DNA from: an uncultured Bacteroidota bacterium
Lineage (GTDB): Bacteria; Bacteroidota; Bacteroidia; Chitinophagales; Chitinophagaceae
Reading direction: 5' to 3'
Length of the DNA: 53,174 nt
NCBI GenBank assembly: GCA_903924075.1
Contig: CAIYAG010000241.1
Coordinates: 1 to 53,174 of the forward strand
Under the pieces are notes generated by a model. That model searched no databases, had not been told where the DNA came from, and saw only the letters and a list, made by a program, of their open reading frames with translations. This document shows, in pieces, positions 1 to 53,174 of the stretch. How positions within the stretch are numbered: the stretch's first letter is position 1; each line of letters begins with the position of its first letter. Both the position numbers and the translations under genes were made by a program.

Positions 1-96
1 AACAAAATAAAAGATAACCAAATTATTTTGACAATTTTTTTATTTGGTGATAGTTCCCCGATAAAACTCCATAAGCATCAACAAATGGCACAAAAA

Positions 97-120
97 AACC
101 GCCCGAAAACTAGGGCGGTT
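97..120 (-). terminator. Intrinsic terminator for the minus-strand ORF at 145-498
   Basis: AACCGCCC-gaaaacta-GGGCGGTT perfect 8-bp stem; on the minus strand it is followed by a run of T (A-run at 92-98 on +). Confidence 0.8.
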
Positions 121-144
121 CTGAATTGTTCTGCAAAACTATAA

Positions 145-402
145 CTAAAACTGAAAGAAAATAACAAGCAACGCTATAAAGGCATAGATGACATATAAAC
201 CCCAATTCTGGAGTTTATATTTTGAATATAATACCATGTTTAAGCGTGTAACAATTAAAAAAATGGGTAATGAATAACGTAAAGACTCGCCCCTAAAAAA
301 TCCAAAACCAGCTGCAACTGCAATCAATAGATAAAAGAATGCGGGCAAAACTTTTACAATCTTAACAGAAACTTTCTCTTTTGACTTGGTACTTGTATAC
401 AT
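145..402 (-). CDS. Small hypothetical membrane protein
   Basis: ORF track 145..498; internal Met at 402 (MYTSTKSKEK...) looks a better start; hydrophobic segments (AFFYLLIAVAAGFGFF, LYVIYAFIALLVIFF); followed by a terminator. Confidence 0.55.
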   Translation of the reverse strand: MYTSTKSKEKVSVKIVKVLPAFFYLLIAVAAGFGFFRGESLRYSLPIFLIVTRLNMVLYSKYKLQNWGLYVIYAFIALLVIFFQF

Positions 403-621
403 AATGCATTTTTTAAAATACGAGCCTTTAGTAACGTATGGTTTACAATCGTCTGGCAATGTAGAAACTGTTTTGAAAGTAAAAAAGGTTGTAAACACCG
501 AATTTTAGAGGTGAAAAACACCTGATAATCAAGTGGTTTTCATCGATTTAATCAGGCATTTCATCCATTCCTTTTGGCTGCTCATAAAAAATTAAGGTTA
601 TTTGCATAAATAAATATCGCC

Positions 622-1338
622 ATGCTTCCAAAGTACAAACGCATCCTGCTTAAATTATCCGGAGAAGCTTTATTGGGAAACCAACGCAACGGAGATCCAT
701 TTAATCCAAAAATCATCGAACAATACGCTATCGACATCAAATCGGTAACAGATTTAGGTGTACAGGTTGCCATAGTAATTGGAGGCGGTAATATTTATAG
801 AGGGATGAATGAAGCAGAAAGTGGCATTGAAAGAGCCCATGGCGACTATATGGGGATGCTTGCTACCGTTATAAATGCAATGGCGATGCAATCAATGTTA
901 GAAAGATTTGGCGTATACACCCGTTTACAAAGTGCCATCCAAATGGATCAAGTGGCTGAACCTTATATCCGTAGAAAAGCATTACGCCACCTTGAAAAAG
1001 GTAGAGTTGTCATTTTTGGAGCAGGAACTGGTAACCCTTATTTCACAACAGACACTGCTGGTTCTCTTCGTGCCGTTGAAATGAAAGCTGATGTGATTTT
1101 AAAAGGGACCCGCGTAAATGGTATCTATACAGCCGATCCAGAAAAGGACCCTACTGCAACCCGCTATGATAAAATCAGTTATCAAGAATGTTTGGATAAT
1201 AAATTGAAAGTGATGGATATGACCGCTTTCACACTTTGTATGGAAAATAAATTGCCAATCATTGTATTTGACATGAATGAACCTGGTAACTTATTAAAAG
1301 TAGTGGAAGGCCAGGATTTAGGCACTTTGGTTAGCTAG
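622..1338 (+). CDS. pyrH: UMP kinase
   Basis: 238 aa with [39 protein letters not shown] motifs typical of PyrH. Confidence 0.95.
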
Positions 1339-1394
1339 TCAACCATTGGTGTAATTTTTTGCCAATTTTTTTTAGCTCTCGGTAATTTCACAAT

Positions 1395-2699
1395 ATGAAG
1401 AAACTATTGTTATTTGTTTGTTGCGCTGTTGCAATAAATGGGTTCTCCCAAAGAAAAATGTCTTTAACAGACGTTATTAACGAGGCTCTTAAAAATAGTT
1501 ATGATATACAATTAGCACAAAATAATATTGAAATTAGTACTGTTGCTAATACCTACGGTTTTGCTGGAGGACTGCCAGTTGTAACGGGTACGGCATCTGA
1601 CAATGAACAAGTTACCAGTATCAATCAAAAATATGCCGACCCTACCCGTGATACAAAAAAGGACAATGTTGCTACCAATAATTTAGCGGTTGGAGTTACA
1701 GGAAGTATCCTTTTATACAATGGAATGAGGGTACATGCAACTAAGAATAGACTAGAAGAAATTCAAAAGCAAAACCAACAATTACTTTCGGCACAAATTC
1801 AGAATACAATAGCTGAGGTATTATCAAAATACTATGATGTTGTTCGTCAGCAGTATTTCTTAAGAGCCCTTGATCGTACCATTGAAGTTTCGAAAGAAAA
1901 ACTTCAGATTTTGCAGGTACGCAAAGAGGTAGGGGTTGCCAACAATGCAGATATTTTTCAAGCTCAATTGGATTTGAATGGTAGTTTACAAGCTAAAGAA
2001 ACCCAATATTTAGCAATTGATCTAGCAAAAACCGATTTGCTGAATTTGATTTTTCTAAAACCAGCAGATCAAAAAATTATTATTGAGGATACCATCATCA
2101 TTGATAAATCTATCAAGCTTGATTCAGTTCGAAATCATTTAAGTAGCAATCCTGCTGTAATAGCTGCAGAGCAACAAGTACATATTAATGAAATAATTGA
2201 AAAAGAAACTGCCGCTGCTCGTTATCCAAGTCTTCGTGCTTCAACTGGATATAACCTAACAAGTGCTAAGAGCGCAGCTGGATTTTCGTTATTGAATCAG
2301 AGTTATGGACCCTTCGTTGGAATAAATCTTTCCGTTCCAATTTATAATGGCTCTATTTCTAAAAAACAACAGCAGATTGCAGCAATCAATTCGAGAAGTG
2401 CAAAAACAAACTACGATTATCTCTTACTGAATTATGAAACTGGGGCAGTTCGCACTTATCAAGCTTATGCTAGCTCGATCGACCAATTAAAATTAGAATC
2501 CGAGAACTTTAAACTTTCACAGCAATTACTCGATCTAATAACAAAGAAGTTTGAACTGGGTCAGGCCACAATCATCGATGTTAAACAGGCGCAGCAAAGT
2601 TTTGAAAACGCCAGCTATCGCTTGATCAATTTAACTTATACAGCAAAAATTGCTGAGGTAGAGTTGAAAAGATTGGAAAGCCAACTCAGTAATAAATAG
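1395..2699 (+). CDS. TolC-family outer membrane efflux protein
   Basis: 434 aa with signal peptide, SLTDVINEALKNSYDIQLAQNNIEI and paired coiled-coil repeat architecture of the OEP family. Confidence 0.85.
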   Translation: MKKLLLFVCCAVAINGFSQRKMSLTDVINEALKNSYDIQLAQNNIEISTVANTYGFAGGLPVVTGTASDNEQVTSINQKYADPTRDTKKDNVATNNLAVGVTGSILLYNGMRVHATKNRLEEIQKQNQQLLSAQIQNTIAEVLSKYYDVVRQQYFLRALDRTIEVSKEKLQILQVRKEVGVANNADIFQAQLDLNGSLQAKETQYLAIDLAKTDLLNLIFLKPADQKIIIEDTIIIDKSIKLDSVRNHLSSNPAVIAAEQQVHINEIIEKETAAARYPSLRASTGYNLTSAKSAAGFSLLNQSYGPFVGINLSVPIYNGSISKKQQQIAAINSRSAKTNYDYLLLNYETGAVRTYQAYASSIDQLKLESENFKLSQQLLDLITKKFELGQATIIDVKQAQQSFENASYRLINLTYTAKIAEVELKRLESQLSNK

Positions 2700-2771
2700 G
2701 AATATCTTATCAGCCTGTTAAGAATCTCCTTATTCTTTTGATACATTTTTTATAACATTTATCTTAGAATA

Positions 2772-5153
2772 ATGAGAAAACTATTATTGTCAGTATTCAT
2801 TGGCTGTTTTGTCTTTTTGCCCTTTGCGAAGTCCCAACCGATTGATACACTCATTTCTCGTTATTATGAGAAAAGGCCCACTGAGAAAATCTATATTCAG
2901 TTCGATAATAACCGGTATAACCCTGGACAAACGATCTGGTTCAAAGCCTATTTATTAAACGGTTTCGAACCTTCCAACCTTTCTAAAAATTGTTATATCG
3001 ATTGGTACAATGATGAAGGTAGAATGATCAGTTCATCTGTATCCCCAATTCTTGACGGCTCTGCATGGGGTAGTTATGTGTTACCCAACAACTATACTGG
3101 GAATAAGATCCATGTTATTGCATATACCAAATGGATGCGCAACTATGATTCAGCCTACTTTTTTAACAAGCAATTGAGTGTTGTTGTTAAAAACAAAAAC
3201 ATTACATCATCTCCTAGTGTCTTTCCAGAAACAACCATTCAATTTCTTCCAGAGTCGGGCAATGCCATTATTGAAAAAAATTCGGTGGTGGCTTTTAAGG
3301 CGGTTAATCAAAACGGACTTCCCGCTGCAGTTCATGGCAATATAAAAAATAGCAAAGGTGAATTGATCACTGAATTCCATACAACGCACGATGGTATGGG
3401 TAAGTTTAATTACATCCCGCAATTCAATGAAGCGTATACTGCCGAATGGATCGATGAGATCAATAAAACACATCAAACCATTTTGCCAGCTGCATTGAAA
3501 ACTGGCATCAATTTAATCATAGATCCAGGCAAAGAAAGCAGAGCCTTTCATATTCAAAGAACGGCAGATGTACCTGAGGCTTGGAAGCGATTAAATTTAG
3601 TAGCACAAATAAATGGGAATGTTGTTTATAAAGCAGCCATTAACCTAAGTACTAAGGAATCTGTGAGCAGCAAAATTCCTGTTGCAAATTTTTTATCCGG
3701 CATCCTACAGGTTAGTCTTTTTGATGCAAATCAAGAACCCGTTTGTGAACGGTTACTCCTGATCAATAACAGTGATTATAAATTAGATGCTGAACTTCAT
3801 TTTGATACCTTAAACCTCACTAAACGAGCTAAGAATGTTTTTGAATTGGCGGTAAAAGATTCCACCCTTTCAAATCTTTCCATTTCGATTACTGATGGTT
3901 CCATGAATGGGAATGCGGAAAATACGATTGTATCGCAGTTTTTACTGCAAGGCGACTTAACAGGACATATCAACAATCCTGCTTACTATTTCAGTTCTAC
4001 TGCTGATAGTGTGATTGAATATGCCGACTTAGTAATGCTAACCAATGGCTGGCGAAGATTTAAATGGCAGGAATTGCTCAGCGGAGCTTTACCACCTGTG
4101 AAATTTGAAAAAGATACCGCTTACTTGTCTTTAATTGGAAAAATTGAGCGGATCTCGGATGCGAGAATTAAAAAAGCATCTTTGATGAATTTGATGCTAC
4201 TCTCTAAAGACAGCAGCAAAGCAATGCTCTTTCTTCCCCTGAGTGCGGATGGCAGTTTCTCTCAAAAGAATGTAGTGTTTTTCGATACCACAAAAGTTTA
4301 CTATAGCTTAAATGGTACTAAGATCCCGGTAACTAGTACTGTATTAATTGAAAATAATTTCTATCAACCCGACCCAAAAAAGATCATACGAACAGCACAA
4401 ATCACAGTTGATACTTCAGGACTTAGTCGTTTTCAATTTCTTCTCTCAGAGCAAGAACGTTTGGAGCTTCTCAAAAAACAAACAACACTGAAAGATGTTA
4501 CAGTTTATGCATCAACTAAAAAAACCAAACTAGAACAACTTGATCAGAAGTATACCAGTGGGATGTTTCAGGGAGATGCACGAGCACAATTTGATTTGAT
4601 CACCACTCCACCAGTTGCATCAGAGCCGATTCTTGCTTATTTGCAAGGACAGATCGCTGGTTTAAATATTTCAAACCCTTATGGTGAAGCAAGTGTTAGT
4701 TGGAGAGGTAGTGCAACATCCCTCTATCTAGACGAATTTCATATAGAGACTGATCAGTTATCAAGTATCAATATCAATGATGTGGCTTATATCAAGGTGT
4801 TTAGTCCGCCGTTCATGGGCGGTTTTGGTGGCGCAGGTGGTGCGATCGTAGTTTATACCAAAAAGGGGAGTGATGTAACCAATACTTCTAGAGGAATGAG
4901 TTATGTGAAGGTTCCGGGTTATGCATCTATGCGAGAATTTTATTCACCGAATTATGCAGAAATGCAACAAGAATATTCAACACCAGATCTAAGGAGCACC
5001 ATATTCTGGAATGCCAGAATGATCACAGATAGTAAAAATCAAAAAGTAAAAATCAGTTTTTATAATAACGATTTTAGTAACAGTTTCCGCGTAGTGATGG
5101 AAGGAATGGATAACGAGGGAAAGTTGGTATACTTTAGTAAATTGCTGCAATAA
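2772..5153 (+). CDS. Secreted/periplasmic protein with TonB-dependent receptor plug-like C-terminal region
   Basis: Signal peptide; N-terminal 'RPTEKIYIQFDNNRYNPGQTIWFKAYLL' (MG2-like); C-terminal 'LAYLQGQIAGLNIS...YLDEF...INDVAYIKVFSPPFMGGFGGAGGAIVVYTKKG' resembles a plug domain; no beta-barrel of normal length follows. Confidence 0.7.
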   Translation: MRKLLLSVFIGCFVFLPFAKSQPIDTLISRYYEKRPTEKIYIQFDNNRYNPGQTIWFKAYLLNGFEPSNLSKNCYIDWYNDEGRMISSSVSPILDGSAWGSYVLPNNYTGNKIHVIAYTKWMRNYDSAYFFNKQLSVVVKNKNITSSPSVFPETTIQFLPESGNAIIEKNSVVAFKAVNQNGLPAAVHGNIKNSKGELITEFHTTHDGMGKFNYIPQFNEAYTAEWIDEINKTHQTILPAALKTGINLIIDPGKESRAFHIQRTADVPEAWKRLNLVAQINGNVVYKAAINLSTKESVSSKIPVANFLSGILQVSLFDANQEPVCERLLLINNSDYKLDAELHFDTLNLTKRAKNVFELAVKDSTLSNLSISITDGSMNGNAENTIVSQFLLQGDLTGHINNPAYYFSSTADSVIEYADLVMLTNGWRRFKWQELLSGALPPVKFEKDTAYLSLIGKIERISDARIKKASLMNLMLLSKDSSKAMLFLPLSADGSFSQKNVVFFDTTKVYYSLNGTKIPVTSTVLIENNFYQPDPKKIIRTAQITVDTSGLSRFQFLLSEQERLELLKKQTTLKDVTVYASTKKTKLEQLDQKYTSGMFQGDARAQFDLITTPPVASEPILAYLQGQIAGLNISNPYGEASVSWRGSATSLYLDEFHIETDQLSSININDVAYIKVFSPPFMGGFGGAGGAIVVYTKKGSDVTNTSRGMSYVKVPGYASMREFYSPNYAEMQQEYSTPDLRSTIFWNARMITDSKNQKVKISFYNNDFSNSFRVVMEGMDNEGKLVYFSKLLQ

Positions 5154-5168
5154 TTAAGAACGTTTCCA

Positions 5169-6323
5169 ATGAATCAACTGATCAATTCAAAACTTCCCGA
5201 TGTAGGTACTTCTATATTTACTGTGATGAGTGCGCTTGCAACTGAATTTGGCGCAGTTAACTTAGGGCAAGGGTTTCCAGATTTTCCGATGGACCATGCG
5301 CTTACTGACCTTGTAGCAAAAGCCATGAACGATGATTTCAATCAGTATTCACCCATGGCTGGAAATGTTCTGCTTCGAGAAAGAATTGCAGAGAAAGTAG
5401 CATTCCTATACCAAACAAAAATTGATCCAAATACGCAGATCACTATTACACCCGGTGGAACAGTAGCGATCTATTCTGCACTTACAACAGTTTTAAAACC
5501 AGGAGACGAAGTAATTGTTTTCGAACCTGCATATGATTGTTATATCCCTACCATTGAATTGAATGGAGCGATACCAGTTTTGATTTCACTAGCATATCCA
5601 GATTATTCTATTCCCTGGGATCTTGTAAAAGAAAAAATTACAGCGCGCACTAGAATGATCATGATCAATACCCCACACAATCCAACTGGTGCGGTTTTGA
5701 GTGAACAAGATATTGCAGCACTAAGAAGTATCGTAACAGGAACAAATATTTTGATCCTAAGCGATGAAGTATATGAACACTTGATCTTTGATGGGATTGC
5801 GCATCAAAGTATGTTGCGATACCCCGATCTATTAGAGCGAAGTTTTGTCTGTTTCTCATTTGGTAAAACTTATCATTGTACCGGATGGAAACTCGGCTAT
5901 TGCATTAGCTCACCTGAATTGATGAAAGAATTCCGAAAAGTTTATCAGTTTAATGCATTTTGCTGTGATACTCCTAAACAGGTTGGAATCGCGGAGTTCA
6001 TACAAGATAAAAATGCCTATTTATCATTGAGCGGATTCATACAAAAGAAGCGGAATTATTTTAGGGAGCTCATGAAAGCCACTCCATTTAAATGTATCCC
6101 ATCGCACGGAAGTTATTTCGAATGCTATAGTTATGCCGATTTTTCAGATGAAACGGATATGGAATTAGCGGTACGATTAACTAAAGATTATGGCATCACA
6201 GCAGTACCTGTTTCAGCATTTTACAAAAATGGAGAAGACAACAAAGTGCTGCGATTCTGCTTTGCAAAAAAAGAAACGACCCTCGAAAAGGCCGTTGAAA
6301 AATTGTCTACCCTGAGCAGATAA
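5169..6323 (+). CDS. Methionine aminotransferase / class I-II PLP aminotransferase (YbdL-like)
   Basis: 384 aa: NLGQGFPDFP, INTPHNPTGAVLS, SDEVYEHLIFDG, SFGKTYHCTGWKLGY (PLP lysine). Confidence 0.88.
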   Translation: MNQLINSKLPDVGTSIFTVMSALATEFGAVNLGQGFPDFPMDHALTDLVAKAMNDDFNQYSPMAGNVLLRERIAEKVAFLYQTKIDPNTQITITPGGTVAIYSALTTVLKPGDEVIVFEPAYDCYIPTIELNGAIPVLISLAYPDYSIPWDLVKEKITARTRMIMINTPHNPTGAVLSEQDIAALRSIVTGTNILILSDEVYEHLIFDGIAHQSMLRYPDLLERSFVCFSFGKTYHCTGWKLGYCISSPELMKEFRKVYQFNAFCCDTPKQVGIAEFIQDKNAYLSLSGFIQKKRNYFRELMKATPFKCIPSHGSYFECYSYADFSDETDMELAVRLTKDYGITAVPVSAFYKNGEDNKVLRFCFAKKETTLEKAVEKLSTLSR

Positions 6324-6326
6324 AAT

Positions 6327-6836
6327 TTATTGGTGTTTTTTATTGAGGTCTAACCCCGCATAAAATCCCAGGTCTTTTTCTACTAATAGTTTCGTGAGAA
6401 ATGCGATCTGCCCAGTATGATATGATAGGTGCTCGGTAACATGAATGATAATTCCTACACCAGTTAATTCATATACCTGTACTTTTTTGAGCACCGATAA
6501 ATCTTCATTAGTAGTTCTTTCTATGCAAAGAATACTTTGTTCTATTACAGTATTGAATAATGACTTTAATTCGGTTTTTGTTTTACCGCCAGTAACTGCA
6601 AACTCAGCGTCTCTGTTTCTTAGATCAGGCGCACCACCCAATGTACTAATTATATATTGCGTAATGTTTCCACATAAATGCAAGACGATATTTCCGGTAC
6701 TATTCAACGCCAAATTCGGCTTCAGCCAAATTTGCGATTCATCCAACAAATCAAGACAAGCAATAATTCGCTTATGGCTTTCTCTAATTCGATAGATGCT
6801 TTGTTCTTTAAAATCCGCAGTTATGGTCATATACAA
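6327..6836 (-). CDS. DinB-like / DUF1572 family protein
   Basis: 169 aa; 'NIVLHLCGNITQYIISTLGG' and 'HVTEHLSYHTGQIAFLTKLL' metal-binding His pattern of DinB-like four-helix bundles. Confidence 0.7.
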   Translation of the reverse strand: MYMTITADFKEQSIYRIRESHKRIIACLDLLDESQIWLKPNLALNSTGNIVLHLCGNITQYIISTLGGAPDLRNRDAEFAVTGGKTKTELKSLFNTVIEQSILCIERTTNEDLSVLKKVQVYELTGVGIIIHVTEHLSYHTGQIAFLTKLLVEKDLGFYAGLDLNKKHQ

Positions 6837-6864
6837 TATTTAAAAAGCTGCTCAAAGATGAAGT

Positions 6865-6888
6865 AGCCCCGGCTTGAATGCCGGGGTT
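6865..6888 (-). terminator. GC-rich hairpin downstream of the 7013-7813 gene and its purine-rich 3' element
   Basis: AGCCCCGGC-ttgaat-GCCGGGGTT; 7-bp perfect core CCCCGGC/GCCGGGG; no clear T-run, so terminator function is uncertain. Confidence 0.55.
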
Positions 6889-6921
6889 AACATATTTCTA
6901 CGGGTGTTTGCAGCTCATCCG

Positions 6922-7012
6922 AGTGCTCCTCCACTTTTCACTTTTCACTTTTATCTTCTCACTTCCTTCCTCCTCCGTTCTTCACTCTTCACTCTTCACT
7001 CTTCACTTTCTT
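6922..7012 (-). repeat. Purine-rich (GTGAAAA/GTGAAGA)n 3' element, copy A
   Basis: + strand CCACTTTTCACTTTTCACTTTTATCTTCTCACTTCC...TTCACTCTTCACTCTTCACTCTTCACTTTC immediately 3' of the stop codon of 7013-7813. Confidence 0.8.
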
Positions 7013-7813
7013 CTACCAAGTCCCATCCCCATCCAACAAATTACCCAATCCACCAAGCACAGATCCTTCTTCACGTCTGGTTGTTGTTGCATATTGTAAG
7101 ATACGACCCGCTAGTCTACTAATTGGTAAACTTTGAATCCATACAATTCCAGGGCCACGAAGTGTTGCAAAGAACACTCCTTCGCCACCGAACAAAGTAT
7201 TTTTGATGCCGCCTACAAATTGAATATCGTAATCAATAGTTGATGTAAATCCAACGATACAACCAGTATCAATTTTCAATAATTCTCCTGCTTGTAATTC
7301 TTTTTGTTGCACATAACCACTGGCATGCATAAATACCATTCCGTCGCCCTCTAGTTTTTCCATGATGAAACCTTCACCACCAAAGAGGCCCGTGCCCAAT
7401 TTTTTTTGAAATTCAATTCCAACACTCACACCTTTTGCAGCGCAAAGGAATGCGTCTTTCTGACAAATGATGCGATAGCCCATTTGTTGTAAATTAACTG
7501 GAATGATTTTGCCTGGGTAAGGTGAAGCAAAACTCACGTGTTTTTTTCCAGAGCCAACATTTGTAAATGCGGTCATGAACAAACTTTCTCCCACCAACAC
7601 TCTTTTACCAGCATTCAATAATTTTCCAAATAATCCGCCACTATTGCTTTGTGCACTACCATCCCCAAAAATGGTTTCCATGGCAATGCCATCGTCCATC
7701 ATCATAAATGCGCCTGGTTCTGCGATCGTTGTTTCACCTGGATCTAATTCAACCTCCACATATTGCATTTCTTCACCAAAAATGCGGTAGTCTATTTCGT
7801 GATTCTGTATCAT
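7013..7813 (-). CDS. TIGR00266/AIM24-family protein
   Basis: 266 aa; 'YVEVELDPGETTIAEPGAFMMMDDGI', 'GGEGFIMEKLEGDGMVFMHASG', 'LFGGEGVFFATLRGPGIVWIQSLP' characteristic repeats. Confidence 0.88.
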   Translation of the reverse strand: MIQNHEIDYRIFGEEMQYVEVELDPGETTIAEPGAFMMMDDGIAMETIFGDGSAQSNSGGLFGKLLNAGKRVLVGESLFMTAFTNVGSGKKHVSFASPYPGKIIPVNLQQMGYRIICQKDAFLCAAKGVSVGIEFQKKLGTGLFGGEGFIMEKLEGDGMVFMHASGYVQQKELQAGELLKIDTGCIVGFTSTIDYDIQFVGGIKNTLFGGEGVFFATLRGPGIVWIQSLPISRLAGRILQYATTTRREEGSVLGGLGNLLDGDGTW

Positions 7814-7884
7814 AGTTTAAAACTTTATAGCAAATTACTAAGCTTCTATTTTTATACCATTTTCAATTTGATAATCGGCAAAAA

Positions 7885-7924
7885 AAAGCCGTCTCATTCC
7901 CGGGTAAACGGGAGAGACGGCTTT
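7885..7924 (-). terminator. Intrinsic terminator downstream of the RND efflux operon
   Basis: AAAGCCGTCTC...GAGACGGCTTT 11-bp stem with inner CCCG/CGGG; T-run on the minus strand. Confidence 0.85.
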
Positions 7925-7962
7925 AACCAATACCAACAAACTATCTTATTTTTCTTCCAATA

Positions 7963-7990
7963 TTCACTTCTCACCCCTCACTTTTCACTT
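7963..7990 (-). repeat. Purine-rich GTGAAAA-type 3' element, copy B (short/degenerate)
   Basis: + strand TTCACTTCTCACCCCTCACTTTTCACTT between the stop codon of the RND gene and its terminator. Confidence 0.65.
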
Positions 7991-7992
7991 AA

Positions 7993-10900
7993 TTAGAACC
8001 AACTTCCAATAAATGCATCATTCACTTTCTGACCTTTTAATGTTTCCGCTCTTTTCTTTCTTTTAGAACGGTGTTTCAATAAAGTAACCACGATCAAAGG
8101 AAGGAACAACAAAGTCAATGGTGGGATCGCTAACATGCTGATCCATCTACCACCAAACATATTTCTCATAGGTCTTCTCAAACGTTCTGCGATCAAATAC
8201 ATACTTGGTACAATCACCAATGTCATAAAGAAGGCAAATGATAAACCAAAGATAATCGTCCATGACAAAGGCTTCCAGAATACTGCACTATCACCACCCA
8301 TATAAATATGCGGGTTGAGTTCAGAGAACAAAGTCACGAAATTGATGTTGAATCCAATTGCAATTGGTAAGAACGCAAGGATCGCTGCTAACGCGGTAAG
8401 TAATACAGGAATGATCCTTGTTTTACCTGCTTGAATCACAGCCTCTTTTGTTTTCATTCCTCTTGCGCGTAATTCATCACTGAATTCAATTACTAGGATA
8501 CCATTTTTAACAACGATACCTGCAAGACCAATAATACCAATACCAGTCATTGTAACAGAAACCGTCATACCGGTTAAAGCAAAACCGAGTAATACTCCAA
8601 TGATACTAAATACAATTTCTGTAAGAATAATGATTGGCTTACTAACCGAATTGAATTGTAAAACAAGGATGAACAGGATGAGCATTAAAGCAATCAATAA
8701 TGCCTTTCCAAGGAAGGAAGCTGTTTCTGCTTGCTGAGCACTTTCACCTGTTTGTTTAATGGTAACTCCATCTGGTTTCTTTTTAAAATCTTCGATATAA
8801 TTAGCGATAACCTTATTTACTTCTGTAGGTGTATAGCCATTCATTACATTTGAACGAAGGGTGATCAATCGTTTTTGATTGAGTCGTTTTACACTACCCA
8901 GCGTACTTGTTGGTTCAATTGTTACCAAAGAACTAATTGGAATATTTTTGATCGCACCACCGCTAGCCATATCGCGGAAGCTGATTTTCATATTTAATAA
9001 CTCAACTAAATTCTTACGTTGAAATTCGTTATTGCGTAATTGAATTTTGAACTCATCTTTACCTTCTTTGATCTTAGAAACTTCTTTACCAAATAAAGCC
9101 GTTCTAAGAGCTAGTCCGATCTGACCAGAAGAAACACCTTCTATTAATGCACGATCTCTTTTTACAGTTAGTGTTAATTCAGGATTGGTAAGATCAACAC
9201 CCATCTTTAATTCTTCCACACCTGGCACATGAATACTATCAAGATAGTTTTTCAATGACACTGCAGTTTTGATCAGGTTATCAAATTCTTCGCTTGATAC
9301 TTCAATATTTACTGGAGGATCTGTTGGCGGACCATTTTGTTCTTGATCAACGCTGATCTCAGCTCCAGGAATACCTTTCATGGCATCACGCACTTTACTC
9401 AAATAAGGTGCAGTTGCAACGCCATTTCTTTTTTCAAATTCAACGAAAGATACTTGAATACGTCCTAACTCACTTCTGGTGCTTCTATCGCCAGCCATTG
9501 GATCACCAGCACCAATTGCCACGTTACTGATCACACTTTCAACTACAGGGTTTGTTTTACCATCTACATTACCCAATACTTTATTTACTTTGTTTTCTAA
9601 CACTTTTGTGATGCTATCAGTATATAAAACATCTGTTCCTACTGGTAATTTGATATATACATAAATCTGGTTAGGGTCTCCTTTTGGAAAGAATACTACC
9701 GGAACTTTTCTGATACCAAATAACGCAATAGAAATAAACAACAATGCAATTGTTCCTAATAATAATTTAACAGGTCTCCATCCATGTAAAGCCCATCTTA
9801 ATAAGCTTTCATAATGATTCATGATCCAAGGAAGGGCAGTATGTTGGAATTCGTGAATGGCATGATTTAATACATACACATTCAATACTACAAGACCCAC
9901 AAAGAAAATTAATAAGTTACCCCAGAAAGGTGCACCTGCAAAATCGAGCAGAATACCTAGCACGATTGCGATCCAAAAGCCTTTCTTTTTAAAGATGGCA
10001 TTTTTGGGTCCTTTCAATTCTTCTTCATCTGGATGCTCCATAAAGTCGACCGCAAATACAGGGTTCATAATAAATGCAACCACTAAAGATGCAGCGAGTG
10101 TAAAGATCAACATGGTAGGCAGGTATATCATGAATTTACCAATGATACCAGGCCAGAATAAGAGTGGGAAGAATGGAGCCAGTGTTGTGAGTGTACCAGC
10201 TAATACTGGAACAAAAACTTCACCTGCAGCCATACGTGCCGATATGGTAGAATTCAGTTTTCCTTTTCCTTCAAAGAAGATTCTGTGTGTGTTTTCAATT
10301 ACTACAATCGCATCATCTACTATAATACCAAGTCCAAATAACAAGGCAAATAGTACAATGAAGTTTAGAGTAACATGCCCACCAACGATCAGGTCTGCGC
10401 CAGGCAAGAACACGAATGCTACAAACATACTCAACGGAACAGATAAGGCTACGAAGAATGCGTTGATCACCCCCATGAAGAACATCAGGATAATTAATAC
10501 CAATACAAATCCAATTACAATACTATTCACCAAGTCGGTGAATGATGTTCTGGTTTTGATACTCATATCTCCAGTGATCACCGCTTTTAAATCTTTCGGA
10601 AAATTGGTAGCTTTCATTTCGTCTACAATTTTCTTCACGCCATCGCTAGTTTCGATCAGGTTCTCACCACTTCTCTTAATGATATTCAGGGTAACAACAT
10701 TCTTACCATCTAAACGAGAAAAACTTTCTTTTTCTTTTACAGTATCTTTTACTACTGCAATATCTTTTAAATAGATTGGTGCTCCGGTTTGGTTACGAAC
10801 AATGATTTTCTCAATGTCGTATGCGGTTTTCAATTGGCCTTTCAGCTGTAGGTTACGTTTCATGTTTCCTACATCTAATAAACCTCCAGATATATCTATG

Positions 10901-11574
10901 TTCTCTCTTTGTACGGCATTACTAATATCGTCGAAAGTAACACCCGCGCTTTGCATACGATAATTGTCGACATTGATCTGGAATTCTCTTTCGGGAGCAC
11001 CTACAATATCAACACGATTGATTTGTGTAAGGTCTTCCAATTTATCTTTTAGATCATCAGCATATTTTTTTAGACGAACAAGATCATAGTCACCACTTAA
11101 ATTCACATACATGATGGGCTGCTCACTGAAACTAATTTCAAGAGCAGTTGGTGGAGAAGTTAAATCTGTCGGAAGATCGGCCTTCGCCTTATCGATCGCA
11201 TCTTTCACTTTCTGCAAAGCCACATCGGTCTTTACATCAGTATCAAATTCAACCTGAATAGCTGAGAAATCTTGCTGTGATGTACTAGTAAATTTTTTGA
11301 TCTTAGCTCCAGTAATACCCTTGATCTGTTTTTCGATAGGGCGTGTAACTAAGTTTTCAATGTCTTTCGGCGAATTACCAACATAAATAGTTTGCACAAA
11401 TATGGTTGGAATTACAATATCAGGAAATTGTTCTTTAGGTAATGTAAGAAACTGATAGATCCCTCCCAAACTCACGAAGATCATGAGTAAGTAGATGGAT
11501 GTTTTATTTTTAATACTCCAGGTAGTTGGTCCAAATTCTTTGAACTTTCCTACTATATTTTCAATTGCACTCAT
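7993..11574 (-). CDS. Efflux RND transporter permease (AcrB/HAE1-like)
   Basis: 1193 aa; 'GLGIIVDDAIVVIENTHR', 'PKEQFPDIVIPTIFVQTIYVGNSPKDIENLVTRPIE', 'GLAGIVVKNGILVIEF'; located next to adaptor and TolC genes. Confidence 0.95.
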   Translation of the reverse strand: MSAIENIVGKFKEFGPTTWSIKNKTSIYLLMIFVSLGGIYQFLTLPKEQFPDIVIPTIFVQTIYVGNSPKDIENLVTRPIEKQIKGITGAKIKKFTSTSQQDFSAIQVEFDTDVKTDVALQKVKDAIDKAKADLPTDLTSPPTALEISFSEQPIMYVNLSGDYDLVRLKKYADDLKDKLEDLTQINRVDIVGAPEREFQINVDNYRMQSAGVTFDDISNAVQRENIDISGGLLDVGNMKRNLQLKGQLKTAYDIEKIIVRNQTGAPIYLKDIAVVKDTVKEKESFSRLDGKNVVTLNIIKRSGENLIETSDGVKKIVDEMKATNFPKDLKAVITGDMSIKTRTSFTDLVNSIVIGFVLVLIILMFFMGVINAFFVALSVPLSMFVAFVFLPGADLIVGGHVTLNFIVLFALLFGLGIIVDDAIVVIENTHRIFFEGKGKLNSTISARMAAGEVFVPVLAGTLTTLAPFFPLLFWPGIIGKFMIYLPTMLIFTLAASLVVAFIMNPVFAVDFMEHPDEEELKGPKNAIFKKKGFWIAIVLGILLDFAGAPFWGNLLIFFVGLVVLNVYVLNHAIHEFQHTALPWIMNHYESLLRWALHGWRPVKLLLGTIALLFISIALFGIRKVPVVFFPKGDPNQIYVYIKLPVGTDVLYTDSITKVLENKVNKVLGNVDGKTNPVVESVISNVAIGAGDPMAGDRSTRSELGRIQVSFVEFEKRNGVATAPYLSKVRDAMKGIPGAEISVDQEQNGPPTDPPVNIEVSSEEFDNLIKTAVSLKNYLDSIHVPGVEELKMGVDLTNPELTLTVKRDRALIEGVSSGQIGLALRTALFGKEVSKIKEGKDEFKIQLRNNEFQRKNLVELLNMKISFRDMASGGAIKNIPISSLVTIEPTSTLGSVKRLNQKRLITLRSNVMNGYTPTEVNKVIANYIEDFKKKPDGVTIKQTGESAQQAETASFLGKALLIALMLILFILVLQFNSVSKPIIILTEIVFSIIGVLLGFALTGMTVSVTMTGIGIIGLAGIVVKNGILVIEFSDELRARGMKTKEAVIQAGKTRIIPVLLTALAAILAFLPIAIGFNINFVTLFSELNPHIYMGGDSAVFWKPLSWTIIFGLSFAFFMTLVIVPSMYLIAERLRRPMRNMFGGRWISMLAIPPLTLLFLPLIVVTLLKHRSKRKKRAETLKGQKVNDAFIGSWF

Positions 11575-11612
11575 ACAAGTAGTTTAGTGTTTTTCTTAGA
11601 ATGAATTCGGTC

Positions 11613-12803
11613 TTATTTTATTTCGGTTGTAATCACCTGTCCGTCGTATAGACTCTGGAATCCTTCTGTAATTATCGCGTCGCCTGATTGTAATCCGCTT
11701 TTGATTTCTAATTTATCTCCATATAATTCACCAACCACAACTGGTTTTTTTCGAGCAACTAGTTTACCATTTTCTTTTACAGCAACTAAGACAAAGCGGC
11801 CTTTATCGTCATTCTGTAAAGTATTTACCGGAATAGTAATCGCATTCTTTGCAACATAATCTTGCACGCGTACCAATGCAATTTGGTTAGGTCGGAAGGT
11901 TTTATCATAAGGAATTTTTGCCTCCACATAAAAACTTCTACTGGTAGGGTCAATTATCTTTCCCACCACATTGATTTTTAAGTCCAATGATTTATTGATA
12001 TCTGGTAATGAAATTTTCATTGGCGTTCCAACAACTACGCGAGTAGCATAGTTCTCGGGGATCTGGGTAGTAATTTTCAAATCATCTGTGTTCACAATTT
12101 TGATCTGTCCTGGACCAGCGAATAATTCACCAACTCTCACATTCACATCATCAGCTACACCGCTTACATCACTATACACAGAGGTAAATTTCAATTGCTC
12201 CTGGGTAACTTTGATTTGCTCCTGTGAGCTTTTCAATTGATTCTCTAAACTCTCCACATTGTTCTTTGCAGTGATCAATTGAATTTCAGTACCGATATTT
12301 TGAGCCCAAAGATTTTGTTGTTTTTGATATAAGTTTTTTGCGAAAGCCAATTGAGTTTTGATAGATTCCAATCCTTGTTGGGCAGCCACTAAACTTTGTT
12401 TAACAATTGCATCATCCAACTTTAGAATTAACTGACCCTTACTTACCATATCTCCTTTTTTGATATAGAGTTCTCTCACCTGTCCGCCGCCACCGCGTGG
12501 GGTAACGAAAGAAATATTAACTGCATCTACCTTTCCTTGCAAGTCAATATAATGTTCAAAATCTGCCGGCGCGATAACTGCCGTTGCAACCAACTTAGCA
12601 TTATCTGGTTTTGCAGATGGATCAGCAGCAATAATGTCTGATTCCAGCTTTGTAATTTCGTCGGTCAATTTGGATTGATCTTTCTTTAATTTTTCGAGTT
12701 TATCTTTCTTTTCTTTCAATGCAGCATCGGTTGCCGATTTGCTACCACAAGCTGCCAAAGAAAGTGCTGCGGCAAATAAAATGATATAGTTTAATTTTTT
12801 CAT
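11613..12803 (-). CDS. RND efflux periplasmic adaptor (HlyD/MFP family lipoprotein)
   Basis: Start re-assigned to MKKLNYIILFAAALSLAACGSK (lipobox LAAC) within ORF 11613..12860; 'RELYIKKGDMVSKGQLILKLDD' lipoyl-like motif. Confidence 0.9.
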   Translation of the reverse strand: MKKLNYIILFAAALSLAACGSKSATDAALKEKKDKLEKLKKDQSKLTDEITKLESDIIAADPSAKPDNAKLVATAVIAPADFEHYIDLQGKVDAVNISFVTPRGGGGQVRELYIKKGDMVSKGQLILKLDDAIVKQSLVAAQQGLESIKTQLAFAKNLYQKQQNLWAQNIGTEIQLITAKNNVESLENQLKSSQEQIKVTQEQLKFTSVYSDVSGVADDVNVRVGELFAGPGQIKIVNTDDLKITTQIPENYATRVVVGTPMKISLPDINKSLDLKINVVGKIIDPTSRSFYVEAKIPYDKTFRPNQIALVRVQDYVAKNAITIPVNTLQNDDKGRFVLVAVKENGKLVARKKPVVVGELYGDKLEIKSGLQSGDAIITEGFQSLYDGQVITTEIK

Positions 12804-12828
12804 TGTCTTGGTTTTTATATAGTTAGTT

Positions 12829-14175
12829 TTAGAGTTTTCCAATTGCTTTATAGTAATCAACTTTTGCGATAATTGCTGAATAAAGTGCAGTAATATAATT
12901 TGCTTGAGCAGTTCTTAAATCCGTTTGAGCTGCAGTAATTTCTGTATTTGAACCAGTACCTAATTCAAATTTCTTTTGTGTTTGGTTAAATACGTTTTCA
13001 GCTAACACCATATTCTTTTTTTGATAATCCAGTGTTATTGTTGCGGCATTGAAATTGAGTTTTGCAGTTTCAATTTCATTGTCGATTGTTAATTTCAAAT
13101 TCTCAATTTGATTCTCTGTTTGCTGTAGTTCAAATTTCGATTTGGTTACTTTTGCAGCTTTTGAGAACCCACTAAAAATGGGTACGTTAATATTTAATCC
13201 TATAAACGATGTTGTGAACCAATCGCCTTTACCAAAAAAGTTGAACTCGTTTCTCTGTGCATTTTTAGTGTATGACCCAGATAAAGCCAAAGTTGGTAGA
13301 TAGCTCATTTTGTATCTCTTAATGTTGAGCTCGTTTAATTGTTTCGCTAGATCAAGGTATTGGAAGTCTTTACGATTAGTATAGATGAAAGCTGTATCAT
13401 ATAAAAAATCTATTTTGATCTTATCTTCAGTTAACTCTTCTGTAAGAATTAAAGTGTCTTTTGTTGGCATACCAATTAAGGTCTTCAATGCTTGGTATCC
13501 AATATCAATACTATTCAAAGCTTTCAATTTCTCGGTTTCCAAATTGGAGATCTGAACAGAGATCTTATCGATATCTAATTTTTCAACAAAACCATTTTGA
13601 TACATCACTTTTGTATCAGATTGCAACTTATTTAAACGATCTAGGTTGGCATCGATGATACTGATCTGTGTTTTACTTGCTACCAATTGGTAATAGACTT
13701 TGTATATATTGGCTTTGATCATTTCCTCTGTTACTTCCACATTCTTATTAGAAAATGCCATGGCAGTATTACGTGCCTGTAATCCAACAAAAACTTGTCC
13801 GTCAAATAAAATCTGCTGCAATTGTAAACCAGCATTGGCATTAAATTTTGTTCCGAACTGAACAGGAATATAAGTTCCGGCAGGCTGTCCAAAAATTTCT
13901 CCTGGTAATAGTGAAGTAGGGATTTTTAGGTAATCGTTTCCACTAACTACTCCAGATAAAGTTGGTAATGCAGCAGAGGTTACATCGCGGTTTACTTCTT
14001 GTTGTATCTGCACATTCAGGAGTGCATTCTTAACCTGTACATTGTTTTTGTGTGCATAGTCAATACAATCCGTTACAGTAAATGCATGTTTAACCCCTGG
14101 CTGTGCCATAGCCGAGCTTGCTGCAATCAAAATGCAGACAATCCAGGCAAAGGCTTTAATTGGTTGTTGGTTCAT
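12829..14175 (-). CDS. TolC-family outer membrane protein of the RND operon
   Basis: 448 aa; signal peptide; 'TVTDCIDYAHKNNVQVKNALLNVQIQ', 'FELGTGSNTEITAAQTDLRTAQANYI'. Confidence 0.9.
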   Translation of the reverse strand: MNQQPIKAFAWIVCILIAASSAMAQPGVKHAFTVTDCIDYAHKNNVQVKNALLNVQIQQEVNRDVTSAALPTLSGVVSGNDYLKIPTSLLPGEIFGQPAGTYIPVQFGTKFNANAGLQLQQILFDGQVFVGLQARNTAMAFSNKNVEVTEEMIKANIYKVYYQLVASKTQISIIDANLDRLNKLQSDTKVMYQNGFVEKLDIDKISVQISNLETEKLKALNSIDIGYQALKTLIGMPTKDTLILTEELTEDKIKIDFLYDTAFIYTNRKDFQYLDLAKQLNELNIKRYKMSYLPTLALSGSYTKNAQRNEFNFFGKGDWFTTSFIGLNINVPIFSGFSKAAKVTKSKFELQQTENQIENLKLTIDNEIETAKLNFNAATITLDYQKKNMVLAENVFNQTQKKFELGTGSNTEITAAQTDLRTAQANYITALYSAIIAKVDYYKAIGKL

Positions 14176-14178
14176 AAG

Positions 14179-14793
14179 TTATTGTTTTTGTCTTTCTTGC
14201 TTGTAATGTTCAATTTTTTCGATTCCTTTTGCTGTGGCAATTCCGTATAAAAAGTTTTCTAAGATCTCCTGACTAACTTTAGTTAGATCATATTTAGAAA
14301 CTGGAAAAATTTCTGAGTTAGTGGTAATAAAAAATGTTTCTAAATGAAACTTTGTGAGAATATCAATATTGATCTCTGGGCGATACAATCCTTCTTTGAT
14401 GCCTAATTCCAAATTATCTTTTATGATATTATAGAAGAAGTCATCTTTATGTTGGTGTAGTTTTTTAAAACACTTCGGATGGTATTTTTGAATATCGTGT
14501 ACAATGGTTGGGTTCAATTGCTTGAACATATCCTTCATGGAATCCATCGATAAGAAGAATTCATGAATGCTATTCTTCTTGTTAAGTTTGTTACTATCGC
14601 AATTGTCGTAGTTCTTTTTCAATTCAATATCCAAAACGCCTTCTACTAATGCATCTTTATCGGCATAATACTGATAGATCGTTTTTTTGCTGATTGCAAG
14701 GTGATAGGCAATATCATCCATGCTTACGCTACGAATACCGTATCGCGTGAATAAATCGTGCGTTTGAGCTATAATTCTGTCTTTCGTTTCCAT
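14179..14793 (-). CDS. TetR/AcrR-family transcriptional regulator
   Basis: Start re-assigned to METKDRIIAQTHDLFTRYGIRSVSMDDIAYHLAISKKTIYQYYADKDALV (classic TetR HTH). Confidence 0.92.
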   Translation of the reverse strand: METKDRIIAQTHDLFTRYGIRSVSMDDIAYHLAISKKTIYQYYADKDALVEGVLDIELKKNYDNCDSNKLNKKNSIHEFFLSMDSMKDMFKQLNPTIVHDIQKYHPKCFKKLHQHKDDFFYNIIKDNLELGIKEGLYRPEINIDILTKFHLETFFITTNSEIFPVSKYDLTKVSQEILENFLYGIATAKGIEKIEHYKQERQKQ

Positions 14794-14812
14794 ACTTAAA
14801 AAATAGAAGTGC

Positions 14813-14856
14813 AAAACTATGGAAACTTTTAGCTTAAACAAAGTTTCCATAGTTTT
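14813..14856. promoter_or_regulatory. Candidate TetR operator
   Basis: AAAACTATGGAAACTTT-tagcttaaac-AAAGTTTCCATAGTTTT; perfect 17-bp arms, 10-nt spacer, 20 bp upstream of the tetR start. Confidence 0.75.
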
Positions 14857-14997
14857 AAATATTAATTATTTGTTAAGCGGTGCTGAAAACTGATAAAATG
14901 CCCCAAAAACCTGGTCTGCCAATAGATAGGACGGCTGAAACGGTTAGATATTTTATGGGATACCCGATTCTTCTTTAATTTACAGTCAAATTAAAGC

Positions 14998-15642
14998 ATG
15001 AGAAAGTTGAAAAGACCCGGATTAAAGGCATCTCTTGGTAAACTTTTAGAATTATTTCTTCAGGGATTGATTGTTTTGGCACCTATTGGGATCACAATTT
15101 GGGTGGTTTTTGGGCTTTTTAATTGGGTAGATAGCTTTCTTCCTAACCTAATTAATGCCTTTGCTCCTGATCTATTGCAAAAAGATGCTTCTGGAAATCT
15201 GAGAAGATTGCCAGGGCTTGGCTTTCTAGTAGTGGTAACCCTCGTTTTGTTAGTTGGATGGCTTTCCTCACTTTTTGTAGTTGGTCGACTAGTTGCTGTT
15301 TTCGATACCGTATTGGAACGTACTCCTGGAATCAAGTTTATATATTCTTCCGTAAAAGATTTTCTAGAGGCTTTTGCGGGTAATAAAAAGAAGTTCGACC
15401 ATCCAGTTTTAGTGAACGTTGATGGAGCTGATGTATGGAGAATCGGATTTATTACTCAGGATAGCAGTAAAGACCTTGGCTTAGATACACATATTACAGT
15501 TTATGTTCCCCACTCTTACGCGATCTCTGGTATTACTTATATAGTACCAAGAGAAAAAGTGAAGGCACTTCCCCCGCATATTCATGCAGCAGATGCGATG
15601 AAATTTACCGTTTCAGGTGGTGTTTCTGATGTACATGAATAA
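14998..15642 (+). CDS. DUF502-family membrane protein
   Basis: 214 aa; 'LLELFLQGLIVLAPIGITIWVVFGLFNWVD', 'YVPHSYAISGITYIVPREKV' pattern of DUF502. Confidence 0.85.
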   Translation: MRKLKRPGLKASLGKLLELFLQGLIVLAPIGITIWVVFGLFNWVDSFLPNLINAFAPDLLQKDASGNLRRLPGLGFLVVVTLVLLVGWLSSLFVVGRLVAVFDTVLERTPGIKFIYSSVKDFLEAFAGNKKKFDHPVLVNVDGADVWRIGFITQDSSKDLGLDTHITVYVPHSYAISGITYIVPREKVKALPPHIHAADAMKFTVSGGVSDVHE

Positions 15643-15774
15643 AATAACAAACGATTGCAAGTTTTTTTAGACCACTCGTATTTGCTTCCTTTAAAAAACA
15701 ATATGGGCATTTAACAAAACGGAGCCCTCAGAATTCCTGTAAATCCTATTACTTTGCGTTTTCAAGCAACCGTA

Positions 15775-16845
15775 ATGAAACTGCATAATTTTAACTCAGG
15801 TCCATCTATCCTGCCGCAACCTGTATTAGATCAGGCCTCGATAGCAATTCATGATTTTAATAATACTGGCTTATCTATTTTAGAAATTGGTCACCGTACT
15901 TCTCATTTTCAAGAAGTATTAAACAATGCCATTGCTTCTGTAAAAAGATTGATGCAATTAGATGATCAGTACGAAGTGCTTTTCTTACATGGAGGTGCAA
16001 CCACACAATTCATGCAGGTTCCTATGAACTTATTGGATGAAGATAAAACAGCAGCATATTGTGATAATGGGATCTGGGGAAACAAAGCGATCAAAGAAGC
16101 CTCTCTCTTCGGAAACGTTGTGGTAGCAGGTAGTTCGGCAGACAAGAACCATACGTATATTCCAAAAGATTTACAATATCCAGACAGCGCAAGCTATTTG
16201 CATATTACTACAAATAATACAGTTGAGGGAACGCAATGGCATCAATATCCTATTACCAATATTCCACTTGTGGCAGATATGAGTAGTGATATTTTTAGCA
16301 GACCAGTTGATTTTAAAAAGTTCTCGTTGATCTATGCTGGTGCACAAAAAAATATGGGCTCTGCTGGTGTAAATATGTTGGTGATCAAAAAAGATATTTT
16401 AGGAAATTTACAACGTCGGATCCCTACGATCATGAATTATCAAAAACATATTGAAGCTGGTTCTTTGATGAACACACCTCCTGTTTTTGCTGTTTATGTA
16501 AGCATGCTAACACTCAAATGGATCGAAGAGGAAGGCGGATTAGTTGAAATGGGTCAAAGAAGTTCAGAAAGGGCCTCTCTATTATATAACACATTAGATA
16601 GTTTGCCTCTTTTCAAAACCTATGTTGCAAAAGAAGATCGCAGCGAAATGAATGCTGTATTTTTTATTGAAGACGAAAATTTACAAAACCAATTCCTCGA
16701 TGAATGCAAGCAAGCAGGATTTATTGGGGTAAAGGGATATAGAACGGTTGGTGGTATTCGTGTTAGTATGTACAATGCGCTTCCGATGAGTAGCGTTTTG
16801 GCCATGACTGATCTTTTAAAGTCGTTCGCAGCAAAACACGGATAG
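15775..16845 (+). CDS. serC: 3-phosphoserine aminotransferase
   Basis: MKLHNFNSGPSILPQPVL..., LFLHGGATTQFMQVPMNLL, YAGAQKNMGSAGVN (PLP lysine); start set at ATG 15775 rather than TTG 15754. Confidence 0.93.
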   Translation: MKLHNFNSGPSILPQPVLDQASIAIHDFNNTGLSILEIGHRTSHFQEVLNNAIASVKRLMQLDDQYEVLFLHGGATTQFMQVPMNLLDEDKTAAYCDNGIWGNKAIKEASLFGNVVVAGSSADKNHTYIPKDLQYPDSASYLHITTNNTVEGTQWHQYPITNIPLVADMSSDIFSRPVDFKKFSLIYAGAQKNMGSAGVNMLVIKKDILGNLQRRIPTIMNYQKHIEAGSLMNTPPVFAVYVSMLTLKWIEEEGGLVEMGQRSSERASLLYNTLDSLPLFKTYVAKEDRSEMNAVFFIEDENLQNQFLDECKQAGFIGVKGYRTVGGIRVSMYNALPMSSVLAMTDLLKSFAAKHG

Positions 16846-16879
16846 CAGATTTATAAACAGCATCAAGTAAGTATCGATT

Positions 16880-18115
16880 ATGGCAAACATTCAACCCTTC
16901 AAAGCATTAAGACCTCAGGCTCAATTAGCGAAATTGGTTGCTAGCCGTCCGTACGATGTATTAAGTAGTGCAGAAGCAAAAATTGAAGCGCAGGGTAACC
17001 CCGCATCATTTTTACATATTACAAAAAGTGAGATCGATTTGCCAGAAACGGTTGATGTACACGCTCAGGAGGTTTATGATCAAGCTAAAGAAAATCTTGT
17101 GGCCTCCATACATCGCGATACTTTATTTCGTGAATCAAAAGAGTGCTACTATATCTATCAATTGATCATGAATGGTCGCAGTCAGACTGGCCTCGTATGC
17201 GTAAGCAGCGTAGATGATTACGAAAACGATATCATCAAAAAACATGAGTTCACCAGACCTGAAAAAGAACTAGATCGTATCAATCATATCAAAACCTCTG
17301 GTGCGCAAACCGGAAATGTATTTCTGGCATACCGTAACAACCAGGAAATTGATGCGATCATTGAAAAATACAAAACAACAAAATCTCCAGGATACGATTT
17401 TACTGCCGATGATGGTATCCAACACACCATCTGGATCATTAGTGATGGTAATACCTGCAAGAAAATAACTGGCATATTTGCTGAGCAAATCCCATGCACC
17501 TATATTGCAGACGGGCACCATCGCGCAGCTTCTGCTTCTAAAGTTCGATTAGCCCTTGGAAATAATGCAACAGAAGGATCTAATTATTTTTTGACCACAC
17601 TCTTCCCTGCTAACGATCTTCATATCATGGATTATAACCGTGTAGTAAAAGATCTGAATGGGTTGAACAATACTGCATTCTTGAAAGCCTTAGAAACCAA
17701 ATTCACAGTTAGTGCTGAAGGTAATAATGCTTTTAAACCCGCTAATCTACACGAGATTGGTTTATACCTTGATCATCATTGGTACAAATTGGTTGCAAAG
17801 GATGGCACCTATACAAACGACCCAATCGGTGTCTTAGATGTAACCATTTTACAAGACAATGTACTATCTGAGCTTCTCAATATCAATGACCCTCGCACCG
17901 ATACAAGAGTTGATTTTGTTGGTGGTATCAGGGGTTTAGGTGAATTGGAAAAAAGAGTTGATAGTGGCGAAATGGCTGCAGCATTCAGCATCTTTCCTGT
18001 TTCGATGAACCAATTATTTGATATTGCCGATAGCGGAAAAGTAATGCCTCCAAAAAGTACCTGGTTTGAACCCAAGCTGAGAGATGGCTTGCTTACACAC
18101 TTGATTTACGAATAG
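16880..18115 (+). CDS. DUF1015 family protein
   Basis: 411 aa; 'IQPFKALRPQAQLAKLVASRPYDVLSSAEA', 'YIADGHHRAASASKVR' motif of DUF1015; next to serC. Confidence 0.88.
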   Translation: MANIQPFKALRPQAQLAKLVASRPYDVLSSAEAKIEAQGNPASFLHITKSEIDLPETVDVHAQEVYDQAKENLVASIHRDTLFRESKECYYIYQLIMNGRSQTGLVCVSSVDDYENDIIKKHEFTRPEKELDRINHIKTSGAQTGNVFLAYRNNQEIDAIIEKYKTTKSPGYDFTADDGIQHTIWIISDGNTCKKITGIFAEQIPCTYIADGHHRAASASKVRLALGNNATEGSNYFLTTLFPANDLHIMDYNRVVKDLNGLNNTAFLKALETKFTVSAEGNNAFKPANLHEIGLYLDHHWYKLVAKDGTYTNDPIGVLDVTILQDNVLSELLNINDPRTDTRVDFVGGIRGLGELEKRVDSGEMAAAFSIFPVSMNQLFDIADSGKVMPPKSTWFEPKLRDGLLTHLIYE

Positions 18116-18138
18116 TTTTGTATAATATTCAAAAAAGA

Positions 18139-18171
18139 AGCCGGTCTCGTTTTTGAGGTCGGCTTTTTTTT
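18139..18171 (+). terminator. Intrinsic terminator after the DUF1015 gene
   Basis: AGCCGGTCTC-gttttt-GAGGTCGGCT (10 bp including 2 G.U) then T8. Confidence 0.85.
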
Positions 18172-18273
18172 GTACTCCCTTTTACTTAATTTGATATCAA
18201 TTAATTGGTTGCATTCGGAAGATTGTTACCAGAATTTTAAATTATTCTCTAGATTTACCCTAACGATTGTGAT

Positions 18274-20058
18274 ATGACTAATAAAAGATTGTTCGATTGC
18301 CTCGACTACCAGTTGCAGCATTTTCCTAAACAAGATATGCTCGCTGCAAAAGAAAATGGTGAATGGGTTAAGTATAGTACCGAAGCAGTTGCAAAAATTG
18401 CCTTAGAATTTAGTGCGGGTTTGTTAGAATTGGGGATAAGTGGAAATGATCTTACGCCAGAAGGAAGTGATAAAATTGCGATCCTTAGTAATAATCGCCC
18501 TGAATGGGTATTCACTGATTTTGCAGCGCAACAAATTGGAGCGATCCTGATTCCAATTTATCCAACTACGAATCCTTTAGAACTTGAATTCATTTTGAAT
18601 GATACTGCTACAAAATATGTTTTTGTAAGTAGTAAAGACCTTTATGATAAAGTAAAAGATGTTAGTGCAAAAGTTCCATCCGTCATTAATATTTATAGCT
18701 TCGATAAAATTGAAGGGGTGCCTCATTGGTCTGAAGTAACAAAACTTGCAACCGAAAATTCTATTGCAAAAGTTCGTGAATTAAAAACACAGATCCCAGA
18801 CTCGCATCTTGCAACTATTATCTATACCTCTGGCACCACAGGAACACCAAAAGGCGTCATGCTAATGCATAGTAATATTTATAGCAATGTGCTGTATTCA
18901 AAAAAGAGTTTCCCTTTCGAAGACGCGCCAGATACAAAAGTGCTGAGCTTTTTGCCCCTGAATCACATTTTCGAAAAAATGTGTACCTATATTTATTTAT
19001 ATAGCGGTATTAGTATCTACTATGCAGAAAGTCTTGAAACCATTGGAGATAATTTAAAAGAAGTTAAACCAAATGGCTTTACTACAGTTCCCCGTTTATT
19101 AGAAAAGGTTTTCGAAAAGATCATGCTCGCGGGTTCACACCTAACCGGTTTTAAACGTAAATTGTTTTTTTGGGCTGTAGATCTTGCAGAAAAATATGAC
19201 AACATAAAATCTGGCGGCCCTTGGTATAATCTGCAATTGACAATTGCCAATAAACTCATCTTCCAAAGATGGCGTGAAGCACTTGGTGGTAATGTTTCTT
19301 TTATTATTACTGGTGGTGCTGCTTGTCAGGTTAAACTCTTGCGCATTTTTAATGCAGCAAAAATTCCGGTATACGAAGGATACGGACCAACTGAAAACAG
19401 TCCGGTGATCAGTGTAAATAGGGCACAAGTAGGCGGTCAGAAATTTGGCACTGTTGGTCCGCCGATCGATGGCATACAAGTTCGTCTTGCAGAAGATGGA
19501 GAAATTCAAGTTGCAGGAACATGTGTGATGGCTGGTTATTATAAGCGCCCCGATCTAACTGCAGAAACAGTAATTGATGGGTGGTTATTGACTGGCGATA
19601 TTGGTGTTTTTGAAGATGGTAAATTCTTAAAGATCATTGATCGAAAAAAAGAACTTTTTAAAACTAGTGGCGGAAAATATGTGGCTCCTCAGCCGATTGA
19701 AAATAAATTAATGGAGAGCCCATTTGTAGAACAAATCATGATTGTTGGTTCTGAAAGGAAATTTGTTGGTGCCTTGATCATACCTTCAGTGCCAACACTG
19801 AAAGAATGGATGCGAGAAAAAGGAATAGCGTTTACAACCATTGAAGACGCCCTGCACAATCCTAAAGTATTAGAATTATACCGTCAATTAGTAGATAGCT
19901 TTAATGAATTTTTCAACCACGTTGAGCAAATCAAAAAATTTGAATTGCTGCCAAGAGAATGGAGCGTAGATACTGGCGAACTCAGTCCGAAAATGAATTT
20001 GAAGCGAAAAGTAATTATGGAAAAATATAAAGATGCAGTTGAAAGAATTTATAATTAA
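18274..20058 (+). CDS. Long-chain fatty-acid CoA ligase (AMP-binding)
   Basis: 594 aa; 'TIIYTSGTTGTPKGVMLMHSN', 'YEGYGPTENSPVIS', 'DGWLLTGDIGVFEDGKFLKIIDRKKELFKTSGGKYV'. Confidence 0.93.
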   Translation: MTNKRLFDCLDYQLQHFPKQDMLAAKENGEWVKYSTEAVAKIALEFSAGLLELGISGNDLTPEGSDKIAILSNNRPEWVFTDFAAQQIGAILIPIYPTTNPLELEFILNDTATKYVFVSSKDLYDKVKDVSAKVPSVINIYSFDKIEGVPHWSEVTKLATENSIAKVRELKTQIPDSHLATIIYTSGTTGTPKGVMLMHSNIYSNVLYSKKSFPFEDAPDTKVLSFLPLNHIFEKMCTYIYLYSGISIYYAESLETIGDNLKEVKPNGFTTVPRLLEKVFEKIMLAGSHLTGFKRKLFFWAVDLAEKYDNIKSGGPWYNLQLTIANKLIFQRWREALGGNVSFIITGGAACQVKLLRIFNAAKIPVYEGYGPTENSPVISVNRAQVGGQKFGTVGPPIDGIQVRLAEDGEIQVAGTCVMAGYYKRPDLTAETVIDGWLLTGDIGVFEDGKFLKIIDRKKELFKTSGGKYVAPQPIENKLMESPFVEQIMIVGSERKFVGALIIPSVPTLKEWMREKGIAFTTIEDALHNPKVLELYRQLVDSFNEFFNHVEQIKKFELLPREWSVDTGELSPKMNLKRKVIMEKYKDAVERIYN

Positions 20059-20062
20059 ACAA

Positions 20063-20497
20063 TTATGCGGCCATTTCTTTAAGAGGGAAGTTCTTGGTTT
20101 TTAAATTGTTCAATACATCTTCATTAATTGGTGTATCGATTATTTCAACAACCATTGGAAACTTTCTTAACATTTGCTTTTCTTTCATTTCTACAGAAGC
20201 TGACATGATAGTAATTTTTAGATCAGGAAAATATCTACTGTATTTTTCTGAAAAGACTTCTAAGAATTCCCATCCATCCATATTTGGCATATGCAGGTCT
20301 AAAAACAAAAATTCTGGAGCCATAGAATTTGGATCTGGTTCATTATTGATTAAATCATCGAAGTATTGTATTGCTTCTAATCCATCATTAGCTTTAATGG
20401 TTTCATGAGCAAAATTTGCAGCTTTTATCATCATTTCAGCTATCATCAGTAAAAGCGCGTTGTCGTTGACTATCATTGTTTTGTTTAACATAACCAA
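20063..20497 (-). CDS. Single-domain response regulator receiver protein
   Basis: 144 aa; 'TMIVNDNALLLMIAEMM', 'FLFLDLHMPNMDGWEFLEVF' phospho-acceptor pattern. Confidence 0.85.
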   Translation of the reverse strand: MVMLNKTMIVNDNALLLMIAEMMIKAANFAHETIKANDGLEAIQYFDDLINNEPDPNSMAPEFLFLDLHMPNMDGWEFLEVFSEKYSRYFPDLKITIMSASVEMKEKQMLRKFPMVVEIIDTPINEDVLNNLKTKNFPLKEMAA

Positions 20498-20704
20498 GCG
20501 TATTAAATTAGGGGTTGAATGCTTTGTTTCTTTGCCATCTTTCTAATGTAAAGCAACAGCATGTCCAAAACAGAATGTGTAGTTTTCAACTTGTAGTTTT
20601 TGTAGTACAACACCTACAACTAACAGCATAATTCAAAGAGCTTTTGGATCAACTTTACTAAATCGCTAAATCTTTCTATATTTAAACTAATACAAAAATT
20701 TATT

Positions 20705-22339
20705 ATGATAAAAAAAGGATCAAAGCAATTACTGTCAATTTGTTATGTGCTGGGTATATTACTACAACCAATACATAGCATTGCTCAGTCAACAAAAACA
20801 TACAATGCAGTTCAGATTGATGCTTTAAAATCAGAAGTATTACAATCGGTAAATAGTAAAGAGAAATCAGTTCAAGAAATGGTAGACATGGTTTTTAGTT
20901 TTGGAGAACTAGGTTTTCAAGAAATTGAAACTTCAAAATACCTGACCAGTATTCTTGAAAAAAATGGCTTTACGATTGAACGAGGAATCTCTGGAATTCC
21001 AACTGCCTGGATGGCAAAATGGGGCAATGGAAGTCCAGTAATTGCATTAGGAAGTGATATTGATTGTATCCCAAAAGCATCACAAAAACCTGGCGTTGCT
21101 TATAAAGATCCAATAGTGGAAGGTGCTCCTGGTCATGGTGAAGGACATAACTCCGGACAAGCAGTAATCATCTTCGCAGCCATCGCAGCAAAAGAAGCGA
21201 TGATCAAAAATAAAATTCCGGGAACACTTGTAATCTGGCCCGGTGTTGCTGAAGAATTAGTGGGAAGTAAAGCTTGGTATATCCGTGATGGTTATTTTAA
21301 AAATGTTGACGCCTGCATCTTCACACACGTGAGTGGTGATTTTGGATGTGATTATGGCGACAATGGTAATAATGGTTTGGTATCTGTTAAGTTTTCTTTT
21401 GATGGTGATGCAGCTCATGCTGCTGGTGCACCATGGAGGGGAAAGAGCGCTCTCGATGCGGTTGAGTTAATGGATGTGGGTTGGAATTTTAAAAGAGAAC
21501 ATTTAAAACCCACACAACGCTCACACTATGTAATTACAGATGGGGGCGACCAACCAAATGTGGTTCCTTCAAAAGCAAGTGTATGGTATTATTTTAGAGA
21601 AAGAACTTATGCCGATATTCAAAGTATGTATGATGCAGGAATCAAAATTGCAAATGGTGCTGCTATGATGACCGATACTAAAATGAAATATCAGATCTTG
21701 GGAACTGCATGGCCCGGGCATTTTAATAAAGCATTGGCAGAGGCCATGTATAGTAACATTAAAAAAGTTGGTTTCCCAGAATGGTCAGATGCTGATCAGC
21801 AAATGGCATTGGCAGTTCAAAAATTAGTAGAAGCTCCCAAAAAAGATAACTCAGGAAAAGAGATCAACGGTTTGAGAAAAACATTGGATACCCTAAAAGG
21901 TTCTGTTCCTTTTTCTTGGGGAGGTGGCTCTGATGATATCGCAGATATCTCGTGGAACTTACCCACAATTGTGTTAAGATATCCTGCAAATATTCCTGGA
22001 ACAAAAGGACATCATTGGGCCGACGCCATTGCCATGGCTACACCAATCGCACACAAAGGATCCTTAGCTGGCGCAAAAGCAACAGCAATAACGCTGATTG
22101 ATTTGTTCACCGATCCAAAGATCTTAGCAGATGCAAAAGATTATTTTAAAAATGTACAAACCAAAGACACAAAATATATCCCTTTCATCACAGCCAACGA
22201 CCCACCTGCCATTTATTTGAATCAGGAAACCATGAGTCAATACCGCGATAAAATGAAACCATTTTATTATGATCCTTCTAAGTACGGAACATATTTAGAA
22301 CAATTAGGAATTAAATATCCAACAGTAGAAAAGAAATAA
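20705..22339 (+). CDS. M20-family amidohydrolase (AbgB-like), secreted
   Basis: 544 aa; signal peptide; 'ALGSDIDCIPKASQKPG', 'GAPGHGEGHNSGQAV', 'AAHAAGAPWRGKSALDAVELM'. Confidence 0.88.
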   Translation: MIKKGSKQLLSICYVLGILLQPIHSIAQSTKTYNAVQIDALKSEVLQSVNSKEKSVQEMVDMVFSFGELGFQEIETSKYLTSILEKNGFTIERGISGIPTAWMAKWGNGSPVIALGSDIDCIPKASQKPGVAYKDPIVEGAPGHGEGHNSGQAVIIFAAIAAKEAMIKNKIPGTLVIWPGVAEELVGSKAWYIRDGYFKNVDACIFTHVSGDFGCDYGDNGNNGLVSVKFSFDGDAAHAAGAPWRGKSALDAVELMDVGWNFKREHLKPTQRSHYVITDGGDQPNVVPSKASVWYYFRERTYADIQSMYDAGIKIANGAAMMTDTKMKYQILGTAWPGHFNKALAEAMYSNIKKVGFPEWSDADQQMALAVQKLVEAPKKDNSGKEINGLRKTLDTLKGSVPFSWGGGSDDIADISWNLPTIVLRYPANIPGTKGHHWADAIAMATPIAHKGSLAGAKATAITLIDLFTDPKILADAKDYFKNVQTKDTKYIPFITANDPPAIYLNQETMSQYRDKMKPFYYDPSKYGTYLEQLGIKYPTVEKK

Positions 22340-22343
22340 AAAG

Positions 22344-22374
22344 AAAGCCTCTGAAAAATTCAGAGGCTTTCTTT
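22344..22374. terminator. Bidirectional intrinsic terminator between convergent amidohydrolase genes
   Basis: AAAGCCTCTGAA-aaa-TTCAGAGGCTTT 12-bp stem with flanking A/T runs. Confidence 0.88.
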
Positions 22375-22390
22375 TTATTGTCTGATAGGC

Positions 22391-22433
22391 AAATGCCCTT
22401 CCATTTTTCACTTTTCACTTTTATCTTTTCACT
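22391..22433 (-). repeat. Purine-rich GTGAAAA 3' element, copy C
   Basis: + strand CCATTTTTCACTTTTCACTTTTATCTTTTCACT, 33 nt identical to part of copy D; between the stop codon of 22474-24066 and the terminator. Confidence 0.82.
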
Positions 22434-22473
22434 AAAATTTACCCACCCTGCCCCTCCCAGGAAGGGATTCTAA

Positions 22474-24066
22474 TTATTCTACCCCCGGCTGCTTCAACAC
22501 CCAACCTGTTTTCTTCTTCTCAGTATCAACGATCGCTTTCACATCTGCTAATAATTTTTTTGCATCATACACGATACCATCTTTGATGGTGTATTGCACC
22601 CCGCCTGTTCTTACTACTTTATTATCAGCATTTAATTCTATCGCACCTGTGCCATATAATACCTGTAAATTTTTTAAAGGATTTGCATTTACGATCGCAA
22701 TGTCTGCAAACTTACCAACTTCAATAGATCCGATTTCTTTTTCTGCTCCTAAGGCTTGTGCAGCATAAAGTGTAGCAGAGCGAATTACTTCTAGTGGATG
22801 GAAACCTGCTTCACGCAATAATTCTAGTTCTCTGATATAGCCGAAACCATATAGTTGATAAATAAATCCATTATCAGAACCAGCTGTTACTCTTCCTCCG
22901 CGGTTTTTATATTCGTTGATGAACGTCATCCATAAACGATAATTATTTTTCCATTCTACTTCCTGTTCAGTTCCCCAACTCTGCCAATAAGATCCATGCG
23001 ATTGTCTGCTGGGTTCATAGAATTTCCAAAGAGATGGTAATGTATAGGTCTCATGCCATTCAGCTCTTCTGGTTCTTTGCAGATCGCGATTGGCATCGTA
23101 AATATTAAATGTTGGATCGATTGTAAAATCTAATGCGATCAATTCGTTCATCACTTTATTCCAATGATCACTAAATGGTGCTGCTGCTTGCTTCCACAAT
23201 TTTCCCGCTTCCTCAAACCTGTTTTGCTCGTTATTATAATTATAATCTAAAGGGAATTGCTGTACTGTTTTGTTTTCGAATAATGCTTCAGGCAATCCAT
23301 ACCAATGTTCCATACTGGTCATACCTGCTCTAGCAGAATTCAATACATTCCATCTAGCCACATCAATTTGTGCATGGTGGCAACAAGATCTTAATCCTAA
23401 TTTTTTATTTTCTCTGATGGCAGCATCCATTACTTCTGGTGATGCGCCAAAAAATTTAATTCCATCAGCACCATTGTTTGCATTTTGATGAACCCATGCC
23501 CTCGCTTGGTCTGCAGTGGTAATAGGATTTTCACTACCCATCCCAAATGCGGTATAAGCAAAAATTCTAGGCGCAGTAATTTGATTGGCTGCGCTTTTTT
23601 TCTTTTGATCCAATACCCAATCTAATCCATTACCTGCTGATGGATCACGGATAGTAGTGATACCATGTGCCATCCACAATTTAAAAACATATTCTGCTGG
23701 AGTGCCCTGTTCAACACCGCCAATATGACCGTGCATATCTATCAAACCAGGCATTGCAAACATGCCTTCACAATTCATTTCTTTACCACCTGCTTTTAAT
23801 GCTGGTCTACGTGCGTCGTTGATTTTTATTCCCGGGCTTCCCAGTGAAGCGATCTGTACTATTTTATTTTTTTCAATTACAATATCTACCGGACCAAAAG
23901 CAGGAGCCCCTGTTCCATTGATCAGTGTAACGCCTCTAATAATTAATTGTGTATAAGGGCCATCGCCTTCTTTGCGTTCGGGAGCTTTAGCAATTTGCGC
24001 TTGAATAGATACACTGAAAATAATGGCAATAGAAAATACCATCACCCATTTGCTGATCATTCGCAT
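22474..24066 (-). CDS. Secreted metal-dependent amidohydrolase
   Basis: 530 aa; 'MFAMPGLIDMHGHIGG', 'RSCCHHAQID', 'TAGSDNGFIYQLYGFGYIRELELLREAGF', 'IGSIEVGKFADIAIV'. Confidence 0.88.
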   Translation of the reverse strand: MRMISKWVMVFSIAIIFSVSIQAQIAKAPERKEGDGPYTQLIIRGVTLINGTGAPAFGPVDIVIEKNKIVQIASLGSPGIKINDARRPALKAGGKEMNCEGMFAMPGLIDMHGHIGGVEQGTPAEYVFKLWMAHGITTIRDPSAGNGLDWVLDQKKKSAANQITAPRIFAYTAFGMGSENPITTADQARAWVHQNANNGADGIKFFGASPEVMDAAIRENKKLGLRSCCHHAQIDVARWNVLNSARAGMTSMEHWYGLPEALFENKTVQQFPLDYNYNNEQNRFEEAGKLWKQAAAPFSDHWNKVMNELIALDFTIDPTFNIYDANRDLQRTRRAEWHETYTLPSLWKFYEPSRQSHGSYWQSWGTEQEVEWKNNYRLWMTFINEYKNRGGRVTAGSDNGFIYQLYGFGYIRELELLREAGFHPLEVIRSATLYAAQALGAEKEIGSIEVGKFADIAIVNANPLKNLQVLYGTGAIELNADNKVVRTGGVQYTIKDGIVYDAKKLLADVKAIVDTEKKKTGWVLKQPGVE

Positions 24067-24122
24067 AGTTATTATTTAAAATGAAATATACAATTAAAAC
24101 AGATTCTTTCAATAGAGCAAGC

Positions 24123-25700
24123 CTACTCTATACCTTGGGCTGTTCTCGCCATCACTTTTTTCTGTGATTCTAAGAATTTTTTTCTGATAACTGTTTGTAC
24201 TGGTGTAGCAGAAATTTTGCTTTCTAGCCAAGAAATAATATCCAGATACATAAAGGCCCTTGTTTCAAATCGATCGTGCTCCAATTCTTTTAATTGAACC
24301 AACAATTTTTCAAATGCCGGTTTTAATTCTCTTGGGCTAAGTTTAAAGCTATGACGGATAAATGCAAACACAGCCACTTCTACCGTGCTCAGATTTTCCA
24401 TTTTATACATAAATCGATACACCGATTTCAGTAAGTATTCGAGTATATCATAATTACCCAATTCGTAATGTGCGATCAAATGCAATAGCCGCGCATAGCA
24501 TTGCAAATCTGTTCTAAGATCAACTTTCCAATTAATAATCTTATTTAAGAAATCAATACTCTTATCAAAATCTCCGCTGCCAAAATAGAGTGAGGCAATT
24601 TTATAATAGAATACCAAAATTCGATGTCTGTCTAAATACAATTCATATTCTTTCAACTTCTCTTCGATCAACGGAACATCTTGTAATCCTTCCGTAAAAC
24701 TGCCCTGCATAAAATGTTGGTTCAGCTTTGCAATTTGTATATAAACAAATACCTGAATTAAATTATTATGGTTCTGTTGTACAATTGATGTTTGAGAAAA
24801 TCTTTCAAAACAATGGATGGTTTCCTGAAATTTCTGATAATTCCCCAAATCAAAATGCGCACTCATTAAATTATGCAGCCCCTTGATATAATGCGCGGTT
24901 TCAACATCAATCATTTTGGGTTCGTTGTGAAATAAGTCAACCCATTTCTGACAATACCGATAATACATAATTAGGTCCTGCACAATAAATGCATACCAGC
25001 ATTTACATTGGTACCGGTACAATCGTTCATAAAAACCTTTGCAATCTTTAGAAGCTTCAATTACCCCATTATTATATAAAAGATCCAACGATTCCGTATC
25101 CTTACTATTCCTTGCCAGACCATTTTTAATATACCAGCTATACAATTGGAGCGACAAATTTGAAAGCATCCCAATCATGTTTAACCGGTTGTTGGTTTCA
25201 TCCACTTCGGCAGCCAATCTTTCTGCCCTGTCTTGCATACTTCGCGTAATGTGCAATCCCTCAATATTTTTCTCCAAAAACAGGGCTTGCAAGGTATAAG
25301 TAACCTGATTGTTGGCTTTTGAAAGCTCTTTGATCTTTTCCAAGACCTTCAAACTTTGGTGGTAGAGACCTTTGTTATAGAGGATCCGGGCAAAATCGAG
25401 CTGCTCGTGAATTTGAATATCGATATTGCTTTCCTGCTTCAACAGCCTCAAACTATTCAATAATTCCCTGTATAAATGTGCTTTTAAGTTCGATAATTGC
25501 TGTTTTTGGAGGGAAGGGTTCTTTTTGAGCAGTAAATCCTCATCATATTCCTCCATTTTCTCCAAAGCGTCGAAGAGTTGGATGATCTTAAGGTCGCTTG
25601 AACCCGAATTTCGCTTCACAAAAAGCTTAAAATTCCGCTTTTCAGACCTTTCGAGCGACTGAATCAACAAAAACAAAGCATCTATAGAGCGGTTAGGCAT
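24123..25700 (-). CDS. Conserved hypothetical protein, helical (TPR-like)
   Basis: 525 aa continuous ORF with helix-rich repeats and no recognisable catalytic motif. Confidence 0.7.
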   Translation of the reverse strand: MPNRSIDALFLLIQSLERSEKRNFKLFVKRNSGSSDLKIIQLFDALEKMEEYDEDLLLKKNPSLQKQQLSNLKAHLYRELLNSLRLLKQESNIDIQIHEQLDFARILYNKGLYHQSLKVLEKIKELSKANNQVTYTLQALFLEKNIEGLHITRSMQDRAERLAAEVDETNNRLNMIGMLSNLSLQLYSWYIKNGLARNSKDTESLDLLYNNGVIEASKDCKGFYERLYRYQCKCWYAFIVQDLIMYYRYCQKWVDLFHNEPKMIDVETAHYIKGLHNLMSAHFDLGNYQKFQETIHCFERFSQTSIVQQNHNNLIQVFVYIQIAKLNQHFMQGSFTEGLQDVPLIEEKLKEYELYLDRHRILVFYYKIASLYFGSGDFDKSIDFLNKIINWKVDLRTDLQCYARLLHLIAHYELGNYDILEYLLKSVYRFMYKMENLSTVEVAVFAFIRHSFKLSPRELKPAFEKLLVQLKELEHDRFETRAFMYLDIISWLESKISATPVQTVIRKKFLESQKKVMARTAQGIE

Positions 25701-25915
25701 CGTAATTTTTTTAAGCTAAAATCCAATAACAGTAAGGCTTTTATCAAATATAAGACAATTTGAGCACTGTAAAACCTCATCAATTTTGATCAATATAGCC
25801 CATTGTTATCTTCTATATTCGAAGATGGCAGGATGGCTAGTTGTTAGATCAGTCATGGAATAACAAATGTAGCGCCTGCTTTCTTATCTCAACAAGTGAT
25901 TAAAAAAGCTAATAC

Positions 25916-27082
25916 ATGAGCGAAAAGGTCTATATATTCGATACCACACTGCGCGACGGAGAGCAAGTACCTGGTTGTAAGTTAAATGCAACAGAAAAAC
26001 TGGAACTAGCCCTGAAACTCGAGGCTTTGGGTGTTGACATTATTGAAGCCGGTTTCCCTGTTTCTAGTCCGGGTGATTTCGACTCTGTTTCTCAGATCGC
26101 CAAAGTCATCAAAAATGCTACTGTTTGCGGATTGAGCCGTGCAGTTCAAAAAGATATTGAAGTAGCTGGTCAGGCATTGAAATTTGCCAAGCGTTCTCGG
26201 ATCCATACAGGAATCGGTACTTCTGATTTTCATATCAAGAGTAAATTCAATTCTAATAGAGAAGATATTCTGGGAAGAGCCATTCAGTGCGTGAAATGGG
26301 CTAGAAATTATACAGATGATGTTGAGTTCTATGCAGAAGATGCAGGCAGAACAGACAATGAATATTTAGCAAGAGTAGTTGAAGCCGTGATTAAGGCTGG
26401 GGCTACCGTTGTAAATATTCCAGATACCACCGGCTATTGCTTACCATACCAATACGGAGAGAAAATTGCTTATTTGGTGAACCATGTTCCCAATATTGAT
26501 AAAGCAATTCTTTCCTGCCATTGCCACAACGATTTGGGGTTAGCCACCGCTAACTCCATAGCTGGCGTTATTAGTGGTGCTCGTCAGATCGAGTGTACCA
26601 TTAATGGTTTAGGTGAACGCGCTGGTAACACTGCTTTAGAAGAAGTGGTGATGATCCTTCAATCACATAAAGACCTTGGTTTTTATACAAATGTTGACGC
26701 CAAACAATTGAATCCTTTGAGCCGCGAGGTTTCGGATATCATGCGGATGCCTGTTCAACCCAATAAAGCAATCGTAGGAGCAAATGCATTTTCTCATTCA
26801 TCTGGTATTCATCAGGATGGATTTTTGAAAGATGCACAAACATATGAGATCATAAATCCAGAAATAGTAGGTGCAGGAGAAAGTAAGATCGTGTTAACAG
26901 CACGAAGTGGAAGAAGCGCACTGGCACATCGTTTCCAGAAAATTGGTTACCAGTTTAATCGTAATGATATCGACTTTTTGTACGAAAAGTTTTTACAGGT
27001 TGCCGATCGAAAAAAGGAAGTGGAAGAGAGCGATTTGCAAATGCTAGCGCAGGCTTATAGCCCCGCGTTGGCCACTAACTAG
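25916..27082 (+). CDS. leuA: 2-isopropylmalate synthase (short form without C-terminal regulatory domain)
   Basis: 388 aa; '[18 protein letters not shown]', '[19 protein letters not shown]', '[20 protein letters not shown]', '[19 protein letters not shown]'. Confidence 0.87.
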
Positions 27083-27113
27083 GGTTTTCTCATAAGTATA
27101 GTTTTAGTTTTTA

Positions 27114-27141
27114 CGCGTGGCGCTTTTGCGCCGCGCTTTTT
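27114..27141 (+). terminator. Intrinsic terminator after leuA
   Basis: GCGtGGCGC-tttt-GCGCCgCGC followed by TTTTT. Confidence 0.8.
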
Positions 27142-27206
27142 AAGTCAATCCAAACCTTGATTATTGTAAGAAATAATATTTGAGGTTTTAATTAATAGCA
27201 GAGTTC

Positions 27207-27238
27207 TTTGTTTATTTCGGATGACAGTACTAAATTCG
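27207..27238 (+). promoter_or_regulatory. Candidate Bacteroidota-type promoter for the ilv leader/operon
   Basis: TTTG (27207-27210) - 20 nt - TAAATTCG (27231-27238), close to the -33 TTTG / -7 TAnnTTTG consensus (one mismatch in -7); places the TSS just before the leader ATG. Confidence 0.45.
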
Positions 27239-27253
27239 CAATAATAACAGCCA

Positions 27254-27355
27254 ATGTTACAAAGCAAATTAAATAATGTCATTACCATTAGCACAGTCGT
27301 TACGATTGTGTTGGTCATTATTATTCCTGCTCTGAACGGAGGTTGCGCAATTTGA
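27254..27355 (+). CDS. ilv operon leader peptide MLQSKLNNVITISTVVTIVLVIIIPALNGGCAI
   Basis: 33-codon ORF ending TGA; 7 Ile, 5 Val, 4 Leu, 3 Thr; directly followed by a strong terminator and then ilvE. Confidence 0.85.
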   Translation: MLQSKLNNVITISTVVTIVLVIIIPALNGGCAI

Positions 27356-27378
27356 TAGTTACTTATAAACTAAATATA

Positions 27379-27414
27379 AAAGCCCCGCCTCGAAACAGGC
27401 GGGGCTTTGTTTTT
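27379..27414 (+). terminator. Attenuator terminator upstream of ilvE
   Basis: AAAGCCCCGCCT-cgaaac-AGGCGGGGCTTT 12-bp perfect stem then TTTGTTTTT, 23 nt after the leader stop codon. Confidence 0.9.
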
Positions 27415-27453
27415 ACACACATCCGAAAATTAACTAAAGAACAAAAAAGCGTT

Positions 27454-28332
27454 ATGGCAAATTATTACAACGAAAACACGATCATCTATCTCGATGGCCA
27501 ATTTGTGAAAGCAGCTGAGTCGAAAATTGATTTATATAGTCAATCACTACACTATGGTTTCGCTGTTTTTGAAGGTATTCGTTCTTATAGAACAACAAAC
27601 GGCAGTACACAGATCTTCAAAGCGAAAGAACACTACGATCGTTTAAAACATTCTGCCGATTCATTAAGACTTCCCTACAATTATCAATCAGAAGAATTGA
27701 TCGAAGCAACTTATGAAGTATTAAAACAAAATAATTTACAGAACGCTTATATCCGCCCGCTAGTTTATGGAGCAGCGAACATGTCGTTCAACCTCAATAC
27801 TGAAGCACACTTAACCATTCAAGCTTGGGAAATGGGTGCATTCTTAGGAGATAAATTATTACGCATTGGGACATCAACATTTCAACGTCCCAATCCGAAA
27901 GGTTTTAAAATTACCGCGAAAGCTTCTGGTCATTATGTAAACAGCATCCTCGCTAGTTACGAAGCGAAAGACAGAGGCTATGATGAAGCATTATTGACAG
28001 ACATGAATGGTTATGTAGCAGAAGGCCCAGGTGCGAATATGTTTTTTGAAAAAGATGGCCAATTATTAACACCATCACTGGGAAATATATTACCGGGAAT
28101 TACTCGTGCAACCGTTTTAGATATCTGTAAAGACATGGGCATTGCTGTTGAAGAAAAATTCTTTACCAAAGAAGAAGTTTATGCTGCAGATGCTGCCTTT
28201 TTCTGTGGTACAGCTGCTGAGGTCATTGGCTGGGAAAGCCTTGATGGCATTGCGTTTAAGAAAGATTGGAACGATACATTAGGAAAAAAAGTACAGGACG
28301 CATATAAAGCATTAATTGTAGCGAATAAATAA
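27454..28332 (+). CDS. ilvE: Branched-chain amino acid aminotransferase
   Basis: Start at ATG 27454 (MANYYNENTIIYLDGQFV); 'SQSLHYGFAVFEGIRSY', 'GYDEALLTDMNGYVAEGPGANMFF'. Confidence 0.94.
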   Translation: MANYYNENTIIYLDGQFVKAAESKIDLYSQSLHYGFAVFEGIRSYRTTNGSTQIFKAKEHYDRLKHSADSLRLPYNYQSEELIEATYEVLKQNNLQNAYIRPLVYGAANMSFNLNTEAHLTIQAWEMGAFLGDKLLRIGTSTFQRPNPKGFKITAKASGHYVNSILASYEAKDRGYDEALLTDMNGYVAEGPGANMFFEKDGQLLTPSLGNILPGITRATVLDICKDMGIAVEEKFFTKEEVYAADAAFFCGTAAEVIGWESLDGIAFKKDWNDTLGKKVQDAYKALIVANK

Positions 28333-28355
28333 TACGAATCGGAAATTAGAAGATC

Positions 28356-30035
28356 ATGGAATTAAACAAGTATAGCAAAACAATTACACTAGATGCCACA
28401 CAACCTGCTGCGCAGGCAATGTTCTATGGCATTGGTTTAACAGACGAGGATTTACAAAAAGCACAAGTAGGTGTAGTTAGTATGGGCTATGATGGCAATA
28501 CTTGCAATATGCACTTGAATGAGTTGGCTCAAAAAGTTAAGAAAGGAGTTTGGGAAAATAATTTAGTCGGCCTCATTTTCAACACCATCGGCGTAAGTGA
28601 TGGAATGAGTAATGGTACAGACGGGATGCGTTACTCTTTGGTGAGCAGAGATGTGATCGCAGATTCTATCGAAGCTGTTTGTGGCGCACAATATTATGAT
28701 GGTTTGATTGCCATCCCTGGTTGCGATAAAAATATGCCTGGCTCACTCATTGCAATGGGTCGATTAAATCGCCCTGCAATCATGGTTTATGGTGGAACCA
28801 TTGCTCCTGGTCATTATAAAGGTCAAGACCTAAATATTGTTTCAGCTTTTGAAGCACTTGGACAAAAGATCGCAGGCAATTTAAGTGAAACAGATTTCAA
28901 AGGAATTGTACAACATGCTTGCCCTGGTGCTGGGGCTTGTGGTGGTATGTATACTGCAAACACCATGGCTAGTGCTATTGAAGCATTGGGCATGAGTTTG
29001 CCTTTTTCATCTTCGAATCCTGCGTTGAGTGATGAAAAACAAAAAGAGTGTGAAGACGCAGGTGCAGCCATTAAATTATTACTGGAGAAAGATATCAAGC
29101 CAAGAGATATCATGACACGTAAAGCATTTGAAAATGCGATTACGCTGATCATGATCTTGGGCGGTTCTACAAATGCAGTATTGCACATGATCGCAATTGC
29201 AAAAAGTGTAGACGTTGAATTAACGCAAGATGATTTTCAAAAGATCAGCGATAAAACTCCTGTCTTAGCAGATTTCAAACCTAGTGGCAAATATCTAATG
29301 CAAGACCTTCACCAATATGGTGGTGTTCCTGCAGTAATGAAATACTTATTAAAGAAAGGATACTTACATGGCGATTGTTTAACCGTTACCGGAAAAACGA
29401 TTGCCGAGAATTTAGAAAATATGCCTGATCTGGACTTTGATCAGCAGAAAATAATTATGCCTCTTGAAGCACCATTAAAAGCTACTGGTCACTTACAGAT
29501 CTTATACGGCAACCTTGCTGAAAAAGGTTCTGTGGCAAAGATCAGTGGTAAAGAAGGTGAGAAATTCGTTGGGCCAGCTCGTGTATTCGATGGTGAACAA
29601 GAATTGATCAAAGGTATCAACAGTGGAAAAATCAAACACGGTGATGTGGTGGTGATCAAACACGTGGGGCCGAAAGGCGCACCAGGTATGCCTGAAATGT
29701 TGAAACCAACTTCAGCAATCATTGGTGCTGGTTTAGGTAAATCAGTTGCTTTAATTACTGATGGAAGATTTAGCGGTGGTACACATGGATTTGTGGTAGG
29801 TCATATTACACCTGAAGCATTTGTGGGTGGGTTGATCGGACTAGTAGAAGACGATGATATCATTGAACTAGATGCGGTGAACAATACCATTCACCTTCGA
29901 GTCAGTGATGAAATTATTGCTCAGCGTAGAGCAAATTGGAAACAACCTGCTTTAAAAGCAACCAAAGGTTTGTTATTCAAATACGCACAATGTGTGAAAG
30001 ATGCTTCAGAAGGTTGTGTAACCGACGAAGCCTAA
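28356..30035 (+). CDS. ilvD: Dihydroxy-acid dehydratase
   Basis: 559 aa; '[25 protein letters not shown]', '[28 protein letters not shown]', '[21 protein letters not shown]'. Confidence 0.96.
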
Positions 30036-30066
30036 AATAATTCAGTTCAACAATCAATTTTTACTG

Positions 30067-31803
30067 ATGGAAACTTTAGAAGCAAAAAAAGAAACAACAG
30101 CAACAAAACAAACGCAAACAATTAACGGATCTCAAGCCGTTTTAGAAGCATTTGTAGCAGAAGGAGTGGATACCATATTCGGATATCCCGGCGGTGCGAT
30201 CATGCCGATTTATGATGCACTCTATGATTACCACGATAAACTAAAACATATCCTTGTGCGTCACGAACAAGGCGGCATTCATGCTGGTCAGGGATACGCG
30301 CGCGCTTCTGGAAGAGTGGGTGTAGTTTTTGGTACCAGCGGTCCGGGTGCTACTAACTTAGTTACCGGTTTAGCAGATGCCATGATCGATAGTACGCCAC
30401 TTGTGTGTATCACTGGTCAAGTATATGCTCACTTATTGGGTACCGATGCATTCCAAGAAATCGATGTGATCAATATCACTACACCTGTAACTAAATGGAA
30501 TTATCAGATCACTGATGCAACAGAAATTCCTGCTGTACTTGCAAAAGCCTTTTACATTGCAAAGACTGGACGCCCTGGTCCAGTGTTAATCGACATCACC
30601 AAGAACGCGCAATTACAAAATTTCGAATACGAAGGTTATACCCCTTGTACACATATTAGATCTTATCGCCCTAAACCAATTGTTCGTAAAGAATTCATTG
30701 CAGAAGCGGCAGCGTTGATCAATCAAGCTGAAAAGCCTTTCGTGATTTTTGGTCAAGGTGTGATTTTAGGAAAAGCAGAAAAAGAATTCAAAGCCTTTAT
30801 CGAAAAAGCGGGTCTTCCTGCGGCATGGACTGTAATGGGATTGAGTGCATTGGATTCAGACCATCCTTTGAATGTGGGTATGCTTGGTATGCATGGTAAC
30901 TACGGCCCAAATGTATTAACCAACGAATGCGATGTGTTGATCGCCATTGGTATGCGTTTCGATGATCGCGTTACTGGCAGATTAGATAAATATGCAAAAC
31001 AAGCTAAAGTAATTCATTTCGATATTGATCCATCTGAGATTGATAAGAACGTGAAAACTGCAGTAGGTGTTTGGGGCGATTGTAAAGAAACGTTACCGCT
31101 ATTAACCAAATTAATAGAAGAAAAACAACATACAGCATGGGTGAATAAATTTCACGAATACATGGCCGAAGAAGTGAAAGAAGTTATTCATGAAGAACTG
31201 AATCCAACAGATGATATTTTAACAATGGGCGAAGTAATTCGCAATTTGAATGAGTTAACTGGTGGTAATTCTATCATTGTAACTGATGTGGGTCAACACC
31301 AGATGGTTGCGTGCAGATATGCTAAATTCAATAAATCAAAAAGCAATATCACTTCTGGTGGTTTAGGTACCATGGGATTTGGTTTACCTGCATCTATCGG
31401 TGCTAAGTTTGGTGCCCCAGATCGTCAGGTCATTGCAATTATCGGTGATGGAGGTTTTCAAATGACGCTGCAAGAACTAGGCACCATTATGCAAAATGAT
31501 GTGGATGTAAAAATTCTGATCCTGAATAATCAATTCCTTGGAATGGTGCGTCAGTGGCAGCAATTGTTTAATGATAAGCGTTATTCATTTGTGGATATTG
31601 CTAGTCCAGATTATGTCACATTAGCTAAAGCTTACGGCATTGAAGGGCAGCGTATCAATCAACGTGAAGTTTTACGAGACGCGCTATCAACCATGTTGCA
31701 TCACAAAGGCTCTTATCTATTAGAAGTTATGGTGGGTAAAGAAAACAATGTGTTCCCAATGGTACCGCAAGGTTGTAGTGTAAGCGAAATCAGATTAAAG
31801 TAA
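30067..31803 (+). CDS. ilvB: Acetolactate synthase large subunit
   Basis: 578 aa; 'IFGYPGGAIMPIYDALYD', 'HEQGGIHAGQGYARASGRVGV', 'GDGGFQMTLQELGTIMQNDV'. Confidence 0.95.
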   Translation: METLEAKKETTATKQTQTINGSQAVLEAFVAEGVDTIFGYPGGAIMPIYDALYDYHDKLKHILVRHEQGGIHAGQGYARASGRVGVVFGTSGPGATNLVTGLADAMIDSTPLVCITGQVYAHLLGTDAFQEIDVINITTPVTKWNYQITDATEIPAVLAKAFYIAKTGRPGPVLIDITKNAQLQNFEYEGYTPCTHIRSYRPKPIVRKEFIAEAAALINQAEKPFVIFGQGVILGKAEKEFKAFIEKAGLPAAWTVMGLSALDSDHPLNVGMLGMHGNYGPNVLTNECDVLIAIGMRFDDRVTGRLDKYAKQAKVIHFDIDPSEIDKNVKTAVGVWGDCKETLPLLTKLIEEKQHTAWVNKFHEYMAEEVKEVIHEELNPTDDILTMGEVIRNLNELTGGNSIIVTDVGQHQMVACRYAKFNKSKSNITSGGLGTMGFGLPASIGAKFGAPDRQVIAIIGDGGFQMTLQELGTIMQNDVDVKILILNNQFLGMVRQWQQLFNDKRYSFVDIASPDYVTLAKAYGIEGQRINQREVLRDALSTMLHHKGSYLLEVMVGKENNVFPMVPQGCSVSEIRLK

Positions 31804-31840
31804 CAAATTCTATCATTAAAAATTCCCTCCGGGGTTGGCT

Positions 31841-32431
31841 ATGAATAAACAAGAATTTACCATCACCGTATACACCGAAAACCATATTGGTTTATTGGTT
31901 CGTATCGCTACGATGTTCTCTCGTAGAAAAATCAATATCGAAAGTTTAAATACCTCTCCTTCCGAAGCAGAAGGCATCCACCGTTTTACCATCGTGATCA
32001 ATGAGTTTGAAGAAGTGGTAAGAAAACTGGCTCGCCAAATTGAGAAACAAGTAGAAGTATTAAAAGCATATTACAATACGAACGATGAGATCGTTTGGCA
32101 GGAATTAGCATTGTATAAAGTATCAACCGACGAGATCGCTGAAAAAGCAAAAGTAGAAAGGTTGTTACGTGAGCATGGTGCTAGAGCAGTAGTGATCCGT
32201 AAAGACTATACCATTTTCGAAACAAGCGGACATAGAGAAGAAACAGATAAGCTGGTAGAGGTATTGGCTCCTTATGGATTAATAGAATTTGTAAGAAGTG
32301 CAAGGGTTGCGATCATTAAAGCTTCACATGGCTTCCACGAAAAATTAAGAGAGTTCGAAGAAGCAATGCCGGGCGAAGAACAAGTAGAAAACGAATTCCT
32401 GAATAAACAGGAAGGGATATTCACTATGTAG
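31841..32431 (+). CDS. ilvN: Acetolactate synthase small subunit
   Basis: 'EFTITVYTENHIGLLVRIATMFSRRKINIESLNTSPSEAEGIHRFTIV' ACT domain; ATG at 31841 preferred. Confidence 0.93.
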   Translation: MNKQEFTITVYTENHIGLLVRIATMFSRRKINIESLNTSPSEAEGIHRFTIVINEFEEVVRKLARQIEKQVEVLKAYYNTNDEIVWQELALYKVSTDEIAEKAKVERLLREHGARAVVIRKDYTIFETSGHREETDKLVEVLAPYGLIEFVRSARVAIIKASHGFHEKLREFEEAMPGEEQVENEFLNKQEGIFTM

Positions 32432-32503
32432 TTTTAATCATCCATAAAAATATTCATCAACAAAACCAAGATCTCAAAGATTTAGGAAAACAAAACAAAA
32501 CAA

Positions 32504-33988
32504 ATGGGCAATTATTTTAACACACTATCACTAAGAGAAAAATTAAATCAATTAGGCGTTTGTGAATTCATGGACAAATCTGAATTTGCTGATGGCGTTG
32601 ATAAATTAAAAGGAAAGAAAATAGTGGTTGTTGGTTGTGGCGCACAGGGTTTGAACCAAGGTTTAAACTTACGCGACTCAGGTTTAGATGTTTCTTACAC
32701 TTTGCGTAAAGAAGCGATCGAAGCAAAACGTCAGTCATGGAAATCTGCAACTGAAAACAATTTCAAAGTAGGCACTTACGAAGAATTAATTCCTACTGCC
32801 GATCTAGTAATTAACCTAACTCCAGATAAACAGCATACTTCAGTAATCACTGCCATCATGCCTTTGATGAAACAAGGTGCTACGCTTTCTTATTCTCACG
32901 GTTTTAATATCGTAGAAGAAGGTATGCAAATCCGCAAGGATATCACTGTAATTATGGTGGCTCCAAAATGCCCGGGTTCTGAAGTTCGTGCAGAATATCA
33001 GCGTGGCTTTGGTGTACCTACTTTAATTGCAGTTCACCCAGAGAACGATCCAGAAGGAAAGGGTTGGGAATATGCAAAAGCATATTGCGCAGGTACTGGC
33101 GGACATAGAGCTGGAGTATTAAAATCCTCTTTCGTTGCAGAAGTGAAATCAGATCTAATGGGAGAGCAAACCATTCTTTGTGGTTTGTTACAAACAGGAT
33201 CTATTCTTTGCTTCGACAAAATGGTTGAGAAAGGAATTGATAAAGGATACGCTTCTAAATTAATTCAATACGGATGGGAAGTGGTGACCGAAGCTTTAAA
33301 ACAAGGCGGTATCACTGCCATGATGGATCGTTTATCGAATCCGGCAAAAGTAAAAGCATACGAATTGTCGGAAGAATTGAAAGACATTATGCGTACCCTA
33401 TTTCAAAAGCACCAAGACGATATCATGAGCGGAGAATTTTCTAAGACCATGATGGAAGACTGGGCTAATAACGATAAAAACTTATTGACGTGGAGAGCGG
33501 CAACAGGTGAAACTGCTTTTGAAAAAACACCAGCAGGCGATGTAAAAATTGCTGAGCAAGAATATTTCGACAATGGTTTATTGATGGTGGCTTTTGTTCG
33601 TGCCGGTGTTGAGTTGGCATTTGAAACAATGGTTGAATCTGGTATCAAAGAAGAATCAGCATACTATGAATCATTACACGAAACACCATTGATCGCAAAC
33701 ACCATCGCTCGTAAAAAATTATTCGAAATGAACCGTGTCATTTCTGATACGGCTGAATATGGTTGTTATTTATTTGATCATGCATGTAAGCCATTGTTGG
33801 CCGATTTCATGAAGAAAATTGATACTGATGTGATCGGTAAAAATTTCAACGCTGGCATTGATGCGGGTGTTGACAATAAAGTGATCATTGCAGTAAACGA
33901 GGTTTTACGTTTCCACCCAGTTGAAATTGTGGGAGCTGAATTGCGTAGTGCAATGACTGATATGAAAACAATTAGTACTGTAGCATAA
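32504..33988 (+). CDS. ilvC: Ketol-acid reductoisomerase (class II)
   Basis: 494 aa; '[42 protein letters not shown]', '[23 protein letters not shown]'. Confidence 0.95.
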
Positions 33989-34020
33989 TAATTGCAGATT
34001 TTAAAGTCGGGCCCAAACCT

Positions 34021-35313
34021 ATGATAACATTGCAAACCAATATCAATTCTGAAAAGGATGAGCAAGTAATTGCCAATGGGTTTGGGCTTGACTTTAGTGC
34101 TGCAGTAATCAGATTGAAGGGTGTGATCAATAGAACACCATTGTCTTACAATCATAACCTTTCAAGAAAATACCAATGCGATGTGTTTTTAAAAAGGGAA
34201 GACCTTCAAATTGTTCGTTCTTATAAATTAAGGGGTGCTTATAATATGATGAGTGCCTTGTCAAAAGACATTCTTTCAAAAGGTGTAGTATGCGCCAGCG
34301 CCGGAAACCATGCACAAGGTTTTGCCTACAGTTGCAAAAAATTAAAAACAAAGGGCGTTGTATTTATGCCCATCATCACTCCAAATCAAAAAGTAAGTCA
34401 GACCAAAATGTTTGGCGAAGATTTTATTGAGGTCAAACTAGTTGGAGATACTTTTGATGATTGTGCAATTGCAGCAAAGAAATATACTGAAGAAAATGAA
34501 ATGACATTCATCCCACCATTTGATGATTTGAGGATCATTGAAGGACAGGCAACGGTTGGGGTTGAAATATTAGAAGATGCTTCAGATATTGATTTTGTAT
34601 TTGTGCCTATTGGTGGAGGCGGACTAAGCGCGGGTGTGGGTGCCTATTTTAAAACATTCTCTCCAAAAACAAAGATCATCGGACTGGAGCCAGAAGGTGC
34701 ACCTTCTATGAAAGAGGCATTAAAAGCTGGGCATCCAGTTGTGCTAGACGAAATAGAACGATTTGTAGATGGTGCTGCTGTAAAACGGGTTGGCGATATC
34801 CCATTTAAAATTTGTAAAGAAGTTTTAGATGATATGCACTTAGTTAATGAAGGGCATATTTGTTCGTCGATCTTAAAATTATACAACGAAGACGCCATTG
34901 TGGTTGAACCCGCTGGCGCTTTGTCGATCGCTGCATTGGATGATTATGCAGAAACTATCAAAGGAAAAAAAGTGGTTTGTATTGTAAGTGGTGGCAATAA
35001 TGATATCGACAGAATGCAGGAGATCAAAGAAAGATCACTGCAGTTTGAAGGATTGAAACACTATTTTTTAATTCGATTCGCACAACGGCCCGGTGCTTTA
35101 AAAGAATTTGTGAACCATGTACTTGGTCCGGATGACGACATTACCAGATTCGAATACATGCAAAAGCATAATAAGGAAACTGGGCCAGCCTTAGTGGGTG
35201 TAGAATTAAAAGCGCGTGGGGATTATGATGTACTGGTGGCTAATATGAAGCGGTATCATATCAATTTCACAGAACTCAACAAAAACGATAATATTTTCGG
35301 CTATCTGGTTTAG
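34021..35313 (+). CDS. ilvA: Threonine deaminase (biosynthetic threonine ammonia-lyase)
   Basis: 430 aa; 'REDLQIVRSYKLRGAYNMM', 'SAGNHAQGFAYSCK', 'VPIGGGGLSAGVGAYFK', C-terminal ACT-like region. Confidence 0.93.
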   Translation: MITLQTNINSEKDEQVIANGFGLDFSAAVIRLKGVINRTPLSYNHNLSRKYQCDVFLKREDLQIVRSYKLRGAYNMMSALSKDILSKGVVCASAGNHAQGFAYSCKKLKTKGVVFMPIITPNQKVSQTKMFGEDFIEVKLVGDTFDDCAIAAKKYTEENEMTFIPPFDDLRIIEGQATVGVEILEDASDIDFVFVPIGGGGLSAGVGAYFKTFSPKTKIIGLEPEGAPSMKEALKAGHPVVLDEIERFVDGAAVKRVGDIPFKICKEVLDDMHLVNEGHICSSILKLYNEDAIVVEPAGALSIAALDDYAETIKGKKVVCIVSGGNNDIDRMQEIKERSLQFEGLKHYFLIRFAQRPGALKEFVNHVLGPDDDITRFEYMQKHNKETGPALVGVELKARGDYDVLVANMKRYHINFTELNKNDNIFGYLV

Positions 35314-35353
35314 AATAGAGAATAATAATTATCTTAGCAACTCGAGATTGAAA

Positions 35354-35449
35354 ATGAACGTAGCACAAAAACATATTATCACTTCTACTTCAACAGCTTC
35401 TACGCTGCTTGCTGCTACAACATTTACAACAACTACTACGACCCTGTAA
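35354..35449 (+). CDS. thr operon leader peptide MNVAQKHIITSTSTASTLLAATTFTTTTTTL
   Basis: 31-codon ORF ending TAA, 12 Thr including six consecutive, directly upstream of thrABC; candidate -7 element TATCTTAG at 35330-35337. Confidence 0.87.
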   Translation: MNVAQKHIITSTSTASTLLAATTFTTTTTTL

Positions 35450-35457
35450 GGGGTTGT
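35438..35457 (+). other. Hairpin overlapping the thr leader stop codon (candidate attenuator element)
   Basis: ACGACCCT-GTAA-GGGGTTGT: 8 bp including 2 G.U, GUAA tetraloop, followed by TATTT; role undetermined. Confidence 0.5.
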
Positions 35458-35550
35458 TATTTCCATATCATCCATGGGCTGAACTAACAGCTGTTATCAA
35501 AAAGAGTTGATCGTTTTCAAAATCTTCCTTCGGGAATAAGAAATAAACCT

Positions 35551-37995
35551 ATGCAAGTTTTAAAATTCGGTGGTAGTTCTGTAGCAAATGCTATAAACAT
35601 GAATAAAGTTGTAGCCATAGTAGTTGAGGCTGCTAAAAAAGAAGCTACATTATTAGTGGTTTCTGCAATGGGTGGTGTTACAGATAGCTTGATCAATACG
35701 GGAACATTAGCAGAATCTGGCGATGAATCTTACAAAAACATTTTGAAAGATCTGGAGCAAAAACATTTAGATGCTGTAAGAGATTTATTGCCCATTCAAC
35801 AACAGAGTGCCACACTTAGTCAGGTGAAACAAAAATTCAACGAGTTAGAAGCTATCAGTGATGGTATTTTTTTACTGGGTGAATTGTCAGACCGTACGAA
35901 AGATAAGATGGTAAGCTACGGAGAATTACTTTCTTCATTGATGATTGCAGCTAAGTTAAAAACCGCTAACGATGCAGCGCTCTGGGTAGATTCACGACTA
36001 TTAATTCGAACTAATTCAAATCATGGTAATGCATTTGTTGATATAGCGATCACTACCGAAAATGTAACAGGATTCTTTAATAGCAATGCTGCAAATGTTT
36101 ATATAGCTCCTGGGTTTATAGCAAGTGATGCTCATGGTCATACCACCACATTAGGAAGGGGTGGCTCAGATTATACTGGCGCTATTTATGCAGCGGCATT
36201 AGAAGCATCTGTTTTAGAAATTTGGACCGACGTAAGTGGGATGATGACTGCAGACCCAAGACTGGTCAATAATGCAAGACCCATTCATCGGATCTCTTAT
36301 CAGGAAGCAATGGAACTATCTCATTTTGGGGCAAAGATCATTTATCCGCCAACTATTCAGCCAGTAATGAAACAGAATATTCCAGTATGGATCAAGAACA
36401 CTTTTGCTCCAGATGAATATGGCACACTTATAGAAAATAGTTCAGCACATACCGATAATATTATTCGAGGCATCTCTTCGATCAATAAAATTAGCTTGCT
36501 CAGTTTAGAAGGAAGCGGCATGGTGGGTATCCCGGGGTTTTCCAAACGTTTGTTCGAAGCACTTGCCAACGAAACTGTGAATGTTATTTTAATTACCCAG
36601 AGTTCTTCTGAACATTCTATCTGTGTAGGTATTAACGAATCTGAAACAGCCAAAGCAAAACGCGCCATTGATCATGCTTTTAGTTTTGAAATTCAAAGCG
36701 GGAAAGTAGAACCACTAAAAGTTGAGAAAGGTTTATCCATTGTGGCTTTAGTGGGTGAACAAATGAAAAGTCACCCAGGTATCAGCGGTAAAATGTTTGG
36801 CGTACTTGGAAGAAACGGGATCAATGTAAGAGCTATTGCTCAGGGTTCTTCAGAAAAAAACATTTCTGCAGTACTATCTGCATCGGATGTACAAAAAGCA
36901 ATTAACGTTTTACACGAAGAATTTTTTGAAACTACTTATAAACAGCTCAACTTATTTATTGCAGGAACTGGAAATGTTGGTAGTAAACTATTAGCACAAA
37001 TTCAAAAGCAATATCAATACTTACAAGATAATCTTCGCTTACAAATTAGAATTGTAGGTTTAGCAAATAGCAAGAATAATTTGATCAACGAAGAAGGAAT
37101 TGATCTGAGTATTTGGAAAGATCAATTGGCGGGTTCATCAAAAGGCAGCATCCACGATTTTGTAGAAGTGATCAGAAAACTGAATTTACGTAATAGTGTG
37201 TTTGTTGATGTTACTGCCAATGCAGATGTTGCATCAATTTATACTAAACTATTAGAAAAGAGTATTTCTGTGGTGGCTTGTAATAAAATTGCTTGCTCAT
37301 CCTCTTATGCTTCTTATCAAAATTTAAAATCATTGGCGCGAGAATTCAACGCCTTATATCTCTATGAAACCAATGTTGGCGCTGGTTTGCCTGTGATTGG
37401 CACTTTGAACGATCTATTGAGAAGCGGTGATCAGGTTAGTAAGATACAAGCGGTGCTTTCAGGTACACTCAATTTTGTGTTCAATAATTATGATGGCACC
37501 AAGCCATTTGCACAAGTGGTACGTCAGGCTCAGGATGAAGGATATACTGAACCAGATCCACGTTTAGATTTGGGGGGCACTGATGTCATGCGTAAGATCA
37601 TGATCTTAGCTCGTGAAGCCGGACAAAAACTAGAAATGGAAGATATCAGTAATGAATATTTCTTACCGGCATCTTGCTTTGAAGGATCGGTTGCAGATTT
37701 TTATGCGGAGATGGAAAAACAGGAAGCACATTTCAAAGCAATCTATGAAGCAGCGGCAGCAAAGAATTGTAAGTTGAAATTTGTAGCCAGTTATGAAAAT
37801 GGAAAAGCTTCTGTTGGCTTACAACATATCCCTGCTAATTCAGATTTCTATCATTTATATGGTAAGGATAATCTGGTCTTATTCTTTACCGAACGATATC
37901 CAGAACAACCATTGGTGATCAAAGGGGCCGGAGCCGGTGCAGAAGTAACCGCATCTGGTGTATTTGCAGATATTATTCGTGTTGCAAGAGTGTAA
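35551..37995 (+). CDS. thrA: Bifunctional aspartate kinase / homoserine dehydrogenase I
   Basis: 814 aa; N-terminal 'MQVLKFGGSSVANAINM', C-terminal 'IAGTGNVGSKLLAQI', 'YETNVGAGLPVIGTLNDLLRSGD'. Confidence 0.96.
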   Translation: MQVLKFGGSSVANAINMNKVVAIVVEAAKKEATLLVVSAMGGVTDSLINTGTLAESGDESYKNILKDLEQKHLDAVRDLLPIQQQSATLSQVKQKFNELEAISDGIFLLGELSDRTKDKMVSYGELLSSLMIAAKLKTANDAALWVDSRLLIRTNSNHGNAFVDIAITTENVTGFFNSNAANVYIAPGFIASDAHGHTTTLGRGGSDYTGAIYAAALEASVLEIWTDVSGMMTADPRLVNNARPIHRISYQEAMELSHFGAKIIYPPTIQPVMKQNIPVWIKNTFAPDEYGTLIENSSAHTDNIIRGISSINKISLLSLEGSGMVGIPGFSKRLFEALANETVNVILITQSSSEHSICVGINESETAKAKRAIDHAFSFEIQSGKVEPLKVEKGLSIVALVGEQMKSHPGISGKMFGVLGRNGINVRAIAQGSSEKNISAVLSASDVQKAINVLHEEFFETTYKQLNLFIAGTGNVGSKLLAQIQKQYQYLQDNLRLQIRIVGLANSKNNLINEEGIDLSIWKDQLAGSSKGSIHDFVEVIRKLNLRNSVFVDVTANADVASIYTKLLEKSISVVACNKIACSSSYASYQNLKSLAREFNALYLYETNVGAGLPVIGTLNDLLRSGDQVSKIQAVLSGTLNFVFNNYDGTKPFAQVVRQAQDEGYTEPDPRLDLGGTDVMRKIMILAREAGQKLEMEDISNEYFLPASCFEGSVADFYAEMEKQEAHFKAIYEAAAAKNCKLKFVASYENGKASVGLQHIPANSDFYHLYGKDNLVLFFTERYPEQPLVIKGAGAGAEVTASGVFADIIRVARV

Positions 37996-38021
37996 ATTGA
38001 ATTTTTTAAAGAAGAAAGTTT

Positions 38022-38969
38022 ATGAGCGATATATATAAAGGTTTGGATCTTGATCGGGTAGTGAAAATTCATTCACCAGCAACCGTTGCAAATATGGTCT
38101 GTGGGTTTGATGTGTTAGGATTTGCGGTGAACGAACCATACGATGAAATGCAGATTCGCTTTTCAAATAAACCTGGTATCACCATCATTAATGATGACGA
38201 ATACGATCTGCCTACAGAACCCGAAAAAAATGTTGCAGGTGCAGCACTCATTGCCTTAATGGATGAAATTGAACCTGGTTTTGGTTTTGAATTAACGATC
38301 AAAAAAAATATCAAACCAGGAAGCGGTGTAGGATCAAGTGCGGCAAGTGCAGCAGGTGCGGTAGTTGCAGCCAATCGTTTGTTGAACGACCGATTTGATC
38401 AGGAAACGCTTGTTCGATTCGCTATGAACGGCGAAAAATTAGCATCTGGTGTGAAGCATGCTGATAATATTGCGCCTTGTATTTATGGAGGTGTTACTTT
38501 GATTCGCAGCATTTTTCCTTTAGATATCATTGCTTTAACCGCACCCGTTTTATATGTAACCATCGTACATCCGCAAATTGAAGTAAAGACCTCAGACGCA
38601 AGAAGCATACTCAAACACAAAGTGTTGTTGAAAGATGCCATTAAACAATGGGGCAATATTGCTGGATTAGTAGCAGGCTTATTAAAATCTGATTACGAAT
38701 TAATTGGCCGCTCATTAGAAGATGTGATCATCGAACCTGTGAGAAGTATACTCATTCCTGGCTTTGATCTTGTAAAACAAAAAAGCAAGGAAGCTGGTGC
38801 ATTGGGTGGTGGTATTTCAGGAAGCGGACCCTCTATTTTTATGTTGAGTAAAGATGAAGCAACAGCGATTGCGGTTGAAAAAGAAATGCAATTGATTTAT
38901 GAAAATCTAAGATTAGATCACCATACTTATGTAACTACCATGAATCATAACGGTGTTCAATTTGTATAA
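38022..38969 (+). CDS. thrB: Homoserine kinase
   Basis: 315 aa; 'KIHSPATVANMVCGFDVLGFAV', 'IKPGSGVGSSAASAAGAVVAANRLL' GHMP kinase motif. Confidence 0.95.
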   Translation: MSDIYKGLDLDRVVKIHSPATVANMVCGFDVLGFAVNEPYDEMQIRFSNKPGITIINDDEYDLPTEPEKNVAGAALIALMDEIEPGFGFELTIKKNIKPGSGVGSSAASAAGAVVAANRLLNDRFDQETLVRFAMNGEKLASGVKHADNIAPCIYGGVTLIRSIFPLDIIALTAPVLYVTIVHPQIEVKTSDARSILKHKVLLKDAIKQWGNIAGLVAGLLKSDYELIGRSLEDVIIEPVRSILIPGFDLVKQKSKEAGALGGGISGSGPSIFMLSKDEATAIAVEKEMQLIYENLRLDHHTYVTTMNHNGVQFV

Positions 38970-38983
38970 AATTAATTCTGACA

Positions 38984-40285
38984 ATGAACTATTATAGTCT
39001 CAATAAAAATACAGCTAATGTAGATTTTCGGGAAGCAACCATTAAGGGTCAGGCTCCAGATAAGGGTTTGTATTTTCCCGAATCAATTCCTAGTGTTGCT
39101 GCAGATTTGATCAAAAATATAAGCGGTTATTCGAAAGAAGAATTGGCATTCGAGATCATGTTGCCTTATGTAGGCAACACGATTTCTAAAACAGATCTAC
39201 AAAAAATTGTTGCAGAAACTATCAACTTTCCTTTTCCACTTGTGGCTGTAAATAGGGAGATCTATTCTCTAGAATTATTCCATGGACCAACCCTTGCATT
39301 CAAAGATGTGGGTGCACGTTTTATGAGCAGGTGTTTAGGCTATTTCTCTACGCAACAAAAAAACAAAGTAACGGTACTGGTTGCAACTTCGGGTGATACT
39401 GGGGGTGCAGTTGCGAATGGATTTTTAGGTGTGGAAGGAGTAGAAGTTGTGATCCTTTATCCGTCTGGTAAAGTGAGTCCAGTGCAGGAATTGCAGTTAA
39501 CTACATGCGGACAAAATATCAAAGCCCTAGAAGTAAAAGGCAGTTTTGATGATTGTCAGGCAATGGTGAAAGACGCATTCATGGATGTAGATCTAAACAA
39601 TCATCTCACACTTACTTCGGCAAATAGTATCAATGTAGCAAGATGGCTACCACAACAATTGTATTATTTCTTTGCTTATCAACAATGGATCAAGGAGCAT
39701 GATACAGCACCTGTAATATCAGTGCCTAGTGGCAATTTTGGAAATATCTGTGCTGGATTATTAGCACATGTGAGTGGTTTACCTGTAGAACATTTTATTG
39801 CAGCTTGCAATGTAAATGATGCGGTACCAGAATATTTGAGAACAGGAAATTATCAATCTAAAAAAGCGGTGCCCACTATTTCTAATGCAATGGATGTAGG
39901 TAGTCCGAGTAATTTTGTACGAGTTCTAGAATTATTTCAGAACAATTACCAAACTATCAGCGAAAAAATATCTGGTTACACAGTAAGTGATGAGATCACC
40001 AAACAAACCATTGCCGAAGTATATCAAAATGATCATTACTTATTAGATCCACATGGTGCAGTGGCGTATTATGCATTAGCAGCATACCAAAAATCAAATC
40101 CAGAAAAAAAGGGAATGATCTTAGAAACAGCACATCCAGTAAAGTTCCCAGACACTGTAGAAAAGGTAATAAGCAAAACCATAGAGATACCAGAATCAGT
40201 TAAACCCTTATTCACTAAAGAAAAGCAATCGGAATTGATCAGCCCAAATTTTTCAGCCCTGAAAAATTGGCTATTAAGTCAATAA
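38984..40285 (+). CDS. thrC: Threonine synthase
   Basis: 433 aa; 'LELFHGPTLAFKDVGARFMSRCL', 'VLVATSGDTGGAVANGFLG', 'SANSINVARWLPQQLYYF'. Confidence 0.95.
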   Translation: MNYYSLNKNTANVDFREATIKGQAPDKGLYFPESIPSVAADLIKNISGYSKEELAFEIMLPYVGNTISKTDLQKIVAETINFPFPLVAVNREIYSLELFHGPTLAFKDVGARFMSRCLGYFSTQQKNKVTVLVATSGDTGGAVANGFLGVEGVEVVILYPSGKVSPVQELQLTTCGQNIKALEVKGSFDDCQAMVKDAFMDVDLNNHLTLTSANSINVARWLPQQLYYFFAYQQWIKEHDTAPVISVPSGNFGNICAGLLAHVSGLPVEHFIAACNVNDAVPEYLRTGNYQSKKAVPTISNAMDVGSPSNFVRVLELFQNNYQTISEKISGYTVSDEITKQTIAEVYQNDHYLLDPHGAVAYYALAAYQKSNPEKKGMILETAHPVKFPDTVEKVISKTIEIPESVKPLFTKEKQSELISPNFSALKNWLLSQ

Positions 40286-40292
40286 ACATAAA

Positions 40293-40330
40293 TGAAGAAT
40301 GGGCGCAGCCCTTACCCCGTCCATTCTTCA
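40293..40330. repeat. 10-bp inverted repeat at the distal end of 3' element copy D
   Basis: TGAAGAATGG (40293-40302) / CCATTCTTCA (40321-40330), perfect, enclosing an 18-nt loop. Confidence 0.7.
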
Positions 40331-40433
40331 CTTTTCACTTTTATCTTTTCACTTCTTCTTCCTCCACTCTTCACTCTTATCTCTTCACTTCTTCCTCCAT
40401 TTTTCACTTTTCACTTTTATCTTTTCACTTCTT
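40321..40433 (-). repeat. Purine-rich GTGAAAA 3' element, copy D (three tandem ~36-40-nt units)
   Basis: Units: CCATTCTTCACTTTTCACTTTTATCTTTTCACTTC / CCACTCTTCACTCTTATCTCTTCACTTC / CCATTTTTCACTTTTCACTTTTATCTTTTCACTTC on +; abuts the 3' end of 40435-41730. Confidence 0.85.
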
Positions 40434-40434
40434 T

Positions 40435-41730
40435 CTATTTCAACCCCCAACTTCCTCGAATCTTCGCCTTCACTAATAGATTCGCTTCCTCATCATTTTT
40501 AAATTGCTCTTTCATCGGGTCCCATTCCAAATTTCTTCTTGTTTGGTAAGCTATATTGGCAAGGCAACAAACCGAGCTTGTTCTATGTCCAGTTTCCACA
40601 TCGCAAATTGGTTGAACACCTGTTTTAATTCCATCTAACCAATTCTGATAATGATTTGTACTATTATATAATCTTATTTCATTTGGTTGAATAGTAGCAG
40701 TTGCAATATTTTTAGGATTGCTATCTAAGTATTCCCTTGAAATATCAATGGTTCCTTTTTCACCAATAAAGCGTACGCCTAATCCTCTGCCAAAATCAAC
40801 ATGTTTCATCACAACCCCATTCGCATAAATCATTTCTAATCCTTTCAATTCATTTCCCTTTGGTGGGTTGAATGAAATTGGACCTGAATGATCCATACCC
40901 AATGCCCACTGTGCAATATCAAACATATGCGCACCCCAATCACTAATACCACCACCACCATAGTCTTTATAAGAACGCCAATGCGGATAAATATCCTGTT
41001 CAACTGGTGGAGATAATTCAGAATGATATGGATTGTATACTGCTGGCCCAACCCAACCTTCCCAATCTAAGTTCGGAGGAGTAGACATCGGAGTCAAATT
41101 GTATGCAATACTAGGGTCACCCACATTTACCAAGACCTCTTTGATATTGCCAATATATCCATTGCGAACAAGTTCACAAGCCTGATGGAAATTTTTCCAT
41201 GAACGCTGCATGCTACCTACTTGCAATACCACTTTGTTTTTGTGAACGGCGTTTACCATTGCTCGGCCTTCTTCAATAGAATGCGCCATTGGTTTTTCAA
41301 CATATACATGTTTACCTGCATTAGCTGCCATTACTGTCATGACCGCATGCCAATGATCTGGTGTGGCAATAACAACAGCATCTATATCTTTTCGCTCTAA
41401 CAATTCTCTAAAATCGCTATACCCTTTAAATCCTTTATACTCGCCCTTTTGCGCTGCCTCTGCATGGATCTTCTCCGCAATTTTTTGGAAGGCAGCTAAT
41501 TTTTGAGCATCTACATCTGATCCGGCAACAGCTTGTGTGATGGATCTAAAACTATTGATCAGGCTCTTCGATTGTTTGCCTGTACCAATATATCCCAGAC
41601 TGATGCGATCACTTGGCGCAAGAAATCCTCTACCCATTACAAAACGTGGAATGATGGTAAAGCCGATTGCTGCTTTAAAGCCAGTCTGCACAAATGAACG
41701 GCGACTAACCGAATTGTTCTTAGTAGTCAT
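40435..41730 (-). CDS. Gfo/Idh/MocA-family oxidoreductase with twin-arginine signal
   Basis: 431 aa; 'SRRSFVQTGFKAAIGFTIIP', 'ISLGYIGTGKQSKSL', 'DAVVIATPDHWHAVMTVMAANAGKHVYVEKPMAHSIEEGRAM'. Confidence 0.93.
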   Translation of the reverse strand: MTTKNNSVSRRSFVQTGFKAAIGFTIIPRFVMGRGFLAPSDRISLGYIGTGKQSKSLINSFRSITQAVAGSDVDAQKLAAFQKIAEKIHAEAAQKGEYKGFKGYSDFRELLERKDIDAVVIATPDHWHAVMTVMAANAGKHVYVEKPMAHSIEEGRAMVNAVHKNKVVLQVGSMQRSWKNFHQACELVRNGYIGNIKEVLVNVGDPSIAYNLTPMSTPPNLDWEGWVGPAVYNPYHSELSPPVEQDIYPHWRSYKDYGGGGISDWGAHMFDIAQWALGMDHSGPISFNPPKGNELKGLEMIYANGVVMKHVDFGRGLGVRFIGEKGTIDISREYLDSNPKNIATATIQPNEIRLYNSTNHYQNWLDGIKTGVQPICDVETGHRTSSVCCLANIAYQTRRNLEWDPMKEQFKNDEEANLLVKAKIRGSWGLK

Positions 41731-41766
41731 ATGGCGTTGATTGAATAAGAAATTTACTTCATTCTA

Positions 41767-44247
41767 ATGGCAAAAGAAAATATATTCGATAATCGCTATC
41801 TTCCTAATTCAATCCTACACTGCTTTATGCTAATAGCCAAAAAAGTCATGCTTATTTCCTTTCTTTCTGGCTTTGTATTTCTGACAGGAATAGCACAGAT
41901 AAAAAAATCATTATCCCTAAAAGGTTTAAACGCTACCGTAGAAGTGTTAAGAGATCAATGGGGTGTGAATCATATTTATGCGCAGAACCAGCACGATCTG
42001 TTTTTTGCGCAAGGCTATTGTGCAGCGAAGGATCGGCTTTTTCAATTTGAGGTTTGGCGCAGACAAGCAACTGGAACTGTGGCAGAAATTTTGGGGGCAA
42101 GAGAACTCAAAAGAGATATTGGAACCCGTTTGTTCAAATACAGAGGCGACCTAAAAACAGAGTTTGATCATTACCATCCACAGGGTGAGGCAATTATCAA
42201 CGCATATACTGATGGCGTAAATAGTTATGTTGATGAGGTATTATCGCATCCAGCATTACTACCGATTGAATTTAAATTGTTAAGAATATTGCCAGGCAAA
42301 TGGACGCCAGATGTAGTGATCTCAAGACATCAGGGTTTATTAGGAAATATCACAGAAGAACTAAGCATTGGAAAAGCAGTATCAATAGCTGGTTCAGAAA
42401 AAGTAAAAGAACTGATGTGGTTTCATCCGAAAGATCCTGATCTGCATATCGATTCAGCTATTGATCAAAAACTATTGAACAATAATATTCTGGAGCTCTA
42501 TAATGCTTATAGAAAAGAGATCGTTTTTGAAGTTGGTGATATCAATAAAGCAGAAGAAGATCCTGATGCGGTGATGAATTTATTGAATCAGTCAATTCCA
42601 AACTCCTATCAACCTGCGTTTGAACATGGCATTGAAGGTTCCAATAATTGGATCGTGAGTGGTAATAGAACCGCTAGTGGCCATGCAATGCTAGCAAATG
42701 ATCCACACAGAAAAATAGCTTTGCCCTCATTGCGTTATATGGTACACTTAGTTGCTCCAGGTTGGAATGTGATTGGCGGTGGTGAACCTGAAATTCCAGG
42801 TGTATCTATTGGACATAATGAAGTAGGTGCATGGGGTTTAACCATTTACGAAACAGATGGAGAAGATTTGTATGTGTATGATTTAAATCCGAACAACCTC
42901 TCTCAATATTTTTACAAAGGGCATTGGGAAAAGATGCAAACTATTCAGGAAAAAGTTGCGGTGAAAAACAGTCAGCCGGAACTCGTTAATTTAAGATATA
43001 CCATACACGGACCTGTTACTTACATTGATTCAATTCACCACAAAGCTTATGCTGTTAAATGTGCATGGCTTGAACCAGGTGGTGCACCATATATGGCATC
43101 CTTAAGAATTGATCAGGCAAAGAGCTGGGATAGTTTTAGAGACGCTTGCAGCTATAGTCATATTCCCGGCGAGAATATGATCTGGGCAGATACCGCAGGA
43201 AATATTGGATTGCAAACGGTGGGCATTATTCCTATTCGTAAAAATTTCAGCGGACTAGTTCCAATTCCAGGAGATGGCAGATATGAATGGCAGGGTTATT
43301 TACCCATCAAAGAAAGACCGCATCAATTAAATCCAGATAGAGGTTTTTTAGCAACTGCTAATCAAAATGTAACAGCTGCAGATTATACGCACTGGGATGC
43401 TGTTGGATATACATGGGCCGACCCATTTAGGGGCAACCGGATCAATGAAGTATTATCGAAGGATGATAAAATGACCATTGCAAAAATGCAGGCACTACAA
43501 ACTGATTATTTTTCTTTACCAGCTCGCAGTTTGGTACCAATGCTTTTACCAATTGTATTTGAAAGATCATTAACGCAACAATCGATTGCTGAATTAAAGA
43601 GTTGGAATAATGTGTTAGATAAACAAAGCATTGCAGCATCGATCTATGCGATGTGGGAACGGCAATTAATGAAACAAGCTGCAAAACAATTTATCCCTGA
43701 AAATATTAAAGACTTAGTAAGCATTCAATTAACAAAATTGATAGGTTGGCTAGAAAAACCTGATAGCAAATTTGGAGCCGACCCTATTAAAGGAAGAGAT
43801 CAATTTCTCAAAATAAGTTTCGAAAATGCCATCGAAGAATTAGAAAAGAAGCTTGGATCTGATATATCTCAATGGCAATATGGTCAGGAGAAATTTAAAC
43901 ATATTACTCTTGCCCATCCATTAAATAGCATAGTAAACAAACCATTAAGAGACCAACTAAATCTGGGGCCAATGCCAAGAGGTGGTAATAGTCATACCCC
44001 CGGTTCTACTGGTGGTGCAGATAATCAATTGAGTGGTGCCAGTTTTCGATTTATTGCTGATGCGGGCAATTGGGATGATGCTGTGATGATCAATACCCCA
44101 GGACAATCTGGAGATTACAAAAGTGACTTTTATAAAAACCTTTTCCCTTTCTGGGCAAATGATCAATATTTTCCTGCCTACTATTCTAAGGATAAAATAT
44201 TGAAAACGGTTCGAGAAAAAACGTTACTCAATCCCATCAAAAAATAA
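41767..44247 (+). CDS. Penicillin acylase family protein (N-terminal nucleophile hydrolase)
   Basis: 826 aa; 'VEVLRDQWGVNHIYAQNQHDLFFAQGYCAAKDRLFQFEVWRRQATG', 'EGSNNWIVSGNRTASGHAMLANDPHR' (autoproteolytic G-SNNW site). True start may be a downstream Met before the signal peptide. Confidence 0.93.
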   Translation: MAKENIFDNRYLPNSILHCFMLIAKKVMLISFLSGFVFLTGIAQIKKSLSLKGLNATVEVLRDQWGVNHIYAQNQHDLFFAQGYCAAKDRLFQFEVWRRQATGTVAEILGARELKRDIGTRLFKYRGDLKTEFDHYHPQGEAIINAYTDGVNSYVDEVLSHPALLPIEFKLLRILPGKWTPDVVISRHQGLLGNITEELSIGKAVSIAGSEKVKELMWFHPKDPDLHIDSAIDQKLLNNNILELYNAYRKEIVFEVGDINKAEEDPDAVMNLLNQSIPNSYQPAFEHGIEGSNNWIVSGNRTASGHAMLANDPHRKIALPSLRYMVHLVAPGWNVIGGGEPEIPGVSIGHNEVGAWGLTIYETDGEDLYVYDLNPNNLSQYFYKGHWEKMQTIQEKVAVKNSQPELVNLRYTIHGPVTYIDSIHHKAYAVKCAWLEPGGAPYMASLRIDQAKSWDSFRDACSYSHIPGENMIWADTAGNIGLQTVGIIPIRKNFSGLVPIPGDGRYEWQGYLPIKERPHQLNPDRGFLATANQNVTAADYTHWDAVGYTWADPFRGNRINEVLSKDDKMTIAKMQALQTDYFSLPARSLVPMLLPIVFERSLTQQSIAELKSWNNVLDKQSIAASIYAMWERQLMKQAAKQFIPENIKDLVSIQLTKLIGWLEKPDSKFGADPIKGRDQFLKISFENAIEELEKKLGSDISQWQYGQEKFKHITLAHPLNSIVNKPLRDQLNLGPMPRGGNSHTPGSTGGADNQLSGASFRFIADAGNWDDAVMINTPGQSGDYKSDFYKNLFPFWANDQYFPAYYSKDKILKTVREKTLLNPIKK

Positions 44248-44284
44248 ACGAAATTTGAAGCAGATTCAACTTCAAATTTTTTTT

Positions 44285-46024
44285 ATGCGATTATTGACTT
44301 GTCTACTAATTGCATTGCTATTACATACTGCTAGCATTGCGCAAACAAAAACTTATTGTAACCCCATCAATATCGATTATGGCTATTGTCCCATCCCAAA
44401 TTTTGTGGAGCAGGGAAAGCATCGGGCAACAGCAGATCCTGTAATAACAGTATTCAAGGGAAATTATTATTTGTTCTCTACGAATCAGTGGGGCTATTGG
44501 TGGAGCCCCGATATGGTGAAATGGAATTTTATTCCACGAAAATTTTTGAAGCCATGGAATAAAGTATATGATGAATTATGTGCTCCTGCTACACTAGTAT
44601 TAGGTGATACACTATTAGTGATTGGTTCAACTTATGAAAAGAATTTTCCTTTATGGATGAGTACCAATCCTCAGAAAGACGAATGGAAAGAGGCCGTTGA
44701 TTCATTTCAGGTAGGTGCATGGGACCCCGGGTTTTTTCTGGATGATGATAATCGATTGTATATCTATTTTGGGTCGAGTAATTTATATCCTACATACGGA
44801 CAAGAAATTGATCGTCACACACTCCAACCGATTGGTGAAAGAAAAGAACTATTAAAATTGAATGATAAAATTCACGGATGGGAAAGATTTGGAGAGTATC
44901 ATGATAATACTTTCCTGAATCCATTTATTGAGGGTTCTTGGATGAACAAATACAATGGAAAATATTATTTACAATATGGCGCACCCGGTACAGAATTCAG
45001 TGGCTATGGTGATGGTGTATATACTGCAGATCATCCGCTCGGACCATTTACTTATCAATCTCACAATCCGTTTTCTTATAAACCCGGAGGCTTCGCCAAT
45101 GGTGCGGGGCATGGTGCAACCTATCAGGATCTATTCAAACAATGGTGGCATGTTTCTACGATCGTAGTATCAACAAAAAATAATTTTGAACGCAGAATTG
45201 GTATCTGGCCAGCACAGATTGATAAAGATGGGGTTCTTTCTACTAATACCGCTTATGGCGATTACCCACATTATATTCCAAATGCGAAGGCAGATCATAG
45301 TGCAAGTCAGTTTACAGGATGGATGCTCTTAAATTATAATAAACCGATTCGAGTTTCATCAACACTAGGTGGTTTCCATGCGAATCTTGCCAATGATGAA
45401 AATATAAAAACCTACTGGTGTGCGGCAACTGGGAATAAGGGAGAATGGATCGAATCTGATCTAGGTGCCATCAGCACAGTACATGCGATTCAAATTAATT
45501 ATGCGGATCAGGATGCAGAAACGATGGGCAAGGTTGCAGGGTTATACCATCAATATAAATTGTATGGTTCGAATGATGGAAAAAATTGGACCGTCTTAGT
45601 TGATAAAAGCAAGAATCAAACGGATGTGCCTCATGAGTATCTCAGTTTCGATAAGCCGATTGAAACAAGGTTTATCAAACTCGAAAATATACATATGCCA
45701 TCAGGCAAATTTGCAATTAGCGGGATCCGTGTTTTTGGAAAAGTAAAAGGATCGGTTCCAGATGCGGTGCAGCATTTTGTAGTTTTAAGAGGAGATACTG
45801 AGAGAAGGAATTCTTGGTTAAAATGGCAGGTGAATGATAAGGCAACTGGCTATATGATTTATACAGGAACGGCGCCAGATAAATTATATACGAGCATGAT
45901 GGTATTGGGTGCCAATGAATATTATTTCTCTTCGATGGAAAAAGACCAACCCTACTATTTTCAAATAGAACCCTTCAACGAAACTGGCATTGGAAAAAGA
46001 ACTGCTGTCATCAAAGTTGATTAA
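44285..46024 (+). CDS. Glycoside hydrolase family 43-like protein with F5/8 type C (discoidin) domain
   Basis: 'ATADPVITVFKGNYYLFSTNQWGYWWSPDMVKWNFI' five-blade propeller start; C-terminal 'WIESDLGAISTVHAIQINYADQDAE...YKLYGSNDGKNWTVL...RFIKLENIHMPSGKFAISGIRVFG'. Confidence 0.85.
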   Translation: MRLLTCLLIALLLHTASIAQTKTYCNPINIDYGYCPIPNFVEQGKHRATADPVITVFKGNYYLFSTNQWGYWWSPDMVKWNFIPRKFLKPWNKVYDELCAPATLVLGDTLLVIGSTYEKNFPLWMSTNPQKDEWKEAVDSFQVGAWDPGFFLDDDNRLYIYFGSSNLYPTYGQEIDRHTLQPIGERKELLKLNDKIHGWERFGEYHDNTFLNPFIEGSWMNKYNGKYYLQYGAPGTEFSGYGDGVYTADHPLGPFTYQSHNPFSYKPGGFANGAGHGATYQDLFKQWWHVSTIVVSTKNNFERRIGIWPAQIDKDGVLSTNTAYGDYPHYIPNAKADHSASQFTGWMLLNYNKPIRVSSTLGGFHANLANDENIKTYWCAATGNKGEWIESDLGAISTVHAIQINYADQDAETMGKVAGLYHQYKLYGSNDGKNWTVLVDKSKNQTDVPHEYLSFDKPIETRFIKLENIHMPSGKFAISGIRVFGKVKGSVPDAVQHFVVLRGDTERRNSWLKWQVNDKATGYMIYTGTAPDKLYTSMMVLGANEYYFSSMEKDQPYYFQIEPFNETGIGKRTAVIKVD

Positions 46025-46032
46025 GCCATCCT

Positions 46033-46680
46033 TTAAATTTGATTTTCAATAATAAATTTCATCAAAGCACCAGGAGAATTCAGTTTTAGTTTTTGCATGA
46101 TATTTTTTCGATGCGTCTCAACTGTGTAAACACTTAGATGGAGGTTTTGAGCAATCTCCTGATTCGTCATTTCGTTTTTAATGAGCTGAATAATTTCCCT
46201 TTCTCTTTTAGTGAGATTGAACTGCGCTAAAAATTTATCGTTCACTAAAAATTCGCCAGGTGCAGGCTCTTCATGATGTGGCGTTGCAAAAACCGAACCC
46301 GAATTAACCATTTTAATGGTTTGGATCAATTCGTCTTGTTGACTACTTTTCAAAAGATACCCATTAGCTCCTTTTAGTTTAGCTTCTTTAATAATGGCAT
46401 CATCAAAATAACCTGATAGCATTACAATTTTAACCGATGGATAAGACTGTTTGATGTACTTGATTGTTTCAAGTCCATTCATCTTCGGCATATTAATATC
46501 TAATAATATTAAATCAGGATTAGTGGTAGGAAGCATTTCTAATACTTCTCTGCCATTATTGGCAATACCACAAAGTTCAAAATCAGGTTCTCTACGAAGC
46601 ATCATAGACAAACCCTCAATGAATAATGGATGGTCATCGGCCAGCATTATTCTAATTTTTACGTTTTCGGAGATTGGCAT
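46033..46680 (-). CDS. NarL/LuxR-family response regulator
   Basis: 215 aa; 'IRIMLADDHPLFIEGLSMML', 'DLILLDINMPKMNGLETIKYI', C-terminal 'LTKREREIIQLIKNEMTNQEIAQNLHLSVYTVETHRKNIMQKL'. Confidence 0.94.
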   Translation of the reverse strand: MPISENVKIRIMLADDHPLFIEGLSMMLRREPDFELCGIANNGREVLEMLPTTNPDLILLDINMPKMNGLETIKYIKQSYPSVKIVMLSGYFDDAIIKEAKLKGANGYLLKSSQQDELIQTIKMVNSGSVFATPHHEEPAPGEFLVNDKFLAQFNLTKREREIIQLIKNEMTNQEIAQNLHLSVYTVETHRKNIMQKLKLNSPGALMKFIIENQI

Positions 46681-47084
46681 TGTTTAACTGTGTTTCAGTT
46701 ACTCTTTAAATGTACAAACTACTTTGTATATAAAGATACGCACTTGGCAAGAGATTCAGTTTATTAAAAAAATATATGCGTAAAAGGGCTTTTTTACCCC
46801 AAATAAAAAGCTAAAAAGGGTTAAAAACCAGAAAAATACAAGGTTGTTAGTATTTCCACAGCGGATGCAGGATTTTAGTTTTGTTCTATCCTTTTGATCC
46901 GGCTATTGAAACTAACTCAAAGCAAAATTTTTAAAAATCGGCGGCTGTGATGTGGTATTACAACTACATTTTAAAGCTGCCTAGCCTTACAAAGCAGGCG
47001 GTTTTTAGTAAAGAAATTTGTGAAGATTTAGTAGCAAAATCAATAAAAAGCAGGCTTTTAAAAAACCCGCTAACACCCCTTAAC

Positions 47085-49583
47085 ATGAAAAAAAATCTAC
47101 TTAGACTCTTTATCCTGACTCTTTTAACTTTTGGGATATCAGCAGTAAACGCTCAGTTTCAATATGTTACATCGTATGACGGCGATGGTAGACCAACAAA
47201 ATTGGTCAGTCCTTCCGACGTGATCTCACCAAAAACTTTGGCAAATATTTTAGCCACTTTACCTGAATACAGGTCTATTCCGGTTTATAATCCACGACTT
47301 TTAGCTGATGGCCGTCCTGAAAATATCAGTTTATCTGCTGCTTCAGACGTTTGGGTGAGTTTTGTGTATGAAGGCGCTAATTTTAAAAATGCGATTGGGT
47401 ATTATACTTATCCTACCAATGCCCCTTTAAATGTAGCTCCAGCTTCAAGCGATATTCATATCTTTTTTGAAAACGCCAATATGGGCGGTTATGGCGGTGC
47501 CATGTCTGCAGGTGATAAGGTATATCTTGGAAAATTTCCTGCAAATACTACCATTGCGTTTGTATTAATTGCTGATGCATTTGATTATTCAAAAGCAATT
47601 GTTACTGAAGGCAAATACAAAATATTTTCAGATTCTCGTTTTAATCCTGAAACTGATGTTACAAAAAGAAAACATACAGTTACTTTATACGATACAGTTA
47701 CTTCGAAATTTTTAATTGGTTTTGAAGATACCCGTAGAGATCAAGGAAGCGATGAGGATTTTAATGATGTTGTTTTCTTTTCAACTGTAAATCCAGTTGA
47801 AAATGTAGAACATAGAGATAGTATCCCATGCTTAACACCAGATGGAAGTATTTCTTTTTCTGGAAATAGCGGTGGTTTAGAAAGTAAAAGTTTGGGTGAT
47901 GCAGTTTCTAGAAGAGTATTTAATAATGCGATCCATAGTACACAAGGTCCGATTGATTATAACAAATTAGCTAAGGTTCAGAACACTACCATTCGCAATG
48001 GCGCAATGGGTGTAAATGGCAATACAGCATTGAGCCTGGCTGATATCATGCCTTCAAAAATTTTAGATAGTGGTTATACTGCATATGTAAGTACTGCTGC
48101 AGATATCACTAGTATTACGAATGCAGTTGAAGTACGTTCGGTTGACTTTATCATCAACAACGAATGTAGGGCTGTAGCATTTGCTACCAAAACCCTGAAT
48201 CAAATGTATGATCATACTAAACCAATTTGCGACCGTTTAAAAGGTGCAGAATTATTAGGAATGGACAACTTCAGCTTGAACGGTTTGAATTTTGTTCGAT
48301 ATACATTATTGCAGCCAACAGGAAATATCGAATATTCTATTAGTTTTTCAGTAGGCAAAAAAGCAGGACGCAATAGTTTTAGTTTTCAATCAAATTGGTT
48401 GAACAAAGATTATATAGCAGAAGACACTTTATATAACTATCAGGTGTGGGCTGCAACGCCATATTATTCTATTGACATGACCCTTGATATCTTGAACAAG
48501 TTGAACAACATTATGCCAGTTCAAGCTTTGAACCAAGGAACTGCATTACCTAAAACATATATTGTTTCTGGTAAAAGAGAAGGAACGAACCTGAACTTTA
48601 ATATTAATAATACCACAACTGCAGCGAGTGGATATTTTCTGATCGAAGAAAAACAATCAGAAAAGTCAACTACTACAACTACCAAAACAGTACCAGTTTC
48701 TGTTTCAGCAAATGGCAAGACCAGTGCAACTGTTCCTGTAAGTGATTCTTATGAGGCAACCATTAGTTTGTACTTGAATAATAAATTACAAGATGTGGTG
48801 TTCATGGCTGATGGAAGTTGGAATATCGATTATAATAAGAATACAACTGTTATCAAATCATATAATGTAACCAACGATACCACTGTCAATGCCGTTTCAA
48901 AAGATGAGTTACCAGTATTTCGTAATGTAGCAGTTGAAGCTACCACCAGTGACTTTGTTACAGTTTACAAATTATTAAAAGGTGGTGGAGCAGAGCAAGA
49001 TCTAACAGCCTATAAAACATTGAAGTTTACTGCTAACGCTACTGGTGCAAATATGCGTATTACATTGATAAAAGCCGGTGTTACCAACTGGTCTGACCAA
49101 TACAGTTATTATTTACCAGTTTCATCTACATCAAAAGAATATACAATTAACCTGAGCGATTTTAAATCAGATACGAATAAGAATCCTTTTGTGGCAAATG
49201 ATATTACTGCTGTCTTCTTTGCTCTTGAAACAGGTAAAAACACTTCAACTGCGATTTCTGCTTCAATCAGTAAAACATCTTTCAGTAAATCATTAACCAC
49301 TAGTTCAAATACTATTGAAACTAAAGATGTGCAATTATATCCTAATCCATCAAAAGGAAGATTTGTTGCCAGCTTTAAAGCAGATAATGCAGGTAGCGTT
49401 ACCTTAAAAGTAACAGATGCTAATAGCGGAAGGTTAATGTTCAGCAAAGCAGTGAGCACTGTAAAAGGCGATAACAACGTACCAGTAGAATTAACTCAAT
49501 CAATCAACACTAACATATACATCCTCTCAATAGATGCAGAGGGTACAAAGTATTTACCTAAGAAACTAATAGTACAACAATAG
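47085..49583 (+). CDS. DUF4114 domain-containing protein with T9SS type A C-terminal sorting domain
   Basis: Start at MKKNLLRLFILTLLTFGISAVNAQ; 'LIGFEDTRRDQGSDEDFNDVVFF' (DUF4114); C-terminal 'VQLYPNPSKGRFVASF...YILSIDAEGTKYLPKKLIVQQ'. Confidence 0.88.
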   Translation: MKKNLLRLFILTLLTFGISAVNAQFQYVTSYDGDGRPTKLVSPSDVISPKTLANILATLPEYRSIPVYNPRLLADGRPENISLSAASDVWVSFVYEGANFKNAIGYYTYPTNAPLNVAPASSDIHIFFENANMGGYGGAMSAGDKVYLGKFPANTTIAFVLIADAFDYSKAIVTEGKYKIFSDSRFNPETDVTKRKHTVTLYDTVTSKFLIGFEDTRRDQGSDEDFNDVVFFSTVNPVENVEHRDSIPCLTPDGSISFSGNSGGLESKSLGDAVSRRVFNNAIHSTQGPIDYNKLAKVQNTTIRNGAMGVNGNTALSLADIMPSKILDSGYTAYVSTAADITSITNAVEVRSVDFIINNECRAVAFATKTLNQMYDHTKPICDRLKGAELLGMDNFSLNGLNFVRYTLLQPTGNIEYSISFSVGKKAGRNSFSFQSNWLNKDYIAEDTLYNYQVWAATPYYSIDMTLDILNKLNNIMPVQALNQGTALPKTYIVSGKREGTNLNFNINNTTTAASGYFLIEEKQSEKSTTTTTKTVPVSVSANGKTSATVPVSDSYEATISLYLNNKLQDVVFMADGSWNIDYNKNTTVIKSYNVTNDTTVNAVSKDELPVFRNVAVEATTSDFVTVYKLLKGGGAEQDLTAYKTLKFTANATGANMRITLIKAGVTNWSDQYSYYLPVSSTSKEYTINLSDFKSDTNKNPFVANDITAVFFALETGKNTSTAISASISKTSFSKSLTTSSNTIETKDVQLYPNPSKGRFVASFKADNAGSVTLKVTDANSGRLMFSKAVSTVKGDNNVPVELTQSINTNIYILSIDAEGTKYLPKKLIVQQ

Positions 49584-49616
49584 TCAAGATTTTTTTTATT
49601 TATGTTGGTGAAGGGT

Positions 49617-49644
49617 AGGCAGGAAGGGATTCCTGCCTTTTTTT
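49617..49644 (+). terminator. Intrinsic terminator after the DUF4114/T9SS gene
   Basis: AGGCAGGAA-ggga-TTCCTGCCT then T7. Confidence 0.9.
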
Positions 49645-49733
49645 GTCCCTACCTTAACGGAGCATGTAAGTTTATTTGTTGCATTGAAGTAATGCTTATT
49701 TTTAAGAATTGTGAGGATGCAAAACATAAATAA

Positions 49734-50312
49734 ATGTCGAAAGATTCGTTTAAAATAACAGTACATATGGTAGCAAGTCTTGACGGCATTATTGCCAAAA
49801 AAGACAATAGTGTTTCCTGGTTTGAAACAACAGACAATTATGACAAAGGTGTATCGGGAGAGGATCCTGAAGCATTTTTAAAAACAATTGACTGTTATAT
49901 CATGGGAGCTCGTACCTATGAACATGCATTAGAACTATCAAAAACATACGGATGGGCATATGGAGAAACACCAACAATTGTTGTTACAAACAAAAAATTT
50001 CCAAATAACAAGTCAAATATTGAGTTTTACGCTGGAGATTTAAACCAACTTGTAACTGATCAGCTCAAACCAAAATATCAACATGTTTGGTTAGCAGGAG
50101 GTGCATCACTTGCCAAAGATTTCATTCGTTTAAAATTGGCAGATGAAATAAGGATATCCATTTTACCAATTATTTTGGGTGAAGGAACTGTTTTTTTAGA
50201 TCAGATTGGAGAAGAACAAAAATTACATTTAAAAGACGTTACTGCTTACAAAAACGGTATGGTTGAACTTTGTTATGAAATTATAAAAGACTTAGGAAAT
50301 TCCAGCAAGTAG
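49734..50312 (+). CDS. Dihydrofolate reductase family protein (RibD C-terminal-like)
   Basis: 192 aa; 'ITVHMVASLDGIIAKKDNSVSWFE', 'CYIMGARTYEHAL', 'VWLAGGASLAKDFIRLKLADEIRISILPIILGEGTVFLD'. Confidence 0.9.
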   Translation: MSKDSFKITVHMVASLDGIIAKKDNSVSWFETTDNYDKGVSGEDPEAFLKTIDCYIMGARTYEHALELSKTYGWAYGETPTIVVTNKKFPNNKSNIEFYAGDLNQLVTDQLKPKYQHVWLAGGASLAKDFIRLKLADEIRISILPIILGEGTVFLDQIGEEQKLHLKDVTAYKNGMVELCYEIIKDLGNSSK

Positions 50313-50340
50313 AACTAGTCTGTTTCAAAACAGTTCTTTT

Positions 50341-50844
50341 TTAATTTATTTTCATCATTGCCAATTCATTACCGCTAATATCTGCGATCGAATAACGTTT
50401 AACCTCATTAATTTTCATCTCATCAAGTACTTTTACAAGATCTCCGTAGTTTGAAATATCGGAAGGTTTTATGATCACAAAAAAGTCTTTATCTTTTGTA
50501 TTGGCCTTTTTTTTAAGAATCAGATCACGCATTACTTTTAGATTAGATTCTTTAAAGTTAGAAGCCGTTAACTGTCCCTCATAGTAATACATCAAACCAT
50601 TTGAAACTGGTATTAATGTTAAGGCTCCGCTTTCTTTCACAGACATTGGATCGCCTTTTTCGTCAGTTAAAAAAAGCCGCATTGCTTTTGGTTCGCTCAT
50701 AGAAGTAGTAAATATAAAAAATGTGATTAGTAAAAACCCTAGGTCTACCATTGGTGTCAGGTCTACTCGCGTAGAAAGCATATGACGCTTGGAGCTTATT
50801 GATCCACGGTTTTGCGCATTTGATTTGACATTTATTTCAGCCAT
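50341..50844 (-). CDS. ExbD/TolR-family biopolymer transport protein
   Basis: 167 aa; 'STRVDLTPMVDLGFLLITFFIFTTSMSEPKAMRLFLTDE'. Confidence 0.9.
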   Translation of the reverse strand: MAEINVKSNAQNRGSISSKRHMLSTRVDLTPMVDLGFLLITFFIFTTSMSEPKAMRLFLTDEKGDPMSVKESGALTLIPVSNGLMYYYEGQLTASNFKESNLKVMRDLILKKKANTKDKDFFVIIKPSDISNYGDLVKVLDEMKINEVKRYSIADISGNELAMMKIN

Positions 50845-50902
50845 ATAATTAGCTTTATTCTTAAGATGCGTTATTCAATAAAATCCACAAATAAAAAATC
50901 AA

Positions 50903-51652
50903 ATGAGTAAATTACATAAACAAATTGTAAGATTTATGAAACATATAACCCCCTTGATTTTTAGCGCCGTTCTATTTTGTTCATGTGGTACAAGCCGACC
51001 AATAGTAAACAGTTCTGATGCTGTTACAACCAATAATGATACAGTCATTACCCAGTCTTTATTCAACGACAAAGCTTCAACCGTTTCAGAAGAAAATATT
51101 CAGAAAATACTTAGCGGAACTTATAAACTGCCTGAGCAATTACGTGTAGCCATTGTGAGGCTTGAACCAACGGCACAGGTTAAACGCTATTATTGGAATT
51201 ATGCTAGTGATGAACAATACCTAAAAACGCAACAATCTTATTTAGATCAGTTCGCAGAAAAGTTTAAACAATCGCCTCGTGTAACAAAATTTTCCATTAT
51301 TCCAGATCTTCTAATTTCCAAGACACCAACTTTTACAAATATTAGAGAAGCAGCAGTTAGAATGCAGGCAGATATAGTTGTAATCTATACCATTTCTAGT
51401 GATCTATATTCTAAATACAAATTTTTCTCAAAGCCAGATATCAAAGCTTTCGCAACAACTCAATTGATTGTGTTAGATGTTAAGACAGGATTGATTCCAT
51501 TTTCAACGATCGTTACAAAAGATTATTTGTCGCAAAAGAAAAAAGAAGAGCTTGACAATGCAGAAGCAGCAACTCGTATTCAGAACGAAGCTGTTGTTTT
51601 AACCATTAATGAAATAGGTCAAAAAATTGCTGGCTTTCTTACTGATAAATAA
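50903..51652 (+). CDS. Hypothetical lipoprotein
   Basis: 249 aa; lipobox-like 'FSAVLFCSCGTSRP'; 'MQADIVVIYTISSDLYSKYKFF...ATTQLIVLDVKTGLIPFST'. Confidence 0.7.
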   Translation: MSKLHKQIVRFMKHITPLIFSAVLFCSCGTSRPIVNSSDAVTTNNDTVITQSLFNDKASTVSEENIQKILSGTYKLPEQLRVAIVRLEPTAQVKRYYWNYASDEQYLKTQQSYLDQFAEKFKQSPRVTKFSIIPDLLISKTPTFTNIREAAVRMQADIVVIYTISSDLYSKYKFFSKPDIKAFATTQLIVLDVKTGLIPFSTIVTKDYLSQKKKEELDNAEAATRIQNEAVVLTINEIGQKIAGFLTDK

Positions 51653-51669
51653 TGAACTGATATAAAAAC

Positions 51670-51699
51670 AAAAGAGACCAGTATTAACCGGTCTCTTTT
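51670..51699. terminator. Bidirectional intrinsic terminator between convergent genes
   Basis: AAAAGAGACC...GGTCTCTTTT 10-bp stem. Confidence 0.88.
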
Positions 51700-51735
51700 T
51701 AAACTAAACTAACGCTATACTATTGCTTACTCAAA

Positions 51736-53174
51736 CTACTTAGTGTAAATATTTGAAGTGTTACGATAACCGGCTCCTGTGTTAGAATACCAATCTTTGT
51801 ATGACGCACCACCTGATGCAGCCCAGTCAAAGAAATGTAGGTATGCTGTATTGATCGCAGCTTGTTCGAGAGGGTATTTGAAATCTCCAGAGAAATTCAA
51901 AGCCCAAGGGTAATTTTTCTTAGTAACATAATAGATCCCTGCAGAAGGGTTTGTTGCATCATCATTGATTCCTAGCTTGGTTAAATCAGCTAAATCAGTA
52001 GGCAACGTACCTGGAAGGTGCACTTCCATTCCTCTCCTTGCATTACTGATCAAGAATGGATTGAATGGAGCACTTCCCAATGTGCTTGTAGAGATTGGTG
52101 AAACAAAACTGATAAACAAGCTTGAAGTTTCTCCGGTTGCTTTTGGAAGATCCATTGTAGTATTCACAAAATACGCTCCGTTTGAATTGTTGATCATGGT
52201 AGTTACATCATCGAAAGGAATGATCACTGCTTTCTTTTGTCCAGCTTCTGTTCCATTACCATTGAACTTAGTATAACCAGCTGTAATTTTTCCTCCCTTT
52301 ACAGATTTAATTAAATCAGTACTAAAAGGAAACTGAACACCAAATCCATTTTTATAAGAGGCACCAGTAGCTATTGGTTTATAATTTGCTGTCATTTCAA
52401 CCACTTGATTCTTTGCATTACTCACCATGATGTATTGATAAGAAACAACTAAGTCGTTCAAATCATAATCGCCTGAATTAGGGAACAAATCTTCATAAGC
52501 TAGTGTTGCCCAAGCATCTTTTGAAGGATAGTAATTGGTGTACGCACGCTCTGGATCAGTTGGATAATCATCTAAAATATCCAATACACCATCACCATCT
52601 GTATCAATTGGTTTTTCTGTTTCTTTCACACCATCCACTGAAATTGCAGTGAGCGGATTTGATGTTGCATAGATCATTAGATCATTGAAATCATTGTCTG
52701 AACCAGCATCTCTACGCATGTCTTCAAAGCCAATGATAAAAGTGTCTTTATATTTAAGAAGCACATTATGTCTTCTAAGTTCTTCTGTTTTTTCTGGATT
52801 TAAATTATCATTTGAGAATAGAGCAGTTGCTGTAGTATTTGTTTCTTTACCATTCCATGCATTTTGAAACAATACTAAACCAATGGTAACGCCGGCAGGA
52901 AATTTTCCGATATTTACTTTATCTCCTGAGATCATGGAACCACCACTACCTTTTAAACTTGCATTTGGAAATACAAATTTGATCTCTTTGATATCAGCAA
53001 CTGTTTGTGGAGGATTCTTTGAATCATATACATAAAATCCAAGACTGTTTTTATAACCTGCACCTTCAAAAGTAAATGTCAACCAAACTTCTGCATCTTC
53101 AGTGATCACAATATTTGAAGTTGTTCCTGATGCAATATATTCAGGATGCAATTTTGGAACCTGTTTGGTTTCTG
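51736..53174 (-). CDS. LruC domain-containing protein with DUF4114 module (5'-truncated by window edge)
   Basis: 'FIIGFEDMRRDAGSDNDFNDLMIYA' then 'DTDGDGVLDILDDYPTDPERAYTNYYPS...ATLAYEDLFPNSGDYDLNDLVVSYQY'. Frame stays open to 53174 (ETKQVPKLHPEY...), so the real start lies outside. Confidence 0.88.
   Translation of the reverse strand, partial: ETKQVPKLHPEYIASGTTSNIVITEDAEVWLTFTFEGAGYKNSLGFYVYDSKNPPQTVADIKEIKFVFPNASLKGSGGSMISGDKVNIGKFPAGVTIGLVLFQNAWNGKETNTTATALFSNDNLNPEKTEELRRHNVLLKYKDTFIIGFEDMRRDAGSDNDFNDLMIYATSNPLTAISVDGVKETEKPIDTDGDGVLDILDDYPTDPERAYTNYYPSKDAWATLAYEDLFPNSGDYDLNDLVVSYQYIMVSNAKNQVVEMTANYKPIATGASYKNGFGVQFPFSTDLIKSVKGGKITAGYTKFNGNGTEAGQKKAVIIPFDDVTTMINNSNGAYFVNTTMDLPKATGETSSLFISFVSPISTSTLGSAPFNPFLISNARRGMEVHLPGTLPTDLADLTKLGINDDATNPSAGIYYVTKKNYPWALNFSGDFKYPLEQAAINTAYLHFFDWAASGGASYKDWYSNTGAGYRNTSNIYTK

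Follow-up and report, generated by a model that had tools for sequence, protein, structure and literature searches.

Introduction

The enterobacterial thr leader, thrL, is a short Thr-rich ORF situated right before thrA-thrB-thrC. Vitreschak in 2004 and Lopatovskaya in 2010 reportedly predicted attenuators outside the proteobacteria as well. In Bacillus subtilis tlrB (yxjB) a stalled ribosome blocks the terminator, there is no overlapping antiterminator, and NusG-dependent pausing synchronises ribosome and polymerase (PMC6851288). In actinobacterial ilvB leaders the branched-chain codons overlap the terminator hairpin, and codon substitution in the Streptomyces coelicolor ilvB leader was without effect (PMC1262725). 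Closer to the present case, a study of Flavobacterium psychrophilum contains clues to leader peptides before amino-acid operons (PMC9723704), and Bacteroid-trp (RF01692) is listed as cis-regulatory (PMC2864571).

Here we describe a thr leader in a stretch of 53,174 nucleotides (the window) from an uncultured member of the Chitinophagaceae. Like thrL, it is a short Thr-rich ORF (rich in Ile too in relatives) right before thrA-thrB-thrC, for which the same signal and the same logic can be presumed. Unlike thrL, it lacks a U-tract terminator, its hairpin overlaps the final sense codons and the stop codon, and no antiterminator was found. It resembles tlrB in that no overlapping antiterminator was found, in that a ribosome near the 3' end of the leader would prevent hairpin formation, and in the putative part of pausing in the timing; the trigger would differ, being a macrolide at an RYR motif in tlrB and probably hungry Thr/Ile codons here, and the pause site is likewise a prediction. 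The overlap of codon run and hairpin is shared with the actinobacterial ilvB leaders, whose hairpins differ in carrying poly-U runs.

Leader-peptide attenuation has long been known, this phylum included, and the new part is the thr variant without a canonical terminator. We found no account of the element in the open literature searched. We consider it probable, at about 60%, that the leader is a threonine-responsive attenuator of thrABC (responsive to isoleucine too in relatives) that acts by ribosome occlusion of an OFF hairpin. Much of the class Bacteroidia, in which the control of amino-acid operons is little known, would then share a conserved thr regulator that is apparently absent from existing catalogues.

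A threonine-rich leader ORF before thrABC

The leader ORF (35354..35449; this and all features given below with coordinates in the thr region lie on the + strand) comprises 31 codons, from the ATG at 35354 to the TAA stop at 35447-35449. It encodes the peptide MNVAQKHIITSTSTASTLLAATTFTTTTTTL, with Thr at 12 of the 31 codons, six of them consecutive (codons 25-30, ACA ACA ACT ACT ACG ACC, 35426..35443). The ORF was read directly from the sequence and has homologues before thrA in relatives, in which Thr/Ile codons are conserved at the position of the run. It is located 102 nt 5' of thrA, in the interval between the end of ilvA at 35313 and the thrA start at 35551. Curated protein models identified the gene 5' of the leader as threonine ammonia-lyase (ilvA), and the genes behind it as thrA, a bifunctional aspartate kinase/homoserine dehydrogenase I (35551..37995; NF006959, 1032.7 bits), thrB, homoserine kinase (38022..38969; NF002288/TIGR00191), and thrC, threonine synthase (38984..40285; TIGR00260). 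The source genome is incomplete (471 contigs), and its nearest named relatives are Bacteroidetes/Chitinophagaceae metagenome genomes and Sediminibacterium.

The start codon, peptide, Thr count and six-Thr run put forward in the original prediction agree exactly with the sequence, and the protein models confirm its placement of the ORF before a fused thrA followed by thrBC. Its interval, 35354-35550, starts correctly, but the ORF ends at 35449 and the remainder is the gap up to thrA. The ORF had also been described as missing from the ORF track; this holds for the ATG-started form of 31 codons, but a TTG-started version of 33 aa (35348-35449) is listed, and is the only form in which the leader appears there. 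The ORF is ready for immediate annotation.

Among 882 ORFs of 15-60 aa in the six frames of the window, the leader alone combined a Thr content of 30% or more with a TTTT run, and 20 Markov-2 resamplings of the window gave no comparable Thr-rich ORF. The ORF is short, as a functionless Thr-rich ORF arisen by chance could be, but such an origin is extremely improbable, since position, codons and hairpin are conserved across families, no similar control ORF was found, and the comparative data below contradict it.

A candidate Bacteroidota -7 promoter element, TATCTTAG (35330..35337), matches the consensus TANNTTTG at 5 of 6 positions. Nearly all leaders have a similar box 10-41 nt (mostly 12-28) before their start codon, and in many of them the match is 6/6. 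The 5' UTR predicted from so close a box is very short, roughly 5-15 nt.

Distribution of thr leaders in the Bacteroidia

Of 80 thrA loci collected, 77 had sufficient upstream sequence. A Thr/Ile-rich ORF precedes thrA in about 44 of these 77 Chitinophagaceae loci, ending 64-217 nt before the gene, so that the check that could have refuted the original prediction, a lack of such an ORF in relatives, did not refute it. A conserved short ORF rich in codons for the product of the operon, and 5' of that operon, is thus present, as in leader-peptide attenuators generally.

The distance from leader stop to thrA, ranging from 64 to more than 200 nt, and the lack of conservation near the start codon argue against control of thrA translation, in which the leader or its hairpins would govern how accessible the thrA start site is, or in which leader and thrA would simply be translationally coupled. 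Control at both levels is combined in B. subtilis tlrB (PMC6851288), but as the explanation of the present leader we regard translation control as very unlikely.

In most of the leaderless Chitinophagaceae loci ilvA ends 10-60 nt before thrA, which leaves too little space for a leader, and thrABC directly behind ilvA is probably part of the ilv transcription unit. At L237, L238, L240 and other loci where ilvA abuts thrA, the thr leader is absent and thrABC is apparently joined behind the ilv operon. The ilv leaders of species without a thr leader have only slightly raised numbers of Thr codons.

Relatives were grouped under the family labels f1, f33, f36, f53, f59 and f73, of which we infer f73 to be Flavobacteriaceae-like. 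In the wider class, thr leaders occur in f73 (L143-L146, L153 and most of L184-L212), before thrA in the f33 genomes L152, L154 and L155, and in f53, f59 and f36, whereas the thrA loci examined from several other families had no Thr/Ile leader. When the same element was sought before other genes of its own genome, a sequence model and pattern recovered the thr site only; two further pattern matches were rejected, lying inside or at unrelated genes.

A hairpin formed by the last codons of the leader

Hairpin I, ACGACCCU-GUAA-GGGGUUGU (35438..35457), has the codons Thr29-Thr30-Leu31 as its 5' arm and a G plus the UAA stop as its loop. It was found in all 34 aligned sequences, with 5-10 bp. Anchored at the stop codon, the consensus of the window type reads ACN-ACC-C(U/G)N-UAA-(A/G)GGGUUGU, followed by RUUUYCAUAUYAYC and then by NNNGGGCU. 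Compensatory variants keep the pairing, as AUUACCC/GGGUAAU in L076 and CAAUCCGC/GCGGAUUG in L098. The hairpin core of the f36 leaders is strand-swapped (ACGGG/CCCGU), and its GNRA-like loop contains UGA or UAA; the stop is located in such a GUGA/GUAA loop in L160, L163, L169, L173 and L180, and in some f36 leaders a distal GCCCC copy could compete for the 5' arm. Most f73 sequences have a hairpin ACCCC-UUU-GGGGU with the stop codon 3' of it, and in L097 the loop stop is changed (GUAAA) and the ORF extends (RKGLCI), with the hairpin retained. As L097 and the f73 sequences show, the stop often lies in the loop, but this placement is neither universal nor essential.

Codon usage at the arm bears on the same hairpin. 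ACC is the final Thr codon, at the hairpin arm, in 66 of 66 leaders, as compared to 60 of 410 Thr codons (15%) elsewhere, and the penultimate Thr codon ends with A or G in 49 of 54 leaders, which supports the notion that Thr codon choice at the arm serves pairing. An alignment with MAFFT/RNAalifold yielded only 3 bp because loop lengths differ, so base pairs were tallied in Python for each sequence separately. The excess of core pairs over the shuffle control was modest, since CCC/GGG is common to most sequences, and codon choice is the stronger evidence for hairpin I.

Counted back from the hairpin arm in 67 leaders, the combined share of Thr and Ile is 100, 100, 88, 84, 85 and 85% at the six nearest codons, 52-70% in the next three, and approximately 8-45% farther upstream. 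With Thr/Ile codons piled up beside the hairpin, a starved ribosome would most often stop with its leading edge over hairpin I. As the last codons serve as its 5' arm, the position of the ribosome would decide whether the hairpin forms, as in an attenuator, and the overlap of hairpin I with the stop and the final Thr codons favours direct ribosome occlusion over a terminator/antiterminator switch.

Proposed mechanism

Threonine-dependent regulation via the leader is likely, judging from codons, position and conservation. Leader translation, the threonine response, hairpin I as the OFF structure and the factor involved are elements that we infer. The leader mRNA would begin a few bases 5' of the ORF. 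Under a shortage of charged tRNA-Thr, the ribosome would slow at codons 25-30, and its footprint would cover the 5' arm of hairpin I, so that the hairpin could not form behind the polymerase, which would read on into thrA. With ample threonine, the ribosome would get to the stop codon in the loop and be released, and hairpin I could form. The polymerase would then pause, and transcription would end some dozen bases farther on, close to or at CATATYAYC, either intrinsically on a weak U-tract, through pausing at the motif, or aided by a factor (Rho or NusG, for example). That occlusion of this kind can work in principle is known from B. subtilis tlrB (PMC6851288). Two observations count against occlusion here: the U-tract of hairpin I is weaker than those of the his and ilv terminators, and the window leader has further Thr codons between positions 10 and 23, and a ribosome held up at those would not prevent hairpin I from forming. 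If it operates as proposed, the leader is a compact natural test system in Bacteroidota for direct ribosome occlusion and polymerase pausing.

Terminator and antiterminator structures

A terminator scan of 27000-36000 detected no terminator-like site on the + strand at 35317-35550, and a GC-rich hairpin with a U-tract, the classical signature, is missing between the window leader ORF and thrA. Counted in Python, strong U-tract terminators were present in 3 of 44 thr leaders versus 18 of 20 his leaders taken from the same genomes and their relatives. By a loose criterion 20 of the 44 thr leaders pass, and in 18 of these the structure is hairpin I itself, including that of the window (CGACCCUGUAAGGGGUUG and then UUAUUUCC), a point in favour of hairpin I as the OFF structure. 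Neither at the gathering threshold nor with E-values relaxed to 10 did Rfam scans give anything relevant, RF00506 (Thr_leader) included. The enterobacterial analogy on which a threonine-sensing leader was first proposed is strongly supported for the sensing peptide, which is conserved before thrA, but not for the RNA, in which neither an Rfam Thr_leader match nor a canonical U-tract terminator nor a conserved antiterminator was found. The sensing ORF and the terminator switch, the two halves of attenuation, come apart in this element.

Downstream of hairpin I is a possible weak hairpin II region, GGGCU...AGCUG (35473..35498), which is short and has a stability above the shuffle mean in 77% of 44 leaders. 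Hairpin I might conversely be the ON structure, permitted by an early-stalled ribosome and letting the polymerase pass a downstream Rho-dependent or hairpin II terminator, with a ribosome at the stop melting hairpin I and causing termination in the manner of a classical attenuator. The conserved motif and GGGCU hairpin II downstream fit such a scheme, as does the stop in the loop, which places the terminating ribosome directly on hairpin I. We nevertheless judge it unlikely: hairpin II has no U-tract of his or ilv strength, the Thr/Ile codons sit where a stalled ribosome blocks rather than frees hairpin I, and the pairing of the leader ORF with the downstream region (-14.9 versus a shuffle mean of -13.7 kcal/mol) is not clearly beyond that of shuffles or swapped partners. 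From the same pairing analysis no antiterminator element shared across leaders emerged; a weak or lineage-specific one may still exist.

A repeated linear motif

The 53 kb contain three occurrences of CATATYAYC, two of them inside the window leader and 92 nt apart. The 5' copy, CATATTATC (35372..35380), has its ATAT at start codon +19, and the 3' copy, CATATCATC (35464..35472), which is conserved, has its ATAT 7 nt past hairpin I. In 52 leaders with the ATG picked blind to the motif, the 5' copy recurred at start +19/+20 in 24, compared to a codon-shuffle expectation of 0.0064 per leader, although the sequences are related and the counts are not independent events. The 5' copy is fixed relative to the start codon, while its distance to the hairpin varies, and the 3' copy mostly starts 6-11 nt beyond the hairpin I stem.

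In Chitinophagaceae the 5' copy reads His-Ile-Ile/Thr, and Asn, Asp or Tyr may replace His. Three f73 genomes carry it one base out of that frame, where it encodes Lys/Thr-Tyr-His/Gln-Ser, and many further f73 sequences have no more than a CATA-like version. The occurrence in differing reading frames argues for selection at the nucleotide level. A peptide signal 'HII[ST]' was considered and rejected, since other residues with NAT codons (Asn, Asp, Tyr) take the place of His and the frame differs in f73.

It is conceivable, but doubtful, that NATATYAY makes RNA polymerase pause at two points, near start +20 and at the decision point after hairpin I. The constant position relative to the start codon and the differing reading frames speak for this. 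The first pause, some 20 nt past the start codon, would hold the polymerase until a ribosome has loaded on the nearly leaderless message. If true, the attenuator would need no terminator/antiterminator pair and would rely on direct occlusion by the ribosome together with a pair of timed pauses.

The linker 3' of hairpin I may instead point to Rho. Leader translation would in that case shield or expose an unstructured pyrimidine-rich sequence, UUUCCAUAUYACC, that loads Rho. This linker is indeed C/U-rich, unpaired and conserved, and the scan had found no intrinsic terminator in the leader region, but its conservation base by base, at a near-fixed distance to the stem, exceeds the needs of a rut site, and Rho control of this kind seems improbable to us.

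Other leaders in the window and the class

Within the Bacteroidota, the ilvE leader of the window, the his leaders and the thr leaders of f59 are likewise rich in the cognate amino acids before the matching operon, but unlike the window-type thr leader they have strong U-tract terminators. Classical thr attenuators of this kind precede thrA in f59 (L159, L164, L168, L170, L171, L176 and L177), with, as an example, GGAGGAAG at the ORF end and CUUCCUCC...GGAAGGC-UUUUUUU downstream; the thr leaders of one class thus comprise at least two RNA architectures. In the window, a second leader peptide, MLQSKLNNVITISTVVTIVLVIIIPALNGGCAI (ORF 27254-27355), is found before ilvE-ilvD-ilvB-ilvN-ilvC-ilvA, followed by a textbook terminator at 27379-27414 (AAAGCCCCGCCTCGAAACAGGCGGGGCTTTGTTTTT), which the terminator scan placed at 27379-27408 as a 12-bp stem with a U-tract, and this leader is conserved in relatives. 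Histidine leader peptides with strong terminators are found before hisG across the class (L213-L236), and the his leader of the source genome itself (L225, contig C361) reads MITTTHKHHHHILPIW.
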